This document shows positions 1-64,000 of a stretch of DNA of 64,000 bases, in pieces. Below the pieces are notes generated by a model. It was not told the origin of the DNA and did not search any database. It saw only the letters and a program-made list of their open reading frames with translations. The DNA lies in contig JAKSPB010000004.1 of assembly GCA_024405215.1 (NCBI GenBank), forward strand, positions 1 through 64,000, given 5' to 3'. Made by a program: the position numbers and the translations under genes. The DNA comes from Lentisphaeria bacterium. Lineage in GTDB: Bacteria; Verrucomicrobiota; Lentisphaeria; Oligosphaerales; Oligosphaeraceae. Positions within the stretch are counted from its first letter, which is position 1, and each line of letters begins with the position of its first letter.

Positions 1-1
1 C

Positions 2-55
2 AAGTCCGACAAGTCCGACAAGTCCGACAAGTCCGACAAGTCCGACAAGTCCGAC
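2..55. repeat. 9-bp tandem repeat, six perfect copies
   Basis: The unit AAGTCCGAC is repeated six times without a mismatch, and base 1 fits a further truncated copy, so the array may extend beyond the window. It lies just downstream of the stop codon of the glycosidase at 71-2245. In one frame it would encode a Lys-Ser-Asp repeat, but no gene is seen covering it here. Confidence 0.9.
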
Positions 56-70
56 GGTGGTCAGCGGATG

Positions 71-2245
71 TTACGATTCGATCATGAAGATGTAGGTATC
101 GGGCTGGCGGGCATGGAAGAAGAGGTCGGCCTGGGTTTTCGGGTAGCTTTTCTTTTCCGGAAAGACCATGGTCCATTTTACAGGCGTCCTGGCGTGCAGC
201 ATGTATTCTCCCGGCGTTCCCGTATGGAAGGAGATCATGGAGTTGTTTGCATAGACGACGCCCTTGTCGCTGTCGCAATAGCAGTGCACGCCGGAAAGTC
301 TAGCGATTTTCCGTAGCTCCTGGGAGGTCATGACGGGTGCGCCGTTCACGTATGTGACCGTGCTGTCCGGGTTTTCCTTTCTCGCGTATGTGGGGACTGC
401 CGTGCCGTCTTCCAGTTCTACGGTTCCCAGCAGGGTGGCCTGGTGATCCGTGATTTTCAGCACGGGGGAATGCCTCCAGCCGATTTCGCTGGGTTTTTCG
501 AAGTAGTCCATGACGGAGCCGTCAAAAAGAGTCGTGGTGACCGAGGATTTCGCGTGCAGGACTTCCGCGTGGATGCCGGTGGTTCGGAAGATGGATTCGG
601 CATCCTGTCCATTTTGCGTGAGCCAGCCCGGCGTGCCCAGGAAGAGGAAGCTCTTTCCGGCCTTCTTGAGAGAGTTCAGCAGAGACAGTTTTTCCGGGGT
701 CATGTAGACGAGTTGCGGGAAGAGGTAGAGCTTGTAGTTCTGCAAGGCGGGGTTGTCCAGATCGGCGAAGGAGTAGGCATCGAACTGCAGTCCGGCGTGT
801 TTCAGTTCGTTTGCCACGTAGTTGATGCCCATGTAGGCGCCGGGACCGCCGTAGGCAGCCTGTACGGCGTGACAGTAGGCGCTCTCCCAGTCTGCGACGA
901 CGGCGATTTCCGCACTGGAGCCGAAGTCCTTGACGGCATCGATCACGGGGGCGATGCTGTGGAAGAACTGGAGGATTTCCGGGCAGTTGTACCAGTCGCG
1001 TCCGAAGTCGTAGTTCCAGTATGCGCAGCCTTTGCTGATGGCCTGGGCCAAGTCGCGGGAGAGCATGGCGACGCTTTCCTGGACTGTGTTGGAGTGCTTG
1101 TTGCCGTCTTCCGGTGCGAGGTGGGTGCGGCCATCCGCCTCGAAAATGCAGAGCTTGTTGTGGAGGCGATAGGTGGCGGCCAGGCTGCGCGCCAGCATGG
1201 AGTTGCCGATATTGCGGAACATGTTGGAGTAGCAGCATGGCGAGACCTGGAAATCCACGTAGGGGGAGCGGATGAAGTCATCGTTCACGATGTGCCAGCC
1301 TTCGGCTGTGTAGCCCATGCCGAAGAAGTATCCGCAGTAGTTTCCGACCAGGGCGCGGCCATGGCAGGCCTCCTTGGCGGTTCGGTTCATGAGCAGGAGC
1401 GCATTCTTGAGGGAGCGCTGGATGGCATGGAGGAAGTCGATGCTCCAGGCGTGCTCCACGGGATCGCGCAAAGTGCCGTCAAGATATTGCAGACGGACTT
1501 CGGCCGGCGGCGGGACGGCGTTCTCGAAGGTGACTTCGGGCTGTCTCCAGGCTTTGCGGAGCAGCGAAACATCGCCGTTGTACTTTTCCCGGAGATAGGC
1601 GCGGAAGAGCTTCCCCATGTGGGGGCTGATGTCCGGCATGGAGCCCGCCATGCCGTAGTAGTGCCATTCGCAATAGACACCGACGTCAATCCGGTAGGCG
1701 AAGATATGCTTCCTGTAAGGAGAATTTTCAATGTGCTCGACGAGTTTCCGGACGGTTTCGGAGGTCTCCTTGAGCCAGAGCTCGGAGGCGTAGGAGGGCG
1801 CGGTGTAGGTGCCGATGTTGTCCGTTACGGGAAACATGTCGTCGATTCTGGCATACTGGATCATTTCCTCCGGATGCAGTTCGTTCCACCATTTGATGCC
1901 TTGCCAGAAGCCGATGGCGAAGAGGAAACGCGCGTTCGGTGCAAGAGTGAAGGCGTCTGCCAGCAGCTTGTCCAATGCCTCGTAGTCGTATTTCTCCGGT
2001 CCTGTCCAGAAATTCTCCGCCCGGATGCCGAAGGCCAGCAGGTTCATGTCCGCCTTGGCGTAGTTCCGGATCTTTTCCTGGAAATTCTGACTGTCGTTCC
2101 AGTTGAAATTGCAGTTGTAGAGGGCGGGACGGTAGAGTTTGCCGCCGATGTCAAGGAAGACACCGCCGTTCTTGTAGGTGATTTTCGCCTGCTCGTCCGG
2201 CTCTTGTGCAAGTTTTTCAAGCAACTGTGTGGTCATTTTCATCAC
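71..2245 (-). CDS. GH42-like beta-galactosidase family glycoside hydrolase
   Basis: A 724-aa protein without a signal peptide, so probably cytoplasmic and acting on imported oligosaccharides. The N-terminal two thirds read as a glycosidase TIM barrel. A putative acid/base Glu lies in CEWHYYG (about E193) and a putative nucleophile in LCIFEADG (about E369). From about residue 450 to 560 an alpha/beta segment resembles the trimerisation (GATase-like) domain of GH42 enzymes. The first codon here is GTG (2245), with in-frame ATG at 2242 and 2236; none has a clear Shine-Dalgarno. It lies downstream of the CE7 esterase on the same strand, across a gap holding three 33-bp-spaced palindromes. GH42-like is a fold-level assignment; substrate unknown. 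Confidence 0.6.
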   Translation of the reverse strand: MMKMTTQLLEKLAQEPDEQAKITYKNGGVFLDIGGKLYRPALYNCNFNWNDSQNFQEKIRNYAKADMNLLAFGIRAENFWTGPEKYDYEALDKLLADAFTLAPNARFLFAIGFWQGIKWWNELHPEEMIQYARIDDMFPVTDNIGTYTAPSYASELWLKETSETVRKLVEHIENSPYRKHIFAYRIDVGVYCEWHYYGMAGSMPDISPHMGKLFRAYLREKYNGDVSLLRKAWRQPEVTFENAVPPPAEVRLQYLDGTLRDPVEHAWSIDFLHAIQRSLKNALLLMNRTAKEACHGRALVGNYCGYFFGMGYTAEGWHIVNDDFIRSPYVDFQVSPCCYSNMFRNIGNSMLARSLAATYRLHNKLCIFEADGRTHLAPEDGNKHSNTVQESVAMLSRDLAQAISKGCAYWNYDFGRDWYNCPEILQFFHSIAPVIDAVKDFGSSAEIAVVADWESAYCHAVQAAYGGPGAYMGINYVANELKHAGLQFDAYSFADLDNPALQNYKLYLFPQLVYMTPEKLSLLNSLKKAGKSFLFLGTPGWLTQNGQDAESIFRTTGIHAEVLHAKSSVTTTLFDGSVMDYFEKPSEIGWRHSPVLKITDHQATLLGTVELEDGTAVPTYARKENPDSTVTYVNGAPVMTSQELRKIARLSGVHCYCDSDKGVVYANNSMISFHTGTPGEYMLHARTPVKWTMVFPEKKSYPKTQADLFFHARQPDTYIFMIES

Positions 2246-2504
2246 TTGGGGAAATCAGTAGAGGAATCCGAAAAGCCCAAGGGGAATCCTGGCGCCGTGG
2301 CCGATTGCAAGGTTGTCGATCGCCAGATAGCTGTCGGGAATGTCCTGGATTTGCTCGAAGCCCTTGTTTGGGCCGCCGGCTTCGAAGAGGAATTGGGTTT
2401 GCAAACCAAAGAATATGAAGAAACCTTGGGTCTGCAAACCAAAGAAGATTAAGAAAATTTTGGTTTGCAAACCCAAATGCGGTTTTTCGTCTATCTGTTA
2501 ACCG
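2246..2504. other. Intergenic segment with possible gene remnant
   Basis: About 260 bases between two minus-strand genes. The right half holds the three palindromes annotated separately. On the minus strand, 2255-2392 stays open and encodes a protein-like stretch that includes DSYLAIDNLAIGHG and ends in a TAA. This resembles the C-terminal strand of a secreted beta-sandwich domain. It has no credible start: the only in-frame start is a TTG inside the repeats. It may be the decayed end of a larger gene. Confidence 0.25.
2393..2476. repeat. Three 12-bp palindromes at exact 33-bp period
   Basis: GGTTTGCAAACC occurs at 2396-2407 and 2462-2473, with a one-base variant (GGTCTGCAAACC) at 2429-2440. 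Centres are exactly 33 bp apart, and the intervening sequence (AAAGAA..ATGAAGAAA) is also partly repeated. Perfect dyads at about three helical turns, 150-230 bp upstream of the glycosidase start, look like stacked operator sites for a dimeric repressor of LacI type. A simple 33-bp tandem duplication is the alternative. Confidence 0.6.
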
Positions 2505-3767
2505 TTAGTCTCCCAATAGGAAGCGTGCCACATAGGTCCAATAGAGGGCCTCGTATTCCACGGGGCCGGTCATGTGGCCGTGGTCGACCTTGTGGTAGAC
2601 CAGCTTGGGGCCGGCCAGGCAGTTGGCGGCGGCGAAGATGCTGGAGGAAGTGCAGGTTGTGTCAATGTATCCGGCGCTGATGAAGACGGGGACCGTGATG
2701 TGCCGGGCGAAGTTGGCGGCGTCGAAGTAGCGAAGGAACTGCGCGTGATTCCGCAGTTCGCCGATCTGGCAGGTGGGGGTGTGCCGCCCCACGACGGGGC
2801 CGCCGCAGTCGCAGAACGCGGGGACGCCGCAGAAGGCGGCGCGGATCTGTGGGCAGAGCGCGGTGAGGTAGAGACCGAACATGCCGCCCTGGCTGGCACC
2901 CAGGTAGGCGATATGCCCGCGGTCGATCTGGGGCAACGCGGAGACCTGGTCGCAGATGCGCTTGCAACCTAGGATGGCGCGGTAGAAGAAGTTGTCGGTC
3001 AGGTCCTGTGCGTCAATGTTTTCCAGCCAGTACTCTCCCTGCTTGAACTGCTTCACGTATTCTGCGTGCTGCTTCCGGTGGTCTTCTATGCGGGGCATGG
3101 GCTTGTAGCGATGGACGCCGATTACGAGGGAGGCCACGGGGCTGGGGATGAACTTCTCCACATTCTGGTTATGCTCCTTGAAGCTCTCCTGCTCCTGGCC
3201 CACGCCTGCGCCTTCCACGTAGATGAGAAGGGGGACCTTCTTGTCGGTCCGGGGAAGTTTCAGATAACCGTAATGCTTGGTGCCGTTGACGTTGTCGCAT
3301 TCTACATCGTAGTATAGGTATTCGTCGGTGCAGTCCTCCGTCAATTCCGTCATCTTGAAGTTGGCGGGGATGGCGTCCAAGGCGGCGACGGCCTTTTCCC
3401 AGAAGGACAGGAAATCCGCCGGCTCCGGCAGGACGGGGAGAATCTGTTCGGGATCGAAGGCCATGCCAAGAAGGCTTTCTTTGCCATCCCCTTTGACGAG
3501 GCAGCGCAGGACGCCAGGCTGCCCCAGGGTGAAGTTGAAGACGTATGGCTCTGTCGCGCTGGCCTGGATGGTGCGTCTGTCCAGCACGGCCTCGCCATCG
3601 CTGGTCAGGAGGATATCGAGCGGCATGTCCTTGTCGCAGGAGATGCGGATTTCCGCGTTTTCACCCACGTGGTAGTAGTGGGATTTTCGGTCACAGGTGA
3701 CGTTGATGCCTGCGACGCAACTTAAAGCAACCATACTGGCCATAGCGAAAATTTTCTTGCTGATCAT
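2505..3767 (-). CDS. Secreted CE7-type acetyl esterase (AXE1 family)
   Basis: A 420-aa alpha/beta hydrolase that would remove acetyl groups from xylan-type oligosaccharides. Residues 1-20 form a signal peptide (KKIFAMASMVALSCVAG). The LSC could be a weak lipobox, so lipoprotein anchoring is possible. Residues 25-105 look like an N-terminal beta-sandwich. The hydrolase follows, with the nucleophile in LGASQGGMFG (about S292), an Asp in SAGYIDTTC and a His in KVDHGHM near the C-terminus. This matches cephalosporin-C deacetylase/acetyl xylan esterases. It is transcribed toward the GH42-like gene, and together they fit deacetylation outside the cytoplasm followed by hydrolysis inside. No strong Shine-Dalgarno is seen before the ATG. 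Confidence 0.8.
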   Translation of the reverse strand: MISKKIFAMASMVALSCVAGINVTCDRKSHYYHVGENAEIRISCDKDMPLDILLTSDGEAVLDRRTIQASATEPYVFNFTLGQPGVLRCLVKGDGKESLLGMAFDPEQILPVLPEPADFLSFWEKAVAALDAIPANFKMTELTEDCTDEYLYYDVECDNVNGTKHYGYLKLPRTDKKVPLLIYVEGAGVGQEQESFKEHNQNVEKFIPSPVASLVIGVHRYKPMPRIEDHRKQHAEYVKQFKQGEYWLENIDAQDLTDNFFYRAILGCKRICDQVSALPQIDRGHIAYLGASQGGMFGLYLTALCPQIRAAFCGVPAFCDCGGPVVGRHTPTCQIGELRNHAQFLRYFDAANFARHITVPVFISAGYIDTTCTSSSIFAAANCLAGPKLVYHKVDHGHMTGPVEYEALYWTYVARFLLGD

Positions 3768-4018
3768 TTTTGGGGTTAAGGTTTCTTAGGGGAATTTCAC
3801 ACTTAAGTTTCCTGCGTGTCCGACTTGACATTTTCCTGGTGCTTGCGTCTCGGTCATAGGAAAAAAACGTATCGTCAATTCATAATGGCACTTTAAGTAT
3901 ATGCTTTCCCTTTTTTAGGATGACAGGAACAAATTTTTTCTAAAATAAATCCCGATTTTCAGTTTTCAAATCATCGTTTAGATTATAGCATGAAAGTCCA
4001 TGAAGAGGTGTTTCGTAA
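3768..4018. other. Divergent intergenic region
   Basis: About 250 AT-rich bases separate the esterase (minus) from the ceramidase-like gene (plus), so promoters for both should lie here. A TTGACA at 3826-3831 is the best -35-like hexamer on the plus strand, but no convincing -10 follows at the usual distance. No clear dyad operator was seen. Confidence 0.4.
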
Positions 4019-4030
4019 ATGGAGTCAATC

Positions 4031-5338
4031 ATGTTGAAGGTCGGTTGTGCGAAGGTGGATATCACACCGGATTTTCCGGTGTATCTGCGTGGCTACGCCA
4101 GCAGGAATGAATTGTCCGATGCCATTGAAGAAAGGCTTTCTGCCGGAATCATGCTTCTGGCGCAAGGGAGGAGTCGTCATCTCCTTTTGACTGTAGACAG
4201 CCTGGGCATCGGCATTCGGGAATGCGAAAGAATCTATCGGGATCTGGAGAAGGCGACGGGATACAAGGAGATGCAGATCTATTTGGCATGCTCGCATACG
4301 CATTTTGCTCCGGGACTTGATGACGATTGCGTTATCCGGCCAGGCGGCAAGTTGAAGCCGGGAATATATCCAGCGGAACCGGAATACTATCCATTCTTTA
4401 TCGACCGGCTTGCCAAGGGAATTGCAGAGGCGGAAGAATCTCTTGAAGCGGTTTCCTTGGAGGAGACGGCCATTTCCGTTCCGTCGGTTCTCTTCAACCG
4501 ACGGACCATCGAGCGCAAGAGCGGCAAGGTCGTGACCAATTATCTCTATCCGGAAAATCCGGAGGAGTATCAGTTTCAGCCAGTGGATCCGGAACTGACG
4601 GTATGGCGTTTCAAGAAACCTGAAGGCGGACTCAAGGCCATCGTGGGGCGTTTCGGGTGTCATGCCGTTACCGGAGGGATGAATCAGTATGCGATTTCCG
4701 CAGACTATCCAGGCTATTTCCAGACTTTCATTCAGAAGGAGTTCGGCTGTCCGGGGTATTTTCTTCTGGGAACTGCGGGAGATGTGGTTCCGCTTCAGCG
4801 CAATGGCTCCAGTCGTCAGGATATCGCGGATATCCTCGTGAAATCTATTCGCTTGGCAGAACGAACTTTCCATAAGGTGGACGAATTCAAGCTGGAAGGA
4901 ACGACCATCCAGGTTCCTGTTTCCTTGCGTGTGAAATGTTCGCGTAAGGATGCGGGCAAGATTCTGGCGAAAGTCCTGAAGGAAAACGGAGGTGCGAACT
5001 TTGACGGTGACAGATGCTTGCTTGGCGTCTATGCGGTACACAATGTCAAAACGTATCCAAAAGATCGCCTGGAATTGCCCTTGCGGCTTCTGCGGCTGGG
5101 CGGCAAGGTGCTGGTGGGAATGCCGTTCGAGGTTTTGACGGAAATAGGTCTTCGTCTGCGCAAGAGCTGTCCCAATGCGGTCCTGACCAGCATTACCGGT
5201 GGCTACGAGGGATATCTTCCCTTGGCGAAGGACTATCGCCTTGGCGGCTACGAATCCACTCTAGGCGCACAATTCAATTGCCGGGCGGGCGATGATTTCC
5301 TGAAGGCCGCCATTGCCGCCGTGAAGGCGTTCGGGTAG
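4031..5338 (+). CDS. Neutral/alkaline ceramidase N-terminal-like hydrolase
   Basis: A 435-aa protein whose start (LKVGCAKVDITPDF) matches the N-terminal domain of neutral/alkaline non-lysosomal ceramidases. It has family-type metal ligands in ACSHTHFAPG and RFGCHAVTGG. It is much shorter than true ceramidases (about 650-750 aa) and has no signal peptide, so the natural substrate is probably not ceramide. Such short homologues are common in Planctomycetes and Lentisphaerae, often beside DegT aminotransferases, as here (next gene about 90 bp downstream). Two starts are possible: ATG 4031 with GGAG six bases upstream (chosen, it fits the conserved N-terminus), or ATG 4019 with AGAGGTG eight bases upstream. 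Confidence 0.7.
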   Translation: MLKVGCAKVDITPDFPVYLRGYASRNELSDAIEERLSAGIMLLAQGRSRHLLLTVDSLGIGIRECERIYRDLEKATGYKEMQIYLACSHTHFAPGLDDDCVIRPGGKLKPGIYPAEPEYYPFFIDRLAKGIAEAEESLEAVSLEETAISVPSVLFNRRTIERKSGKVVTNYLYPENPEEYQFQPVDPELTVWRFKKPEGGLKAIVGRFGCHAVTGGMNQYAISADYPGYFQTFIQKEFGCPGYFLLGTAGDVVPLQRNGSSRQDIADILVKSIRLAERTFHKVDEFKLEGTTIQVPVSLRVKCSRKDAGKILAKVLKENGGANFDGDRCLLGVYAVHNVKTYPKDRLELPLRLLRLGGKVLVGMPFEVLTEIGLRLRKSCPNAVLTSITGGYEGYLPLAKDYRLGGYESTLGAQFNCRAGDDFLKAAIAAVKAFG

Positions 5339-5427
5339 CACATGGACTTTTCTTTTCTTCCAATGAGCATCTTTTGGAATGTGGTATTTTGCGAAGTTGC
5401 GAACCTGCAAAACATAGGAGAACAAAT

Positions 5428-6750
5428 ATGAGCAAACTTGCCTTGCTAGGTGGATCGAAGAGCGTAGAGAAGCGCAATGACGCGATGTTCCATTGGCCGA
5501 TCGTCAACCAGGAGATGCGGGACGCGGTCATGAAGGTGCTTGAGGACGGTTCCATGTCCGGCATCGAGATTACCCAGGAGTTTGAACAGAAATTCGCCGA
5601 GTGGTCCGGTGTGAAATACGCCCTGGCCTGTCCCAATGGCACGGATGCCCTGCGGGAGGCGATGTTCGCCGTCGGAGTGGGCATGAACAGCGAGCTGATC
5701 TGTCCCTCGGTCACCTATTGGGCGAGCTGCATGCCTGCCATCGGGCTGGGCGCGCGTGTCGTCTTTGCGGATATCGAGCCCGACACTCTTTGCCTGGATC
5801 CCAAGAGCTTCGAGGCACATGTCACGCCTCGCACAAAGGCGGTTGTTGTGGTCCATTACCTTGCCCATCCTGCGGACATGGATCCGATCATGGAAATCGC
5901 GCGACGCCATGGCATCAAGGTTATCGAAGATGTCTCCCACGCTCACGGCGCTTTGTACAAGGGACGGAAGGTCGGCACCTTCGGCGATGTGGCCGCCTGT
6001 TCCATGATGAGCGGAAAATCCTTTGCCGTAGGCGAGGCGGGAATGCTCTATACCAATGACAGGAATGTCTATGAAAAGGCGATCACCTTCGGGCATTACG
6101 AGCGAATCCATACGGTGGAGAATCATCTTCCGTTGCCTGAGGGCGTCGGTTATCTGCCATGGGGTGGCTGCAAGCACCGGACCAACCAGATGTGCTCCGC
6201 CCTCGGACTCTGCCAGTTGAAGAAATACGACGCGGAGACGGCGGAAATCCATGCGGCCATGAGCTATTTCACCGACCAGCTTGCCCGGATTCCCGGATTG
6301 TATCGCCATTATCCTTCCAAGTGGAAGAACTCCACCAAGGGCGGATGGTATTGCCCGCACATGTTCTATGACACCAGCAAGTTCGGCGGGCTTTCCCTGC
6401 AACGATTCTGCGAGGCGCTCCGGGCGGAGGGCGTGGACGACACGTGGGCAGGATGCAATACGCCGCTGCATCGTTCCACTCTTTTCAGCAAAGTCGATAT
6501 CTTCGGAGGACTGGGACGGCCGACGGCCAATCTCTTTGACGACAGCGATGCCAGGGAGCAATCCGGTTCGCTGCCGATTTCGGAGCGCGTTAACAATGTA
6601 CTCTTCGCTTTGCCGTCATTCAAGCACGACTGGCGAGAGGAAATAGACCAGTACCTCGCGGCGTATGTCAAAGTTGCTGAGAACTACCAGGAGTTGCTGC
6701 CTGGCGACAACCATCGTGACGAGGTGCAGGGACTCTTCTTTGCATTCTAG
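5428..6750 (+). CDS. DegT/DnrJ/EryC1/StrS family aminotransferase
   Basis: A 440-aa PLP-dependent fold-type I enzyme. Family features include EDVSHAHGA (Asp near 168, contacting the pyridine nitrogen) and SGKSFAVGEAGM (Lys near 197, Schiff base). The reaction would be amino transfer to a keto-sugar or keto-cyclitol. The chosen ATG has AGGAG eight bases upstream; an upstream in-frame extension from 5374 lacks a ribosome site. The C-terminus (residues 380-440) is specific to a subfamily found with ceramidase-like genes. It is probably co-transcribed with the preceding hydrolase. The product cannot be named from sequence alone. Confidence 0.8.
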   Translation: MSKLALLGGSKSVEKRNDAMFHWPIVNQEMRDAVMKVLEDGSMSGIEITQEFEQKFAEWSGVKYALACPNGTDALREAMFAVGVGMNSELICPSVTYWASCMPAIGLGARVVFADIEPDTLCLDPKSFEAHVTPRTKAVVVVHYLAHPADMDPIMEIARRHGIKVIEDVSHAHGALYKGRKVGTFGDVAACSMMSGKSFAVGEAGMLYTNDRNVYEKAITFGHYERIHTVENHLPLPEGVGYLPWGGCKHRTNQMCSALGLCQLKKYDAETAEIHAAMSYFTDQLARIPGLYRHYPSKWKNSTKGGWYCPHMFYDTSKFGGLSLQRFCEALRAEGVDDTWAGCNTPLHRSTLFSKVDIFGGLGRPTANLFDDSDAREQSGSLPISERVNNVLFALPSFKHDWREEIDQYLAAYVKVAENYQELLPGDNHRDEVQGLFFAF

Positions 6751-6751
6751 C

Positions 6752-7030
6752 ATGGAGCTTCTTGGAGCCGCAAGGCGGTTTGTGAGCAATGTTCTAGTGT
6801 GGTGTCCCTTATATTGCTTCCTTTTTTGCGCTCTTTCTGGATATCTTGGCGTAAGTGTCCCCGGACACGGTCACTATGCTTTGGCGCTTGCGTCAAAACG
6901 TTTCAGAAATGCCTGCGAAATGAAGAGATACCATACTGGGTGCAGTTCCTGCGGTAGTTCACGCCTCTCGTATTCTGGAGCTGTTGAAGGCCCCGTTCCA
7001 ATGGAAAAAATCTGGATTTTTGAAAAATGA
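6752..7030 (+). CDS. Possible small membrane protein coupled to T2SF-like gene
   Basis: A 92-codon frame starts right after the aminotransferase stop. It ends in an ATGA overlap with the next gene (stop at 7028-7030, next ATG at 7027), an arrangement typical of translational coupling. It has a basic N-terminus, one hydrophobic segment (about residues 12-34) and a Cys-containing tail (HTGCSSCG). No Shine-Dalgarno precedes it and composition does not prove coding. If real, it would be a small partner of the T2SF-like membrane protein; otherwise this is intergenic leader. Confidence 0.3.
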   Translation: MELLGAARRFVSNVLVWCPLYCFLFCALSGYLGVSVPGHGHYALALASKRFRNACEMKRYHTGCSSCGSSRLSYSGAVEGPVPMEKIWIFEK

Positions 7031-7974
7031 GTCTTCTTGACAAATCTCTTTTCTTTTCCGCATTCGGCAATCTCCTGGAGGCTGGGGTTCCGCCAATTCG
7101 CGCCTTGTCGGCAGGGATGCCATTGCCCTATCGGAGGACTTCCCGGAAAATAGTTCAACACATTGAAAACGGAAGCACTCTCTGGATGGCCATGAAGAAG
7201 TGTCACTTCTCCAAATTGGAGGTGGCGTTGACGCGGGCGGGAGAGACGGCGGGAACTCTGCCGCTGACTTGCAGGATGCTTCATGAATACTACGAAGAAT
7301 GTCGGTCATTGCGATTGAAGTACATCGTCGCCATGGTCTATCCCATGGTCCTATATCATTTTTCGATATTTATTGGTTGGCTGGTCCGAAGTATCGTGTC
7401 TACCAATGCCAGTTTGACTCGCAATGAAATTCTTTTGTTGATTCTTCCGTGGGCGTGTATTCTAGGGTGGAAATTTTTTTCGCCTCTGCTGCATTCTTTT
7501 CCTGTGGCGGCGATCATTGAATTCATTCCTTTCTTCGGCGGAATGCAGAATCAACTGGAGTGTTCCCGTTTCTTGACATGTTTCGGAAAGGCGTTGGATG
7601 CAGGCATTTCAGTGGAAGAAGCGATCCGAATGTCTGGAGATGTGTGCGTTACAGGCCTTTATCAATGGCGTTTCTCTCGCATCGCAGACTACCAGAGAGA
7701 CAATCATGTACCTGTTTCGACAATCTTTCCGAAATACGTTCCCATGGCATACGATGTGAGTGCCATGATCAAGGTGGGAGAGATGACAGGACAACTTCCG
7801 GAAAAGGTTGATCAAGGTGCCAAGGTGCTTTCCGATAGATATAAAAAACGCGTTTTCTGGTTACTGAAGTTCATGACAGGGTTGTTTTTCCTGCTCGGGG
7901 TTCTCAAGGCCGTATTGTCGATTGGTGGAATATGGTCAGGACAAATCGTCCATCGTTTTGATGAATTTCTATAG
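7027..7974 (+). CDS. Orphan type II secretion F-like inner-membrane protein
   Basis: A 315-aa protein with the architecture of GspF/PilC. A cytoplasmic T2SSF-like helical domain (residues 8-90, with FGNLLEAGVPP and RAGETAGTLP) is followed by two membrane segments (about 103-128 and 137-160). A second T2SSF domain (185-270, with CFGKALDAGISVEEA and KVGEMTGQLPE) and a final membrane segment (280-302) complete it. It is shorter than typical GspF (about 400 aa). It would be the inner-membrane platform of a pseudopilus system. No ATPase, secretin or pilin gene is adjacent; pilD and the pseudopilins lie elsewhere in the window. Base composition is AT-richer than its neighbours. Confidence 0.75.
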   Translation: MSLLDKSLFFSAFGNLLEAGVPPIRALSAGMPLPYRRTSRKIVQHIENGSTLWMAMKKCHFSKLEVALTRAGETAGTLPLTCRMLHEYYEECRSLRLKYIVAMVYPMVLYHFSIFIGWLVRSIVSTNASLTRNEILLLILPWACILGWKFFSPLLHSFPVAAIIEFIPFFGGMQNQLECSRFLTCFGKALDAGISVEEAIRMSGDVCVTGLYQWRFSRIADYQRDNHVPVSTIFPKYVPMAYDVSAMIKVGEMTGQLPEKVDQGAKVLSDRYKKRVFWLLKFMTGLFFLLGVLKAVLSIGGIWSGQIVHRFDEFL

Positions 7975-8096
7975 GAAAACATCTTCAATGGAGGACGATG
8001 TGGTCAAATATGACCGCGCATGGAACACGCATGCCCAAGGACTTTTCCGTGTCTTCTTCTATGTGGCATGGTGACTAGGGGCTGGCTTGAAGAACC

Positions 8097-8168
8097 ACGG
8101 GGCTGCTGCAAAACGGTGGAAGTTCTGCAATAGCCCCGTTTGCGGGAGTCCCGAATGGGAACTCCCGC
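8097..8168. terminator. Double hairpin between convergent genes
   Basis: The first hairpin pairs ACGGGGCT (8097-8104) with AGCCCCGT (8132-8139), and inner TGCA and AAC/GTT pairs extend the stem. The second pairs GCGGGAG (8142-8148) with CTCCCGC (8162-8168) around a TCCC/GGGA core. There is no long T-run, so classical intrinsic termination is not certain. The location between converging genes (7974 and 8205) supports a terminator role. The first hairpin resembles those at 25911 and 28579. Confidence 0.5.
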
Positions 8169-8204
8169 GTGGTGTGTCTGCCGCTAGACTTTAGAAAATA
8201 AAGC

Positions 8205-9536
8205 CTATTTGCAGTGGCGCTTCTTCATCTTGGCGACGGTGTTCTTGATGCCGGTGGCCATGGCTTCGATATCTTCATCGGTCAGGCGCGGGTGCATCGG
8301 GAGGTTCATTTCGCGCTTGTAGAAGAATTCCGTGGCCTTCGGGCACTGGTTGGGATCGTAGCCCATGCGGCGCAGGCCGGTGAAGTGGAAGGTGGGCTGG
8401 TAATGCAGGATGGTCTGGATGCCCTCTTCCTGATACAGGCACTGCATGAATTCATCGCGGCTGCAACCCAGTTTCTTCTCATCCATGCAGAGGGTGTAGA
8501 GATGGAAGACATGGATGCGATCCTCGGGTTCGTAGACGGTCTCGATGCCATCGACGCCCAGGAGGGCTGCGGTGATCTTGTGGCCGATTTCGCGGCGCTT
8601 TGCGGTCAGCATGGGCAGTTTGTCCATCTGGGCGATGCCGACGGCTGCCTGGATTTCGTTCATACGGTAGTTGCTGCCCCAATGGCCCTTGTGAGGGATT
8701 ACATCGAAGTGGGCGGGCATCCAGTACTGGATGTCATCGGTCTTCTCCATATGGCACTTGTCACCGAAGTCCCATGCCTTGCCCTGTTCGCCCCAGGAGT
8801 GGTTGTTGCTCATGCAGCGCAGATTCTGGATTCCGTGGCAGAACTCATCGTGGTTGGTGGTGATCATGCCGCCTTCGCCGCAGGTGGTGATGTTTTTCAG
8901 GGAATGGAAGGAGAAGGCGCCAAAGTCGCCGATGGAACCAGCGAAGCGGCCCTTGTAGGAAGCGCCAACGGCGTGCGCGCAGTCTTCCAGGACCAACAGG
9001 TTGTTGTTCTTGGCGATCTCCATGATGGGATCCATGTCCACCATCAGGCCGCCGTAGTGGACCACGTAGATGGCCTTGGTCTTGGGGGTGATCTTCTTCA
9101 CGACTTGTTCGGGGTCGATGTTGAAGGTCTTGGGATCAATGTCCGCGAAGACGGGGACGCCGCCTTCCTTCAGGATGCCCAGAGAAGTGGCCACGAAGGT
9201 GTTGGGGGTGGTGATCACTTCGTCGCCGGGCTGGATGTCGAAAATCTGGGTGCCGACGTGCATTGCGGTGGTGCAGTTGGTGCACGCGAAGGCGTGCTTC
9301 ACCTTGTGATAGGCGGCGAACTTGTCCTGGAATTCCTGGACTTTCGGGCCCATCGTCAGGGTGTCCTGCGCCATGGCTTCCAGGGCTTGCTTCTGCTCCG
9401 CATCGTCATAGATGCTGCCCATGAAGGAGTAGGCGACTTTCAGCTGAACGCCGTCGTCGGTCGCGTAGGAACTGGTGATACCGCCTTCGGTCTTGCCACC
9501 AGTGAAATGTTCTTTGTCAACAGTGTCGATAGGCAT
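8205..9536 (-). CDS. DegT/DnrJ/EryC1/StrS family aminotransferase
   Basis: A 443-aa PLP-dependent aminotransferase of the sugar-aminotransferase superfamily. It has the PLP-contact motif LEDCAHAVGA (Asp near 185) and the Schiff-base Lys in FHSLKNITTCGEGGM (near 214). An N-terminal extension of about 30 residues precedes the usual start of the fold. The ATG at 9536 has AGGAGA eight bases upstream and was chosen over an open extension to 9659. It differs clearly in sequence from the other DegT protein at 5428-6750. It is divergent from the ROK regulator, with palindromes in the shared gap. Likely role: amino transfer to a nucleotide sugar or cyclitol; substrate unknown. Confidence 0.8.
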   Translation of the reverse strand: MPIDTVDKEHFTGGKTEGGITSSYATDDGVQLKVAYSFMGSIYDDAEQKQALEAMAQDTLTMGPKVQEFQDKFAAYHKVKHAFACTNCTTAMHVGTQIFDIQPGDEVITTPNTFVATSLGILKEGGVPVFADIDPKTFNIDPEQVVKKITPKTKAIYVVHYGGLMVDMDPIMEIAKNNNLLVLEDCAHAVGASYKGRFAGSIGDFGAFSFHSLKNITTCGEGGMITTNHDEFCHGIQNLRCMSNNHSWGEQGKAWDFGDKCHMEKTDDIQYWMPAHFDVIPHKGHWGSNYRMNEIQAAVGIAQMDKLPMLTAKRREIGHKITAALLGVDGIETVYEPEDRIHVFHLYTLCMDEKKLGCSRDEFMQCLYQEEGIQTILHYQPTFHFTGLRRMGYDPNQCPKATEFFYKREMNLPMHPRLTDEDIEAMATGIKNTVAKMKKRHCK

Positions 9537-9561
9537 CTTCGGTCTCCTATTGTTGTTTGAT

Positions 9562-9577
9562 GAGGCTTTATAGCCTC
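9562..9577. promoter_or_regulatory. Leader hairpin of DegT gene
   Basis: GAGGCT-TTAT-AGCCTC forms a perfect six-pair stem in the presumed 5' leader of the minus-strand aminotransferase, about 25 bases upstream of its start. A second weaker stem (CTCC..GGCGGAG, 9590-9610) follows. Function unknown. Confidence 0.4.
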
Positions 9578-9674
9578 TTGAGTTGCGCGTCTCCCGCCTA
9601 CTCCGGCGGAGAAAACAAGAATAGAATAACCTCTTTTGCGGATAATGACAAGGAAACAAAGTAAATAAATTGCA

Positions 9675-9719
9675 ATTTCGCGAAATATGGTTATCTTGTA
9701 ATACGAAAACGAATTACAA
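9675..9719. promoter_or_regulatory. Two palindromes in divergent DegT-ROK gap
   Basis: ATTTCGCGAAAT (9675-9686) is a perfect 12-bp dyad. TTGTAAT (9696-9702) and ATTACAA (9713-9719) form a second dyad with a 10-bp spacer, ending at the first possible ROK start. TTTC..GAAA is the half-site pattern known for ROK repressors of the NagC/Mlc type. This may be the operator by which the adjacent ROK protein controls itself and the DegT gene; that is inference. Confidence 0.5.
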
Positions 9720-10982
9720 ATGATTCTTTCGGAAAATTTTCAATGCAGAAAGGCGTTCTTGTGGAGTCCATGGATTCTATGGGAATCAATATCATCAATA
9801 CCATCGATGACAAACCGTGAAACCATTTGCCAGCAGCTAGTATCCCTTCTCGTGGAGCAGGGGAGTACAACGCGTCCGCAGTGCATAGACCGCCTGGGCG
9901 TCCGGGCAGCCAGCCTGCTGGAGGCTATAGACCATCTGAAGACTCTGGGGCTGTTGCAGGAACCTTCCCGGGTGGGAATGCGGACGGGACGCCGTGCGCC
10001 GCGTCTGGAGTTCGCGCCGGATTACTTCTGGACTGCAGGGATTGACTTTCAGGAGGAGCGTGTCCTGGGCGTAGTTTCGGATCTTTCCGGCGTGGCGCGG
10101 CATTCCGTGGAGATTCCCGGCCGGGGACGGGATACGGTGGAGGAATGCTGGAGGGACATTCACGAGGCGATGGGACGCCTGAAAAAGGCTTGCGGCGCGG
10201 ACTGGAAACGCGTCCGCGGCATTGGCTTTGCGGATCCCGGGCTGGTGGATATGACGATGGGACGCTCCATTCGGGCGGTGAATCTCGCAGGCTGGCGGGA
10301 TGTTCCGACACAGCGTGTGCTGGAGGAGCGCTACGGGATTCCGACAAAGCTCTGGCCCGAATGCGCCGTGCGTACCCATGCGGAATATCTTCAGCGCCGC
10401 GGGCGGCTGGAGGGCACGCTCTTCTACATTGGCCTGGGACGCGGCGTGGGCGGCGGCTTCATCCGAAACGGCGAGTGCTTTTTCGGGGACGGCAATCTGG
10501 CCATGGAGATCGGCCATGTGGTGGTGAAGCCCAACGGACCGCTCTGCCAATGCGGAAACCGGGGATGCCTGGAGGCGTTCGCCGGCAAGAACGGCATTCG
10601 CCGCATGGTCGAGGAGACGCTTCGCAGCGATGTGAATACCTCGCTGGATTTGCAGGACTTCTCCCTTGAGAAATTCGTCCGCTGCGTCAAGGAGGACAAG
10701 CCGGCCTACCTGATTGCCTGCGAGGTCAGCGAATATGTGGGACGGGCTCTGGCCACCGTGGTGACGTTGCTGAATCCCTCTTGCATTGTCTTTGGAGATG
10801 AATTGACGGGCCTGGGGGATCTTCTGCTGGACACTGTCCGACGCAATCTGGAGTTCTACTGCTTCCCCGGTTCCCTGAAGAACCTCTCCTTGGAAATTTC
10901 CACCTTGCCGCCCGGCGAAACCGCCCGCGAAGCCGCCTTGCTCGTCCGCAACGACCTGTTGAAAAAAGAGTTCGGGAGGTGA
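9720..10982 (+). CDS. ROK family transcriptional regulator
   Basis: Up to 420 aa. An N-terminal winged helix-turn-helix (about residues 30-85, RETICQQLVSLLVEQG...) precedes a ROK sugar-kinase-like domain. The ROK zinc-site signature is intact (GHVVVKP...CQCGNRGCLEAF), and the phosphate-loop region reads IGLGRGVGGGF. This suggests a sugar-sensing repressor rather than a plain kinase. Start is uncertain: ATG 9720 abuts a palindrome and adds 29 unusual residues, while ATG 9807 (MTNRETICQQL) fits the winged-helix start. Neither has a clear Shine-Dalgarno. It heads a collinear run with GH78, phosphatase, isomerase and glycerate kinase, so it probably senses a sugar from rhamnose-containing glycans. 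Confidence 0.8.
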   Translation: MILSENFQCRKAFLWSPWILWESISSIPSMTNRETICQQLVSLLVEQGSTTRPQCIDRLGVRAASLLEAIDHLKTLGLLQEPSRVGMRTGRRAPRLEFAPDYFWTAGIDFQEERVLGVVSDLSGVARHSVEIPGRGRDTVEECWRDIHEAMGRLKKACGADWKRVRGIGFADPGLVDMTMGRSIRAVNLAGWRDVPTQRVLEERYGIPTKLWPECAVRTHAEYLQRRGRLEGTLFYIGLGRGVGGGFIRNGECFFGDGNLAMEIGHVVVKPNGPLCQCGNRGCLEAFAGKNGIRRMVEETLRSDVNTSLDLQDFSLEKFVRCVKEDKPAYLIACEVSEYVGRALATVVTLLNPSCIVFGDELTGLGDLLLDTVRRNLEFYCFPGSLKNLSLEISTLPPGETAREAALLVRNDLLKKEFGR

Positions 10983-11133
10983 GAAGGAAGATTCATTCAG
11001 GCAGGAAGAAGGAAGGGGATTACATTTAGCGTGGTGCTGGAACGTGTCGCTCTACGGCGGTTCTTTCAGGGGAGACCTCCTGCCTTCAGTAGAGAACACG
11101 GACATGATGGGAACAATAGCGACAGGGTTGAAC

Positions 11134-13446
11134 ATGGCGTCCTGGATTTGGTTGAGGAAGAAGGATTTCGTGCGTGATGCGTACTGCGTATTTCGGCGAG
11201 TGGTGTGTGTGTCGGCGAAAGCGCCTGTGCTGCGCGTTTCGGCCTCCTCGCTCTTTGAGGTGAGGTTGAATGGCGTGGTGATTCCTGGGACCCAGTATTC
11301 GGATCTGCCGGGTGCGCCCACCTATACGGAACTTCCGTTGAAAGGCGCTTGGAAGGCGGGTGAGAACGAGCTGGTCATCCGCGTCTATGCGCTGGGACGC
11401 GAGTCGTTGACCACCGCCGTCCAGCCGCCTGCGCTGTGGGCGGAAATCCGGGATGGCAGGAAACTTCTGGATGCCACGGACGAGACGTGGCAGGGCGCTG
11501 TGGACCCAAATTATGCCAGCGGAAAGGAAGTCTTCCTCTCCAATCAGCTGGGGAACGCTTTTGAATTTGACTGCCGGGCGAAAGCCCCGAAGTGGGTGAA
11601 AGCGGTCGCGCAGAAGGAGCAGTTCCCCCAGCCGGTGGCGCGTCCCGAGGCCGTGCCCTATCTGCGGGAACAGCCGGCGCCGGCTGCGCGCGTGGTCCAG
11701 GCAGGACAGCTCTTCCGTTCCCCAGAGGCGACGGGGACGGCGGCGGAGCTGATGAACACGGATTTCCTGCAGTCCCGCATTGTGGACCACGAATTTGTCA
11801 ATCCGGGCACGGAGGATCTGCAGAGCTGGCGCTACAGCGAGCCGATTCCCTTCCTGCTGTCGGTAGAGAACGCCGAGAAGATGCCGTTCCGCTGGCGGGA
11901 GCTCTCCGGCGGCGCCAATGGCTGGTACCTTATTGTGGATCTGGAGGATGAGTATACCGGCTGGCTGACCGTGACCATGGAGGTCGCGAAGAACGCAGTC
12001 GTGGAAATTGGCCACGGAGAACACCTGGTGGACGGCAAGATCCGCATGGAGGTCGGCAAGCGGAACTACGCGGACCGCATCATCAGTGCCGGCGGCGTGC
12101 TGCGGTTCACCCATCGCCTGCGCCGTCTGGGGTGCCGCTATCTGGAAATTCACGTGACGGGGACTCAGACACCGCCGAAGATGGGCTATCTGGGAATCAT
12201 TCCGCTTCTCCGTGAACTGCCCGAACCCACGCCATTTGTCTGCGGAGACCGGCTGCTGGAGACGATGGACGCTGTGGCGATCCGCACGCTTCTCTGCTGC
12301 CAGCATGAGCATTTCGAGGATTGCCCCATGCGCGAGCAGGGGCTCTATCCCTACGATTCCCGCAATCAGGCGCTTTTCGGTTATCCGATCTGGGGAAACT
12401 ACGAGTTCGTCTCCGCCTGCTACCGTCTGCTGGGCGGCAACTGGTGCGAGGGAGCCGGCACCTTGCAGATGACTTCGCCGGGGTGCATCCATCTTTCCAT
12501 TCCCATCTTCGGACTGGTCTGGATGCCGGCGTGCTGGGAGCTTTATCTCCATAGCGGCGATGCGTCTCTTGTGACGCCCATGCTGCCGGTCATGGCCCGC
12601 ATTCTGCAGGAGGTCTTCGCCAAGACAGTGGTCTCCAAGGCCGGCATCCTCTATCATCCCGGCACGGCTCCGGAAATCTGGAATTTCTGCGAATGGCAGC
12701 CTGGGCTGGACCGCATGAAGAGCAAGTTCCAGCTCCCCTACAACCTCTATCTGGTGGAGGCGCTGCGTGCCGCCGCCAAGCTGGCCAGCCTGGCCGATTG
12801 TCCGGACATGCCTTCGCCGAAGACGCTGGAAGACACCGCCGACCGCCTTGCCAAGACCTGCCACAAGTTTTTCTGGGACGAAAAGGAAGGGCTATATCGC
12901 ACGGACGAGTCCTCCAAGACGCCTTTCCACGAACACATGCAGGTCATGGCCATCTGCACGGGCCTGGCGAAGGGCGCGGATTTGAAGAAACTCTGCAAAT
13001 CCATGAAGGAAAAGGAACTCTATCCCTCCACCTTCAGTACGCTTCCCTACTGGATCCGCGCCATGCGGATGCTGGGGGGAGAGACGGCGCAGGAGATTCT
13101 GCCGCGTCTGCGCAACCTCTACGAGCCCTCTCTGCTGGCGGGCACCAAGACTCTCTGGGAGACCGAGGTCGGCAGCGAGGACTTCTCCTTCGCCGGTTCT
13201 CTTTGCCACGGCTGGAGCAGCATCCCCGCCTGGTATTTCCGCACGGGAATCCTGGGGATCGAGCCTACTGCCCCCGGCTACGCCACCTTCCGCTTCCAGC
13301 CGGATTTCGTGCCGGAACTGAACTACGCCAGCGGCGCTGTCGCCACGCCGCATGGTCTCATCACGGCGGAGTGGCGCAGGAATGCCGACGGCACCTGCAT
13401 CGCGAAAATCCTTTCCTGCCCGAAGGCGTGCGTCCTGGAGAAGTAG
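11134..13446 (+). CDS. GH78-like alpha-L-rhamnosidase
   Basis: A 770-aa protein without a signal peptide. Residues 1-150 look like a beta-sandwich (start MASWIWLRKKDF is family-like), and residues 180-360 like a second one. The (alpha/alpha)6 barrel follows, with the characteristic EDCPMREQG near residue 395, comparable to the DCPxRxE segment of GH78 enzymes. A Trp/Tyr-rich barrel and a C-terminal beta domain complete it. It would release terminal L-rhamnose from glycans or glycosides in the cytoplasm. The frame is open back to a GTG at 11044; 11134 is chosen because homology begins there, though no strong ribosome site is visible. The histidine phosphatase starts 7 bp after its stop. Confidence 0.75.
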   Translation: MASWIWLRKKDFVRDAYCVFRRVVCVSAKAPVLRVSASSLFEVRLNGVVIPGTQYSDLPGAPTYTELPLKGAWKAGENELVIRVYALGRESLTTAVQPPALWAEIRDGRKLLDATDETWQGAVDPNYASGKEVFLSNQLGNAFEFDCRAKAPKWVKAVAQKEQFPQPVARPEAVPYLREQPAPAARVVQAGQLFRSPEATGTAAELMNTDFLQSRIVDHEFVNPGTEDLQSWRYSEPIPFLLSVENAEKMPFRWRELSGGANGWYLIVDLEDEYTGWLTVTMEVAKNAVVEIGHGEHLVDGKIRMEVGKRNYADRIISAGGVLRFTHRLRRLGCRYLEIHVTGTQTPPKMGYLGIIPLLRELPEPTPFVCGDRLLETMDAVAIRTLLCCQHEHFEDCPMREQGLYPYDSRNQALFGYPIWGNYEFVSACYRLLGGNWCEGAGTLQMTSPGCIHLSIPIFGLVWMPACWELYLHSGDASLVTPMLPVMARILQEVFAKTVVSKAGILYHPGTAPEIWNFCEWQPGLDRMKSKFQLPYNLYLVEALRAAAKLASLADCPDMPSPKTLEDTADRLAKTCHKFFWDEKEGLYRTDESSKTPFHEHMQVMAICTGLAKGADLKKLCKSMKEKELYPSTFSTLPYWIRAMRMLGGETAQEILPRLRNLYEPSLLAGTKTLWETEVGSEDFSFAGSLCHGWSSIPAWYFRTGILGIEPTAPGYATFRFQPDFVPELNYASGAVATPHGLITAEWRRNADGTCIAKILSCPKACVLEK

Positions 13447-13453
13447 GATCGCC

Positions 13454-14119
13454 ATGATTCCGAAACGAATCAACTTCACGCTGGTGCGGCACGGCGAGAC
13501 CGTCACCAATCTGGCGGGCGTCATGCAGGGGCAAAGCGACGGCCTGCTGAACGACCTGGGAAGACAGCAGGCGTTTGCAGCGGCGGATTTTCTCCGCGAT
13601 ACGCATTTTGACGCCTGCTACTCCAGCGATCTGCAGCGTGCCGCGGAGACGGCCCGTATCATTCTGGCGAATGGTCATCCGGAACTGGAACTCCATCTGG
13701 AGCCATCGTTGCGGGAATGGTACATGGGAAAACTGGAGGGAATGCGTCTGGATGTGCTTCTGCGGGATTACGCGGAGCTGATGCGGTCGTTCCGCTACGA
13801 GAGCGGCCGTGTCGTTGCGGTTCCCGGCGGCGAGGATTCCGCGTGCTTCCAGGAGCGTATCCGCCAGGGATTGCTGAACATCGCGGCCAGGCATCATACA
13901 GGCGAGAATCTTCTGGTGGTCGCCCACGGGGCGGTCCTGAACATGGTTCTGCGCATCGTCGTGGGGGGCATTGCCGTGGGGAATCGCATCCCCATGATGG
14001 CGAACGCGGCGATTTCCACCATTGCCTACTATCCCGGCGAAGCGGCCTGGGAACTGCTTTCCTGGAACCGGACGGATCATCTGAAAGAACTTGCGGCACA
14101 CGAAATATTGGTCTACTAA
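13454..14119 (+). CDS. Histidine phosphatase family protein
   Basis: A 221-aa phosphoglycerate-mutase-like phosphatase. The phosphohistidine signature is LVRHGETVTN (residues 9-18), a second catalytic His lies in VVAHGAVLN near residue 160, and the Arg of SSDLQRAAET completes the pocket. The small size indicates a phosphatase rather than a glycolytic mutase. The ATG has AGGA close upstream and lies 7 bp after the GH78 stop, so the two are co-transcribed; an open extension from 13352 is discarded. Within a sugar cluster it may dephosphorylate a sugar phosphate or phosphoglycerate. Confidence 0.8.
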   Translation: MIPKRINFTLVRHGETVTNLAGVMQGQSDGLLNDLGRQQAFAAADFLRDTHFDACYSSDLQRAAETARIILANGHPELELHLEPSLREWYMGKLEGMRLDVLLRDYAELMRSFRYESGRVVAVPGGEDSACFQERIRQGLLNIAARHHTGENLLVVAHGAVLNMVLRIVVGGIAVGNRIPMMANAAISTIAYYPGEAAWELLSWNRTDHLKELAAHEILVY

Positions 14120-14120
14120 A

Positions 14121-14972
14121 ATGAAAATTGGCATCAAAGATAGTTCATATACGGGGCGTTACGGCTACAAGGACGGCATCCTTCGCCTGAAGCGCCATGG
14201 CTACAATACGGTGGATTTCCAAGGGTTCGTCAATACGGACGGACCACTTTGGAAGCTTCCGGAGAAGGATTTCGAGGCTGGCTTGAAGGAGACGAAGGAG
14301 TTTCTGGACGAGCAGGGCATAGAAATCTTCCAGACTCACGCGCCCTGGGGATGGCCGCCGAAGAATGGCACGGCGGATGAACGCCGGGCGCTCTTCGAAA
14401 ACATGCACAAGGCGCTACGCGGAACCAAGCTGCTGGGGGCGAAATACTTCGTTGTGCATCCGCTGCTGCCGTTCGAGAACGAGCCCGGGCAGGATGCCGA
14501 CGCCGTCTGGGGGATCAACCAGGGCTTCATCGGCGCCGTGGCGGACTACGCGCGCTTCTACGGCATCACCGTCTGCCTGGAGAACATGCCCTTCAAGAAT
14601 CTGTGCATTTCCACGCCGATGCAGGTTCTGGATTTCGTGGAGGAAATGAACCACCAGAATCTGAAGGTCTGTCTGGATACAGGACATTGCGCTGTCTTCG
14701 GTCTGCAGCCGTCGGCGGCTGTGCGGCTCTTTGGCGCCGAATGGCTTCGTTGCATGCATGTCCATGACAACGATGGCCAGCGGGATAGCCATTGGCTGCC
14801 GAAGAGAGGCGTCATCGACTGGGAGGACTATCGGAACGCCTTGCAGGAGATTGGATTCCAGGGAAGCTTTTCTCTGGAATGCGCTGTCCCGGAAGAATTC
14901 ACTGGCAAGGAACGCGACGCAAAGGAACAGGAACTCTGCCGTCTGGCCGCGCAACTGGTTGGAAACGAATAG
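14121..14972 (+). CDS. Sugar phosphate isomerase/epimerase (TIM barrel)
   Basis: A 283-aa xylose-isomerase-like TIM barrel (AP endonuclease 2 superfamily). Putative metal ligands are Glu in CLENMPF, Asp and His in CLDTGH, His in MHVHDND and Glu in FSLECAV, the usual four-ligand divalent metal site. The gene starts one base after the phosphatase stop, so translation is coupled. Candidates include hydroxypyruvate isomerase, tagatose/psicose 3-epimerase and myo-inosose-2 dehydratase types; sequence alone does not decide. The nearby glycerate kinase makes a three-carbon hydroxypyruvate/tartronate route an attractive but unproven idea. Confidence 0.75.
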   Translation: MKIGIKDSSYTGRYGYKDGILRLKRHGYNTVDFQGFVNTDGPLWKLPEKDFEAGLKETKEFLDEQGIEIFQTHAPWGWPPKNGTADERRALFENMHKALRGTKLLGAKYFVVHPLLPFENEPGQDADAVWGINQGFIGAVADYARFYGITVCLENMPFKNLCISTPMQVLDFVEEMNHQNLKVCLDTGHCAVFGLQPSAAVRLFGAEWLRCMHVHDNDGQRDSHWLPKRGVIDWEDYRNALQEIGFQGSFSLECAVPEEFTGKERDAKEQELCRLAAQLVGNE

Positions 14973-14979
14973 TGTACTC

Positions 14980-15204
14980 TTATTCGCCGACCGCGGGATC
15001 GCAAAACAGATAATAGGCAATGTGGCAGTGGGCGGTGCGCTACCCGCGCAAGGATGCGCGGGCGCGGGCAGAAAAATTGGTAACAGTTCCGCCTTCGGCG
15101 GGATCGCAAAATACGCAAAATAAACAAAACAGTTCCGCCTTCGGCGGGATCGCAAAATACGCAAAATAATCAAAAGTCCTTCGGCGAACCGCCGAAGGAC
15201 CTTG
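14980..15204. repeat. Dispersed palindromic element, left part with 46-bp tandem copies
   Basis: This gene-free stretch (14973-15333) is a structured repeat. Two near-identical 46-bp units (15083-15128 and 15129-15174) each contain CCGCCTTCGGCGG followed by GATCGCAAAATACGC, and a degenerate unit lies at 14982-15025. They lead into a strong hairpin, GTCCTTCGGCG / CGCCGAAGGAC (15177-15201), which can terminate transcription. The A-rich left arm (GCAAAATA) pairs with the T-rich right part (15205-15333), making one long imperfect palindrome. A related element lies at 25988-26156. Confidence 0.75.
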
Positions 15205-15333
15205 TTTTGCAATTTTGCTTATTTTGCCATCTGTCTTTCCTTTTGCCTGTTTTGCAATTTTGCTTGTTTCGCTTTCCGTCTTTTCTTTTGCTTGTTTTGC
15301 AATTTTGTTTGTTTTGCTTTCCGTCTTTTCCGA
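15205..15333 (+). repeat. 45-bp pyrimidine-rich tandem repeat abutting start codon
   Basis: Three units of about 45 bp start at 15205, 15250 and 15295 with TTTTGCAATTTTG and contain CCGTCTTTTC. The third is cut by the ATG of glycerate kinase at 15334. No Shine-Dalgarno occurs in the T/C-rich sequence before that ATG. Because 45 is a multiple of three, the frame stays open upstream and gives a false Phe/Cys-rich N-terminal extension. Confidence 0.8.
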
Positions 15334-16449
15334 ATGAAGATCATTATTGCACCAGATTCTTTCAAGAATGCTCTGCGGAATACGGAAGTCGCGCAGGCGT
15401 TGGCGGAGGGATGGCGGAGGATACGTCCCGCTGACGAAGTTCTGCAGTTCCCGCTTTCGGATGGTGGCGAGGGCTTTTGCCTGGCGTTGCAATCCTCTGG
15501 CAAATGGGAGCGCATTGTCGTGGAGGCCCACGACCCGCTGATGCGTCCAATGAAGGCGTGGGCGTTGATTTCCCTGGATGGGGAGACGGCGGCGTTGGAA
15601 TTGGCTGCCGCCTCTGGTCTGGAGTTGTTGATGCGAGATGAACTGTCTCCTTTGACGGCAACGACTTACGGAACCGGTGAGATTCTGCGGCAGTTGTTGG
15701 AACGCGGGGTTCATCGTATTTTCATGGGCATTGGAGGGAGTGCCACGACCGATGGCGGAGCGGGGATTTTCCAGGCGCTGGGGGGTGTCTTGCGGAATGC
15801 CGTGGGCGAGAAAATTGTGGTTTCAGGGGGCGGAGCATTGCCCGATGTATGTTCTTTGGATGATACATTGGTGCGTGAACGACTTTGCGGCATGCAGCTC
15901 ATTGTCGCCTGCGATGTAACGAATCCTTTGGGTGGGTCCCATGGTTCTGCCGCGGTTTTTTCTCCTCAAAAGGGTGCGTCAACAGAGGATGTCGCTTCCC
16001 TGGAACAGGCCTTGCACCACTGGAGTGCGCTTTGGAAGGATGATGGCAGCTTCGCTGGTGCAGGAGCGGCAGGCGGCGTGGGATTCCTGTTGCGGATGCT
16101 GGGGGCGGAGCTGGTCCCCGGGGCGTCGGCGATGATCCGCGCAACCGGGCTGGACGAGGCATTGAAAGGCGCTGACTGGCTGCTGACCGGCGAGGGACGG
16201 AGCGATGCGCAGACGCTGGACGGAAAGCTCTGTGCCGTGGTGGCGCAGATGGCCCGGAAGTGCGGTGTCCGGACGGCGCTGCTTTCCGGCGCCATTGCAG
16301 ACACCGCCGCGCTGGCGGCGTCCTTTGACGATATGGTCGTGATTTCCAAGAACGAACCTACGCTGCAGGCGGCGCTGGCGAATACGGCGCGAAATCTCGC
16401 GGACGCGGCGGCGGAAATGGCGCGTAGATTGACTGCGCCCGGACGCTGA
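15334..16449 (+). CDS. Glycerate kinase
   Basis: A 371-aa member of the bacterial glycerate kinase family (GarK/GlxK type), usual length about 370-380. Family features are KIIIAPDSFKNAL at the start, PLSDGGEGF near residue 45, MGIGGSATTDGG near 135 and LTGEGRSDAQT near 285. It phosphorylates D-glycerate with ATP to a phosphoglycerate, feeding lower glycolysis. The start ATG directly follows the 45-bp repeat and has no visible Shine-Dalgarno; the in-frame extension back to 15202 is repeat translation. It is the last gene of the ROK-GH78 run, separated from the isomerase by the repeat element and hairpin, so it may have its own expression. Confidence 0.9.
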   Translation: MKIIIAPDSFKNALRNTEVAQALAEGWRRIRPADEVLQFPLSDGGEGFCLALQSSGKWERIVVEAHDPLMRPMKAWALISLDGETAALELAAASGLELLMRDELSPLTATTYGTGEILRQLLERGVHRIFMGIGGSATTDGGAGIFQALGGVLRNAVGEKIVVSGGGALPDVCSLDDTLVRERLCGMQLIVACDVTNPLGGSHGSAAVFSPQKGASTEDVASLEQALHHWSALWKDDGSFAGAGAAGGVGFLLRMLGAELVPGASAMIRATGLDEALKGADWLLTGEGRSDAQTLDGKLCAVVAQMARKCGVRTALLSGAIADTAALAASFDDMVVISKNEPTLQAALANTARNLADAAAEMARRLTAPGR

Positions 16450-16484
16450 AAAATTGTCGTTGCCCGACCCGTCCGACAAAAAAA

Positions 16485-16521
16485 GCCGCACTTCCCGTAT
16501 GGGGAAATGCGGCAGTTTTTT
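16485..16521. terminator. Bidirectional intrinsic terminator
   Basis: GCCGCA-CTTCCC-GTAT-GGGGAA-ATGCGGC forms a stem of about 12 pairs. T-runs follow on the plus strand (16516-16521) and, through the A-run before it, on the minus strand. It sits between the converging glycerate kinase (16449) and pseudopilin (16544) genes. Confidence 0.85.
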
Positions 16522-16543
16522 GTGCGGGAACTATGCTAGACGA

Positions 16544-17404
<861 letters not shown>

Positions 17405-17581
17405 CGTTGAGGTTCCTTTGGTTTGGAAATTTTGAGGGAATGCTTGCTGTCGGGTGACAGCGGAAGGAGAAAATGAACTTCAACAGTTCGCTAAGAATTA
17501 TAAGAAATTCCCTGAAATCCCCAAGTGCCATATTTTACCAATAAGTACCCTGTTATGCCAAAATGCATTTTCTTGCCAAAA

Positions 17582-18550
17582 TTACCTTTTCTGCAGGATG
17601 TCGGCGTGTTTTTTCTGGTTTCGGAACTCCAGTGGCGTGCAGTCGTTGACGCTCTTGAAAAATCGGCTGAAGTGGTTGCTGTTAGGGAAGCCGCACTTCC
17701 ACGCGATTTCAGCGACGGGCATTCCGGTGCCCATGAGGAGCGCGTACGCTCGCTGGATTCGGAGATTCCGGATGTATTCTCCCACGGTCTGTCCGGTTTC
17801 CTGGCGGAAGATGCGGAAGAAGTTCCGGGGAGACATGCTGGCCCGGGCGGCCAGTTCCTCCTTGGTGGGGTTGAGGTGGAAATTCTTGTTCAGGTATTCC
17901 CGGATGATGGCGATTCTGGGACTGTATCGCGTGGAGGATGGGACAAGCTTTTGTCCGGTTCGTGCGAGGCCGATGACCAGCGTCATGAAGAGCGCCATGG
18001 CCTGGAGGTTCTTTCCGGGCAGTTTGCTGGAGAGTTCATTTTGCAGTTTCTGGATGAGGAGGCAGGTGTGTTGGAGTTCTTGCGGATTCAGATGGAAAGC
18101 CGGCTTGAGGAACTTCTGGCATTCCTGTTCTGTTCGTGACACGGGCATGAGGAGCCCCTCCGGGCTTTTCAGAATTTCCGGAGGTTGCGTTTGCGGAAAG
18201 AGTGCGGAGAAGTTCAGCATATCATATCCGTCCAGCCGCGGCATGGCAAGGCGTGGAATGTCGTAGCCTACGTTGGCGATGGCGAAGTCATCGGAATGGC
18301 TATAGGCGTGGAGGACGCCGGGATGAAGAACCAGCACATCTCCGGCGGTGATGCGGCATGAGGAGTTGCCGATATGGTGGACCCCTTCGCCCTCTTCAAT
18401 GATTGCGATTTCCGAAAAGAGGTGGTCATGGAGATAGAAATCCCGGTCTTTTCCCTCATGGATAGGCATTCGATGAACGAAGATAGGGACTTCGCCCAGT
18501 TCCACGCGCCACGTGAAGTTCTCGATATTGCGTTCGTTGATGGTATGCAT
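17582..18550 (-). CDS. AraC family transcriptional regulator
   Basis: A 322-aa regulator. Residues 25-105 form a cupin-like sensor (LHDHLFSEIAIIEEGEG..GDVLVLHPGVLHAY), a linker domain follows, and residues about 215-315 are the two-helix-turn-helix AraC domain (EELAARASMSPRNFFRIFR; AEIAWKCGFPNSNHFSRFFK). It probably binds a sugar in the cupin and activates a carbohydrate locus. The next gene downstream is the pseudopilin (177 bp gap); no transporter or glycosidase is directly adjacent. The ATG at 18550 follows a short leader without a strong ribosome site. Confidence 0.9.
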   Translation of the reverse strand: MHTINERNIENFTWRVELGEVPIFVHRMPIHEGKDRDFYLHDHLFSEIAIIEEGEGVHHIGNSSCRITAGDVLVLHPGVLHAYSHSDDFAIANVGYDIPRLAMPRLDGYDMLNFSALFPQTQPPEILKSPEGLLMPVSRTEQECQKFLKPAFHLNPQELQHTCLLIQKLQNELSSKLPGKNLQAMALFMTLVIGLARTGQKLVPSSTRYSPRIAIIREYLNKNFHLNPTKEELAARASMSPRNFFRIFRQETGQTVGEYIRNLRIQRAYALLMGTGMPVAEIAWKCGFPNSNHFSRFFKSVNDCTPLEFRNQKKHADILQKR

Positions 18551-18858
18551 TCTCTTCCTTGCGGCCTAGAGGGGGGGCGGTCTGGCGTTGCCCGCGTTGA
18601 AAAACACCGTTTCCAAGAGGAAACGGCTTGATAATGCTTCCGGTCTCCGCTGCGCAGGCAGAGGGAATTTTCAAAGGCAGTGGCGAAGACCAGGGCGTCC
18701 GCCAGCCTTATGCCTGTCTGCAAGGCGTATTCTTCAATATAGAGGTTTCGGTATTGTTTGTCTTGCAAAACTCCGCCGGGAAGGGAAATAGTGCGGGGTA
18801 GGGAAGTTATATTACGCCTGTTCCTTTCTTTTTGTTTGTCAATTCCAAGAGCAAGACA
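18551..18858. other. Divergent gap between AraC gene and leuS
   Basis: About 300 bases with no credible gene. It contains a perfect hairpin CCGTTTCC-AAGA-GGAAACGG (18607-18626) without a T-run, and a G-run of seven near 18571. Promoters for the AraC gene (minus) and leuS (plus) must lie here; no consensus hexamers stand out. No T-box features (TGGNACC) were found upstream of leuS. Confidence 0.4.
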
Positions 18859-21462
18859 ATGAGCGACCAAGTGATCTGCAATCAATACGATCCCGCTGCC
18901 ATCGAGCCGAAATGGCAGGGGTTCTGGGCTGAGAACAAGACTTTCCGTGCGGTGGACTGCGACAGGACCCGCGAGAAGCTCTATGTGCTGGACATGTTCC
19001 CGTATCCTTCCGGCGCCGGTCTCCACGTGGGCCATCCCGAAGGCTATACCGCCAGCGACATCTGGTGCCGCTACAAGCGCATGAAGGGCTACAACGTCCT
19101 GCACACCATGGGATGGGACGCCTTTGGCCTGCCTGCCGAGCAGTACGCGGTGAAGACCGGCACCCATCCGGCAATCACCACGGAAAAGAACATCAAGAAT
19201 TTCACCCATCAACTGAAGGCCTTCGGCTTCTCCTTTGACTGGGACCGCGAAATCCGTACCTGCGAGCCGAAGTACTACAAGTGGACCCAGTGGATTTTCT
19301 CCAAGCTCTTTGAGAAAGGGCTGGCCTACGAATCCTTCCAGCCTGTGAACTGGTGCCCCGCGCTGGGGACCGTCCTGGCCAACGAGGAAGTCATTAACGG
19401 CCGTTCCGAGGTGGGAAACTTCCCTGTGTACCGCAAGCCCATGCGCCAGTGGGTCCTGAAGATCACCGAATATGCCGAGAAACTTCTGGAGGGCCTGGAG
19501 GGGCTGAACTGGCCCGAGGGCACGCTGGAAATGCAACGCAACTGGATCGGCCGCTCCACAGGCGCCGAGGTGGACTTCCAGGTCAAGGGCCATGACGGTC
19601 TGAAGATCAAGGTCTATACCACCCGTCCCGACACCCTTTTCGGCGCGACCTACATGGTCATGGCGCCGGAGCACAAGTTGGTGGCGGAGATCACCACGCC
19701 TGAGCAGAAGGATGCCGTCGAGGCATACGCCGCCGAGGCGCGCACCAAGTCCGACATGGCCCGTACGGAGCTGAACAAGGACAAGACCGGCGTCTTCACC
19801 GGCGCATACGCCATCGATCCGGTCAACGGCCGCGAGATTCCCGTCTGGATTTCCGACTACGTCCTGGCCTCCTACGGCACGGGCGCCATCATGGCGGTTC
19901 CCGAACATGATACCCGTGATTTCGCCTTTGCGCAGAAATTCAACCTGCCCATCATCTGCGTGCTGAAACCCAGCGAGGCCGACTGCGCGGCCGCCGGCGT
20001 CAAGCTGGAGGATGTGCTGGCCGGAAAGGTCTGCTGGACGGGCGACGGCCTGCACTGCAATTCCGCCAACGACGACGGCCTGGACCTGAACGGCATGAAC
20101 CTTGAGGAGTCCAAGAAGGCCATCAACGCCTGGATGGAAGAAAAGGGCGTGGGCAAGGCCACGGTCAATTTCCGTTTGCGCGACTGGCTCTTCAGCCGTC
20201 AGCGCTATTGGGGCGAACCCTTCCCGCTGGTGCACTATCCCGATGGTCACGCCGGTCTGGTTCCCGAGGACCAGCTTCCCGTGGAACTGCCTTCGATGGA
20301 GGACTACAAGCCCACCGAGGACGGCGAGCCGCCGCTGGCCCGCGCCAAGGAGTGGCTGAAGTGGACCGATCCCAAGACAGGCGAAGTCTGCACCCGCGAG
20401 ACCAACACCATGCCCCAGTGGGCCGGCTCCTGCTGGTACTACCTGCGCTACATCGATCCCCACAATGACAAGCAGGCCTGGGATCCGGAAAAGGAAAAGT
20501 ACTGGATGCCCGTGGATCTCTACGTGGGCGGCGCCGAACACGCGGTTCTGCACCTGCTCTACTCCCGCTTCTGGCATCACGTCCTCTATGACCTGGGCTT
20601 GGTCTCCACGCCGGAGCCTTGGAAGCGCCTGATCCACCAGGGGATGATCTTGGGTACCTCCTACAAGGACAAGCGCGGCGTGCTCATCCCCAACGACCAG
20701 GTGGAGGCCCGGGACAACAAGTTCTTCCACAAGGAGACCGGCGAGGAGCTTACCAGCCTGCCTGCCAAGATGTCCAAGTCCTTGAAGAACGTGGTCAATC
20801 CCGACGACGTCATCAAGCAGTATGGAGCGGACGCCTTCCGTCTCTATGAGATGTTCATGGGGCCAATCCGCGAGGTGAAGCCCTGGTCCACCACGGGCGT
20901 GGAAGGCGTCTATCGCTTCCTGCATCGCATCTGGAGGATGATCATCAATCCCGAGACCGGCGCGCTGGCGAAGGAGGTGGACGACGAGCCCATGACCCGT
21001 GAGCAGGAGCGCCTGTTGCACCAGACCATCAAGAAGGTTACCGAGGACATCGAGAATCTCTCCTACAACACTGCCATCAGCCAGTTGATGGTCTTCCAGA
21101 ACGAGTTCTCCAAGTTGGCGCACCGCAACCGCAAGGCCATGGAGACCGTGGTTCTGCTTCTCTCCCCCATGGCGCCCCACATCTGCGAAGAGCTCTGGAG
21201 CCGTCTGGGCCACGAAGGCACTCTGGCATACGTCTCCTGGCCCACCTACGACGAGTCGAAATTGACGGTGGACGAGGTGGAGATCCTGATCCAGCTCAAC
21301 GGCAAGCCGAAGGTCCGCATGATGATGCCGGCTACGGCCGGCAAGGAGCAGATGCTGGCTCTGGCCCGCGCCAATTCCGAGGTCCAGGCGTTGCTGGAAG
21401 GAAAGACCGTCGTCAAGGAAATAGCGGTCCCCGGTCGTCTCGTCGGCATCGTGGTGAAATAG
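18859..21462 (+). CDS. leuS: Leucyl-tRNA synthetase
   Basis: An 867-aa class Ia synthetase that charges tRNA-Leu. The HIGH signature reads HVGHP (residues 56-60) after [12 protein letters not shown]1 editing domain lies around residues 220-420 (including [14 protein letters not shown]), and the KMSKS signature is in [13 protein letters not shown] near residue 640. An anticodon-binding domain and the C-terminal GKPKVR region follow. Length is normal for bacterial LeuRS. The start at 18859 ([12 protein letters not shown]) is chosen over TTG 18832 because homology begins there; the upstream AAGAG is a weak ribosome site. uxaC follows after 256 bp. Confidence 0.97.
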
Positions 21463-21718
21463 TGTCGCGCTCGCAGGTGGAAAATCTCGCCTGCGGCATG
21501 AGTTGACGCCACTTTCAAAAGTCTTCTGCGCCTTTCGGCGCGAACCACATAACGCACATAAAGCTTTTTCCTTTCTTTTTTCAAATTTCGTGGGCTTCAA
21601 GAAGGAGATAAGGCTTTTGGGGTGTTGCGTTTTTTGCGTTTTCTCCGCCGCAGGCGGAAAAGGAAAGAGAAGAGCGTTTGGGAGTCCCGTCTGATTAAAA
21701 ACATAAGGGAAGAACATC
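21463..21718. repeat. Hairpin-rich leuS-uxaC gap, degenerate dispersed element
   Basis: This 256-bp gap contains CGCAGG..CCTGCG (21475-21496) and GCGCC-TTT-CGGCGC (about 21529-21542), preceded by TTTCAAAAGTCTT. It also has CCGCCGCAGGCGG (about 21645) in an A/T-rich context with repeated TTGCG. The order TTCAAAAGTCTT, GC hairpin, A-rich then T-rich arms resembles the elements at 14980-15333 and 25988-26156, so this looks like a decayed copy. The last 20 bases carry GGGAAG before the uxaC start. Confidence 0.5.
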
Positions 21719-23089
21719 ATGGCATTTTTGGACAAGAACTACCTGCTGACCACTGAGTCGGCGAAGGCGATCTACGGTGAAATCGGCTCCTTGCCGATTT
21801 TGGATCCCCACAACCACTGCGATGTGAAGGCGCTGGCCGAGGATCGCGGCTTCCAGGATCTCTGGGAGGCAGAGGCAGCCACCGACCACTATGTATGGGA
21901 ACTGATGCGCAAGTGCGGCGTCCCCGAGGAGCTGGTCACCGGCAAGACCGCCAGCAACTACGAGAAATGGAAGGCCCTGGCAGGCGTCTTCGAGATGTTC
22001 GCCGGCAATCCCACCTACGAGTGGGTGCATCTTGATCTGCGCACGCGCCTGGGTATTGACCTGGAGATTAACGCGGAGAACGCAGACGCCATCTGGGAGG
22101 CTTCCAAGGCCAAGCTTCAGACTGCCGCTTTCTCTCCCCAGTCCCTGATCCTGGCCATGAATGTGGAGGCGATGTGCTCCACCGACGATCCCGCAGATAC
22201 TCTGGAATATCACCAGATGCTGTCCACCGGCCGTCTGGCGGGCCGCGTCCATCCCACCTTCCGTCCCGACAACGCCATGAACATCGACAAGCCGACTTGG
22301 AATGCCTACGTGGACAAACTGGGCAAGCGCTGGAACCGCTCCCTGGACACCCTGGATGATTTCCTGGATGTCCTGGCGCAGGCCCATGACGCCATGGGCA
22401 AGCTGGGCACCGTCGCTTCCGACCACGGCGTCGTCACGCCGTTCGCCTACCAGCTGGACAAGGCGGTAGCCGCCGAACTCTTCAAGCGCGCCCGCAATGG
22501 CGAGGCCCTCTCCGCCGCCGAAAACGCGGCCTTCCGTGGCTATTTCCTGAACGAGATGGCTGAACTGGACGCCCAGAAGGGCTGGGTCTTCCAGCTGCAC
22601 TACGGCGCGGTCCGCGATGTGCGCCGCAGCCTCTTCGACAGCCTGGGCGCCGATGTGGGCGGCGATATCTCCGACCATAGCATCGATGTCGTCCAGCCCG
22701 TCCTGCCCTTGCTGAACCGCTTTGACAACCGCCTGAAGGTGGTTCTGTACAACATGAACCCTGCCCACAACGCCACCCTGGCCATGCTGACCCGTGCATT
22801 CGGCGCCAACGTCTGTCTGGGTCCCGCCTGGTGGCTGAACGATTCCTACATCGGCATCAAGACCCAGTTGGAGCTTGGCGCTTCCATCGACCTGTTCAGC
22901 AACATGACGGGCATGGTCTCCGACTCCCGCAAGATCCTTTCCTACGGATCCCGCTTCGATGTCTATCGTCGCACGCTGGCCGGCGTGCTGGGCGACCAGG
23001 CCGACCGCGGCCAGATGTCCCTGGCTACCGCCAAGAAGTTGGCGAAGCGCTTGACCTACGATCGTCCCAAGGCCTTCTTCGGGTTCTAA
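21719..23089 (+). CDS. uxaC: Glucuronate isomerase
   Basis: A 456-aa uronate isomerase converting D-glucuronate to D-fructuronate (or D-galacturonate to D-tagaturonate), the entry step of hexuronate use. It belongs to the amidohydrolase superfamily. The N-terminal metal motif is DPHNHCDVKAL (residues about 23-33), FHPTFRPDN-like residues appear as RVHPTFRPDN near 180, and KVVLYNMNPAHN and GPAWWLNDS lie in the C-terminal third. Length is normal. GGGAAG precedes the ATG. No other hexuronate gene (uxaA/B, uxuA/B, kdgK) is in the window, so the pathway must be completed elsewhere. A GC hairpin follows. Confidence 0.93.
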   Translation: MAFLDKNYLLTTESAKAIYGEIGSLPILDPHNHCDVKALAEDRGFQDLWEAEAATDHYVWELMRKCGVPEELVTGKTASNYEKWKALAGVFEMFAGNPTYEWVHLDLRTRLGIDLEINAENADAIWEASKAKLQTAAFSPQSLILAMNVEAMCSTDDPADTLEYHQMLSTGRLAGRVHPTFRPDNAMNIDKPTWNAYVDKLGKRWNRSLDTLDDFLDVLAQAHDAMGKLGTVASDHGVVTPFAYQLDKAVAAELFKRARNGEALSAAENAAFRGYFLNEMAELDAQKGWVFQLHYGAVRDVRRSLFDSLGADVGGDISDHSIDVVQPVLPLLNRFDNRLKVVLYNMNPAHNATLAMLTRAFGANVCLGPAWWLNDSYIGIKTQLELGASIDLFSNMTGMVSDSRKILSYGSRFDVYRRTLAGVLGDQADRGQMSLATAKKLAKRLTYDRPKAFFGF

Positions 23090-23100
23090 TCATCGCGTCT

Positions 23101-23127
23101 TGCGCCGGGAAAGTCCTTCCTGGCGCA
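23101..23127 (+). other. Intercistronic hairpin uxaC-pilD
   Basis: TGCGCC-G-GGAA-AGTCC-TTCC-T-GGCGCA makes a stem of about 10 pairs in the 60-bp gap. No T-run follows, so it is more likely an RNA-stability or partial terminator structure than a full stop. Confidence 0.5.
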
Positions 23128-23149
23128 GGAGAAAAAGCAGGAGTGATCC

Positions 23150-24088
23150 ATGTTCGTTATTGCCGCCATCGGATTTTTCATGGGTGCTGTCATCGGCAGC
23201 TTCCTGAATGTGGTGGTGTGGCGCGTGCCTCGCGGGATGTCCTTGAATCGTCCCCCTAGCACCTGCCCGAAATGCGGCCATCGGATTCGCCCCTGGGAGA
23301 ACATCCCCATCCTTAGTTGGATTTTCCTGGGCGGACGATGCAGCAAGTGTCACTTGCCCATCTCCTGGAAGTATCCGGCCGGAGAGGCAGCCGTGGGCTT
23401 GCTGTATGCCTTGATCGCCATGCGCGTGTGGCAAGAGGGCCTTCCGCTTTCCACGGTGCTGGGATGGTGGTGGTTCGCCGGCGCCATGCTTTCGCTGGCC
23501 CGCATTGACTTTGAACATGGCATCATCCCCAACGTGGTGACCTACTCCGGGATGATCGCGGCCGCGCTTTTCAGCGTCGTCTTCCCATATTCCCGCACTG
23601 CGCTTTCCGCGCCGCGCAATCCCAACTACGGCGCGTTGTTGACGCGGCCGCTGGTGGAGGCCATCCAGGGCATCGCGATGCCGGAGAAGGTCTCCTGCCG
23701 GCTGGCCGCCCTGTCGGACTGCCTTTGCGGGATGCTTCTGGGCGCCCTCGTGCTGGGGGTGGCCTACTACCTCGGGGGAAAGGCGCTCGCTGCCTGGCGC
23801 AAACGTCGGCAACAGGCGGAACTGCCTGAGGAGGCGCTGGGAAAGGGCGACATCAAGATGCTTGCCATGACGGGAGCGTTCCTTGGCGCGGATTCCGTGG
23901 TTTTCCTGCTGGCGGGAGGAACGCTTCTGGGATTTGCGGGAGCGCTGCTGCTGTTGGCGAAGGCGTCACAACGCAAAGACGGCGCCTTTTCGCAAGTTCC
24001 TTTCGCGCCTTTCTTCGCTGTGCCTGCATTGCTGTGGGTGGTTCTGGGAAACTGGTTCTACCTTCTTTTCCGACTTTTTAGCGAATGA
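23150..24088 (+). CDS. pilD: Prepilin leader peptidase/N-methyltransferase (A24)
   Basis: A 312-aa polytopic membrane aspartyl protease that cleaves prepilin leaders on the cytoplasmic side and usually N-methylates the new N-terminus. Catalytic aspartates are D120 in ARIDFEHGIIPN and D234 in GKGDIKMLAMTG, the GxGD-type motif. A zinc-binding pair CPKC (39-42) and CSKC (64-67) lies in the N-terminal loop, as in methylating PilD. It has about seven membrane segments and an insert of about 50 residues between the catalytic halves. GGAG lies six bases before the ATG. It is the likely processor of both pseudopilins in the window (16544 and 62918). Confidence 0.93.
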   Translation: MFVIAAIGFFMGAVIGSFLNVVVWRVPRGMSLNRPPSTCPKCGHRIRPWENIPILSWIFLGGRCSKCHLPISWKYPAGEAAVGLLYALIAMRVWQEGLPLSTVLGWWWFAGAMLSLARIDFEHGIIPNVVTYSGMIAAALFSVVFPYSRTALSAPRNPNYGALLTRPLVEAIQGIAMPEKVSCRLAALSDCLCGMLLGALVLGVAYYLGGKALAAWRKRRQQAELPEEALGKGDIKMLAMTGAFLGADSVVFLLAGGTLLGFAGALLLLAKASQRKDGAFSQVPFAPFFAVPALLWVVLGNWFYLLFRLFSE

Positions 24089-24098
24089 CGGTTCTCAG

Positions 24099-24120
24099 AC
24101 TTTTTTCCCAAAAAGTGTTT
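24099..24120 (+). terminator. Putative terminator after pilD
   Basis: ACTTTTT-TCCC-AAAAAGT followed by GTTTTT forms an A/T stem of seven pairs right after the pilD stop. The stem is weak but the T-run is present. Confidence 0.4.
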
Positions 24121-24148
24121 TTCGCAAAAAAAGACCCAATTATCCCCA

Positions 24149-24177
24149 TTGACAGAAAAAAAACATCGTCATTTACT
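24149..24177 (+). promoter_or_regulatory. Putative sigma70-type promoter
   Basis: TTGACA (24149-24154), a 17-base A-rich spacer, then TTTACT (24172-24177), about 90 bases upstream of the 422-aa envelope protein. The -35 is perfect and the -10 matches at four of six bases. AAGGAG (24251) precedes the ATG at 24268 by a long T-rich spacer. Confidence 0.5.
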
Positions 24178-24267
24178 TGAAATTGGGAGAATAGGGACTA
24201 ATTTGCGTTAATTACGAATTTGTTTCATTGTGCCTGTCCATAAGAACCTAAGGAGTCTTTTTTTCCT

Positions 24268-25536
24268 ATGAGTAAGAGCGGGAAAATCATCGGTGTCGCC
24301 GCATTCGTGCTGGCTCTGGCAGCAGCGGTCCTCGCGTTTTTTGAACTGAAGCAAGCCAAGGCTCATGCCGGACGCTATGCAGAACTGGCCCAAGCTGTTG
24401 GCGCAGCCGCCAAGACCTTGGATTCCGGTAGCGGAAACGCGGCCAAATTGGCCTTCAGCGTTGACGAGAAAGGCAAAGAGCAGGGTGCTCTTGGCTGGGA
24501 ATCCACCAAAGGCCTGGCCGGCGCCACTGACAGCGCCGCCGCTCCCCTGAAGACCCTGGCCGGGCAGTTGATCGACCAGCGTGAGTATCTGATCAACAAC
24601 CTCATCGACCAGGTCGCCAAGACTCTGGAATGCCCGGCTGACAAGCAGCCCGACATGGATGCCGTCTCCAGTCTTCCTGAATACGAGGGCAGCCTGGACA
24701 AGTTCAACGGCTTTGTCAAGGCCCGTGCGAATCGTGATGCCCAGGTGGCCAACCGCGTCAATCAGGTCCTGCGCGTCCTGAATGTCCGCGGCACCTACAA
24801 GGGGATTGTCACCGAGAATGGCAGCCTGGCGCAGAACGATGCGCAGGCTTTCGCCGATGGCGCCAAGAACCTTGGCAATCTGCAGGGCAATTACCAGTTG
24901 ATGGTCCAGACCCTGCGCGATCTTTCCAGCACCCTGCGTTCCGCGCAGGTTTCCGGTGTGCAGTGGGTCAGCCCCAAGGCAGCCGGCAATCTGGGTGGCA
25001 CGGGTCTCACCGAAGGCGAGAACAGCAACAACAAGGATGCCGTCGCCCAGTTCCGCAATGATTTCGAGACTCTGAAGGCTCAGCTGGCGCGCATCGATCT
25101 TCTGGAGAACGACAAGCTGGACCTCCAGGAAGAGATCGCCGAACTGAAGGAGAAGCTGGCTGAGACCAAGGCCATGTATGAGCAGGACGAGGAAGTTCTG
25201 CGCAGCTACTACCGCCAGGGTCTGGGCATGAACTACACCACCACCGACAAGGAACTGAAGACCACCTATGACCAGGTGAAGACGGATCTTTCCGGCAGTG
25301 TCTTGAAGACCGAAGCCAAGTACGGCTACGTCGTGGTCAACCTGACCGAGTGCGATGTGATTCCCGAGCTCCGCCTGGCGGTCTATCGCGATGGCAAGTA
25401 TCTGGCTCTGCTCCGCGTCCTGGCCACCACGCCTTTCAATTCCCTGACCGTTGTCGAAGATGGCAGCATCGCTTCCATCGCCGCCGGTGACACCGTGGTA
25501 GTCGGCGGCCGTGCTCTTCAGCCGGCAGAGTTCTAA
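24268..25536 (+). CDS. Membrane-anchored coiled-coil envelope protein, unknown family
   Basis: A 422-aa protein with an N-terminal membrane anchor (residues 7-25, IIGVAAFVLALAAAVLAFF) and no clear cleavage site. A largely helical, Ala/Leu/Gln-rich periplasmic region follows. A strong coiled coil spans about 265-315 (LLENDKLDLQEEIAELKEKL). The C-terminal domain (about 345-422) has beta character and ends with SIASIAAGDTVVVGG, like a small beta-barrel that presents a loop. I do not recognise the family. A promoter lies upstream, and two 52-aa membrane-linked proteins follow within 35 bp and 3 bp, ended by a strong terminator, so the three form one operon. A structural or scaffolding role in the envelope is the likeliest guess. 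Confidence 0.75.
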   Translation: MSKSGKIIGVAAFVLALAAAVLAFFELKQAKAHAGRYAELAQAVGAAAKTLDSGSGNAAKLAFSVDEKGKEQGALGWESTKGLAGATDSAAAPLKTLAGQLIDQREYLINNLIDQVAKTLECPADKQPDMDAVSSLPEYEGSLDKFNGFVKARANRDAQVANRVNQVLRVLNVRGTYKGIVTENGSLAQNDAQAFADGAKNLGNLQGNYQLMVQTLRDLSSTLRSAQVSGVQWVSPKAAGNLGGTGLTEGENSNNKDAVAQFRNDFETLKAQLARIDLLENDKLDLQEEIAELKEKLAETKAMYEQDEEVLRSYYRQGLGMNYTTTDKELKTTYDQVKTDLSGSVLKTEAKYGYVVVNLTECDVIPELRLAVYRDGKYLALLRVLATTPFNSLTVVEDGSIASIAAGDTVVVGGRALQPAEF

Positions 25537-25567
25537 TTTTAGCGGGTAAATTTTAAGGAGAACAATC

Positions 25568-25726
25568 ATGAGCAAAGACGCACTTCCTGAAGTTGAGAAG
25601 TTCACCCCCGCCAAGAAGGGTTCCAAGATGGGGCTGGGAGATTTCGCCGTCATTGGCACCGCCGTTCTGCTGGTGGCCACGGTTGCGCTTCAGCTGATTG
25701 CCCTCAAGGCTCTCTTCCTCTTCTAA
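25568..25726 (+). CDS. 52-aa single-span membrane protein
   Basis: A short gene with a near-ideal ribosome site (AAGGAG eight bases before ATG). The product has a charged cytoplasmic-looking N-terminus (MSKDALPEVEKFTPAKKG) and one hydrophobic segment (residues 26-52) that runs to the very end (ALKALFLF). It sits 31 bp after the 422-aa anchored protein and 3 bp before the lipoprotein gene. Function unknown; it may be the membrane partner of the larger protein. Confidence 0.75.
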   Translation: MSKDALPEVEKFTPAKKGSKMGLGDFAVIGTAVLLVATVALQLIALKALFLF

Positions 25727-25729
25727 ATC

Positions 25730-25888
25730 GTGAAACAACGTTTCGTCCAATTGGTTCTGCTCCTTGCGCTGGCCATGCTGGCATGGGGAGCGGCTGGATG
25801 CGTCGGTATTCAGTCCGATCCAGAAAGCAACCTCCCCAACAACGCTCCGGCCGAGTGGGAGGGGAAGATGCTGGGTGTGCCGCTTTGA
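25730..25888 (+). CDS. 52-aa lipoprotein with NLPxNxPAxWE motif
   Basis: GTG start three bases after the previous stop. Residues 1-23 form a lipoprotein signal (KQRFVQLVLLLALAMLAWG) and the lipobox AAGC makes Cys24 the lipidated residue. The mature peptide has only 29 residues and contains NLPNNAPAEWEG. I recall similar N/D-x-P-W-x-x-P-x-x-WE tails in tiny lipoproteins of the Lentisphaerae/Verrucomicrobia/Kiritimatiellae group, but cannot confirm this without a search. Exported by Sec, processed by LspA (48486-49070) and possibly sorted by LolCDE. A strong terminator lies 22 bp downstream. Confidence 0.7.
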   Translation: MKQRFVQLVLLLALAMLAWGAAGCVGIQSDPESNLPNNAPAEWEGKMLGVPL

Positions 25889-25910
25889 AACGCTGAACAC
25901 TCCGATACAG

Positions 25911-25955
25911 AAGGAGCTGTTGCAAGACTTCGATGTTTTGCGCAGCTCCTTTTTC
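25911..25955 (+). terminator. Intrinsic terminator of envelope operon
   Basis: GGAGCTG (25913-25919) pairs with CAGCTCC (25942-25948), with inner CAA/TTG pairs, followed by TTTTTCGTTTT. It belongs to the same hairpin style as 8097 and 28579 (GG..GCTGNTGC..). Confidence 0.8.
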
Positions 25956-25987
25956 GTTTTCCCTTTTCGGCGCTTGCGGGAACGCAT

Positions 25988-26156
25988 GGGATTGCAAAGC
26001 AATTCCGCCGATCGCGGGAGCGTAAAAGAAGCAAAATAGGATATATTCAAAAGTCTTTCGGCGGTTTACCGAAGTACCTTGTCTTGCGATTTTGCTTCTT
26101 TTGCGCTCCGTTTTTTCTTTTTGCTAGTTTTCCTTCCGTCTTTCTTTTTTTCATCT
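25988..26156. repeat. Dispersed palindromic element abutting murG start
   Basis: The left arm GCGGGAGCGTAAAAGAAGCA (26013-26032) is the imperfect reverse complement of TTGCGATTTTGCTTCTTTTGCGCTCCG (about 26093-26113). The centre reads TTCAAAAGTCTTTCGGCGG and ACCGAAG. The right arm runs on as a T/C-rich tract (CCGTTTTTTC..CCTTCCGTCTTTC) to the ATG of murG, leaving no Shine-Dalgarno. Order and sequence match 14980-15333 in front of glycerate kinase. Confidence 0.75.
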
Positions 26157-27284
26157 ATGCATCTCATCATTTCCAGTGGAGGAACCGGCGGGCATTTCTA
26201 TCCGGGATTGTCCATCGCGCGGGAATTCGTCGCCCGGGGCGGGAAAGTGACTTTCCTGGTATCTGGACAGCAGGCAACGGAACAGAAGGCCACGGCAGAG
26301 AAATTTGGCTTGGCCGCCCGGGAGATTCCCAGTGTCCGTGCACCGCATTCTCCGCTTGACATCCTGAAATTCCCCTTCCGTTTCTGGGGATGCTGCCGGA
26401 AAATCAAGGCGCTCTACCGGGAATTGCAGGGTGACGCCCTGTTGAGCATGGGCTCATTTACTTCCGTGGCGCCTTGCTGGAGCTGGCCGAAGAACGGCAG
26501 CCCCCTTTTTCTTCATGAAGGGAATACTTTCATGGGACAGGCCAATCGGCTCTTTGCGGCAAAGGCCACGGCCATTGCTCTGACCCTGCCGCTGGTTCAT
26601 CCGGAACAGTTGAAGGGAACGCCGTCCAAAATCGCGGGAATGCCCTTGCGAGAGGCGATTCTAGAAGCCGCAGCAAATCCACCTGATGCGTCTGAACGGG
26701 CGGCGATTCTTGCCGAATATGGCTTGTCGCCGGAGAAACGCACGCTTCTTGTCTTTGGCGGCAGTCAGGGCGCACGTGCCATTGTCGAGCTGATGACGAA
26801 GACAATGCCGTTGCTGTCCGGAAAGGCATCTGAGTTGCAGATGATTATTCTGACGGGAAGTGCTGAGAACGATGCCTTGGAGATAGCCTGCCGCAATGCG
26901 GGAATCGCGGCGCGCATTGTGCAGAAGGATTCCGACATCCATCGTTGTTACCAGGCTGCGGATGCAGTGCTTTGCCGGGCAGGTGCCTCAAGCATCTGTG
27001 AACTGTCGTTGTTCGGCAAGGCAGCCATGCTGGTGCCGTTGCCGTCCGCCAAGGACAACCACCAGTATTTCAATGCAAAATGCCTGTCTGACGCCGGTGC
27101 TGCCAAGCTCCTGGTGCAAGCCGAGATTACACCGCAGAAGTTGTCGGCAATGCTGGAAGACTGGCTGGTGAATCCTGCTTCCTGGGAGGCCATGGGAAAA
27201 GCCATCCACCAATTCGCGCGGCCGAATGCCACGAAAGACGTGGTGGATTTGATTCAGGATAATTGTTCAGGAGGGATGCCTTGA
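26157..27284 (+). CDS. murG: UDP-GlcNAc:undecaprenyl-PP-MurNAc-pentapeptide GlcNAc transferase
   Basis: A 375-aa GT28 enzyme that makes lipid II from lipid I on the cytoplasmic face of the membrane. It has the N-terminal Gly-rich loop SGGTGGHFYPGLS, LHEGNTFMGQANR (the HEQN-like segment), LVFGGSQGAR near residue 200, and the donor site VLCRAGASSICELSLFGKAAMLVP. Length is normal. The start ATG follows the dispersed repeat directly and lacks a Shine-Dalgarno; the open extension to 26079 is repeat translation. Its last codons and stop lie inside a second repeat (27273 onward). It is not in the usual mur/fts cluster. Confidence 0.92.
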   Translation: MHLIISSGGTGGHFYPGLSIAREFVARGGKVTFLVSGQQATEQKATAEKFGLAAREIPSVRAPHSPLDILKFPFRFWGCCRKIKALYRELQGDALLSMGSFTSVAPCWSWPKNGSPLFLHEGNTFMGQANRLFAAKATAIALTLPLVHPEQLKGTPSKIAGMPLREAILEAAANPPDASERAAILAEYGLSPEKRTLLVFGGSQGARAIVELMTKTMPLLSGKASELQMIILTGSAENDALEIACRNAGIAARIVQKDSDIHRCYQAADAVLCRAGASSICELSLFGKAAMLVPLPSAKDNHQYFNAKCLSDAGAAKLLVQAEITPQKLSAMLEDWLVNPASWEAMGKAIHQFARPNATKDVVDLIQDNCSGGMP

Positions 27285-27413
27285 ACCATGAATGAACACC
27301 AATGGCGTCCAGGCTGGCAAGTCCTTCAGGACCGGCCAGCCTGGACGGACAAGTGGAGGAGTGGTGTCCATTTTGGGGGATTGGTGGTTCTGCAATTTCG
27401 TTCTGGACAGTAA
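27273..27413. repeat. MITE-like inverted repeat, copy A
   Basis: Starts GGGATGCCTTGAACCATGAA and contains GTCCAGGCTGG (27307-27317) and its inverted partner CCAGCCTGGAC (27336-27346), then ACAAGTGGA and GGTTCTGCAAT near the right end. A second copy lies at 32673-32890. The left end includes the last codons and stop of murG, so insertion or recombination reshaped the murG C-terminus. Confidence 0.7.
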
Positions 27414-27504
27414 CGATTCAGGAATTTTCAGGGAAATAGTTTTGGACTGGTTTTCCTAGCTTTTCCCAACAGCGCCTTTTGCAGTGAAAGGGATTCATTT
27501 TCAC

Positions 27505-28512
27505 ATGAACAAGAAGAAGCCCATCCTGGATCTTTCCGAAGAACGCGGAATTCTGGCAGGAGATTCCGCCATGACGGGCTTTCTTCGCTATCTGGAAGCC
27601 GAACGTCACTATTCTCGTCACACGATAGAGGGATATTTCCAGGACATCGCGCATTTCCTGATGATTGTTCCATCGGTTGCCGACAAGGATGGCTGCCGGT
27701 GGCAGGAGGTAACGGAGCGCGATGCGCGGCATTTCGTGGCGGAACTTTCGTCGTCCGGCGACAAGCCCACTTCAGTCAATCGGAAATTGTCCAGCCTCCG
27801 GTCATTCTATCGGTATATGCTGCTGGAGAATCTGGTTGCCGCGAATCCTTTTCACTTGATTCGCGGGTTGAAGAAACCGAAATTGCTTCCCGTGGTGCTG
27901 AATGTGGAGGAAGTGGGGCGGTTGCTGGAGACTCCCGAGAAGTACTGGACTGCCCAGGAAAACGCCTCGGGAAAAAAGAGCAACCATGGCAATCCGGAGT
28001 TCCTGGGTTTGCGGGACCGGGCGATCCTGGAGGTCATCTATTCCGGCGGTCTTCGCATCTCCGAAGCCATAGGCCTCGATCTCAAGGATATCGACTTCCG
28101 CCAGGAGGTTTTCTTGGTACGCGGAAAAGGCAAGAAACAGCGCTTCTGCATGCTGGGACGCCCTGCCATCGAGGCTCTTCGGAAATATCTTGCCTGTCGT
28201 GCCGCGGAAGGCCTGGGGGAAGCCACGGATTCCGGGGCGCTTTTTGTGAATATCGCCGGGGAACGGCTGACCACTCGGACCGTCCAGAGGGATTTTGAAA
28301 AATACGTCGCCTTTGCAGGACTTCCCTCAGAGGTCACGCCTCACAAGCTACGGCATTCCTTTGCCACGCATCTGCTGGCGGCAGGCGCGGATTTGCGCAC
28401 GGTCCAGGAGATGCTGGGACATGCCAACCTGGCTACCACGCAGATCTATACCCATCTGGACATCTCGCAGCTGGTGGAAATCTACGCCAAGGCACATCCG
28501 GCCCTGATGTGA
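27505..28512 (+). CDS. Tyrosine recombinase XerC/XerD type
   Basis: A 335-aa recombinase that resolves chromosome dimers (or serves site-specific integration). The N-terminal SAM-like DNA-binding domain (residues 20-110, FLRYLEAERHYSRHTIEGY) is followed by the catalytic domain with Arg in SGGLRISEAIGLD, His-x-x-Arg in PHKLRHSFATHLL, His in LGHANLATTQIYTH and the nucleophile Tyr in that motif. An insert of about 20 residues near 145-160 is longer than in E. coli XerC. ATG 27505 has AAAGGG twelve bases upstream; GTG 27484 is an alternative. XerC versus XerD cannot be settled here; chromosomal context with murG favours the housekeeping role. Confidence 0.88.
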   Translation: MNKKKPILDLSEERGILAGDSAMTGFLRYLEAERHYSRHTIEGYFQDIAHFLMIVPSVADKDGCRWQEVTERDARHFVAELSSSGDKPTSVNRKLSSLRSFYRYMLLENLVAANPFHLIRGLKKPKLLPVVLNVEEVGRLLETPEKYWTAQENASGKKSNHGNPEFLGLRDRAILEVIYSGGLRISEAIGLDLKDIDFRQEVFLVRGKGKKQRFCMLGRPAIEALRKYLACRAAEGLGEATDSGALFVNIAGERLTTRTVQRDFEKYVAFAGLPSEVTPHKLRHSFATHLLAAGADLRTVQEMLGHANLATTQIYTHLDISQLVEIYAKAHPALM

Positions 28513-28578
28513 CGAGGGAAGATGTGCATGGAGCACGGCTTTTCATTGGGTGGCCGGGAAACCTTGAACATCAATGCC

Positions 28579-28613
28579 AATGGGGCTGTTGCGGGAACTA
28601 TCCCATTTTTTTT
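28579..28613 (+). terminator. Intrinsic terminator after recombinase gene
   Basis: AATGGG (28579-28584) pairs with CCCATT (28602-28607), enclosing a smaller GGGA-ACTA-TCCC stem, followed by an eight-T run. The right part overlaps the last codons of the converging ATPase gene. Just before it, CCTTGAACATCAATGCCAAT (28562-28581) looks like the left end of the MITE-like element. Confidence 0.7.
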
Positions 28614-29725
28614 AGTAACCAAAGTCCAAGAACAGGGTCGGAGAGTTGAAGCTTGCTGTTGGTGAACAAGAGGAATCCTTTTGTGATCAGTGATTTGCGG
28701 GCGGCATTCACGGCTGCTGCGGATCCCAGATGATATTTTTTTAGGTTTTCTGTGTAGTTCAAGTGGTCATTGAGACCATGTGCCACCGCGCTGAGAAGAT
28801 TTCGCTGCAAGGCGGAGAGGCCGTCGATCTGGGCTTCAAAGAGGTCGTTGTTCTGTTCCAGAAGGACGTCAAGGGCACTGCGGAAATTCTCTTCCGTGAC
28901 TACATTGCCTTCTGTCTCGCAGTAGATGAGCCAGGAAAGCTGCTGTACATAGGAGGAGTGATTGGATACGCTGTGACAGATTTTCAAGGCAAGCTCTTTG
29001 GGGATTGTTATGCCGCAGGACTGGAATTTGTCACAGATGAAGGAAATCCAATACTCTTCGGGAATTGTCTTCAGATAGATGACGTCACCGAATTTGTAGA
29101 AGGGTTTAGAAGGCTTGTCCAATAGTTCCTCCATCAGATGATATCGACTGCCAAAAAGACAGTAGGAAGTGTGTTCCTGTTGCTGCCAGATGGAACGGAG
29201 GGTCTTCTGAAATGCGAGACTGTCCGTGAAAGAGGCTATTTCCTGAAATTCGTCAAGACAAATGACGATGTCAATGTTCCGGCGGCGGGCAATTTCTTCG
29301 GGGAGTTGGAGAACTTTTTCCAGCAGAGCAGGATGTTGGGAAATGTCCAGGTCTGCGTGTATTTCACCGGTGCCTGTGGCGCTGATTTTTATCCCTAAAG
29401 TCAGATTCTCAAAGATGGATCGCACATAATGGAGACACTTCTCCAGGCTTCCGCCGACTTGGGTTAGGATGGTGGAGGCGAATTTTTGACAGAACTCTTC
29501 ACGGCTCCGGCATTGAAACAAATCCAGATAAACGACCAGACGCTCCGGAGTCTCGGATAAGGCTTGCACTTTCTTGACCAACGAGGTCTTGCCGAGACGG
29601 CGTGGGGAAATGATGAAAGTGTTAATCCCGTAGGTGAAGTTTTTGAGAAGACGGGCGGTCTCTTCCTGGCGATCAGTGAATTCGTCGCCGGAAACGGGGC
29701 GGCCAAAGACAAAGAGTTTTTTCAT
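28598..29725 (-). CDS. AAA ATPase, archaeal-ATPase (PF01637-like) family
   Basis: A 375-aa STAND-like ATPase. Residues 30-45 carry the Walker A loop (SPRRLGKTSLV), IVICLDEFQEI near 155-165 is Walker B, and a sensor region follows (YCLFGSRYHLMEE). The C-terminal 90 residues look like a winged helix (LSALQRNLLSAVAHG... ARKSLITKGFL). Such proteins occur in many copies in gut anaerobes and archaea; their role is not established. It is solitary, has AT-richer composition than its neighbours, and carries a near-perfect palindrome about 22-41 bp upstream of its start, which suggests self-regulation through the winged helix. Confidence 0.8.
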   Translation of the reverse strand: MKKLFVFGRPVSGDEFTDRQEETARLLKNFTYGINTFIISPRRLGKTSLVKKVQALSETPERLVVYLDLFQCRSREEFCQKFASTILTQVGGSLEKCLHYVRSIFENLTLGIKISATGTGEIHADLDISQHPALLEKVLQLPEEIARRRNIDIVICLDEFQEIASFTDSLAFQKTLRSIWQQQEHTSYCLFGSRYHLMEELLDKPSKPFYKFGDVIYLKTIPEEYWISFICDKFQSCGITIPKELALKICHSVSNHSSYVQQLSWLIYCETEGNVVTEENFRSALDVLLEQNNDLFEAQIDGLSALQRNLLSAVAHGLNDHLNYTENLKKYHLGSAAAVNAARKSLITKGFLLFTNSKLQLSDPVLGLWLLKKMG

Positions 29726-29746
29726 GGAAGTAGAAAGACTTTCAAG

Positions 29747-29766
29747 TTTAAAGTGCTCACTTTAAA
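29747..29766. promoter_or_regulatory. Palindrome upstream of AAA ATPase
   Basis: TTTAAAGTG-CT-CACTTTAAA is an inverted repeat with perfect 9-bp arms and a 2-bp centre. Further TGTTTAA fragments repeat to about 29793. Its place in the promoter zone of the minus-strand ATPase suggests an operator. Confidence 0.6.
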
Positions 29767-30228
29767 ATAACGCTGTTTAAAAGTAATCTGTTTAATATCG
29801 CCGGGGATTCATAAATGTCAAGGTGCATACGCTTTTGTCGCGGAAAAAAGTTGCGTATCTGCCAGTCCGCCTTCAGGCTGGATTGTGTGTGGCGGATAGG
29901 TGGCTCGCTGGGAAATTGATTTCCGGGGCTTGCGCTCCGGCACAGGACGAGTACTGCTGGAGGATTGTGATAGATGGTTTTTGCATGGTTTCCCCTATTT
30001 GTGGAATCCGGGTTAGGCAAAGCCTTCACCACTATCAATCACTATACACGAACTATGGCCACTATTCACAAACCATCCTACCGCTAACATCAGAGTTCGA
30101 AAATCGGAAAATCGGTAGTTGGCGGGGATATTTTGCCTTTGAATAAAGGGAAAATGAGAAAGAGGAATTATCTTAATAAACCGTCCTGTTTTGCGGGATG
30201 GACTTTTTCTTTTTTTCTATCTAGGAGC
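29767..30228. other. Long structured intergenic region upstream of metX
   Basis: About 460 bases with no supported gene. Stems include ATACGC..GCGTAT (29828-29858), TCCGCC..GGCGGA (about 29867-29898) and CCGGGGC-TTGC-GCTCCGG (29923-29940). CACTATCAATCACTATACAC and CCACTATTCAC (30030-30070) form short direct repeats. SAM riboswitch signatures expected for a methionine gene (for example CTTATC..AGAG of SAM-I) were looked for and not found. It may contain remnants of a mobile element. Confidence 0.4.
30181..30217 (+). promoter_or_regulatory. Terminator-like hairpin in metX leader
   Basis: CCGTCC pairs with GGATGG (one G-T pair) around a loop TGTTTTGCG, then ACTTTTTCTTTTTTTC. It lies 10-50 bases before the likely metX start, so it could act as a transcription attenuator. 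No alternative antiterminator fold was identified by eye. Confidence 0.4.
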
Positions 30229-31473
30229 TTGACTATCAAGAACACCGCTCAGCAAACAATTCACAAGTTCGATCCTCCTGATTCCCTCTCTTCCGTGGGC
30301 ATGACTGTCCCCCGGCACATGGACATTGCGGATGCAGAGCATCCCTTTTGTCTGGAAGGCGGCGGGAAGCTGTCGAAAGTCAGCGTGGAATACGAGACCT
30401 ACGGCGAACTGGACGAGGCGAAGGACAATGTCATTCTAATTTGCCATGCCCTTTCCGGCGATGCCCACGTGGCGGGCTGGGATGCGACCGCGAAGGATAT
30501 GCAGAACCGCAAGTGGCGTCTGACCCATCCAGGCTGGTGGGATGCCGTGATTGGTCCTGGCAAGCCCATTGACACCAACCGCTTTTTTGTCATTTGCGCG
30601 AATGTCCTGGGCAGTTGCTACGGCACTACGGGGCCGTCGTCCATTGATCCTGCGACGGGAAAGCCCTACGGCCTTCGTTTCCCCATGGTTACCGTCGGCG
30701 ACTGGGTGGTGATGGAGAAGAAGCTCCTGGAGCATCTGGGCATCGAGCACCTTTACGCCGTCATCGGCGGGTCGCTTGGTGGCCAGCAGGCGTTGGAATG
30801 GGCGCTCCGTTATCCACGCTTTGTGGGCAAGTGCATCGTGATGGCCTCAGGACCTAAGCTTCCGGCCCAGGGGCTGGGCTTCAATGCGGTGGCGCGCAAT
30901 GCCATCATGCGGGATGAGAATTTCGCCAATGGCGACTACTACGGCAACAAGAAAGGGCCTGCCAATGGCCTGGCCGTGGCGCGAATGCTGGCGCACATCA
31001 CCTATCTCTCCGGCAAGGGGATGGACTTCAAGTTCGGTCGAAAACGCCTTGGGCAGGATGAACGCGGAAGCCAGGGCTTTGACGCGGAGTTCTCCGTGGA
31101 GAGCTACCTGAACCACCAGAGCAAGTCTTTCGTGGAGCGTTTTGATGCGGACAGCTACCTCTACATTACCCGCGCCATGGACTACTACGATGCGGCCGCG
31201 GCATGGGGCGATGGCGATTTGCGCAAGGCCTGCCGTCGTCTGCATGCCGAGCTGATGGTGGTCTCCTTCTCTTCCGACTGGCTCTATCCGCCTGCGGAGG
31301 CCCGGGAGTTCGTCAATGCCTTCCTGGCGGAAGGCAAGCCCGTGACCTACGTGGAAATCAAGAGCGAGTCCGGTCATGACGCCTTTCTGGTGGACACGGT
31401 TCCTGTGGGACGGCTCCTGCGCGCCTATCTGCTGGCGCCTGGCATCAACCGACGTTCCGGCGCCATCAAATGA
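30229..31473 (+). CDS. metX: Homoserine O-acetyltransferase
   Basis: A 414-aa alpha/beta hydrolase-fold enzyme that acylates L-homoserine for methionine synthesis. The catalytic Ser is in VIGGSLGGQQALEWA, the Asp in SSDWLYPP and the His in SGHDAFLVD. Also diagnostic are VEYETYGELDEAKDN, CHALSGDAHVAGWD and GSCYGTTGPSSIDP. Start is uncertain: TTG 30229 has AGGAG almost touching it, while ATG 30301 would cut off the conserved SVG segment that homologues have. The stop overlaps the lpxB start (ATGA), so the two are co-translated, an unusual pairing of methionine and lipid A genes. Acetyl versus succinyl specificity is not proven. Confidence 0.9.
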   Translation: MTIKNTAQQTIHKFDPPDSLSSVGMTVPRHMDIADAEHPFCLEGGGKLSKVSVEYETYGELDEAKDNVILICHALSGDAHVAGWDATAKDMQNRKWRLTHPGWWDAVIGPGKPIDTNRFFVICANVLGSCYGTTGPSSIDPATGKPYGLRFPMVTVGDWVVMEKKLLEHLGIEHLYAVIGGSLGGQQALEWALRYPRFVGKCIVMASGPKLPAQGLGFNAVARNAIMRDENFANGDYYGNKKGPANGLAVARMLAHITYLSGKGMDFKFGRKRLGQDERGSQGFDAEFSVESYLNHQSKSFVERFDADSYLYITRAMDYYDAAAAWGDGDLRKACRRLHAELMVVSFSSDWLYPPAEAREFVNAFLAEGKPVTYVEIKSESGHDAFLVDTVPVGRLLRAYLLAPGINRRSGAIK

Positions 31474-32609
31474 ACGACATTTCGCGAAACATCATCTGGA
31501 TCATTGCCGGCGAGACCTCGGGGGACGGCTATGGCGCCGCCGTGGCTATGGAACTGCGCCGGCTGGATCCATCGGTGGTGGTTCGCGGAATGGGCGGGGA
31601 CCGGATGCGCGAGGCGGGGGTGGATACCTTCGTGGATTCTTCAGACCTGGACATCATCGGTCTGGTGGAGTGCCTGAAGAAGCTTTTCTTCTTTATCCGC
31701 CTGCTGAAACGTGTTGAGCGTCTGGCGGCATCGGAACGTCCGGCCACGGTGGTCCTCATTGACTACCCGGGTTTCAATCTCCAGCTGGCGAAGCGCCTTC
31801 ACAAACTTGGCATTCGCGTGGTGTGGTATGTGAGCCCGCAGGTCTGGGCCTGGAAGAAGGGGCGAATCTGGAAGCTGGCGAAATACTGCGACCGGATGCT
31901 GTGCATCTTTCCCTTCGAACCCGCCTGCTATGCGCCGACGACGCTCCGGGCGGAGTTCGTCGGCCATCCGCTTTTCAGCATCCTTCGGCCCTGGCGCGAG
32001 GCGATGATAGAGCGGCGGGACGACCTGGTTCTTCTTCTGCCGGGTTCTCGCCGCCAGGAATTGCGGCAGCTGTTGCCGGATTTCGTTCAGGCAGCGGTGA
32101 TTCTGCATCGGGTGCATCCGGAACTGCGATTCCATTTCGCGCTGCCCCGCCCCGCCATTCTGGACTATGCCAGAAGCATTTTGGCGCAGATGGAGCTTCC
32201 GCCGGATGCGCCGGAGTTCCAGTGGTCCTGCGGAGATACGCGGCAGCGGATGCGCGAGGGCGTTTGCGCCATTGCGGCCAGCGGCACGGTGACGGTGGAG
32301 TCCGCCATGCTGGGGCTTCCCGTGGTGGTCGCCTACCGAACCAATCCGGTGACTTGGTGGGCGGCCAAGCGTGTGGTGAAGCTTACGACCATCACTATCG
32401 CCAACCTGGTCTGCGAAAAGATGGTCTTCGAAGAACGTCTTCAGGATGAGTGCACGGGGCGGAATCTGGCGGAATGCGCGGAGAAGCTCCTTCCAGGCGG
32501 GAGTCGCCGTCAGGAGGTCCTGAAGGACATGGCGGATTTCACGAATCGTCTAGGCGCTGCGGGAGAAGTTTCTTGCAATGTGGCCCGGATTGTCCTGGAT
32601 CCCTCCTGA
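31470..32609 (+). CDS. lpxB: Lipid-A-disaccharide synthase
   Basis: A 379-aa GT19 enzyme that joins UDP-diacylglucosamine and lipid X in lipid A synthesis at the inner membrane. Family features: IAGETSGDGYGA at the start, RGMGGDRMREAGV, IDYPGFNLQLAKRL, WYVSPQVWAWKKGR, FVGHPLF and the donor-site region GTVTVESAMLGLPVVVAYR. Length is normal. It overlaps metX by four bases. It is the only lpx gene in the window but shows that this is an LPS-bearing diderm. Confidence 0.95.
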   Translation: MNDISRNIIWIIAGETSGDGYGAAVAMELRRLDPSVVVRGMGGDRMREAGVDTFVDSSDLDIIGLVECLKKLFFFIRLLKRVERLAASERPATVVLIDYPGFNLQLAKRLHKLGIRVVWYVSPQVWAWKKGRIWKLAKYCDRMLCIFPFEPACYAPTTLRAEFVGHPLFSILRPWREAMIERRDDLVLLLPGSRRQELRQLLPDFVQAAVILHRVHPELRFHFALPRPAILDYARSILAQMELPPDAPEFQWSCGDTRQRMREGVCAIAASGTVTVESAMLGLPVVVAYRTNPVTWWAAKRVVKLTTITIANLVCEKMVFEERLQDECTGRNLAECAEKLLPGGSRRQEVLKDMADFTNRLGAAGEVSCNVARIVLDPS

Positions 32610-32672
32610 AGAAGGGAAGACAGCGGGGGAAGGGCGGAAGTTTTTCCAGCAGAACTTGTACATTGATTAAAA

Positions 32673-32890
32673 GGGACGCCTTGAACCACGAATGAACATG
32701 AATGGATACCAATGGCGTCCAGGCTGGCGGGCATGGAGGACCGTCGTTTTTCTTTTTTTCGTCAGCCGGAAAGGCGCCTGGCTTTCCGGGTGGATGAAAA
32801 CAGGCGCTTCTGCAGCGTCACCAGCCTGGACGGACAAGTGGATGATTGGTGTGCATTGGCGGTTCTGCAATCCTATTTTGAGTAGTAACC
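32673..32890. repeat. MITE-like inverted repeat, copy B, with internal insert
   Basis: The left end GGGACGCCTTGAACCACGAA matches copy A at 27273; GTCCAGGCTGG and CCAGCCTGGACGGACAAGTG match its inverted core; the right end is GGTTCTGCAAT, then AGTAAC. Copy B holds about 90 extra bases in the loop, including a hairpin GGAAAGGCGCCTGGCTTTCC. It lies between lpxB and the metallo-beta-lactamase gene (gap 32610-32903). Confidence 0.7.
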
Positions 32891-32903
32891 AGACCTTTTT
32901 GTT

Positions 32904-33680
32904 ATGAAGACAGGTGTCACCATGTTGGCCAGCGGAAGCAACGGGAATTGCATTGCGGTTTCCGCCGAAGGCCATACGATTCTCATTGACTGCGGAATCA
33001 GTTTGCGGATGCTTCGCAACCGTATGAAGGAGACTGGCATTGACGAGGGATCCGTTCGTGCGATCCTCGTGACGCACCGTCACGAGGACCATGTCAAAGG
33101 GCTGGACAAGGTGACTGAGCATTTTGCGGTGCCGGTCTTTGCACCCGTGGAGGCAGCGGATGACCTGAGGCGGAAATTTCCGAGCATGATGCCGGCGACC
33201 ATGCTGGAAGTGGGGGCGACTTTTACTCTCTCGGGCTTCCAGGTCACCTCCTTTCCCGTGGAACACGATGTCCAGACAGTCGGATATACCCTGGCGCGGG
33301 AATCCTCCAAGATCGGCGTGGCAACGGACATGGGGCGGGCGACGATTCCGGCGGAGTTCCATCTGCGGGATTGCAATACGCTGGTGCTGGAAAGCAACTA
33401 CGATGTGAATATGCTGGTGTGTTCTACGCGTAGGTGGGCTTTGAAACAGCGGATTTGCAACGGCAAGGGCCATCTCTCCAATGTGCAGAACACGGAGATG
33501 CTTCCCAAACTGCTGACGCCGAATACCCGCAATCTTATCCTGGCCCACGTAAGCCACGATTGCAACAAATACGAAATCGCGTTGGAGCAGGCGCGGAATA
33601 CCTTGACTTGCCTGCAGCGGCAGGACCTGTTCCTGGATTGCGGGCGGCGTGAAGGCGCGATTCCCACGGTCTGGTGCTGA
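32904..33680 (+). CDS. Metallo-beta-lactamase fold hydrolase (YycJ/WalJ-like)
   Basis: A 258-aa MBL-fold protein. Metal ligands appear in VTHRHEDHVKG (HxHxDH), VEHDVQ, the Asp of ATDMG and the late His of AHVSHD. The start (VTMLASGSNGNC) and the segment LVLESNYD match the YycJ/WalJ group, thought to act as a nuclease or phosphodiesterase. It may be co-transcribed with the CCA-adding enzyme, whose ATG lies two bases after its stop. The ATG at 32904 follows copy B of the MITE-like repeat, with no strong Shine-Dalgarno. Confidence 0.85.
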   Translation: MKTGVTMLASGSNGNCIAVSAEGHTILIDCGISLRMLRNRMKETGIDEGSVRAILVTHRHEDHVKGLDKVTEHFAVPVFAPVEAADDLRRKFPSMMPATMLEVGATFTLSGFQVTSFPVEHDVQTVGYTLARESSKIGVATDMGRATIPAEFHLRDCNTLVLESNYDVNMLVCSTRRWALKQRICNGKGHLSNVQNTEMLPKLLTPNTRNLILAHVSHDCNKYEIALEQARNTLTCLQRQDLFLDCGRREGAIPTVWC

Positions 33681-33682
33681 GC

Positions 33683-35152
33683 ATGGATTCAATACAGACA
33701 TTTTCCTTTCCCTGCCCGGACGAGGCGCAGGAAATCATCCGGACTTTGCAGACGGCGGGATACCAGGCGGTCTTCGCCGGCGGTTGCGTGAGGGATTCGT
33801 TGCTGGGGGCGAAGCCCCATGACTGGGACATCGCCACCAGCGCCCGTCCCGAAGAGGTCGAGGCGGTCTTCCAAAAGACATTTCCCGTGGGGCGACAATT
33901 CGGCATCGTGTTGGTGGTCGGCAGCCAGGGGACGCCATACGAGGTGGCTTCTTTCCGGGGCGAGAGCACCTATACGGACGGGCGGCATCCGGACGGAATT
34001 CGCTTCGTGGCCATGGAGGAGGATGTGAAACGACGCGATTTCACGGTGAATGCGTTGCTTTTCGATCCCGTTGCCGGGAAGTTGTTGGATTTCGTGGGCG
34101 GCGAGGCGGATTTGCATGCGGGCATTCTCCGCGCGGTGGGGGAGCCCGCCTTGCGCTTCCAGGAGGACCGGTTACGGATTCTGCGGGCGGTCCGTTTTGC
34201 CGCAAATCTGGGATTCACGCTGGAAGGCGATACTTGGAAGGCGGTTTGCCAGCATGCGTCCGCGGTGAAGAATTGCGTCTCCTGGGAACGGATTCGCGAG
34301 GAGCTGGAGAAGATGCTGATCAAAGGCGCATCGCGGCCGGCCTTTGAAATGTTGGAGAAGTGCGGTCTGCTGGAGGAACTTCTGCCGGAAGTGTCGGCGG
34401 AACGCGGAGTGGAACAGCCGCCGCAGTTCCATCCCGAAGGAGATGTCTGGCAGCATCAGCTGAAATTGCTGGGATTTCTGGATGAGACAATTCGTGGAAT
34501 CCAGTCAGCAGGGGGATTGCTGCCAGAAGGGGCCACGTGTCCATGGGAGGAGTGCTTTTCGGCGGATGGCGTCTTGCAGCGGGTTTCCGAGGCGGAAATC
34601 CGTTGGCTGTGCTGGGCGGCGTTGCTGCATGACATCGGCAAGCCGCCGACTTTTGTCCAGGCCGAGGATCGGATCCGATTCAATGGGCATGACGTGGTCG
34701 GGGCGGACATGGCATCGGCGGTATTGCAACGCCTGCGCCATTCTTCGGAGACGGTGGACAATGTTTCCTATCTGGTGCGACAGCACATGGCGGTGATTCA
34801 GCTGCCCCAGGCACGGTTGGCGCGTATGCGGAGATATCTTCAGCATCAGCGTTTCCCGTTGCTATTGGAATTACTGCGCCTGGATACCTTGTCATCGTTC
34901 GGAGACTTGACCTTGCATGGACAGATGGTGAAGCTGTGGCAGGAAGAGGCAGCCAGGCCGCATCCGGCGCAGCCCACCATCAATGGCCGGGACCTGCTGG
35001 CGCGCGGGGTGCTTGCCGGACCGAAAATGGGGCGGCTTTTGCAGGAATGCGCAGACTACGAACTGGAGCATCCGTTCCTGAACCGGGAGGATGCCCTGAA
35101 ATGGCTGGATCGGTTTTTGGCCGTCAAGCATTCCGTGGCACGAAGAGTGTGA
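33683..35152 (+). CDS. cca: CCA tRNA nucleotidyltransferase with HD domain
   Basis: A 489-aa class II nucleotidyltransferase that builds or repairs the 3'-CCA of tRNA. The head carries VFAGGCVRDSLLG and the metal Asp pair in HDWDIATSA, then RRDFTVNALLFDP and the template motif EDRLRILRAVRFAA near residue 160. An HD phosphohydrolase domain follows (LCWAALLHDIGKPPTF near residue 315; FNGHDVVGADMA). The start ATG 33683 is preferred to GTG 33674, which would overlap the previous gene. Because the window's tRNA-Gly already encodes CCA, this enzyme is at least partly for repair. Confidence 0.9.
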   Translation: MDSIQTFSFPCPDEAQEIIRTLQTAGYQAVFAGGCVRDSLLGAKPHDWDIATSARPEEVEAVFQKTFPVGRQFGIVLVVGSQGTPYEVASFRGESTYTDGRHPDGIRFVAMEEDVKRRDFTVNALLFDPVAGKLLDFVGGEADLHAGILRAVGEPALRFQEDRLRILRAVRFAANLGFTLEGDTWKAVCQHASAVKNCVSWERIREELEKMLIKGASRPAFEMLEKCGLLEELLPEVSAERGVEQPPQFHPEGDVWQHQLKLLGFLDETIRGIQSAGGLLPEGATCPWEECFSADGVLQRVSEAEIRWLCWAALLHDIGKPPTFVQAEDRIRFNGHDVVGADMASAVLQRLRHSSETVDNVSYLVRQHMAVIQLPQARLARMRRYLQHQRFPLLLELLRLDTLSSFGDLTLHGQMVKLWQEEAARPHPAQPTINGRDLLARGVLAGPKMGRLLQECADYELEHPFLNREDALKWLDRFLAVKHSVARRV

Positions 35153-35468
35153 TGTCGGAAATGTCCGGGAAATGGCAAAACTATACAAAATGCGTATGTG
35201 TTTTTACTTGTTTGTATGGTATGTGCCGAAGTTGTTCAAAAAAGTCATAGTTTCCTAAAAGACGGTATGTTGTGAAGAAATATCATTTACTGAAAGTATT
35301 TGATTTTTGCGAAAAAACAATTAAATTATGGAAAACTCCCGGAATCTTCGGGAGAATCTGATTTTTTATTGGGAAACATAGGAAAAGTTTTCTGGGAAAA
35401 GTTTCCAGTCGTGTTGCATGATGTTGAAGCAATCTTGGGAAAACGGAGTAACTTACGGAGACAAAAGA
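35153..35468. other. Leader region of glycogen operon
   Basis: About 315 gene-free, AT-rich bases. A hairpin CTCCCG-GAATCTT-CGGGAG (35336-35354) followed by AATCTGATTTTTTATT is a good intrinsic terminator, for cca or as a leader attenuator. TTGATT (about 35308) and AAATTA (about 35330) just before it are weak promoter-like hexamers. Downstream, GGAAA..TTTCC and repeated GGGAAA motifs flank the gene start. Confidence 0.45.
35336..35366 (+). terminator. Intrinsic terminator upstream of glycogen genes
   Basis: A six-pair GC stem (CTCCCG/CGGGAG) with a seven-base loop and a following T-rich tract ending TTTTTTATT. It lies 184 bp after cca and about 100 bp before the CBM48 gene. Confidence 0.65.
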
Positions 35469-35831
35469 ATGCCTTCTGCAAAGAAAGAAAATGTCGAGAA
35501 GAAGCCTGTAAAGAAGAGTACTGCCAAAAAGAGCAACCCGCGTGCGGGGCAGCCTCGTGGACATCGCGTGTCGCTTACCTATTTGAACGAACCCGGCAAG
35601 CAGGTCTTTGTCGCGGGATCCTTCAATGACTGGGATCCCACTGCCCGTCAGCTGGTGGATGCCAAAGGCAACGGCGAGTATTTCGTGCGGTTCCTGCTGA
35701 AGAAGGGCGTCTACCAATACAAGCTGATTGTGGACGGACAGTGGATCCTGGATCCCGAGAATCCCAGGACCGTGGCCAACGACCTGGGTGGTTTCAACAA
35801 TGTTCTGGAAGTCGCCCCGGACGAAGACTAG
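35469..35831 (+). CDS. Stand-alone CBM48 (glycogen-binding) protein
   Basis: A 120-aa protein. Residues 1-32 are a Lys/Ala-rich basic tail (KKPVKKSTAKKS), and residues 35-118 form a CBM48/AMPK-beta-like carbohydrate-binding module (GKQVFVAGSFNDWDP; GVYQYKLIVDGQWILDPENP). It has no catalytic domain and no export signal. ACGGAG precedes the ATG. It is the first gene of a probable operon with glgA and glgB, so it likely docks on glycogen and may tether the enzymes or regulate the granule. The basic tail resembles the N-terminus of the branching enzyme two genes on. Confidence 0.85.
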   Translation: MPSAKKENVEKKPVKKSTAKKSNPRAGQPRGHRVSLTYLNEPGKQVFVAGSFNDWDPTARQLVDAKGNGEYFVRFLLKKGVYQYKLIVDGQWILDPENPRTVANDLGGFNNVLEVAPDED

Positions 35832-35894
35832 TTTCACACGGTCGTCGTCTGCCGGTTGCGCATTCTACTTCAGAGTTAGGAGAAGAGAAGAATA

Positions 35895-37553
35895 ATGTCG
35901 AAAGAAGAGAAGCCAAGGTTCGTTCCGTTGAAAAGCACGGAAGAGCTGATGGATACAAAATCCGATGTGCAGATTCTGCACCGCGAGGACGTCAGTCCGG
36001 ATTGTCCGAAGATCTTGGTCGTGACTCCGGAGATCACCTATTTGCCCGAACGGATTCTAAGCAGTGGCTATGGCACAAATGATCATAGCGACCTGACCAA
36101 CCAGAATGTCTCCTATTCCTCCAAGGCCGGTGGTCTGGCGGATGTCTCCGCCTCGCTGGTTTCCGCCTTGTATGACATGGGTGCGGATGTGCATGTGGCG
36201 CTGCCGTTCTATCGGCGGCTCTACCATATCGACCCGGAAAAGATGGACCACTACGAGAAGCGCCGTCTTGAGCTGGCGAACGCGGTCCCGGAGGAGCGGG
36301 TCCATTTTGCGCAGGACTACATCTTCAATTACCGGGAACGTGTCTATTCCGCCGATCCGGAGCGTTCCGTGCACATCAGCCTGGCCTTCCAGCGCGAAGT
36401 CATCAACCATACCATCCCCGAACTGCAGCCGGATCTGATTCATTGCAACGACTGGATGACGGGACTGCTTCCCGCCTTTGCCCGCCGGATGCGCATTCCC
36501 AGCCTCTTTACAGTTCATAACATCCATACGCAGAAGACAACCATGGAGCAGATTGAGAATGCCGGCATTGACGCCGCGTTCTTCTGGCATAACCTCTACT
36601 TCGAGCGCCCGCCATGGTCCTACGAGGAAAGCCGTTCCTGCAACCGGGTGGACTTCCTGACTTCCGGCATTTTTGCCTCGCACTTCATCAATACCGTCTC
36701 CCCTACGTTCTTGAAGGAGATCGTAGAGGGACGTCATGGCTTTGTTCCGGGCTACATCCAGCAGGAGATCTCCAACAAATTCCATGCCGGAGTGGCATCG
36801 GGCATTTTGAATGCGCCAGACCATGACGATGATCCCGCAGTGGATTCCGCGCTGAGCATCCACTATACGGCGGAGAACCATGTCGAGGCCAAGCGCAAGA
36901 TCAAGGTGGAGTTCCAGGAAAAGGTCGGTCTGCAGGTCAATCCCGATGCACCGCTCTTCTTCTGGCCGAGCCGCCTGGATCCCGTCCAAAAGGGGCCCCA
37001 GCTCTTGTCGTCCATCCTTTACAATGTCATCCACAGGTACTGGGATCAGCAAATCCAGTTCGCTTTTGTGGCAGACGGTCCTTACCAGCACGTTTTCCGC
37101 TCCATTTCGGACCAGCACCAGTTCCATAATCTGGTGGCGGTGCTTTCCTTTGACAAGAATCTTTCCAAGCAAGGCTATGCGGCTTCGGATTTCATCCTGA
37201 TGCCCTCCAGCTACGAACCCTGCGGCCTGCCTCAAATGACGGCGCCGATCTACGGAAGCCTCCCCTTGGTGCATGACACGGGCGGTCTCCACGATACGGT
37301 TACCGATCTGGATGTGAATGCGCATACGGGAAATGGCTTCATTTTCAAAGACTTCGATGCCAGCGGCCTGGCATGGGCCATTGACCAGGCCATGAATTTC
37401 TGGAAGCAGCCTGCGGAGGTCCGGGCGCGGGAAATTGCGCGTGTCATGCGGGAAAGCAAGAAGCGCTTCAACCATCAGCAGACCGCTCAGGCATACATTG
37501 ATCTTTACGAAAAGATGCTCCATCGTAAGCTGGTGGAGTGGAACCAGGGCTAA
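35895..37553 (+). CDS. glgA: Glycogen/starch synthase (GT5)
   Basis: A 552-aa GT-B enzyme extending alpha-1,4-glucan chains from ADP- or UDP-glucose. The N-terminal nucleotide-sugar loop reads KAGGLADVSASL, here near residue 78 because of an N-terminal extension and an insert (GYGTNDHSDLTNQ). LIHCNDWMTGLLP and TVHNIHTQKT are family-like, and the C-terminal donor site reads FILMPSSYEPCGLPQM with HDTGGLHDTV. It is longer than E. coli GlgA (477 aa). A ribosome site GGAGAAGAG precedes the ATG at 35895. It lies between the CBM48 protein and the branching enzyme. Confidence 0.92.
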   Translation: MSKEEKPRFVPLKSTEELMDTKSDVQILHREDVSPDCPKILVVTPEITYLPERILSSGYGTNDHSDLTNQNVSYSSKAGGLADVSASLVSALYDMGADVHVALPFYRRLYHIDPEKMDHYEKRRLELANAVPEERVHFAQDYIFNYRERVYSADPERSVHISLAFQREVINHTIPELQPDLIHCNDWMTGLLPAFARRMRIPSLFTVHNIHTQKTTMEQIENAGIDAAFFWHNLYFERPPWSYEESRSCNRVDFLTSGIFASHFINTVSPTFLKEIVEGRHGFVPGYIQQEISNKFHAGVASGILNAPDHDDDPAVDSALSIHYTAENHVEAKRKIKVEFQEKVGLQVNPDAPLFFWPSRLDPVQKGPQLLSSILYNVIHRYWDQQIQFAFVADGPYQHVFRSISDQHQFHNLVAVLSFDKNLSKQGYAASDFILMPSSYEPCGLPQMTAPIYGSLPLVHDTGGLHDTVTDLDVNAHTGNGFIFKDFDASGLAWAIDQAMNFWKQPAEVRAREIARVMRESKKRFNHQQTAQAYIDLYEKMLHRKLVEWNQG

Positions 37554-37566
37554 TTCAAACTTAATC

Positions 37567-39645
37567 ATGTCCGCGGTCTCTGCATCCAGCAAACGTCTTC
37601 CGAAGAAAAGCTCTTCCCGTAAGCGCACTCCGAAGAAAGTTGTGGCGCTGCCGAAACTTTTCCGGGATACCTGGCTGATGCCTTTCCTGGACGTCTACCG
37701 GAAGCGGCAGGAGTTTGTTGCCCGGCGGCGCCGGGAGTTCCTAGGAAGTCCAGCCGGGAGGCTTGCGGAAAAGGCCGACTGGCATTTGCGATACGGCCTT
37801 CAGCGCCAGGAAGACGGCAATTGGCTTTTTCGGGAATGGCTGCCGGGTGTCACTGCCGCCTGCCTGCTGGGGGAGTTCAATCGATGGGAGGCATCGCCTT
37901 GGTTTGAGCTCCATCCAGTGGAAGGGACGGAGGATTGGGAGGCGGTTATCCCCGGAACGCTGATTTCCCACGGCCAGGCCTTCCAGCTTTATGTGGAATG
38001 GCCCGGCGGAAGCGGCTGGCGGCTGCCGACGGCCACGCGGTGCATTCGGCGGGAAACGCAGGCGGACGGCCATGTGCTGTTCAATGCCGTGGCTTGGGCG
38101 CCGGAAACGGAATATGTCTGGAAGCATGACGACTTCCGGCCTTCGCGCCAGGCGCTGATTTACGAGGCGCACGTGGGCATCGCCCAGAGTGAACCGCGCG
38201 TGGGGACCTGGCGGGAGTTCGCCGACAATGTTTTGCCCCGAATTGCCAAAGATGGCTACACCTGCGTGCAGTTGATGGCTGTGGCGGAGCATCCTTACTA
38301 TGCCTCCTTCGGATATCATGTCTCGAATTATTACACGCCGGCTGACAATTTCGGTTCGCCCGATGACCTGAAATATCTGGTCGATACCGCGCACGGTTTG
38401 GGGCTGCGGGTGATCATGGACCTTGTACACTCCCATTCGGTGAAGAATGAACTGGAAGGGCTGGGAAATTTCGCGGGGCATCGCGAGCAGTTCTTCCATG
38501 CGGGCGAAAAAGGCGAGCATCCCGCCTGGAACTCCTACTGTTTCGATTACAGCAAGCCGCAAGTGCTGCGCTTCCTGCTCTCCAACTGCCGCTTTTGGCT
38601 GGAGGAATATCATTTTGACGGTTTCCGCTTCGATGGCGTCACCAGCATGCTTTATTTCGATCACGGTCTGGACCATGCCTTCACGAGTTATGACGACTAC
38701 TTCGGTCCCAACGTGGACTGGGATTCTGTCGCCTACCTGACATTGGCCAACGAGTTGTGCCACAGCCTTGGAAAAGAGGTCTGGACCATCGCCGAGGATG
38801 TGTCGGGGATGCCGGGGTTGGGCATGGCTGTGGGCGACGGCGGAATGGGCTTTGATTTCCGTCTGGCCATGGGCGTCACGGATTTCTGGTTCAAGCTCCT
38901 GGATCGTCTCGATGAGTTTTGGGATATTGGCGGATTGTGGTACGAACTGACCAACCGCCGGCAGGATGAAAAGACAATTTCCTATGTGGAATGCCATGAC
39001 CAGGCGCTGGTGGGCGGACAGACCTTCCTCTTCCGATGCCTGGGCAGCGCCATGTACGATTCCATGGACGTGAATAGCCGGAGCCTCTTGGTTGACCGGG
39101 GGATTGCGCTGCACAAGATGGCGCGTCTTGCTACTGCGGCCTCAGCAGGGCAGGGCTATCTGAATTTCATCGGAAACGAGTTCGGGCATCCCGAATGGCT
39201 GGATTTCCCGCGCATCGGAAACGGCTGGTCGTACGACCATGCGCGGCGTCGATGGGATCTCTGCGATGCGCCCCAGCTGCGCTATCAGTATCTCAATGCC
39301 TTTGATCAGGCGATGATGGCATTGCTGAAGTCGGTCCCTGATTTCTATGAGCATCCGGCGGAATATCGGCTGGTGGACAATGATCGGCATCTGATCGTCT
39401 TTGAGCGCGCGGGGCTGCTTTTCGCCTGCAACTTCCATCCCACGGAGTGTTATGTGGCTTGTGAATTGCCCTGCGAGGGCCATGAATACGCTTTGGTGCT
39501 GGATTCCGATGCCGACGAGTTCAATGGCTTTGGACGCGTGGAACCTGGACAGCACTTCTTCAATCTCTCAAACGAGGGGGAATATCGCCGAATTTCCGTC
39601 TATCTTCCCAACCGCACCGCGCTGGTGCTGAAGAAGGTGAACTGA
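37567..39645 (+). CDS. glgB: 1,4-alpha-glucan branching enzyme, plant-like GH13_8 type
   Basis: A 692-aa branching enzyme making alpha-1,6 branches. Residues 1-25 are a basic tail (KRLPKKSSSRKRTPKK), then a CBM48-like domain and the GH13 barrel. IYEAHVGIAQSEPRVGTW, ASFGYHVSNYYTPA and DLVHSHSVKN resemble plant and animal branching enzymes more than E. coli GlgB. Catalytic residues: Asp in FRFDGVTSM, Glu in TIAEDVSGMPG, Asp in VECHDQALVGG. A C-terminal beta domain ends near the final residues. ATG 37567 lies 13 bp after glgA; the frame open from 37435 overlaps glgA and is rejected. The plant-like subtype is also known in some Planctomycetes and Verrucomicrobia relatives. Confidence 0.92.
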   Translation: MSAVSASSKRLPKKSSSRKRTPKKVVALPKLFRDTWLMPFLDVYRKRQEFVARRRREFLGSPAGRLAEKADWHLRYGLQRQEDGNWLFREWLPGVTAACLLGEFNRWEASPWFELHPVEGTEDWEAVIPGTLISHGQAFQLYVEWPGGSGWRLPTATRCIRRETQADGHVLFNAVAWAPETEYVWKHDDFRPSRQALIYEAHVGIAQSEPRVGTWREFADNVLPRIAKDGYTCVQLMAVAEHPYYASFGYHVSNYYTPADNFGSPDDLKYLVDTAHGLGLRVIMDLVHSHSVKNELEGLGNFAGHREQFFHAGEKGEHPAWNSYCFDYSKPQVLRFLLSNCRFWLEEYHFDGFRFDGVTSMLYFDHGLDHAFTSYDDYFGPNVDWDSVAYLTLANELCHSLGKEVWTIAEDVSGMPGLGMAVGDGGMGFDFRLAMGVTDFWFKLLDRLDEFWDIGGLWYELTNRRQDEKTISYVECHDQALVGGQTFLFRCLGSAMYDSMDVNSRSLLVDRGIALHKMARLATAASAGQGYLNFIGNEFGHPEWLDFPRIGNGWSYDHARRRWDLCDAPQLRYQYLNAFDQAMMALLKSVPDFYEHPAEYRLVDNDRHLIVFERAGLLFACNFHPTECYVACELPCEGHEYALVLDSDADEFNGFGRVEPGQHFFNLSNEGEYRRISVYLPNRTALVLKKVN

Positions 39646-39870
39646 TATCCAGAAATTCAAAAGGGGGCGGCCCTTTGCCTGCCTGCGCCGCGTTATATTA
39701 TCTGAAAAGACCCCTGTTCATTGGGGGACTATGTACTTAAATTGCCGTTTCATGGATTGACGGCGGGTCTTGTCCCGCCTCGCCGAGGCGCAAGCCGGGG
39801 GAACTGTCGATCCTGAACACGCAGGCAATTTCAGTATGTAATAATTCCCAATTCATTGAGGACAATTCCC
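39646..39870. other. glgB-lolC gap with GC hairpins
   Basis: About 225 bases. GGCGGG-TCTTGT-CCCGCC (39762-39779) is a clear hairpin, followed by CTCGCCGAGGCG. Upstream AAAGGG..CCCTTT (39660-39676) and CCCCT..GGGGG (39712-39727) may form the glgB terminator. No gene seen. Confidence 0.4.
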
Positions 39871-41160
39871 TTGCGACTTCCCCTGGACATCTTCCTTGCC
39901 CTGCGTTATCTCCGTCCGCGCAGGACATTTGTTTCCGTCATCAGTCTGCTTTCCGTGCTGGGACCGCTGCTGGGCGTGGCGATTCTGCTCATCGTCAGTG
40001 GCGTGATGGCGGGCTTCGACAAGAACATTCGTGACGGCATCATGGATATGTCAGCGCATCTGACGGTCTATCCCATGAACGAGAAGGGCTATTTTGCCGA
40101 GCCGGAGTCCCTCTTGGAGAAGTTGACCGCCGAGGGAGTCGACTACGGCGCCCGGGGGACGCCGGTCATTGAGGGCACCGCGCTGGTGCAGTTGCGGGAC
40201 ACCGTCTATCCCGTCGTGGTGCGCGGCATTCTTCCGGAAACCGACGGCAATGTGACCAAGCTCCAGCGGAATTTCACGAATCGTGGCCATGTGCTGAAGG
40301 AGGGCGAAATCGCCATCGGCGAGCGGATGGGCTTCCGGTTGGGCCTGCATCAGGGAAGCGAACTGCTGATTCATTCTCCTGCCCGCCTGACCAAGAACAT
40401 CCAGTGGAAGGAAGACGGCAAGGTGGATATTCAGGAGCCGGACGAACTCTATCTCCCGGAGGCCTGCCGCATTGCCTCCTTCTTCAACATGGGCGTCAGC
40501 GACTATGATGACAATGTCATCGTGCTCCATCTGGATCAGGCCGCGGATCTCTTCGGGCTGGATTGGGGGTGCGCCACTTCCATTCAGCTGGCGGTGGACG
40601 AGCCGCTGAAGGTGGGCTTCCTGGCGCAGGAACTTCGCGTACGGCATCCGGAATGCCAGTTCGTGACCTGGCAGGAGCAGAATGCGTTGCTTTTCGATAC
40701 TCTCCAGAGCGAGAAGAACCTGATGACCTTTCTCATGGCCTTTATCGTCCTGGTGGCCTCCTTCGCCATCGCGGCTACGCTGATTACCGTGGTGGTCCAG
40801 AAGACCCGGGAAATTGGTATCCTGAAGGCCGTTGGCGTATCCTCCTGGACAGTGGGACGCATCTTCCTCTTCCAAGGATTCCTCATCGGCTTCACGGGCA
40901 CCACGCTGGGCACCATTGCGGGACTGCTTGTGCTGAAATACCGCGACGCCATCGCGGCGTTGCTTTCCAAGATCATGGGCGTGGAGGTCTTCCCGGCGGA
41001 ACTCTATCACCTGACCTCTATTCCCGCCCTCACCACCGCAAATGACCTGATCAGGATCGTGGTGATGTCCTTGGTGATCTGCGTGGGCGCCGCGTTGATT
41101 CCCGCCCTGTATGCGTCGGCGTTCTCGCCGTCCAAGTCCCTGAAGTCGGAGAATGGCTGA
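39871..41160 (+). CDS. Lipoprotein-releasing ABC transporter permease (LolC/E)
   Basis: A 429-aa inner-membrane protein with the FtsX/MacB fold: one membrane span near residues 20-48 (SLLSVLGPLLGVAILLIVSGVM), a periplasmic domain of about 225 residues, then three spans at about 290-312, 325-350 and 390-412. It begins with FLALRYLRPRR, a LolC/E family hallmark. It would extract outer-membrane lipoproteins and hand them to LolA. TTG 39871 has GAGGA eight bases upstream and is preferred to TTG 39856. Its stop overlaps the start of the ATPase gene by one base. A single permease suggests a LolF-like homodimer, unless a second gene lies elsewhere. Confidence 0.85.
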   Translation: MRLPLDIFLALRYLRPRRTFVSVISLLSVLGPLLGVAILLIVSGVMAGFDKNIRDGIMDMSAHLTVYPMNEKGYFAEPESLLEKLTAEGVDYGARGTPVIEGTALVQLRDTVYPVVVRGILPETDGNVTKLQRNFTNRGHVLKEGEIAIGERMGFRLGLHQGSELLIHSPARLTKNIQWKEDGKVDIQEPDELYLPEACRIASFFNMGVSDYDDNVIVLHLDQAADLFGLDWGCATSIQLAVDEPLKVGFLAQELRVRHPECQFVTWQEQNALLFDTLQSEKNLMTFLMAFIVLVASFAIAATLITVVVQKTREIGILKAVGVSSWTVGRIFLFQGFLIGFTGTTLGTIAGLLVLKYRDAIAALLSKIMGVEVFPAELYHLTSIPALTTANDLIRIVVMSLVICVGAALIPALYASAFSPSKSLKSENG

Positions 41161-41825
41161 TGTCTGACAAAAATCCAATGCTTTATCGTCTGCAAGGCGT
41201 CTCCCGGGATTTCCGGCTGGACAAGGGCGTCGTTCATGTGCTTTCCGGATTGAATCTGGAGATTCCCGAAGGGTGCTGGTGTGCGCTGGTAGGCCGCAGC
41301 GGCTCCGGAAAGACCACGCTGTTGCAGTTGCTGGGCTGTCTGGATCGGCCCACTGGCGGTACGATTCTTTATCGCGGGGAAGACCTGGGGCGGATGTCCT
41401 CCAGCCGTCTGACCGCCCTTCGCCGCCGAGAGTTCGGCTTTGTCTTCCAGAGCTACCATCTTCTGCCGGAATTGACCGCTTGGGAGAACGCCGCGTTGCC
41501 GGCATTGGGGTGGTTCGAGAATCGCCAGGAGGCTTACGATCGCGCACGCAAGATGCTGGTGGAGTTCGGGCTGGAGGCGCGGCTGAACCACCGTCCGCCG
41601 GAACTTTCCGGCGGCGAACAGCAACGCGTGGCCATCGCCCGTGCGCTGATTCACAACCCCGCCGTCATCTTGGCGGACGAACCCACGGGAAATCTGGACG
41701 AGGCCTCCGCCAAGGTGGTCGTGGGGATCTTCCAGCGTTTGCACAAGGAACAGGGAAAGACCATCGTCATGGTCACTCATGATCCCGATATCGCAGCCAT
41801 GGCCGAAATTCGCCACCGGCTGTAA
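41160..41825 (+). CDS. lolD: Lipoprotein-releasing ABC transporter ATPase (LolD)
   Basis: A 221-aa ABC ATPase of the MacB/LolD group. Walker A is [14 protein letters not shown] near residue 40, the Q-loop is in [17 protein letters not shown], the signature reads [15 protein letters not shown] and Walker [14 protein letters not shown], with the switch His in VMVTHDP. It couples ATP hydrolysis to lipoprotein release by the preceding permease, with which it overlaps by one base (TGATG). A bidirectional terminator follows. Several lipoproteins in this window (25730, 60672, 62087) are plausible clients. Confidence 0.92.
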
Positions 41826-41837
41826 AATAATCAAAAA

Positions 41838-41864
41838 AAAGACCGCCAGAATCTGGCGGTCTTT
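41838..41864. terminator. Bidirectional terminator lolD / tRNA-Gly
   Basis: AAAGACCGCCAGA pairs with TCTGGCGGTCTTT across a single central base. A-run and T-run flanks serve both the plus-strand lolD and the minus-strand tRNA gene that ends at 41870. Confidence 0.9.
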
Positions 41865-41869
41865 GAAAG

Positions 41870-41943
41870 TGGAGCGGGTGATGGGAATCGGACCCACGTG
41901 GTCGGCTTGGAGGGCCGAAGCATTACCATTATGCTACACCCGC
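41870..41943 (-). tRNA. tRNA-Gly (anticodon UCC), atypical C33 and C55
   Basis: Read on the minus strand: acceptor stem GCGGGTG/CACCCGC, discriminator T, encoded CCA (41870-41872). The D arm is GCAT-AATGGTA-ATGC, anticodon stem TCGGC/GCCGA, and the seven-base loop CCTCCAA gives anticodon UCC for Gly. The four-base variable loop is CCAC and the T arm GTGGG-TCCGATT-CCCAT. The fold is complete, but position 33 is C rather than the near-universal U, and position 55 is C rather than U. Both substitutions are rare in elongator tRNAs. A TATAGT box upstream (minus strand, near 41970) may be its promoter. Confidence 0.9.
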
Positions 41944-42000
41944 ATATTGATTTTGGAGAACGAGCATACTATATCGCGAAAATGAAAATTTTCCAGCGAT

Positions 42001-42693
42001 TCAGAAGAGGAAATCCGTATTTCTAGGAAGAATCCAGTCGATCGGTGGCGCGCCTTTTTCCTGCAGGAGACGATTTACGGTGGAAAAGGGCTTTGAGCCG
42101 AAGAATCCCCGATAAGCGGAGAGGGGCGAGGGATGGACGGATGTCACCACCACATGGCGGGATTCGTCAATCAGCGGACGTTTTTCCTGTGCGGGTTTTC
42201 CCCATAGAATGAAAGCGACGGTGCGGGGAAGGGCATTGCAGGCGCGCAGGATGCTGTCAGTCAGCTTCTGCCAGCCCAGCCGATGATGGGACATGGGCTT
42301 TCCGGCCTCCACGCTCAAGACGGTGTTCAGAAGAAGAACGCCACGTTTGGCCCAGGGGCGCAGGTCCGGTGAGGGCATTTCTTCGCCCAAGTCATCCATG
42401 TATTCCTTCAGGATGTTTCGCAGGGAAGGCGGCTGTGGCGTTCCATGGGGGACGGCGAAGGCCAGGCCCATGGCCTGGTCGGGTTCATGGTAGGGGTCCT
42501 GTCCCAAGATGACCGCCCGGACTTTCGAGGGCGGAGTTTCGCGAAGTGCGGTGAAGAGACAACCTTCCGGCGGATAGACGACGCGCCCATTCTCCCGCAT
42601 GGAGGAGACGGTTTCCAATGGCGTCAAATCTGGCGGTTCGGGCAGGATGCGTAACCACTCTTCGGGGAATGTCTCGGAGGTCGCCATGGACAT
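42001..42693 (-). CDS. ung: Uracil-DNA glycosylase, family 1
   Basis: A 230-aa base-excision repair enzyme that removes uracil from DNA. Family 1 motifs are intact: the water-activating loop GQDPYHEPDQAMGLAF near residue 64, LLLNTVLSVEAGKPMSH, AFILWGKPAQEK, and the minor-groove loop VHPSPLSAYRGFFGSKPF with catalytic His. Length is normal. The ATG overlaps the stop of parE by one base (TAATG), so it ends the minus-strand housekeeping operon. A second in-frame Met lies two codons in. Confidence 0.96.
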   Translation of the reverse strand: MSMATSETFPEEWLRILPEPPDLTPLETVSSMRENGRVVYPPEGCLFTALRETPPSKVRAVILGQDPYHEPDQAMGLAFAVPHGTPQPPSLRNILKEYMDDLGEEMPSPDLRPWAKRGVLLLNTVLSVEAGKPMSHHRLGWQKLTDSILRACNALPRTVAFILWGKPAQEKRPLIDESRHVVVTSVHPSPLSAYRGFFGSKPFSTVNRLLQEKGAPPIDWILPRNTDFLF

Positions 42694-44606
42694 TACATGA
42701 GCCTCTGGAGGATGTATTCCCTGCGGTTGGGCGGGTTCTTGTCGCCCATGAGGAAATTGACGAAGGAGTCCAGCTTCCGGGCGTTTTCGATGGTGACCAG
42801 CTGGAGGCGGATGTCATTTCCCTTGATGAATTGTCCGAACTCCTGGGGGCTGATTTCACCGAGACCCTTGAAGCGGGTGATTTCCACGTCGCGGCCGATT
42901 TGTTTGGCGGCTGCGTCCCGTTCCGCTTCGGAGTAGCAATAGATGGGCTTGTGGGTCTTGCTGCGGACGCGGAAGAGAGGCGTGTCCAGGATGTAAAGAT
43001 GTTCTGCGGAGAGCAGCTGCGGGAAGAAGCGCAGGAAGAATACGATGAGGAGGTCGCGGATATGGTAGCCGTCGGGATCCGCATCGGTGGCGATGACGAC
43101 TTTGGCATAGCGCAGGTTCTCCATGGTGTCTTCGGTGCCTAGTGCGCGCATCACGCCGTAGAGTTCTTCGTTCTTGTAGAGGACTTCGCGGGTGGCGTTG
43201 CAGCAGTTGAAGACCTTTCCGCGCAGGGCGAAGACGGCTTGGTTCAGGGCGTCGCGGTTCTGGACCACGGAGCCGGCTGCGGAGTCTCCCTCGGTGAGGA
43301 AAATCATGGAGTTCTGGCAGAGGGCCTTCTCCTCGGGCTTCTTGCGGGAGTCGGTCTCGTTCAGATGGAATTTGCAATCCCGGAGTTTCAGGATCTTCAA
43401 GGCGGATTTGGCCGCCAGTTCCTTTGCGCCCTTGCGGATGTTCTGGATCTGCTTGCGGAGGTTCGCATTCTTATCCAGTTTGTCGAAGATGCTGGCCTTG
43501 ATGTCGGGGTGCTTGAAAAGATACTGTACCACGGCGGCCTTGATTTCATTTACCAGCGGCGTGCGGATTTCGGGATTGTAGAGCTTGTGTTTGGTCTGTG
43601 ACTCGAAGACGGGTTCCTGGAGCTTGATGGCGATGGCGCCGAAAAGTCCCGCGCGGATGTCCTCCGCGTCGTACGGCTTGTCCTTGGGGGTCAGTTCGTT
43701 GACGCCTTTGACGATGCCCTCTTTGAAGGCTGCCAGATGGGTTCCGCCGTCGTTGGTGAACTGGGTGTTTGCGAAGGAGTAGTAGTTTTCGTTGGCGGAA
43801 TTGACGTGGCAGAAGGCGAACTCCAGAGTTTCCGTGCGGTAGTGGATGACCTCGTAGAGCGCCTCGGAGTCCATCTTGCTTTCCAGCAGATCCAGCATTC
43901 CCCTTCGGGAGAAGAACTTCTGGCCGTTGAGCTCCAGGGAGAGCCCGGCGTTGGTCCAGGCATAGTGCTGCAGGCGGCGTTCCAGGAATTTCTTCTCGAT
44001 ATGGAACTCGCCGAAGACCTGGGTGGATGGCAGGAAGCGGATGAGGGTGCCGTTGGGTTCCCCCGTGTCGCCGCTTTCCTCCCGCACGAACTTTCCCTCC
44101 TGGAAGAAGACGCTGGCGTACTTTCCGTTGCGGTAGCTGGTGGCGGAAAAATCCTGGGAGAGGAAATTGACGGCCTTGAGGCCTACGCCGTTCATGCCGA
44201 TGGAGGCGGAGAAAGCCTTGGGTTTGCCGTCGGCGCCCTTGGCGAATTTTCCGCCGGTGTTCTTCTTGGAGACACAGTCCTTCAGTTTCTCCAGCGGGAT
44301 GCCGCGCCCGAAGTCCCGGACGGTGATGGACTTGTCCGGGGCCAGGGTGACCAGCACCTTGCGGCCGTTGCCCATGATGTATTCGTCGATGGAGTTGTCT
44401 ACCACTTCCTTGAAGAGGACGTAGACGCCGTCTTCGGTGTGGTCGCCATTGCCCAATGCGCCGATGTACATTCCGGGGCGCTCCCGCATGTGCGTCACGT
44501 CGTCCAGGCTCTGGATGGAGTCGGCCTCGTAATCGGCCGGGGCTGTTGCGGAAGTGGCTGCCGCTGCGCTTTCGGAAAATAGGATGTTATCTTCTGTTTC
44601 GGACAT
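42693..44606 (-). CDS. parE: DNA topoisomerase IV subunit B-like (ParE)
   Basis: A 637-aa type IIA topoisomerase ATPase subunit. The GHKL ATPase reads VVDNSIDEY (Asn/Asp), RDFGRGIP and GMNGVGLKAVN near residue 130. The transducer follows, then the TOPRIM domain with LTEGDSAAG near residue 425 and ATDADPDGYHIRDL. The length and missing GyrB-specific insert favour ParE. The second TOPRIM motif has Pro where most homologues have Val (DADVDG), but its aspartates are kept. The N-terminal 30 residues are low-complexity. No parC or gyrA lies adjacent; downstream is ung, upstream the zinc ribbon protein. Confidence 0.88.
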   Translation of the reverse strand: MSETEDNILFSESAAAATSATAPADYEADSIQSLDDVTHMRERPGMYIGALGNGDHTEDGVYVLFKEVVDNSIDEYIMGNGRKVLVTLAPDKSITVRDFGRGIPLEKLKDCVSKKNTGGKFAKGADGKPKAFSASIGMNGVGLKAVNFLSQDFSATSYRNGKYASVFFQEGKFVREESGDTGEPNGTLIRFLPSTQVFGEFHIEKKFLERRLQHYAWTNAGLSLELNGQKFFSRRGMLDLLESKMDSEALYEVIHYRTETLEFAFCHVNSANENYYSFANTQFTNDGGTHLAAFKEGIVKGVNELTPKDKPYDAEDIRAGLFGAIAIKLQEPVFESQTKHKLYNPEIRTPLVNEIKAAVVQYLFKHPDIKASIFDKLDKNANLRKQIQNIRKGAKELAAKSALKILKLRDCKFHLNETDSRKKPEEKALCQNSMIFLTEGDSAAGSVVQNRDALNQAVFALRGKVFNCCNATREVLYKNEELYGVMRALGTEDTMENLRYAKVVIATDADPDGYHIRDLLIVFFLRFFPQLLSAEHLYILDTPLFRVRSKTHKPIYCYSEAERDAAAKQIGRDVEITRFKGLGEISPQEFGQFIKGNDIRLQLVTIENARKLDSFVNFLMGDKNPPNRREYILQRLM

Positions 44607-44663
44607 GAATCAGGCCCGGCGGAGTGCTGCCGGGTGTCGGGACGGTTTCTGTTTCAGGGTGAA

Positions 44664-45047
44664 CTACTTCTTCTTGCCGCGCTTGCTTCCGGAGCCGCTG
44701 TTCTTGGCGGGGTGGTAGCTCATGCTGCCGGAGGAAGAAGAACGGCGGCGTTTCTTGGTGGGCATGCCTTCGTCGTCAAGAGGCTCGTCGTCATCGTCGT
44801 TGAGCTCATCGAGGATATCGGGCTCCATTTCGTCGTCATCATCGTTCCAGTTGTCTTCTTCTTCGGCAGCGTATTCGCTGTCCATCTCCTGGAATTCGTC
44901 ATCATCGACTTCGTTGTCGAAGTCGTCCTGGAGCGAGGAGGCCATGACGAGCTGACCGCATTCGGGGCAGTATCCGTCTTCCTTTTCCACGTCGGCAACC
45001 TTGACTTTGCATTCGCAATGGGGGCATTTGATCATTTCGACAGCCAT
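44664..45047 (-). CDS. Zinc ribbon protein with acidic domain and basic tail
   Basis: A 127-aa protein of unknown function. Residues 6-32 form a zinc ribbon (CPHC ... CPEC), residues 40-92 are extremely acidic (DDFDNEVDDDEF; NWNDDDDEME), and the C-terminus is Ser/Gly/Lys-rich with KKRRRSSSSG and KRGKKK. The ATG has AAGGAG seven bases upstream. It lies between rho and parE in the minus-strand housekeeping run, so it may act in transcription or on nucleic acid. Similar short FYDLN-acid-like proteins exist in other bacteria, but assignment to that family is not secure. Confidence 0.7.
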   Translation of the reverse strand: MAVEMIKCPHCECKVKVADVEKEDGYCPECGQLVMASSLQDDFDNEVDDDEFQEMDSEYAAEEEDNWNDDDDEMEPDILDELNDDDDEPLDDEGMPTKKRRRSSSSGSMSYHPAKNSGSGSKRGKKK

Positions 45048-45167
45048 AGGTGACTCCTTTGTTTTTTGTGGGGGAAAAAAGGTTGAAAGTTGGGATTGGC
45101 GCGTAATTTACACGCCTTTGGAAAAATGTTTTGTGTTTTTTTAACCTTTGCGTGGCAGAAGGTCAGG

Positions 45168-46937
<1,770 letters not shown>

Positions 46938-46979
46938 AGTGAATTGCTTGAAGAATTTCAGGAGTGAAGAAAAAAGAGG

Positions 46980-47558
46980 TTACCGGGAACGTAGCTTCTG
47001 CAGAAGAACAACGCATTTTTCGTGGAGTTCCTCCAGGGAGCCCGTGGTCTCGACGACGTAGTCCGCACGGTCGCGTTTCTCGTCCAGGGAGAGCTGCGAG
47101 GCCAGCCGGCGTTGGATTTCTCCGTCGTCCCACCCGCGTTTTCGCAGGCGTTCAAGCTGCATTTCCGGGGTGCACCAGACTGCGATGACTTTTGTGTCTG
47201 GGATGATCCAACCCGTTTCATACCAGAGGGGTATGGCCGCGAAGAATGGCTCTGGCGCCGCTTCCGCGTCCAGTCGCGCCAGTTCCGCGCGGATTTTTGG
47301 ATGCAGGAAGTCGTCAAGCCAGGCGAGTTCTTCCGGGTGTCCGAAGACGCGCCGTCCCAGCTCCGGGCGGTTCAGGGCGCCGTCCGGCAGGCTGAGGTCG
47401 GCGCCGAAGTGCCGGAGGATGGCCTGCAAGGTTTCTGTTCCGGGGGCATAGAGGCCATGGGCAATGTCATCGGCATCTGCGCAGTGTGCGCCCAATGCAC
47501 GGAAATTTGCCAGGACGGCGCTTTTTCCGCAACCGATTCCGCCGGTAATGACAATCAT
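46980..47558 (-). CDS. coaE: Dephospho-CoA kinase
   Basis: A 192-aa P-loop kinase performing the last step of CoA synthesis (3'-phosphorylation of dephospho-CoA). It begins with VITGGIGCGKSAVLANF (Walker A), followed by DADDIAHGLYAPG and the CoA-binding lid region AIPLWYETGW. Length is normal. The ATG overlaps the miaA stop (ATGA), so translation is coupled. Downstream is rho. Confidence 0.92.
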   Translation of the reverse strand: MIVITGGIGCGKSAVLANFRALGAHCADADDIAHGLYAPGTETLQAILRHFGADLSLPDGALNRPELGRRVFGHPEELAWLDDFLHPKIRAELARLDAEAAPEPFFAAIPLWYETGWIIPDTKVIAVWCTPEMQLERLRKRGWDDGEIQRRLASQLSLDEKRDRADYVVETTGSLEELHEKCVVLLQKLRSR

Positions 47559-48484
47559 AGATGGAGTTCCTTTAGGATTTCATCGTGGATGCGTCCTGCC
47601 ACATCGCCTGAGAAGTCGTTTACGGGGATGGTGATGGCGCCTGGATGCTGATGGCGGAACCAGGTAAGCTGTCGCCGGGCGTACTGGATGGTCCGGTTGG
47701 CGAGGAGCTCCTGCAGGGCCTCCTGTCCTCCCGGTTCTCCTTGACGCAGAAATTCCGCGATGTCCCGGTAGCCTAGCGCCTGCCAGGCGGTAGGGGTGTT
47801 CGCCAGGCCTTGGGCCAGTGCCTGACGGCATTCCTCTACCCAGCCTTCTTCCAGCATTTTCTTGGTTCGCAGGCGGATGCGTTCTTTCAACAAGGTGAAG
47901 TCCGGCAGAATGCAGAATTGCCGGAAGCCTGGCGCAGGAACGGCATTCTTCTGCTGGAGCTCCCATGGCGCCTTGCCCGTCAGGCGGAAGACTTCTACGG
48001 CGCGGGCGAGATGGCGTGGATTGCGCGCCAGATCTTCCGGGAGTTCTCCCGCCTGGGAGAGCTCGGCGCGAAGACGCCGGCAACCTTCTGGCGTGGCGGA
48101 TTCCTCGCGCAAAGCGGCGGCGATGGCGGGGTCGCTGGGCATCAGCGAAAAGCCGTAGACCAGCGCCCGGGCGTAGAGGCCCGTGCCGCCGGCCAGGATG
48201 GCATGACGGCCGCGCCGTTGGATCTGGGAAATCAAGTCCTTTGCGGCGGGAACGAAAAGGTTCACGTTCCATGGGGCCTGGATATCCAGCTGGTTGACAA
48301 GATGATGCGGGGCCATGGCGAGCTCTTCCGGACCTGGCTGGGCAGTGCCGATGGCGAGGCCTTTGTAGATCTGCATGGAGTCGCAGGAAATGACTTCGCC
48401 GCCCAGGTCATGGGCCAGGCGTGCGGCTGCGGCGCTTTTCCAGGAGCAGGTCGGCCCTAGGATGACTAGCGTGGCATTGTCCAA
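47555..48484 (-). CDS. miaA: tRNA dimethylallyltransferase
   Basis: A 309-aa enzyme adding dimethylallyl to A37 of tRNAs reading UNN codons. The P-loop LGPTCSWKSAAAARLA is slightly degenerate: GPTCSWKS against the usual GPTASGKS, with Trp replacing the second Gly. VISCDSMQIYKGLAIGTAQP and GGTGLYARAL are typical, as is the C-terminal RTIQYARRQLTWFR. TTG 48484 is the likely start: GGAG lies seven bases upstream and it overlaps the lspA stop. A longer frame from 48571 would run deep into lspA. The Trp in the P-loop is worth noting, although the protein is otherwise complete. Confidence 0.88.
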   Translation of the reverse strand: MDNATLVILGPTCSWKSAAAARLAHDLGGEVISCDSMQIYKGLAIGTAQPGPEELAMAPHHLVNQLDIQAPWNVNLFVPAAKDLISQIQRRGRHAILAGGTGLYARALVYGFSLMPSDPAIAAALREESATPEGCRRLRAELSQAGELPEDLARNPRHLARAVEVFRLTGKAPWELQQKNAVPAPGFRQFCILPDFTLLKERIRLRTKKMLEEGWVEECRQALAQGLANTPTAWQALGYRDIAEFLRQGEPGGQEALQELLANRTIQYARRQLTWFRHQHPGAITIPVNDFSGDVAGRIHDEILKELHL

Positions 48485-48485
48485 G

Positions 48486-49070
48486 TCATTTCTCCGGGTG
48501 CTTCCTGCGGAGGAAGAATTCATAGATGCAGAGGTAGATGACGGCGAGGCTGATGGCGCTGTCGGCGACATTGAATGCCGGCCAGAAACGCAGGCAGAGG
48601 AAGTCTACCACGCCTTCGGCAAAGAAGAGCCGGTCGACCATGTTTCCTAGAATTCCTCCCAGCAGGAAGCCGAAAGGCATGGCGTAGGCGGGATTTTTGC
48701 AGGTGATCTTTTTCCAGAAGAGGACGATCACCAGAGCCGCCGTCAGGGAGAGCCAGCCCAGGATGCTGGGATGGTTGGAGAACATTCCCCAGGCCGCGCC
48801 ATGGTTTCGGACGTGCACGAGGGCGAAGACCCCTGGAATGACCGTCAGGAAGTCTTCTCCTGGAATGGGCCAGTTGTGGTACACCAGGAATTTCGTCAGG
48901 TGGTCCAGAATGACGACAAGGATGGCGCAAATGCCAGGCCAGCCCAGCAATGCGTGTTTGGAGAGAGTGAAATTCTTCACGGAAGCAAGGGAGAGTTTCT
49001 CAAGTGTTCGAAGGTTGCGGATCGGATGTCCTCCCGGAAAATACCGCAGGCCAATAGTGCCTTGCATCAT
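48486..49070 (-). CDS. lspA: Lipoprotein signal peptidase (signal peptidase II)
   Basis: Up to 194 aa, an inner-membrane aspartyl protease that removes lipoprotein signal peptides. Four membrane spans are visible; the catalytic Asp pair lies in GNMVDRLFFAEGVVDF and FNVADSAISLAV, and VRNHGAAWGMF is a family motif. Start is uncertain: ATG 49070/49067, or later at GTG 48980, which would give a more typical length (164 aa). It heads the overlapping lspA-miaA-coaE-rho run. Clients in this window include the proteins at 25730, 60672 and 62087. Confidence 0.9.
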   Translation of the reverse strand: MMQGTIGLRYFPGGHPIRNLRTLEKLSLASVKNFTLSKHALLGWPGICAILVVILDHLTKFLVYHNWPIPGEDFLTVIPGVFALVHVRNHGAAWGMFSNHPSILGWLSLTAALVIVLFWKKITCKNPAYAMPFGFLLGGILGNMVDRLFFAEGVVDFLCLRFWPAFNVADSAISLAVIYLCIYEFFLRRKHPEK

Positions 49071-49153
49071 AACGCATCGGCAATGCGCGTAAGATAACGG
49101 CTGAAATGACTTTTGCAATTTCCTCGATCAGTTTTTTCTTTGGCCAGCGATGG

Positions 49154-50365
49154 TTACGCTTTTCCCAAGAGGAAATCAATGGCATAGAGCTGGCGGATGC
49201 CGTCGTAGTTGGTTTCGGGATCGCAGTCAAGGGTGATGATGAATTTCGGGTAATTGTCCTTGAGGACTTTCAATGGGGCCAGCTCGCGGGATAGCGTATC
49301 TGGATCCCGGACGGTCAGGGCCACTTGGTAATATTGAGGGAGACCATGTTCAAAAGCGACGAAATCCACTTCTCCCGTATCCAGTTTTCCGGTGAATACC
49401 TCGGAAAAACGCCGGCGCAGTTCAAGGTAGATGACATTTTCCAGCAGATGTCCAAGTTCCTGGTCCTTGCTTCCCAGCAAGGCGTATTTGAAGCCTGTAT
49501 CGGCAAGGTAGTACTTGGAGAGGGTCTTCAGATAGGATTTCCCGCGGATGTCATAGCGTTGAACCTGATGGAACAAGTAGCATTCCGTCAGGGCGGAAAG
49601 ATATTCATCCAAGGTGGCTGGCGTCAGGGGAAGGCCTTCCCCTTTTAATGTCTTGGCGATGCTTCCGGGGGAGACGGGGCTGCCGATGGCGCTGATGAGA
49701 AAGCGGATGAGGCGTAAGAGCTGTCGGGGATTCCGGAAATTGTGACGTGCCATGACATCCTTGAAGAGAAGGGTGTCCAAGACGCTGGAAAGATATTCGT
49801 CGGCCAGGCGAGGCGTGTCATGCAGGGAAATGGCCAGGGGAAATCCGCCAGTGCGCAAGAATTTCCGGAAGTCTTCCTCGGGAACTGCACTCTGTGTGGC
49901 GGCATGGAACTCCGCGAAGGAAAAGGGAGAAAGTTCGTAGCTGACATAGCGACCGGTCAATAGGGTGCCTAGTTCTCCGGATAGAAAAAAGGCATTGGAG
50001 CCGGTGATGTATAAATCAACATTTCCTTTGGAGAAAAGACCATCGACCAGACGTTCAAAAGATGGGACCAGCTGAATTTCGTCAAGGAAAAGATAGGTGG
50101 TTTCCGTCGGAGAAAGATGGGGTTTGATCTCTTGCCAGACATCCTGCCAGGTGGCAAGATGGGATAGGTCCGGATCCTCGAAATTGTAGGAAAGAATACG
50201 GGCTGGCGATATGCCCAGCTTGGCGAGATGCCGCTGGAAAAGGAGGAATACGGTGGATTTTCCGGCACGACGAATGCCCGTCATGACTTTGATGAGCGGT
50301 TTGTCACGCCAGGAATCCAACCAGGAAAGGGCGTCAGGACGATGATATAAGTTCTGTGAGGGCAT
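49154..50365 (-). CDS. ATP-binding protein, AAA_14/DUF4143 family
   Basis: A 403-aa protein. The N-terminal AAA domain has Walker A GIRRAGKSTVFLL near residue 32 and Walker B TTYLFLDEIQLVPSFE near 92. YITGSNAFFLSGELGTLL is a sensor-1 region, and the C-terminal half holds the DUF4143 winged-helix/nuclease-like domain (LLFKDVMARHNFRN; ENVIYLELRRR; VDFVAFEHG; YYQVALTV). Such genes are frequent, often multicopy, in gut anaerobes, with no established function. It is solitary, downstream of nrdG, with a 26-bp-arm palindrome between the two. Confidence 0.85.
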   Translation of the reverse strand: MPSQNLYHRPDALSWLDSWRDKPLIKVMTGIRRAGKSTVFLLFQRHLAKLGISPARILSYNFEDPDLSHLATWQDVWQEIKPHLSPTETTYLFLDEIQLVPSFERLVDGLFSKGNVDLYITGSNAFFLSGELGTLLTGRYVSYELSPFSFAEFHAATQSAVPEEDFRKFLRTGGFPLAISLHDTPRLADEYLSSVLDTLLFKDVMARHNFRNPRQLLRLIRFLISAIGSPVSPGSIAKTLKGEGLPLTPATLDEYLSALTECYLFHQVQRYDIRGKSYLKTLSKYYLADTGFKYALLGSKDQELGHLLENVIYLELRRRFSEVFTGKLDTGEVDFVAFEHGLPQYYQVALTVRDPDTLSRELAPLKVLKDNYPKFIITLDCDPETNYDGIRQLYAIDFLLGKA

Positions 50366-50430
50366 GGCGGGGCCGTGAAGATAAACAACGGAATTTCCTT
50401 AAATATACTGAAAAAAAAGAATATTTCCAG

Positions 50431-50496
50431 AAAAAACAAAGTATACTTTAAAAACTCCTTGAATATTGAAAGTTTTTTAAGTATACTTTGTTTTTT
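50431..50496. promoter_or_regulatory. Long palindrome with two AAGTATACTT sites
   Basis: Arms 50431-50456 and 50471-50496 are 26-bp inverted repeats with one mismatch and a 14-base spacer. Each arm contains its own palindrome (AAAGTATACTTT at 50438-50449; AAGTATACTT at 50479-50488). The right arm overlaps the nrdG stop codon. It can act as the nrdG terminator (A/T-rich flanks) and as paired operators for the ATPase gene that starts 66 bp further on. Confidence 0.75.
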
Positions 50497-51226
50497 ACCG
50501 CGCCTTTGCCAGCTGGACGTATGGCGCGGCGGCTTTGGCGCACTCTTCCAGGATGGACGGCTTGGTGCGCGGCGCGCTTCTCAAAGCTATATCGGGAAGA
50601 TTCTCGTGGGGGACGAAGGGCTGGAAAAGCCAACGCTTGGCGCCCTGGACATCCTTTGCGGCGGCGGCGATTTCCTCGGGCGTGTGGATGCCTTCCAGGA
50701 CCGTGGTACGGAATTCGTAGTCCTTTGCCTTGTCCATGATGAGCTTGATGGATGCGCGGATGCGGTCCAGCTGGGAATATTTCACGAAAGTCGGATAATG
50801 ATCCAGGGCGCACTTGATATCCATGGCCACGTAGTCCAGCTCTGGAAGCAGTTTTTCCAGCATTTCGGGATTGGCGCCGTTTGTATCCAGCTTGACCAGG
50901 AAGCCCTCTTCCTTTAGGAAATGGATGGTCTGGGGCAGCGCGGCATGGATGGTGGGTTCTCCGCCGGTTACGGTCACGGCCTTGACCCACTCCTCACGAT
51001 ATTTATCCAATCGCTGTTTCAGCGTAGCGAAGGTAAAGGTCTTGGCGTCAACGGCGCCGATGAGATCCGGGTTATGGCAGAATCCGCATCGGAAGTTGCA
51101 ACCGCTGGTGAACATCAGCACCCCCAGATGGCCGGGATAGTCGACCATGCTGGGCTGGCGCATGATGGCGTTGATGACGGAGCGCTCCTCCAGGGACGGT
51201 GCGATGGGGTTTTCCTGCACAGCCAT
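50495..51226 (-). CDS. nrdG: Anaerobic ribonucleotide reductase activating enzyme (radical SAM)
   Basis: A 243-aa radical SAM protein. Its cluster motif CNFRCGFC (C43, C47, C50) is the CxxxCxxC form, followed by TVTGGEPTIH and LDTNGANPE. It makes the glycyl radical on NrdD using SAM and a [4Fe-4S] cluster. It is longer than E. coli NrdG (154 aa) and resembles the longer NrdG/PflA-like class. The only glycyl-radical enzyme beside it is NrdD, which supports this assignment over PflA. The last codons lie in a long palindrome. Confidence 0.88.
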   Translation of the reverse strand: MAVQENPIAPSLEERSVINAIMRQPSMVDYPGHLGVLMFTSGCNFRCGFCHNPDLIGAVDAKTFTFATLKQRLDKYREEWVKAVTVTGGEPTIHAALPQTIHFLKEEGFLVKLDTNGANPEMLEKLLPELDYVAMDIKCALDHYPTFVKYSQLDRIRASIKLIMDKAKDYEFRTTVLEGIHTPEEIAAAAKDVQGAKRWLFQPFVPHENLPDIALRSAPRTKPSILEECAKAAAPYVQLAKAR

Positions 51227-51238
51227 GAGAGAGTGCGC

Positions 51239-51649
51239 CTAGGCGAGTTCCAGTGCGGTATCAAGGATGCTCTTGATCATCTCGGGAGTGAGGGTTCCCT
51301 TGCCTTCTTCGGAGTAGTCCGTCTGGATGCCCAGGAACTGATAGAGCTTGGAGTGCTTGCAGATGGGGTCCTTGGCGTCCGGATCGGGGTTGGCCAGATA
51401 CTGGATCTTCCCGTCGTCGGTGGCGCGGGAAATGACCATGGCGGGAATGCGGCTGGGATTCAGGCATTCGGTGCGGCAGAATTTTGCCAGGCCCTCTTCC
51501 TCCAGGACATTGTGGTATTCCTTGCGGAAGCAGGCGTATTGGGGCTCTTCGGCCAGCATTTTGTCCAGACGGCGGTTCAGCATGGCGCACTTGGCACAGC
51601 CGGGCTTGCCGAAGACGTTGACGACCAGTTGGTTCTTGGTTTCCATCAT
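51239..51649 (-). CDS. Thioredoxin-like protein in nrdD-nrdG operon
   Basis: A 136-aa protein beginning with a thioredoxin-type strand and a CxxC site (VFGKPGCAKCAML, C18 and C21). Two further Cys lie in FCRTECLN and one in DPICKHS. The middle is not a standard glutaredoxin. It lies 12 bp upstream of nrdG and 29 bp downstream of nrdD, so it is clearly part of the class III reductase operon. It may supply electrons or protect thiols. Known class III enzymes use formate or, in one subgroup, thioredoxin/NADPH; a dedicated thioredoxin-like partner fits the latter. Confidence 0.75.
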   Translation of the reverse strand: MMETKNQLVVNVFGKPGCAKCAMLNRRLDKMLAEEPQYACFRKEYHNVLEEEGLAKFCRTECLNPSRIPAMVISRATDDGKIQYLANPDPDAKDPICKHSKLYQFLGIQTDYSEEGKGTLTPEMIKSILDTALELA

Positions 51650-51678
51650 GGCTTTCTTTCCTTTGCGTTCCTTTGGCG

Positions 51679-54399
51679 TTAGTCGGCGATTTCAAAGCTG
51701 GCGTTGGCGGAGACATCCGCATTCTCGACGGCGTAGTCGCCACGATGGCGGTTGACCAGTTCGCCGTAGCGCTTGGACTTGTTCCAGTTCTGGATCTTGC
51801 TGAAGTAACCAACCACGCGGGTGAGGCCGAAGACATCGGAGGAACCGCACTGCACGCAGGTCTCCTGGAGACCGCGGGACTGGTGTCCGCAATGCTGGCA
51901 GTAGGTGAACTCGGGGGAGATGGTGATCTGGGCGGCCTGGGTGCGCAGGAAGCTCTGGTGGATGAGCTCGCCAATGGCTTCTGCGGAGGGCTTCTCCTCG
52001 CCGACGAAGGCGTGGATCATGGCGCCGGACTCGATGATGGAGTGGAAGATGCCCTGCTTGCGGATGCGCTCCACCAGGGAGACGGGGGCCTCGGCGGCCA
52101 GATGGATGGAGTTGGTGTAGTAGGCGACGTCTTCGCTGTCGCCTTTGTAGCAGGTCAGGGCTTCGGGACGGAAGTAGAGCAGGTCGGCCTTGGCCAGACG
52201 GCGGGCGGCGGATTCGGCGGGGGATTCCTCCAGGGTGAACTTCAGACCGTATTCCTCGGTGTAGTGCTTGGTGCGCAGATACATGTGGGTGGTCAGCTTC
52301 AGGGCCATGTCGTAGGCCTCGTCGCTTTCATGCATTTCCTTGCCCAGCATGAACTTGATCATGTCGTTCATGCCCAGCATGCCGATGATGTACGTGCACT
52401 TGTCCAGCTCGATGTAAGGACGGCCGTCACAGGCCTTCTTGCCCACCTGCCACAACGGGCGCCCAGGCTCGGACATCATCAGGGCGATCATCTTCTTCTT
52501 TTGCAAATGCGCCTGGACCACCAAGTCCATCATCTTGTCGATTTCGGCGCAGACGCCCTCGTAGGTCTTGTTGCCGGCGCGGGCGGCGCGGAAGGCGCAC
52601 TGGGGCAGGTTGATGGTGACATTCTGGAAGCCGCAGAAGCGCAGGCATTCGGGATGGCGGAGCATCCGGTTGTCGGTGATGGTGGTGCGGAGACGGCAGC
52701 AGGCGGAGAGGGTGACTTCGTCGCGGTCGAAGATGAAGTAGGTGGAGCCGTTATGGCTGGCCAGGTCGCATGCTTCCTGGAAGATCTTGTATTGCTCGGG
52801 ATCCTCGAAGGTCTCGGCGGAGACATGGAAGTCGCACTTGGGGAATTCGAAGATGCGGCCGTTGCGGTCGCCTTCGCCCCAGACTTTCAGCAGTGCGCTG
52901 GTGAAACGGCGGGCCTCTGTTTCGTATTCGCCGTAGCAGACGATGTGCTCGCCGCGTTTCTCCAGTTCGGCGGTCACGGCAGGATCAATGGCAAGACCGG
53001 TCTTCTCGCTGTAGGTCTCGCGCAGGACCAGGCGCTCTTCCCCGTTGGCTTCCTTGATGTAGAGGTTCATCAGGCGGTTGCCGTTGGCATCGGTGGTTTC
53101 CTGAAGATGCTCCACCAGTTGGTGGATGGCACCCTGCGCATCCTTCAGCTGATAGAAGCCGCCGGGGCCGATGGCGGGGACGGTCTTCATATACTTCGGC
53201 ACGCCGGTGTGGATGTTGAAGTCCAGGAAGAGGGTCTGCCCGCCGCGGGAGAAGGCATTCTGGGAACCATTGAAGATGAGTTCCTGGGCGACCTGCTTCA
53301 TCTGCTTGTCGGAGAGGCCGACCAGATAGGGCGCATAGAAGATGTTGATGTAGGCGATGCCGAGGGCGCCGGCATAGTTGGCCTGCATGGAGGCCAGATA
53401 GGTGTTCAGATGGCCCGTCAGGACGCTGGCGCTGCGGGCGGGGTCGGACTCGGTGTTCAGGTTGGTCAAGCCGGCCAGACCGTATTTCTTGATGTATTCA
53501 ATGGAGTGGCTGGAGCAGTACACGCGATGGGGATAGCCCAGGTCATGCAGATGGATGGCGCCGGTGTCGTGGGCTGCCTTGACTTCCTTGGAGAAGATGG
53601 CGTCCAAACCCCACTGCTTCAGGACCAGCTCCGCGATGGAGAGGTTCACCGCTTCGGGGTTGTTGTTGACGATGTTGCTGTTCTCGTTGGACTTGGAGTA
53701 CATCAGGTTCTCGACGAACTCCCGGGGGACGGCGTATATGGAAAGGTCCTGCAGACGGCCGGTGTAGCCGTGGGACTCCAGGACGTTGTTGACCATCTCG
53801 CGGATCAGAAGCGTGTTCACGCGCTTCATGTTGCTGGCGATGATTTCGTTCTCCACTTCCTTCGCAATCGCGATGGCCTGCTCGATGTCCATGTCCAGCT
53901 TGTCAACCAGCTTGCGGACAATCTTGGTGCGGTCCCAGGTGCCCAAGGAGGCGTCGCCCATGGACTGAACCAGCAGGAGGCTCTGGTCCGTCAGGTCGCC
54001 GCGGTTGCCCTTGGCGTTCCGGTCGCTCACGCGAATCGCCAGACGGGCGCGTTCGCGGCTCTTGCGGTAACGCTTGTAGGCCGCGACGGTGGCTGGCAGA
54101 CGATGCTCGGAGAGCGTGATCTCCACCACGTCCTGGACATCTTCAATGGCGGGAATGCGCTTGCCGTTCGCATCTTCGTGGACGTAGTATTCGCACAGCG
54201 GGTTGTTCAGCTGCGCAATGACGTCGTTGGCGATTTCCGTGGCTTCTTCTTCCGTGAAAGTGCGACCTTCCTGAGTGGATGCCGCCTGGCCGGCCTTGAA
54301 AATGGCGGTGGCAATCTTTTTCGCGTTGAAGGGGACGATCATGCCGTCACGCTTGCGAAAACTCTGGAACGGTGACTCTGGAACGGAAAGGGAGGCCAT
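51679..54399 (-). CDS. nrdD: Anaerobic ribonucleoside-triphosphate reductase
   Basis: A 906-aa glycyl-radical enzyme that reduces NTPs to dNTPs without oxygen. The N-terminal ATP-cone (about residues 14-110, KRDGMIVPFNAKKIATAI) gives allosteric control. The barrel includes IHLHDLGYPHRVYCSSHS and FIFDRDEVTLSACCRLRTTI. A C-terminal zinc site is CQHC...CVQC (C834, C837, C848, C851), and the glycyl radical residue is Gly864 in LTRVVGYFSK. AGGAGAT precedes the ATG by eight bases. It is longer than E. coli NrdD (712 aa). Two NrdR-like box pairs lie upstream. The operon continues with the thioredoxin-like gene and nrdG. Confidence 0.93.
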   Translation of the reverse strand: MASLSVPESPFQSFRKRDGMIVPFNAKKIATAIFKAGQAASTQEGRTFTEEEATEIANDVIAQLNNPLCEYYVHEDANGKRIPAIEDVQDVVEITLSEHRLPATVAAYKRYRKSRERARLAIRVSDRNAKGNRGDLTDQSLLLVQSMGDASLGTWDRTKIVRKLVDKLDMDIEQAIAIAKEVENEIIASNMKRVNTLLIREMVNNVLESHGYTGRLQDLSIYAVPREFVENLMYSKSNENSNIVNNNPEAVNLSIAELVLKQWGLDAIFSKEVKAAHDTGAIHLHDLGYPHRVYCSSHSIEYIKKYGLAGLTNLNTESDPARSASVLTGHLNTYLASMQANYAGALGIAYINIFYAPYLVGLSDKQMKQVAQELIFNGSQNAFSRGGQTLFLDFNIHTGVPKYMKTVPAIGPGGFYQLKDAQGAIHQLVEHLQETTDANGNRLMNLYIKEANGEERLVLRETYSEKTGLAIDPAVTAELEKRGEHIVCYGEYETEARRFTSALLKVWGEGDRNGRIFEFPKCDFHVSAETFEDPEQYKIFQEACDLASHNGSTYFIFDRDEVTLSACCRLRTTITDNRMLRHPECLRFCGFQNVTINLPQCAFRAARAGNKTYEGVCAEIDKMMDLVVQAHLQKKKMIALMMSEPGRPLWQVGKKACDGRPYIELDKCTYIIGMLGMNDMIKFMLGKEMHESDEAYDMALKLTTHMYLRTKHYTEEYGLKFTLEESPAESAARRLAKADLLYFRPEALTCYKGDSEDVAYYTNSIHLAAEAPVSLVERIRKQGIFHSIIESGAMIHAFVGEEKPSAEAIGELIHQSFLRTQAAQITISPEFTYCQHCGHQSRGLQETCVQCGSSDVFGLTRVVGYFSKIQNWNKSKRYGELVNRHRGDYAVENADVSANASFEIAD

Positions 54400-54521
54400 G
54401 GCGTAAATCTCCTGAATGGGCAGTGTTTTTTACAGACAAGATTCCCCATGGGCGCCAGCGGTGAAGAAAGAAGAAATGGCACTCTGGGAACAAGATTGAC
54501 GGGGGGATTCAGTAATTTTCC

Positions 54522-54568
54522 ATACTATATATGCCGTTTTGTGGATGTGTATCCACAATATCTTGTGG
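54522..54568. promoter_or_regulatory. NrdR box pair 1 upstream of nrdD
   Basis: CCACAATATCTTGTGG (54553-54568) fits the NrdR-box pattern (nCACwATATmTwGTGn) at all core positions. ATACTATATATGCCGT (54522-54537) is a weaker partner 31 bp away, the usual three-turn spacing of paired NrdR boxes. It lies about 120-170 bp upstream of the nrdD start (minus strand). Confidence 0.75.
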
Positions 54569-54847
54569 TTTTTGAAAAATCTTTATAACTATGTTGGAGA
54601 AAAATCTGTATCTTGTTGATAAATAGTAAAATATGCTGTAGAAAAAAAACTCTAAAAAAGTTATAACGGCCTGAGGGAAACCACTAAATCTAGGCGTCTA
54701 TCCGGCAAAAGACCACTATATCTTGGGTGGATGGGCTGGCGTCGGCGGGGTTCTCCCTTTGTGAAAGATGGGTTGGAGGGGGGCTTGGGGGCGGGATTTC
54801 CGCGTTCCGCATGGATTCAACGGAGATCCCCCCATCCAGGACCATTC
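54569..54847. other. Remaining rsmG-nrdD gap
   Basis: AT-rich on the nrdD side (54570-54670, suited to promoters) and G-rich toward rsmG. GGAGGGGGG (54775-54783) and CCCCCCATCC (54828-54837) can pair and may form the rsmG terminator; GCGGGATTTCCGC (54791-54803) is a small hairpin. No gene seen. Confidence 0.4.
54681..54728. promoter_or_regulatory. NrdR box pair 2 upstream of nrdD
   Basis: CCACTAAATCTAGGCG (54681-54696) and CCACTATATCTTGGGT (54713-54728) keep the CCACTAnATCT core of NrdR boxes, 32 bp apart. They are about 290-330 bp upstream of nrdD, so they may mark a second promoter. The right half-sites are weaker than in pair 1. Confidence 0.6.
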
Positions 54848-55636
54848 CTATTTGCAATACCGTCTCATTTTCCTGAGGTCCTGTCTGCCTTTTTTGACGG
54901 CCAGGATGATATGCCGGATGGGATCGCCCGGCACCAGGGAGAGTTCGGTGTCTTCCACCACGTCGAATCCGAATGCGGGGCAGGCCTCGGCGAAAAGCGG
55001 TCCTTCTTCCTGAGGCCAGCTTTGTCCCTTCATCAGGACGAATACTCCGCCTTGATCAAGCAGTTCGTATGCGTCCGGCAACAACTCGACACCTTTTCCA
55101 ACGGCGCGAGCGGTGACGATTTCCGCGTGATGCTGGAGATCCGGGCGTGCGCGTCCCACATCTCTTCCGCGGAAGGAGGCCGCTGCCCCTTTTCCCGTGC
55201 GCGGGATGATCGGGATGGAGGCATTGAGGAAATCCACCTTCTTCTGACGCGCGTCAATCAAGGTGAAATCCTGTGTGGTCATGCAGGTCATGAGGGGGAG
55301 TCCCGGATATCCGCCGCCGCTTCCCAGATCTACGATGGCGCTATGTTCCTCGCAAAGGGATTCGAGGACGGGCAGCAGGGTCAGGGAGTCCAGCAGGGAG
55401 AACTTCAGATAGTCCGCCGGCGTGGTGAGACGGGTGAGGTTCAGCCATTCGTTGACGCCGACCAGGTGGCTGTAGAGCGCCTCGAAGGTCTTTCGGAAGG
55501 GATTGGGATCCGGCAGTTCCAGATTCTGGCAGTTTTGGCGGAAAGTCTGCCAGTCTTCTTCGGGGAAGGTCAGAATCGGATACTTTTCCGGGAGGAAATC
55601 CTGCGGGGAGCGTTGTTCGGGAGGGAGGGAGGGCAT
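54848..55636 (-). CDS. rsmG: 16S rRNA (guanine527-N7)-methyltransferase
   Basis: A 262-aa SAM-dependent methyltransferase modifying G527 of 16S rRNA. Motif I reads IVDLGSGGGYPGLPL near residue 105. NEWLNLTRLTTPADYLKFSLLDSL is the family substrate region, and TLIDARQKKVDFL binds SAM. ARAVGKGVELL followed by FVLMKGQSWPQE completes the core. It is slightly longer than E. coli RsmG (207 aa) because of an N-terminal extension. The flavin reductase gene ends 2 bp before it on the same strand. Confidence 0.93.
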   Translation of the reverse strand: MPSLPPEQRSPQDFLPEKYPILTFPEEDWQTFRQNCQNLELPDPNPFRKTFEALYSHLVGVNEWLNLTRLTTPADYLKFSLLDSLTLLPVLESLCEEHSAIVDLGSGGGYPGLPLMTCMTTQDFTLIDARQKKVDFLNASIPIIPRTGKGAAASFRGRDVGRARPDLQHHAEIVTARAVGKGVELLPDAYELLDQGGVFVLMKGQSWPQEEGPLFAEACPAFGFDVVEDTELSLVPGDPIRHIILAVKKGRQDLRKMRRYCK

Positions 55637-55638
55637 GT

Positions 55639-56211
55639 TTACTTCTTGCGTACGGAATAGCCGTAGTATCCCAGTTCTTCACCCAAGGAGTAGTAATGTC
55701 CATGGGCATAGGCCAGGAGATTTGCTTTCTTCAGGTCCAGTTTGCCTTTTTCGTCGATTAGCGTGGAAGTGACCTGGACCGCCACCACCTGGCCGATGTA
55801 GACCACATGGGTGCCCAGCTCAAGGCGATGTTTGACTTCGCACTCCAGTGCCAGCGGGCATTCCTCCACGATGGGAGCCGTGATTTTCGAGGCCGCAATG
55901 GGAGTGAGATGGCGGGTGGAGAACTTGTCGGTGTCCTTGCCGCTGATGACGCCGCAGTAGTCCACGGTTTCCACTTGGTCGACCGTGGGCATATTGACGG
56001 TGAAGCACTTCAGGGTCTCAATCTGGTGGTACGTGAAGCGGCTGGGGCGGACGCCGATGGAGATCATGGGCGGGTCGCTGCAGAGCGTGCCCGCCCAGGC
56101 TGCGGTCATGATGTCCCAGGGATGGCGTTTGCCATCGCCGGTGCCGACAAGCACCACGGGGCTGGGGCCAAGCTGTGTGCTGCCGGGCCAGATGGTTTTT
56201 TCAATGGCCAT
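55639..56211 (-). CDS. Flavin reductase family protein
   Basis: A 190-aa split-barrel FMN-binding protein of the flavin reductase (NADPH-FMN, DIM6/NTAB) family. Typical segments are PSPVVLVGTGDG, NIMTAAWAGTL-like (DIMTAAWAGTLCSDPP), ISIGVRPSRFTYHQI and the conserved FTVNMP. It would reduce flavin or bind FMN in an electron-transfer role. It lies between the TIM-barrel isomerase and rsmG, with a 9-bp gap upstream and 2-bp gap downstream, so it is in a polycistronic run. Partner enzyme unknown. Confidence 0.85.
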   Translation of the reverse strand: MAIEKTIWPGSTQLGPSPVVLVGTGDGKRHPWDIMTAAWAGTLCSDPPMISIGVRPSRFTYHQIETLKCFTVNMPTVDQVETVDYCGVISGKDTDKFSTRHLTPIAASKITAPIVEECPLALECEVKHRLELGTHVVYIGQVVAVQVTSTLIDEKGKLDLKKANLLAYAHGHYYSLGEELGYYGYSVRKK

Positions 56212-56220
56212 GGGGGCGAA

Positions 56221-57138
56221 TTAGAGCGTCCAGCCACAGTCGCGCAGCAGCTGCTCGAAATGATGGCAGTACTTGATGTAAATGTCGTGGCGGAATTTCT
56301 TGGCCTCCGGGCTGTTGGGGTTGCCGTTGGGGTCGTGGAAGACGGAGCCCACGTGGGGTTCCATGGAGATGCCGCCGTCATAGCCGGATTCCTTCAGGTC
56401 CTTGAGGATGGCGCGGATGTCGCCGCAGCCTTCGCCGGCGAAGGTGAAGCGGGCCTGGGGGCGTGAGCCGTCTGCGGGGGGAAGGGCCGTGGCGTCCTTG
56501 ATGTGGACGTAGCTGATGAACTGTTTGACGTTGGAGTAGAACTCCCAGGATGACTGGAGAGGATAGGGCTTGAGGCCCAGCTGGCGGTAGTTGAAGGTGG
56601 GGTTGCCGGTGTCGAAGATCAGCGTGAAGGCCGGGCTCTTGACGGCGTCCAGCAGGCGCAGGGTGTGGACATGGCTCATGCCGCCGTAGTTCATGCAGTT
56701 CTCATGGCCGTAGATGATGCCGTTGTCCTCGCAGATCTTCACCAGTTCGTTTACCTTGGCGAAGATGATCTTTTCCAGGGCGGGGGAGTCGCCTGGCTCG
56801 TCAGTGGGAACCAGGAAGGACATGCCGCGGACCATCTTGCAGCCCAGCTTGTGCATGCGGGGGATGGCGGTCAGCAGCTCCTTCTTGCTGGCCTCGAAGT
56901 CCTCGTCGCTACGGGGATGGCGTGACCAGTTGGCCACGGCGCTGCCGTAGCAGTTGATGTGGACGCCTGCTTCGGAGAGTGCCTCGTAGGCCTTGTCGAA
57001 CTCTTCGTCGGTCATGGTGCCCAGCATCTTTCCGTCTGCGTTGCGCAGTTCGATGTTGGACCAACCCAGCTCTTTGGTGACGGCAATCTGGCCGGCGATG
57101 TCTTCGCAGGCTTCATCGGTGAATCCAGTAAGGAACAT
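56221..57138 (-). CDS. Sugar phosphate isomerase/epimerase (TIM barrel)
   Basis: A 305-aa xylose-isomerase-like TIM barrel. Putative metal ligands are Glu in YGHENCMNYGG, Asp in LIFDTGNPTFN, His in YVHIKDA and Glu in GISMEPHVG. It is distinct in sequence from the one at 14121-14972. The substrate is unknown; the family includes 3-keto sugar epimerases and isomerases common in Planctomycetes and Lentisphaerae. The gene starts 5 bp after the rnhC stop. Confidence 0.8.
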   Translation of the reverse strand: MFLTGFTDEACEDIAGQIAVTKELGWSNIELRNADGKMLGTMTDEEFDKAYEALSEAGVHINCYGSAVANWSRHPRSDEDFEASKKELLTAIPRMHKLGCKMVRGMSFLVPTDEPGDSPALEKIIFAKVNELVKICEDNGIIYGHENCMNYGGMSHVHTLRLLDAVKSPAFTLIFDTGNPTFNYRQLGLKPYPLQSSWEFYSNVKQFISYVHIKDATALPPADGSRPQARFTFAGEGCGDIRAILKDLKESGYDGGISMEPHVGSVFHDPNGNPNSPEAKKFRHDIYIKYCHHFEQLLRDCGWTL

Positions 57139-57143
57139 GGTGA

Positions 57144-58106
57144 TTACTCCAATTTGTCAGTGGTCTTGAAAAAAACTTTCGCAAATTTCCGCAACTCGGT
57201 TTTGGTGTGGAGCTTCAGAAACTCCTTTGCGCAGGAAAGGACTTTGTCGCTGCAGCCCTTGGGAAGGAGCAGCCCCGCTTGCGCGCTTAATCGGGAAATC
57301 TCCTTAACATAAACTGCCCTGGCTAGAATGGACGCCGCTGCGACGGCAATATCGGCTTCCGCCTTGGGATGTTCGTCCAGAATGATGCGGCGTCCCCGGT
57401 CCTGTAGTTTCCGATGGACAAGATTTCCCTGGCCGAACTGGTCGGAGATGGCGCGGGGGCAATCCGGGACTTTGGCCAGGAGTTCCTCCAGCGCCTTCGC
57501 GTGGCCCCAGGCCAGCAGCTCATTCAGGTTGCCGACCTTGTCATAGAGGTCGTTCAACTTCTCCACGCCGACGCAAATGACCGCGTAGCGCCCCTGGAGC
57601 GCGGCCTGGATGGTGGCCTCCAGCTTCAGGGCCTCCTTGTCGCTGGAGAGGAGCTTGGAGTCCCGGACTCCGGCGTCCAGGAGTTTTGCGGTGGATTCGG
57701 CGTCCGTATAGGCGCAGGCGACGACCAGCGGGCCGAAGTAGTCGCCTTTCCCCGATTCGTCGATTCCTGCATGGGGTTCGAACATTTGCGGAGTGGTGCG
57801 TAGCGCAGTCTCCAGGGCCGTTTCCGGGCGTCCCTGGATGACGGCGGGGGTGGCTGCGCCTGCGGATTTCTTGGGCGGCGCGGGGCTCTTGCCAGGCAGG
57901 AGAATCGATGCGACGGCATCGCATCCGGCGCCTTGGAAGGTGGTCTTGCCGGATTGATAGGCGGTGATGTTGACTTTGTCCTGCGTGGCTCGCCAATGGG
58001 CGTAGGGGACGGCGGAGAATTGCCAGCCGGCCGCTGTCAACTGCTCTTGCAACGCGGTGATTTCCGCTAGAGTGAGCTCAAAGCCCTGGAAAGAGACGGG
58101 AGGCAT
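57144..58106 (-). CDS. rnhC: Ribonuclease HIII
   Basis: A 320-aa RNase H that cuts RNA in RNA-DNA hybrids. The N-terminal TBP-like domain (residues 1-75) is typical of HIII. The catalytic domain starts GIDESGKGDYFGPL (D116, E117), with further acids in GVRDSKLL (about D149) and ILDEHPKAEADIAVAAASI. Gly-Lys-Gly after DES is the HIII hallmark. RNase HIII is best known from Firmicutes and some other phyla; here it may be the main HII-type enzyme. It follows the 81-aa gene with no gap. Confidence 0.93.
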   Translation of the reverse strand: MPPVSFQGFELTLAEITALQEQLTAAGWQFSAVPYAHWRATQDKVNITAYQSGKTTFQGAGCDAVASILLPGKSPAPPKKSAGAATPAVIQGRPETALETALRTTPQMFEPHAGIDESGKGDYFGPLVVACAYTDAESTAKLLDAGVRDSKLLSSDKEALKLEATIQAALQGRYAVICVGVEKLNDLYDKVGNLNELLAWGHAKALEELLAKVPDCPRAISDQFGQGNLVHRKLQDRGRRIILDEHPKAEADIAVAAASILARAVYVKEISRLSAQAGLLLPKGCSDKVLSCAKEFLKLHTKTELRKFAKVFFKTTDKLE

Positions 58107-58352
58107 CTACTTCTCCTCCGGGGATGAAGGCGGCGTTTCTTTCTCTACGACGGTTTCGCCCAGGCTGGTGCGGATTCTTGCCGCATGGCGCCGGAGGTAT
58201 CCGGCCACGAAAATCACGAGCCAGATGAGAAAGAGGAGAACCAGGAAGGTCAGCGGCAAGGCGATGAGGAGTTGTCCTGCGCCGCCGAAGGAGGCTTCGG
58301 GCTCTGCCTGGGGAAGTTCGGATACGATGATATCAAACATGGGAAAAATCAT
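58107..58352 (-). CDS. 81-aa single-span membrane protein
   Basis: A short gene overlapping the previous one by ATGA (start 58352, stop of the GT-C gene at 58349). The product has a short acidic N-terminus, one membrane segment (about residues 27-52, LLIALPLTFLVLLFLIWLVIFVAGY) and a basic then acidic C-terminal tail. Its stop touches the rnhC start. Size and shape recall small OadG-like or accessory subunits, but no motif supports a function. Coupled translation argues that it is real. Confidence 0.65.
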   Translation of the reverse strand: MIFPMFDIIVSELPQAEPEASFGGAGQLLIALPLTFLVLLFLIWLVIFVAGYLRRHAARIRTSLGETVVEKETPPSSPEEK

Positions 58353-59890
58353 GGTCTGACGGGGTCGATGGGAGGGGCTTGCCAGAGCGGGAAGGAAAAG
58401 AGGGTCCGGTGGGAGGTTGCAGGCAGGCCGGATAGCGGCGCGTCGGGCAATTTCATGGAGTGGCAGAGTTCTTTGGCACAGGCTTCGTTGCGGGCGAAGA
58501 GTTTCAGGGATGCGCTCCGGGCTTGCGATGGCAGCGGCTGGTTTCCCGGCAGGAACGCCGGAAGATTGCCGGGAAGCGTGGGAGGGAGTCCTGCCAGCTG
58601 CCAGTAGAGGGAGAAAGTCGGCAGGTCCAGCGGTTCGACGGCGATGATTTGCAACGGCCGCTGCTCTTGGGTGGCCAGGGAGAGGCAGAATTCCCGGTTG
58701 GGGCTGTTTCCGCGGTAGTACTGCATCAGGAGATTCTGGGGAATGCGCGTGCTGTGTTCCAGCTGGTAGCCAGTCAATTTTTCGCACAATATGCCGACTA
58801 GAAGGCCGGGCAGGATGGCGGCGAAGGCAAGTTTCTTGAACGGAAGATGGTCCGGGCCTTTTGCAAAAGGCTCTTCCGTGAAATGCCAGCTCTTTGCGGC
58901 CAGCGCGGCGGCGAAGGTGACAAGTGGCAGAAGCACCAGAAAGACGCGCGGGAATGGCGCACGGTGGACGGGCGAGGGCACCAGCAATACCGCCAGCGCG
59001 GCGAGGACCGCGCCGCAGAAGAATGCACGCGGCAGGTTGCTTTCCTGTTTGCGCGAGAATACCGACCTAGCCAGCGGGATGGCGAACACGGCGAGGTGCA
59101 ATCCGAAGGCCAGCAGGAGGTGTACGCCCGTCAGCCAGGTGCTTTCCCAGCCGCCGGATTCCGCGCGGGCCTTCTGGAAATCCGCCCATAGCGTCAGATA
59201 ATAGGCGGTCCCCAGAAGTGCGCCGCAAAAGGCGGGCGCCAACTGTCGCAAGGGGACGATGATGGAATTTTTACGGTCGGAGAGCCAGTGGAGGCCGATG
59301 GCGGCCATGAGGGCGGCGGGAAGCATTGCCGCCGACGGCATCACGAAGGAAAGCCCCAGAGAGCAGGCGAAGAGCGCGAGGCCGTTGCGAGGTGTGCATT
59401 TCTCCAAACGGTACATTGCCGCCGTCACCGCCAGGGTGGCGAGGAGCATCGCCAATGAGTAGCCGCGCATCTGGAAGGCGAAGGCGGGAAAGACGGGGCT
59501 GGCCGCCAGAAGGAAGCCTGTGGCGAGGGCGAATTTCTCGCCTAGCCATTTTCTCCAGCCGAGGGTGGCGGTCAGCAGTGTTCCGATGCCGCAGAGGATG
59601 GCGGGAATGCGCAAGAGGAACTCGTTGCCTGTCGCATAGGGGAGGAACTTGATCCATAGCCATTCCAAGGCGTTGGCCAGGAAGTGGTTGTTGGCGATGC
59701 GGTAGTCGCGGAAAATCGCCAGCGGCGAGTCGTGCCCGAGGACGAACATCTGCAACGACAGCACTTCGTCATACCACAATTCCGCCAGTGCCCAGGGGAG
59801 GATCCGGGCCAGGAAGAACGCCGCGACGGCGAGAAGCCAGAGACGGAAGCCATTCTTGGTTTGCGGGGGAACAGGCGCGGTCTTTTTCAT
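58349..59890 (-). CDS. GT-C fold membrane glycosyltransferase (GT39/ArnT-like)
   Basis: A 513-aa polytopic membrane protein. The first extracytoplasmic loop has the GT-C acidic motif WYDEVLSLQ (about residues 40-47), then a NNHFLANALEWLWIK segment like lipid-linked sugar transferases. About ten membrane spans are visible up to residue 375, followed by a soluble C-terminal domain of about 130 residues. It would move a sugar from a polyprenyl carrier to a lipid, protein or glycan on the periplasmic side. Its start overlaps the stop of the PhnP-like gene by four bases. Confidence 0.75.
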   Translation of the reverse strand: MKKTAPVPPQTKNGFRLWLLAVAAFFLARILPWALAELWYDEVLSLQMFVLGHDSPLAIFRDYRIANNHFLANALEWLWIKFLPYATGNEFLLRIPAILCGIGTLLTATLGWRKWLGEKFALATGFLLAASPVFPAFAFQMRGYSLAMLLATLAVTAAMYRLEKCTPRNGLALFACSLGLSFVMPSAAMLPAALMAAIGLHWLSDRKNSIIVPLRQLAPAFCGALLGTAYYLTLWADFQKARAESGGWESTWLTGVHLLLAFGLHLAVFAIPLARSVFSRKQESNLPRAFFCGAVLAALAVLLVPSPVHRAPFPRVFLVLLPLVTFAAALAAKSWHFTEEPFAKGPDHLPFKKLAFAAILPGLLVGILCEKLTGYQLEHSTRIPQNLLMQYYRGNSPNREFCLSLATQEQRPLQIIAVEPLDLPTFSLYWQLAGLPPTLPGNLPAFLPGNQPLPSQARSASLKLFARNEACAKELCHSMKLPDAPLSGLPATSHRTLFSFPLWQAPPIDPVRP

Positions 59891-60675
59891 ACTTCGAAAT
59901 CAAAGCGAAGGCCGTCGTAGGCGAGGGTGCAGCCTTCGCAGACATTGTGCTGGTCGCGCTCGTAGAGGATGTTGTGGGTCAGATGGGTCAGCCAGCCGCG
60001 CCGGGCGCCGATCTTCCTGAACTCCGCCTCGGCCTGCATGATGTTGAAATGCGTGGGGTGGGCTTTCCAGCGAAGGGCGTCGAGAACCACGTCGGTGACG
60101 CCTTCCAGCAACGGATAGGTCTCTTCGGGAATGCGGCTGCAGTCGCAGACGTATGCCAGCTTGCCGATGCGGTAGCCGTAGGTGGCGGTGCGTCCGTGGA
60201 AGAGGGGCAGCGGCGTGATGGCGATGCCGTTGACCTGGAAGGGTTCGGTGACGGCATGATAGGTCAGCTGCGGAATGCTCCAGCGGAGCGTTCCGTCGGG
60301 CAGGTATTTCAATTGGTCAATATAGCCGAAGCGCTGGCGGACCATCTCCAATACGGAAGGCGAGGCATAGAAGGGAATCTCTTCGTGGTTGTGGACGGTC
60401 AGTCCCTGGATGTCGTCCAGGCCGTCCAGATGGTCGCAGTGGGAATGGGTCAGCAGAATGGCGTCCAGGCGGGTGACGTGCTCCCGCAGAAGTTGTGTTC
60501 GGAGGTCAAAGCCGCAGTCGATGAGAATCTGCGTCTTGCCGATGGTGACGAGTCCCGAAGAACGGGTATGGCGGTCGCGGGGGTCGGTCGAGTTGCAGAC
60601 TTCGCAGTCGCAGCAGAGCATGGGCACGCCGCGGCTGGTGCCGGAGCCCATGAAAGTGAAAGTGGCCTGGGTCAT
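59887..60675 (-). CDS. PhnP-like metallo-beta-lactamase hydrolase
   Basis: A 262-aa MBL-fold phosphodiesterase-like protein. The N-terminal Cys cluster with the Arg-Ser segment (CCDCEVC...RHTRSSGLV) is typical of PhnP. Metal ligands are in LTHSHCDHLDGLDD (HxHxDH), LTHLTHN and the Asp of VCDCS. PhnP acts on cyclic ribose phosphates in phosphonate use, but no phn genes are present, so a general nucleotide phosphodiesterase role is possible. ATG 60675 overlaps the preceding lipoprotein stop (ATGA); an open extension to 60864 is rejected. Confidence 0.85.
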   Translation of the reverse strand: MTQATFTFMGSGTSRGVPMLCCDCEVCNSTDPRDRHTRSSGLVTIGKTQILIDCGFDLRTQLLREHVTRLDAILLTHSHCDHLDGLDDIQGLTVHNHEEIPFYASPSVLEMVRQRFGYIDQLKYLPDGTLRWSIPQLTYHAVTEPFQVNGIAITPLPLFHGRTATYGYRIGKLAYVCDCSRIPEETYPLLEGVTDVVLDALRWKAHPTHFNIMQAEAEFRKIGARRGWLTHLTHNILYERDQHNVCEGCTLAYDGLRFDFEV

Positions 60676-61097
60676 TTCTTTTGATTTTCCTGAGCCTTGA
60701 GAAGCGCCTGCCTTAGACTCTGATTCTCTGTGTTCAGACGGGACAGCCAGCTCTCCAGCTCCGAATTGCGTTGCTTGAGCAGCCGGAGCTGCTCTTCCAG
60801 ATCCTTGCGGGCGCTGCCCTGGGAGGTGCCGATGCCCGATTGCTGAAGGTATTTCGTGCGGCACTGCTCCAGCGAAATCTTCGCCATGGTGGCAGTGGCT
60901 GCGTCCCCCGTGCCGTCCGCCAGATACTGTTCATAGTGCCAGATGGCCAGCGCAAGGTCGTCGTCGTTCTCCTGGCATTGCCGCGCTGCCGCGAAATGCT
61001 CTTCCGCAGACAGCTCATGGATGGACTCCGCCGAGTGTCTGCAGGAGACGCAGAGGAAAAATAGGGAAAACAGGATGGAATATAAGAATTTCGGCAT
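60672..61097 (-). CDS. Lipoprotein with helical C-terminal coiled coil
   Basis: A 141-aa predicted lipoprotein: signal peptide PKFLYSILFSLFFLCVSC with the lipobox ending in Cys18. A helical TPR-like segment (about residues 30-70, HFAAARQCQENDDDLALAIWHYEQYL) and a C-terminal coiled coil (about 95-138, LEEQLRLLKQRNSELESWLSRL) follow. No family is recognised. It shares an ATGA overlap with the PhnP-like gene. The start ATG 61097 is preferred to TTG/ATG codons further up that would bury the signal. Confidence 0.7.
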   Translation of the reverse strand: MPKFLYSILFSLFFLCVSCRHSAESIHELSAEEHFAAARQCQENDDDLALAIWHYEQYLADGTGDAATATMAKISLEQCRTKYLQQSGIGTSQGSARKDLEEQLRLLKQRNSELESWLSRLNTENQSLRQALLKAQENQKK

Positions 61098-61157
61098 AAT
61101 AAGGTACTGTAGTCGGAAAAGAAAGACGTGTCTGATAAATGGCATAAAAAACAAAAA

Positions 61158-61203
61158 GGCCGGCTCCAGGGGAGGAGCCGGCCTTTGCGTCAGGCGCTAT
61201 GCG
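61158..61203. repeat. 46-bp direct repeat, copy 1 (contains terminator)
   Basis: Identical at all 46 positions to 62872-62917. It contains a GC-rich terminator stem GGCCGGCTCC/GGAGCCGGCC (61158-61183) and GCGTCAGGCGCTATGCG. The stop codon of the gene at 61197-62090 lies inside it. An A-run precedes the stem, giving a T-run on the minus strand. Confidence 0.95.
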
Positions 61204-62090
61204 CTTTTCCCCTTTTTTGAGGAGAATTTGGCAATCGCGATGCAGCAGAGGCCAAACGCTCCGAGAAGATAGAAGCCGTATTTTTCCAGGAAAGGGGGGG
61301 AGTGACGATGTCGGTGGAAGACAGGTTGCCTGGGTGCTGACAGAAGCGCAAGGAACTGCGCAGTTGATCTGGCGTAGTAGTCGAAAGTCCGTGGAGTGGT
61401 AAAGAGCTTCGGGTGTTTTGACCAGTCGGGATGAAAATCAACCGTTTCAAAGGATCGGTCAAATATCTTTTTCGAGAAGCAGTTGTATTTTCTCAATCCA
61501 AGAATGATTCCTTCCTCTTCGTCGATTTCATACTCGCGCATATAGGGGTGTTGCTCTTGAAGAACATCTTTGACGTAGAAGAACCCAAAGACATCGTAAT
61601 AGGAAAGATCCTTTACATCAAAAGAGTCTTCCGAAATTTTGGAAATGACTTTCATGCACTTCCGTCTGGAAGGATAGGCTTCGGTGGTTTCCTGAGAAAA
61701 TTCTGCGAAATTGAATTCGTTCCAATAGGGACGTTGAAACATCTCCTCAAAATACCAGAGACGCGTAAAGCAACCTCCCAGAACGGTTTTGCCGTGCTGG
61801 TGGGAGATGGCATATTCATTGGTCGCATTCTTGACAAAGGAGAAAAGCGGTTCGTCCTTGTTATACAAGTCGGTGCGAAGAAGGACGGTGCCGTCCTTGT
61901 CGGTCTTTCTGAAAAAGATGCCCCGGGTGACTTCCGGAAATTCCGGAAAATGCAAATGGGTGACTTCGGCGATATAGTCGCAGTGCTGGCTTTTCCGATA
62001 GGCGCTCTCCAACAAGGCGAGTTGACTTTCTTCCGCCAGGAAAAACAAGGGCATGAGGAGAAACGCTAAAATGCGCGAGGGTGAAATCAT
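61197..62090 (-). CDS. Exported protein with C-terminal membrane anchor, unknown
   Basis: A 297-aa protein with a signal peptide (residues 1-20, SRILAFLLMPLFFLA), a beta-rich body whose start (LLESAYRKSQHCDYIAEV) resembles LolA/RseB-type lipid-binding half-barrels, and a C-terminal membrane span (about 268-288, YGFYLLGAFGLCCIAIAKF) with a basic end. RseB-like sensing or lipoprotein handling is only a fold-level guess. GGAGG lies eight bases before the ATG, which overlaps the upstream lipoprotein stop (ATGA). It is AT-richer than genes on either side. The last codon and stop come from the 46-bp repeat. Confidence 0.65.
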   Translation of the reverse strand: MISPSRILAFLLMPLFFLAEESQLALLESAYRKSQHCDYIAEVTHLHFPEFPEVTRGIFFRKTDKDGTVLLRTDLYNKDEPLFSFVKNATNEYAISHQHGKTVLGGCFTRLWYFEEMFQRPYWNEFNFAEFSQETTEAYPSRRKCMKVISKISEDSFDVKDLSYYDVFGFFYVKDVLQEQHPYMREYEIDEEEGIILGLRKYNCFSKKIFDRSFETVDFHPDWSKHPKLFTTPRTFDYYARSTAQFLALLSAPRQPVFHRHRHSPPFLEKYGFYLLGAFGLCCIAIAKFSSKKGKSA

Positions 62091-62536
62091 AGCGATGCCT
62101 CCTCGGAATAATTCGTCAGCTTGATGAACCAATTGCCGCCTCTGGAGAGATACGCATCCTCTTTTTGATTCCAGAAAAATGGCGTAGTTTCCAGTAATTC
62201 TGAGTTATGGATGATTTCAAAGTGGAGCAAAAGTTTTCCGGTGGAGCCAATATCTCCTTCTTTTTTTAGCAGGCAGAGAAAAAAGGAGTCTCCGGCAAAT
62301 TGAACTCCATGGTAACTTTTCCCACTGTCAGGTGGGCAAACTGGCAGGTCGGAAAGTGGTATCAGGCTGCTTTCGTATTCTTTGCCGTTTCCTTCGTTCA
62401 ATACTGAAAAAAGAATGGAAGGCTCCTCTAGTAGTTTCCTTTCTACGTAAGAGTTGCGGATTTCCCCGTTGCAGGAAAGGAAAAACAACAACGGCACACA
62501 CCAGAAAATGACTAGGAGGTTGTGTAGTTGTTCCAT
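62087..62536 (-). CDS. Small lipoprotein, unknown family
   Basis: A 149-aa predicted lipoprotein: signal LLVIFWCVPLLFFLSC with lipidated Cys22. The mature part of about 127 residues is beta-rich (SYHGVQFAGDSFFLCLLKKEG; LLLHFEIIHNSELL). No domain is recognised. It is translationally coupled to the downstream exported protein (ATGA), suggesting a complex. AT-rich composition. It lies in the cassette between the two 46-bp repeats. Confidence 0.65.
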   Translation of the reverse strand: MEQLHNLLVIFWCVPLLFFLSCNGEIRNSYVERKLLEEPSILFSVLNEGNGKEYESSLIPLSDLPVCPPDSGKSYHGVQFAGDSFFLCLLKKEGDIGSTGKLLLHFEIIHNSELLETTPFFWNQKEDAYLSRGGNWFIKLTNYSEEASL

Positions 62537-62616
62537 GCGAATGATACGGTTGGATGATAATATTGAAAATCAACCTATCGCCAGGAGGCAATAGGTCGAT
62601 TTCATGAAACTATCTA

Positions 62617-62856
62617 TTATTCAGGTTTTTTTGAGTCAAGAGGAATTTCTTTTTTTATGTCTTTCTTTTTCTTCGAATCTCCGCAGTGAACAGTTTGGGT
62701 ATAGACTTGGTTAAACAGAGCAGTTTGTTCTTCGGCTTTAACTTGGCAAAGAGAAAAAGTTATTAGTGCAAAGAATGAAAAAAACTGTTTTATGGTAGTC
62801 GGGATTTTTTTATGACCTTGAAAGCAAAAAGAGGTGCAAGGATATTCAAATAGCAA
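62617..62856 (-). CDS. Small exported protein, start uncertain
   Basis: A frame of up to 79 aa. A hydrophobic signal-like segment (IKQFFSFFALITFSLCQVKAEE) is followed by about 35 mature residues with one Cys and a Lys/Asp/Glu-rich tail (KKKKDIKKEIPLDSKKPE). The only in-frame start is TTG at 62856, without a good ribosome site, so the 5' end may be damaged or a non-standard start used. It is the first gene of the AT-rich cassette, immediately after repeat copy 2 in the direction of transcription. Confidence 0.4.
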   Translation of the reverse strand: MLFEYPCTSFCFQGHKKIPTTIKQFFSFFALITFSLCQVKAEEQTALFNQVYTQTVHCGDSKKKKDIKKEIPLDSKKPE

Positions 62857-62871
62857 GCGATTTTGGCACCG

Positions 62872-62917
62872 GGCCGGCTCCAGGGGAGGAGCCGGCCTTT
62901 GCGTCAGGCGCTATGCG
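62872..62917. repeat. 46-bp direct repeat, copy 2 (pseudopilin terminator)
   Basis: Identical to 61158-61203. It starts one base after the pseudopilin stop codon (62918-62920, minus strand) and supplies its terminator stem, but lacks the A-run found beside copy 1. Confidence 0.95.
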
Positions 62918-63760
62918 TTAGCGGGTGTAGGCGATCTGGCGGAGAGCGCCGAATTCGCGGACCCAGGTGTTGTTGTGGTTGCCGGTGTATGGCCACCAGA
63001 CGACCCACTGGCCGCCGTTGGCGATGCACTCCTGGTCGGCGATCTTGGCATACTGCAGGCCGGTCTTGATGGATTCCACGTGGCCGTCGCAGAAGGCGAA
63101 GGGAGTGCCGCTGCTGCCGTGGGCGGAGAGGTCGTGGACACGGCTGCCCCAGCGGGGTTCCACGAAGCCGGCGCAGTAGCTGTCGGGATTGTTGGCATCC
63201 ACGGCGTCGCCGTAGGTGAAGAAGGAGCTGGGCGCCTTGAACTGCTCGGGGCGGATGAAGACGTAGGTGTTGGTGCCGTACTTGCCCTGGCCGATGGTGC
63301 GGTAGCAGCCGCCGGCTTCCGTGCCGGAGGTGGAGTTATACGCACGGGCGTTGTGCAGGGGTCTGCCGCCTGCGCCTGCGCTGTTCATGATTCCGTAGGC
63401 ATGGGCGGCGTTCTTCTTCGTGGTGTTGGGGCAGAAGGCGATGGGGATGCGCTGGCCCCAGCGGGTCTCGTCATTGTTGCCCCAGTCGGAGAGCACGGAG
63501 TCTTCCCAGCCGGCGAGGGTGCCGTTGGCAGCGGCCGCGCCGATCCACTGGTTCCATTCGTGGAAACCGGTGTTCCAGTAGCCGTCGTTGTCATCGCCGT
63601 ACATGATGAAGGAGAGGGTCAGCTGCTTCAGGTTGTTGGTGCAGCTGATGGCGCGGGCCTTCTCGCGGGCCTTGGACAATGCGGGCAGAAGCATGGAGGC
63701 CAGGATGGCGATGATGGCGATGACCACCAGCAGTTCAATCAGAGTAAAGGATTTTTTCAT
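62918..63760 (-). CDS. Pseudopilin with prepilin-type N-terminus
   Basis: A 280-aa protein with the same class III signal as 16544-17404 ([15 protein letters not shown], then [18 protein letters not shown]), identical over about 45 residues, then a diverged head. The head has segments such as [28 protein letters not shown] and [13 protein letters not shown]; the last resembles the H-x-DG region of DUF1559-like pseudopilins. Processed by PilD and probably displayed at the surface. ATG 63760 has AGGAAC about nine bases upstream; an open extension to 63790 is rejected. Its 3' end abuts the 46-bp repeat. Confidence 0.85.
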
Positions 63761-63792
63761 GGTTGGGGGTTCCTTTGAGGGATTGTTCAAAC

Positions 63793-63830
63793 ATACGGAA
63801 ATTATCCGAAGATACGTAAATTATCGGTAC
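63793..63830. promoter_or_regulatory. 19-bp tandem sites in pseudopilin promoter region
   Basis: ATACGGAAATTATCCGAAG (63793-63811) is followed at once by ATACGTAAATTATCGGTAC (63812-63830). The first contains the dyad CGGA-AATTA-TCCG. Two contiguous operator-like sites in the gap between the minus-strand pseudopilin and a plus-strand frame suggest a regulator-binding region. Confidence 0.5.
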
Positions 63831-63902
63831 TTTTACATGAAAAATCAAGAGAAAGTCGGTTTTTTTTTGTCTTTTTTAAGGAAAGACAGAAAAAGAAATC
63901 AC

Positions 63903-64000
63903 ATGACAGCCTTTGACAACTTGCAAAATCATTTTTTGGCATTACAGTATGCAACGTCGCCCGAAGCAATGGCGAAAGAATTTGATTGCGGGATGGAGCA
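63903..64000 (+). CDS. Possible 5' end of a gene cut by the window
   Basis: An ATG at 63903 opens a frame that runs to the window edge (32 codons; MTAFDNLQNHFLALQYATSP). AAGGAAAG lies rather far upstream. It is divergent from the pseudopilin, a position often taken by a regulator in this phylum, but too little is visible to name it. Confidence 0.35.
   Translation, partial: MTAFDNLQNHFLALQYATSPEAMAKEFDCGME

Follow-up and report, generated by a model that had tools for sequence, protein, structure and literature searches.

A conserved envelope gene module with a tiny lipoprotein in Verrucomicrobiota

Introduction

The locus studied here raises the question of what three densely packed genes may do together in the bacterial envelope, when one encodes a membrane-anchored coiled-coil protein (P1), the next a membrane peptide with a single span (P2) and the last a lipoprotein of only 52 codons (P3), and how far the three are kept together in related bacteria. 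The genes lie in a 64,000-nucleotide stretch (the window) of contig JAKSPB010000004.1 from the Lentisphaeria bacterium assembly GCA_024405215.1, a genome of 2.98 Mb in 82 contigs. An original prediction, made from the letters of the window, had described them as a self-contained cluster of no recognised family that might assemble across the envelope. A keyword search of the published literature found no account of a P1-P2-P3 module, and the main text of the V. spinosum essential-gene paper (PMC12283558) mentions neither lipoproteins nor coiled-coil proteins.

Results

The locus and its signals

The three frames, their ribosome sites and the terminator fall where they had been predicted, and our analysis supports a self-contained three-gene envelope cluster with the following features.

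24177..24204, + strand: conserved promoter-like pair TTGAAA-N16-TAATTT upstream of P1 (alignment of the genus's three genomes)
24250..24255, + strand: Shine-Dalgarno sequence AAGGAG of P1 (sequence)
24268..25536, + strand: P1, 422-aa inner-membrane-anchored helical protein, ATG start (homologues in 51/99 relatives, alignment, AF2 model)
24277..24345, + strand: predicted N-terminal membrane helix of P1, about residues 4-26 (hydrophobic stretch kept in the P1 alignment)
25012..25218, + strand: predicted long coiled-coil helix of P1, residues 249-317 (AF2 model, generic coiled-coil matches)
25288..25506, + strand: predicted C-terminal beta-barrel of P1, FlgT-C / F1-ATPase-N type, residues 341-413 (AF2, Foldseek, FlgT_C matches)
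25555..25560, + strand: Shine-Dalgarno sequence AAGGAG of P2 (sequence)
25568..25726, + strand: P2, 52-aa single-span membrane protein, ATG start, invariant Gln42 (alignments, codon-position bias)
25730..25888, + strand: P3, 52-aa lipoprotein precursor, GTG start (alignments, phylum-wide profile search, codon-position bias)
25799..25801, + strand: lipobox cysteine of P3, Cys24 (invariant in 55 aligned members)
25832..25861, + strand: P3 motif LPNNAPAEWE, family form [IL]PW[NS]xPAxWE (alignment)
25909..25955, + strand: intrinsic terminator closing the unit (fold z-score -4.3)

The promoter-like sequence first proposed, TTGACA at 24149, did not hold up: its -10 element is poor, the promoter scan does not report it and it is not kept in the genus's two other genomes. 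A promoter-like pair further downstream, TTGAAA at 24177-24182 and TAnnTT at 24199-24204 separated by 16 nt, is kept in all three aligned upstream regions of the genus. The strong terminator was borne out, with an 80-nt segment folding at -29.2 kcal/mol (z -4.3) and 0/200 shuffles equally stable; a simple scanner had missed it because of an inner stem. The GTG start of P3 lies 3 nt past the P2 stop and has no Shine-Dalgarno sequence of its own, an arrangement which suggests that P3 is probably translated by coupling to P2.

The gene that directly precedes P1, in the same orientation, encodes a prepilin peptidase (23150-24088), a neighbour found likewise in several genomes of the class Lentisphaeria (G049, G053) and not in other classes. 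Elsewhere, the window's genome carries two MreC-type genes (G000:C63:8949-9305 and G000:C78:63038-63409), as do many relatives.

The small frames

The original prediction would have fallen had its small frames proved untranslated. Counted over eight pairs of related loci, differences at codon positions 1/2/3 came to 39/18/76 in P2 and 72/42/124 in P3, with 360/247/923 in P1 for comparison; this bias opposes the untranslated reading, and the P3 lipobox and motif, together with the P2 Gln, are kept over very large distances in the alignments. Comparative sequence evidence of this kind supports P2 and P3 as translated genes.

P3 has a simple plan: a Cys, 8-18 residues, then [IL]PW[NS]xPAxWE...G, with a mature length of 26-42 residues among members and 29 in the window's P3. 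The Cys follows a hydrophobic signal and is invariant in the 55 aligned members, in agreement with the general bacterial criterion for lipoproteins. The second Trp of the motif (Trp43) is invariant, while the first is Asn in this genome (NLPNNAPAEWE). In E. coli, the residue at +2 after the lipobox Cys bears on lipoprotein sorting (the Lol rule). Asp is found at +2 in 0/55 P3 members, which points to the outer membrane under a rule that is derived from E. coli and may not be that of this phylum. By these features P3 is predicted to be a lipoprotein with roughly 30 residues in its mature form, located probably in the outer membrane; it defines a new lipoprotein family.

P2 consists of one membrane span with an invariant Gln inside it, and P2-like single spans were seen in most of the 20 P1-P3 intervals read directly. 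Outside Lentisphaeria, the P2-like proteins end in YxAxPSxWP; P2 is absent from Opitutia, where P1 and P3 leave no room for it, and from a few Lentisphaeria.

The architecture of P1

None of the three proteins reaches the cut-off of a curated Pfam or NCBIfam family, in keeping with the lack of any recognised family at the outset. For P1, matches to SLATT, YgaB, leucine-zipper and SMC models were set aside as sub-threshold or generic to coiled coils, and profile searches gave no LysM match. In the AF2 model, an N-terminal membrane helix (helix 4-51, its start at low confidence) is followed by several long helices and then by a coiled coil of 69 residues (249-317), and the C-terminal end is a six-strand barrel. 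P1 had been pictured as an anchored helical rod; the anchored coiled-coil protein stands, but residues about 341-413 form a separate beta-barrel domain in the model. Modelled alone, this barrel reaches a pLDDT of 88.5 and a pTM of 0.77, whereas the full-length model has a pTM of 0.42 and so does not fix the overall shape and reach of P1. The layout is unchanged in Opitutia, where P1 is only about 250 aa long.

Among solved folds, Foldseek places the F1-ATPase alpha/beta N-terminal barrels nearest to the P1 barrel (TMq about 0.7) and also finds FlgT (3w1e, E 0.0078, TMq 0.65). Sequence matches are fainter: Pfam FlgT_C (PF16538) weakly matches 10 of 36 P1 barrel domains (best E 0.0016, below the Pfam cut-off), the window's own domain not being among them, and Pfam MreC (PF04085) touches two of the 36 (E up to 0.1, below cut-off). 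Searched by sequence against proteins of solved structure, the barrel profile scores best with TsaP 3jc8, again weakly (E 0.029). The FlgT C-terminal domain, from the Vibrio flagellar H ring, may resemble the P1 barrel in predicted fold and is linked to it by these weak matches, but P1 is membrane-anchored, has a long coiled coil and is not tied to flagellar genes.

In two Akkermansia-like genomes, P1 is tandem-duplicated (L175 of G112, 779-2491; L177 of G114, 378-2017; P1 strand) and a degenerate P3-like lipoprotein follows. The same genomes encode a further P1-like protein of 236 aa (L176 of G112, 637-1347; L178 of G114, 463-1173; P1 strand), which has a coiled coil and a C-terminal barrel of the P1 kind and lies inside a ribosomal protein operon, between rpsS-like and rplV-like genes.

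Gene order across the phylum

Homologues of P1 were found in 51/99 relatives, almost every member of the family and order among them, and most carry a single copy. Within Lentisphaeria, the order P1-P2-P3 is kept in nearly all of 29 readable loci. P3 is present in all but one of 30 P1 loci, a count that takes in the P3 of the L011 genome, found in separate searches; the exception is cut by a contig end. P2 is present in all but three of the remaining loci, and in those three P3 overlaps or directly follows P1.

Beyond the class, a first P3 profile was run on 388 genomes of the phylum and was positive in 317; a broader one detected P3 in 252 of the 289 that are near-complete, representing 147 of 152 genera. 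The gaps are mainly genomes that we label, by inference, Akkermansia-like and Methylacidiphilum-like, and P1 is present there. In the Methylacidiphilum-like genomes, P1 is directly followed by a lipoprotein which carries MPWNTPPSWQ after a long linker, and in the Akkermansia-like genomes by one with the degenerate form SALPHNKSQRFEAEATLGPL.

Both genes could be placed in 72 genomes of the phylum, and in 71 of them P1 precedes P3 directly, in the same orientation; the lone exception has the two on different contigs. The gaps range from -1 to 421 bp and their sizes are bimodal, either about 6-40 bp or enough for P2. The original prediction had staked itself on gene order in related genomes, and this order holds phylum-wide. 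We regard the existence of P1-P2-P3 as a conserved envelope gene module across Verrucomicrobiota as near certain.

A pattern scan for a lipobox, a spacer and PW[NS]xPAxWE was run over an 85,000-species genome collection, and the counts that follow rest on the 80 loci listed. Among these, 75 are in-frame lipoproteins and the other five chance matches. On Verrucomicrobiota contigs are 73 of the 75 listed lipoproteins; the two exceptions are labelled Paceibacterota and 'bacterium', both carry Verrucomicrobiota-type sequences, and their labels are probably uninformative or misbinned. Among the loci listed, P3 was seen in Verrucomicrobiota only, its absence in other phyla resting on that scan.

P3 without P1

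Among the same listed loci, P1 adjoins P3 in 48 of 75, and the other 27 have no detected neighbouring P1 (seven of them near contig edges). In three genomes (G122, G136 and G152), a genome-wide search found no P1 though P3 is present, and genomes of 0.9 Mb keep P3 and not P1. The P3 motif is about as conserved in loci without P1 as in those with it, including at positions that played no part in selecting the loci. A motif that stays intact where P1 has been lost must bind something besides P1, which leads us to place P3 at the centre and P1 and P2 as a link to the inner membrane. Of the assembly of rod and lipoprotein first envisaged, the cluster and its gene order stand, but the two are not an obligate pair, since P3 persists without P1 and keeps its motif intact.

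Discussion

That a bitopic protein of the periplasm, a membrane peptide and a lipoprotein of outer-membrane type are encoded in a fixed order leads us to infer an envelope-spanning module. We put forward tentatively, as a reading that falls a little short of probable, that P1-P2-P3 is an inner-to-outer-membrane module in which the P3 peptide docks on a partner conserved in the outer membrane. The N-terminal helix of P1 would anchor it in the inner membrane; the protein would continue as long periplasmic helices and end in the FlgT-C/F1-N-type beta-barrel, as the sequence and the AF2 model suggest, and may in this way reach across the periplasm. The single-span P2 with its invariant membrane Gln may sit beside the P1 membrane helix, and P3, sitting in the outer membrane, would offer its PW[NS]xPAxWE peptide to that conserved partner. 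The module would thereby connect an outer-membrane machine with the inner membrane or determine where it sits with respect to it, with P3 as the presumed core piece and P1 and P2 as accessories that were lost in some lineages.

The tiny size of P3 and the place of its invariant motif, 8-18 residues from the lipid anchor, would also suit an assembly factor of the LptM kind, with a peptide near the anchor that inserts into one maturing outer-membrane barrel; P1 and P2 would then be an inner-membrane partner whose connection to P3 is loose. LptM of E. coli (YifL, PF13627), likewise a very small lipoprotein of the outer membrane whose conserved peptide lies near its lipid anchor, is known to act so, inserting into the LptD barrel (PMC10567701). 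The retention of P3 without P1 fits this role, and LptD can be detected both in the window's genome and in G122, a reduced one; over the 289 genomes, the LptD profile PF04453 finds 141 and is too insensitive for co-occurrence with P3. P3 differs, however, in its motif and does not match PF13627, the NCBIfam LptM model is touched by only 1/55 P3s (E 0.004) with other lipoprotein models matching as strongly, and LptM-like genes scarcely occur beyond Proteobacteria (PMC10567701). The fixed linkage of P1 and P3 would be left unexplained as well, and we consider an LptM-like role clearly unlikely.

The barrel, the coiled coil and the membrane helix of P1 together recall MreC, and P1 might accordingly be a scaffold that organises periplasmic wall synthesis, with P3 coupling that synthesis to the outer membrane. 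Besides the two barrel domains touched by Pfam MreC, the NCBIfam MreC model touches two P1s, and MurG lies downstream of the module in the window and in L027. The MurG neighbour is not general, Foldseek puts F1-ATPase N barrels and FlgT, rather than MreC, at the top, and separate true MreC genes were found in the same genomes as P1, in 41/41 relatives searched (PF04085). With separate MreC genes throughout and only 2/36 barrels touching the model, we reject P1 as MreC itself, and an MreC-like scaffold appears improbable.

Still less credible is an accessory of the type IV pilus or of a different secretin machine, with P1 as a ring protein like TsaP (the LysM protein of the type IV pilus secretin) and P3 as its pilotin. 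The P1 barrel is weakly TsaP-like (3jc8, E 0.029) and FlgT_C-like, and the window shares with G049 and G053 a prepilin peptidase gene upstream of P1, but this neighbour is not seen in other classes, P1 gives no match to the LysM domain of TsaP, and the Methylacidiphilum-like G126 keeps P1 and P3 with no secretin match (PF00263). We reject this explanation on the neighbour and on G126, and rate it as very improbable.

A prophage lysis pair of spanin type, which shares the general plan of an inner-membrane coiled coil and a small outer-membrane lipoprotein and whose T7 o-spanin model is touched by 1/55 P3s (E 0.074), is scarcely conceivable for a module that is mostly single-copy, chromosomal, vertically conserved across the phylum and set in a housekeeping context with no phage genes adjoining it. 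Phage spanins and Lpp-type tethers alike use a small lipoprotein to link the inner membrane or wall to the outer membrane, but neither shows homology to the module at any cut-off, and the module is conserved in the manner of housekeeping genes. P3 differs from the Lpp/OprI type further in that its 26-42 mature residues are too short for an Lpp-type coil and contain no helix repeat or consistent C-terminal Lys. Another very short conserved protein of unknown function that marks PVC bacteria, the signature protein CT421.2, is reported in Chlamydiae and Planctomycetes too (Gupta 2012, PMC3444138), a reported distribution that differs from that of P3, which among the loci listed was seen in Verrucomicrobiota only.

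We therefore retain, as our tentative preference, the inner-to-outer-membrane module with a docking P3 peptide. A bolder version is possible, if on the unlikely side: P1-P2-P3 might be a trans-envelope machine that almost all Verrucomicrobiota possess and that may be essential to them, with no relation to Tol-Pal, Lpt, Bam and Lpp. An outer-membrane lipopeptide of ~30 residues and a membrane micropeptide would be its conserved functional components, and P1 would connect them to the inner membrane. What is new is the gene families and the module, while the mode of action may be of a familiar type.

The outcome goes beyond what the original prediction led us to expect, because the smallest gene proved to be the most conserved; that gene was missed by annotation because it is so short. 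With P1-P2-P3 come a marker for the phylum, two families of micropeptides and genes that keep a fixed order. The presence of P3 in 147 of 152 sampled genera, its retention in 0.9-Mb genomes and its lack of a family model suggest that it belongs to the basic envelope biology of Verrucomicrobiota, and they make one question directly testable, namely what the PWxxPxxWE peptide holds on to.
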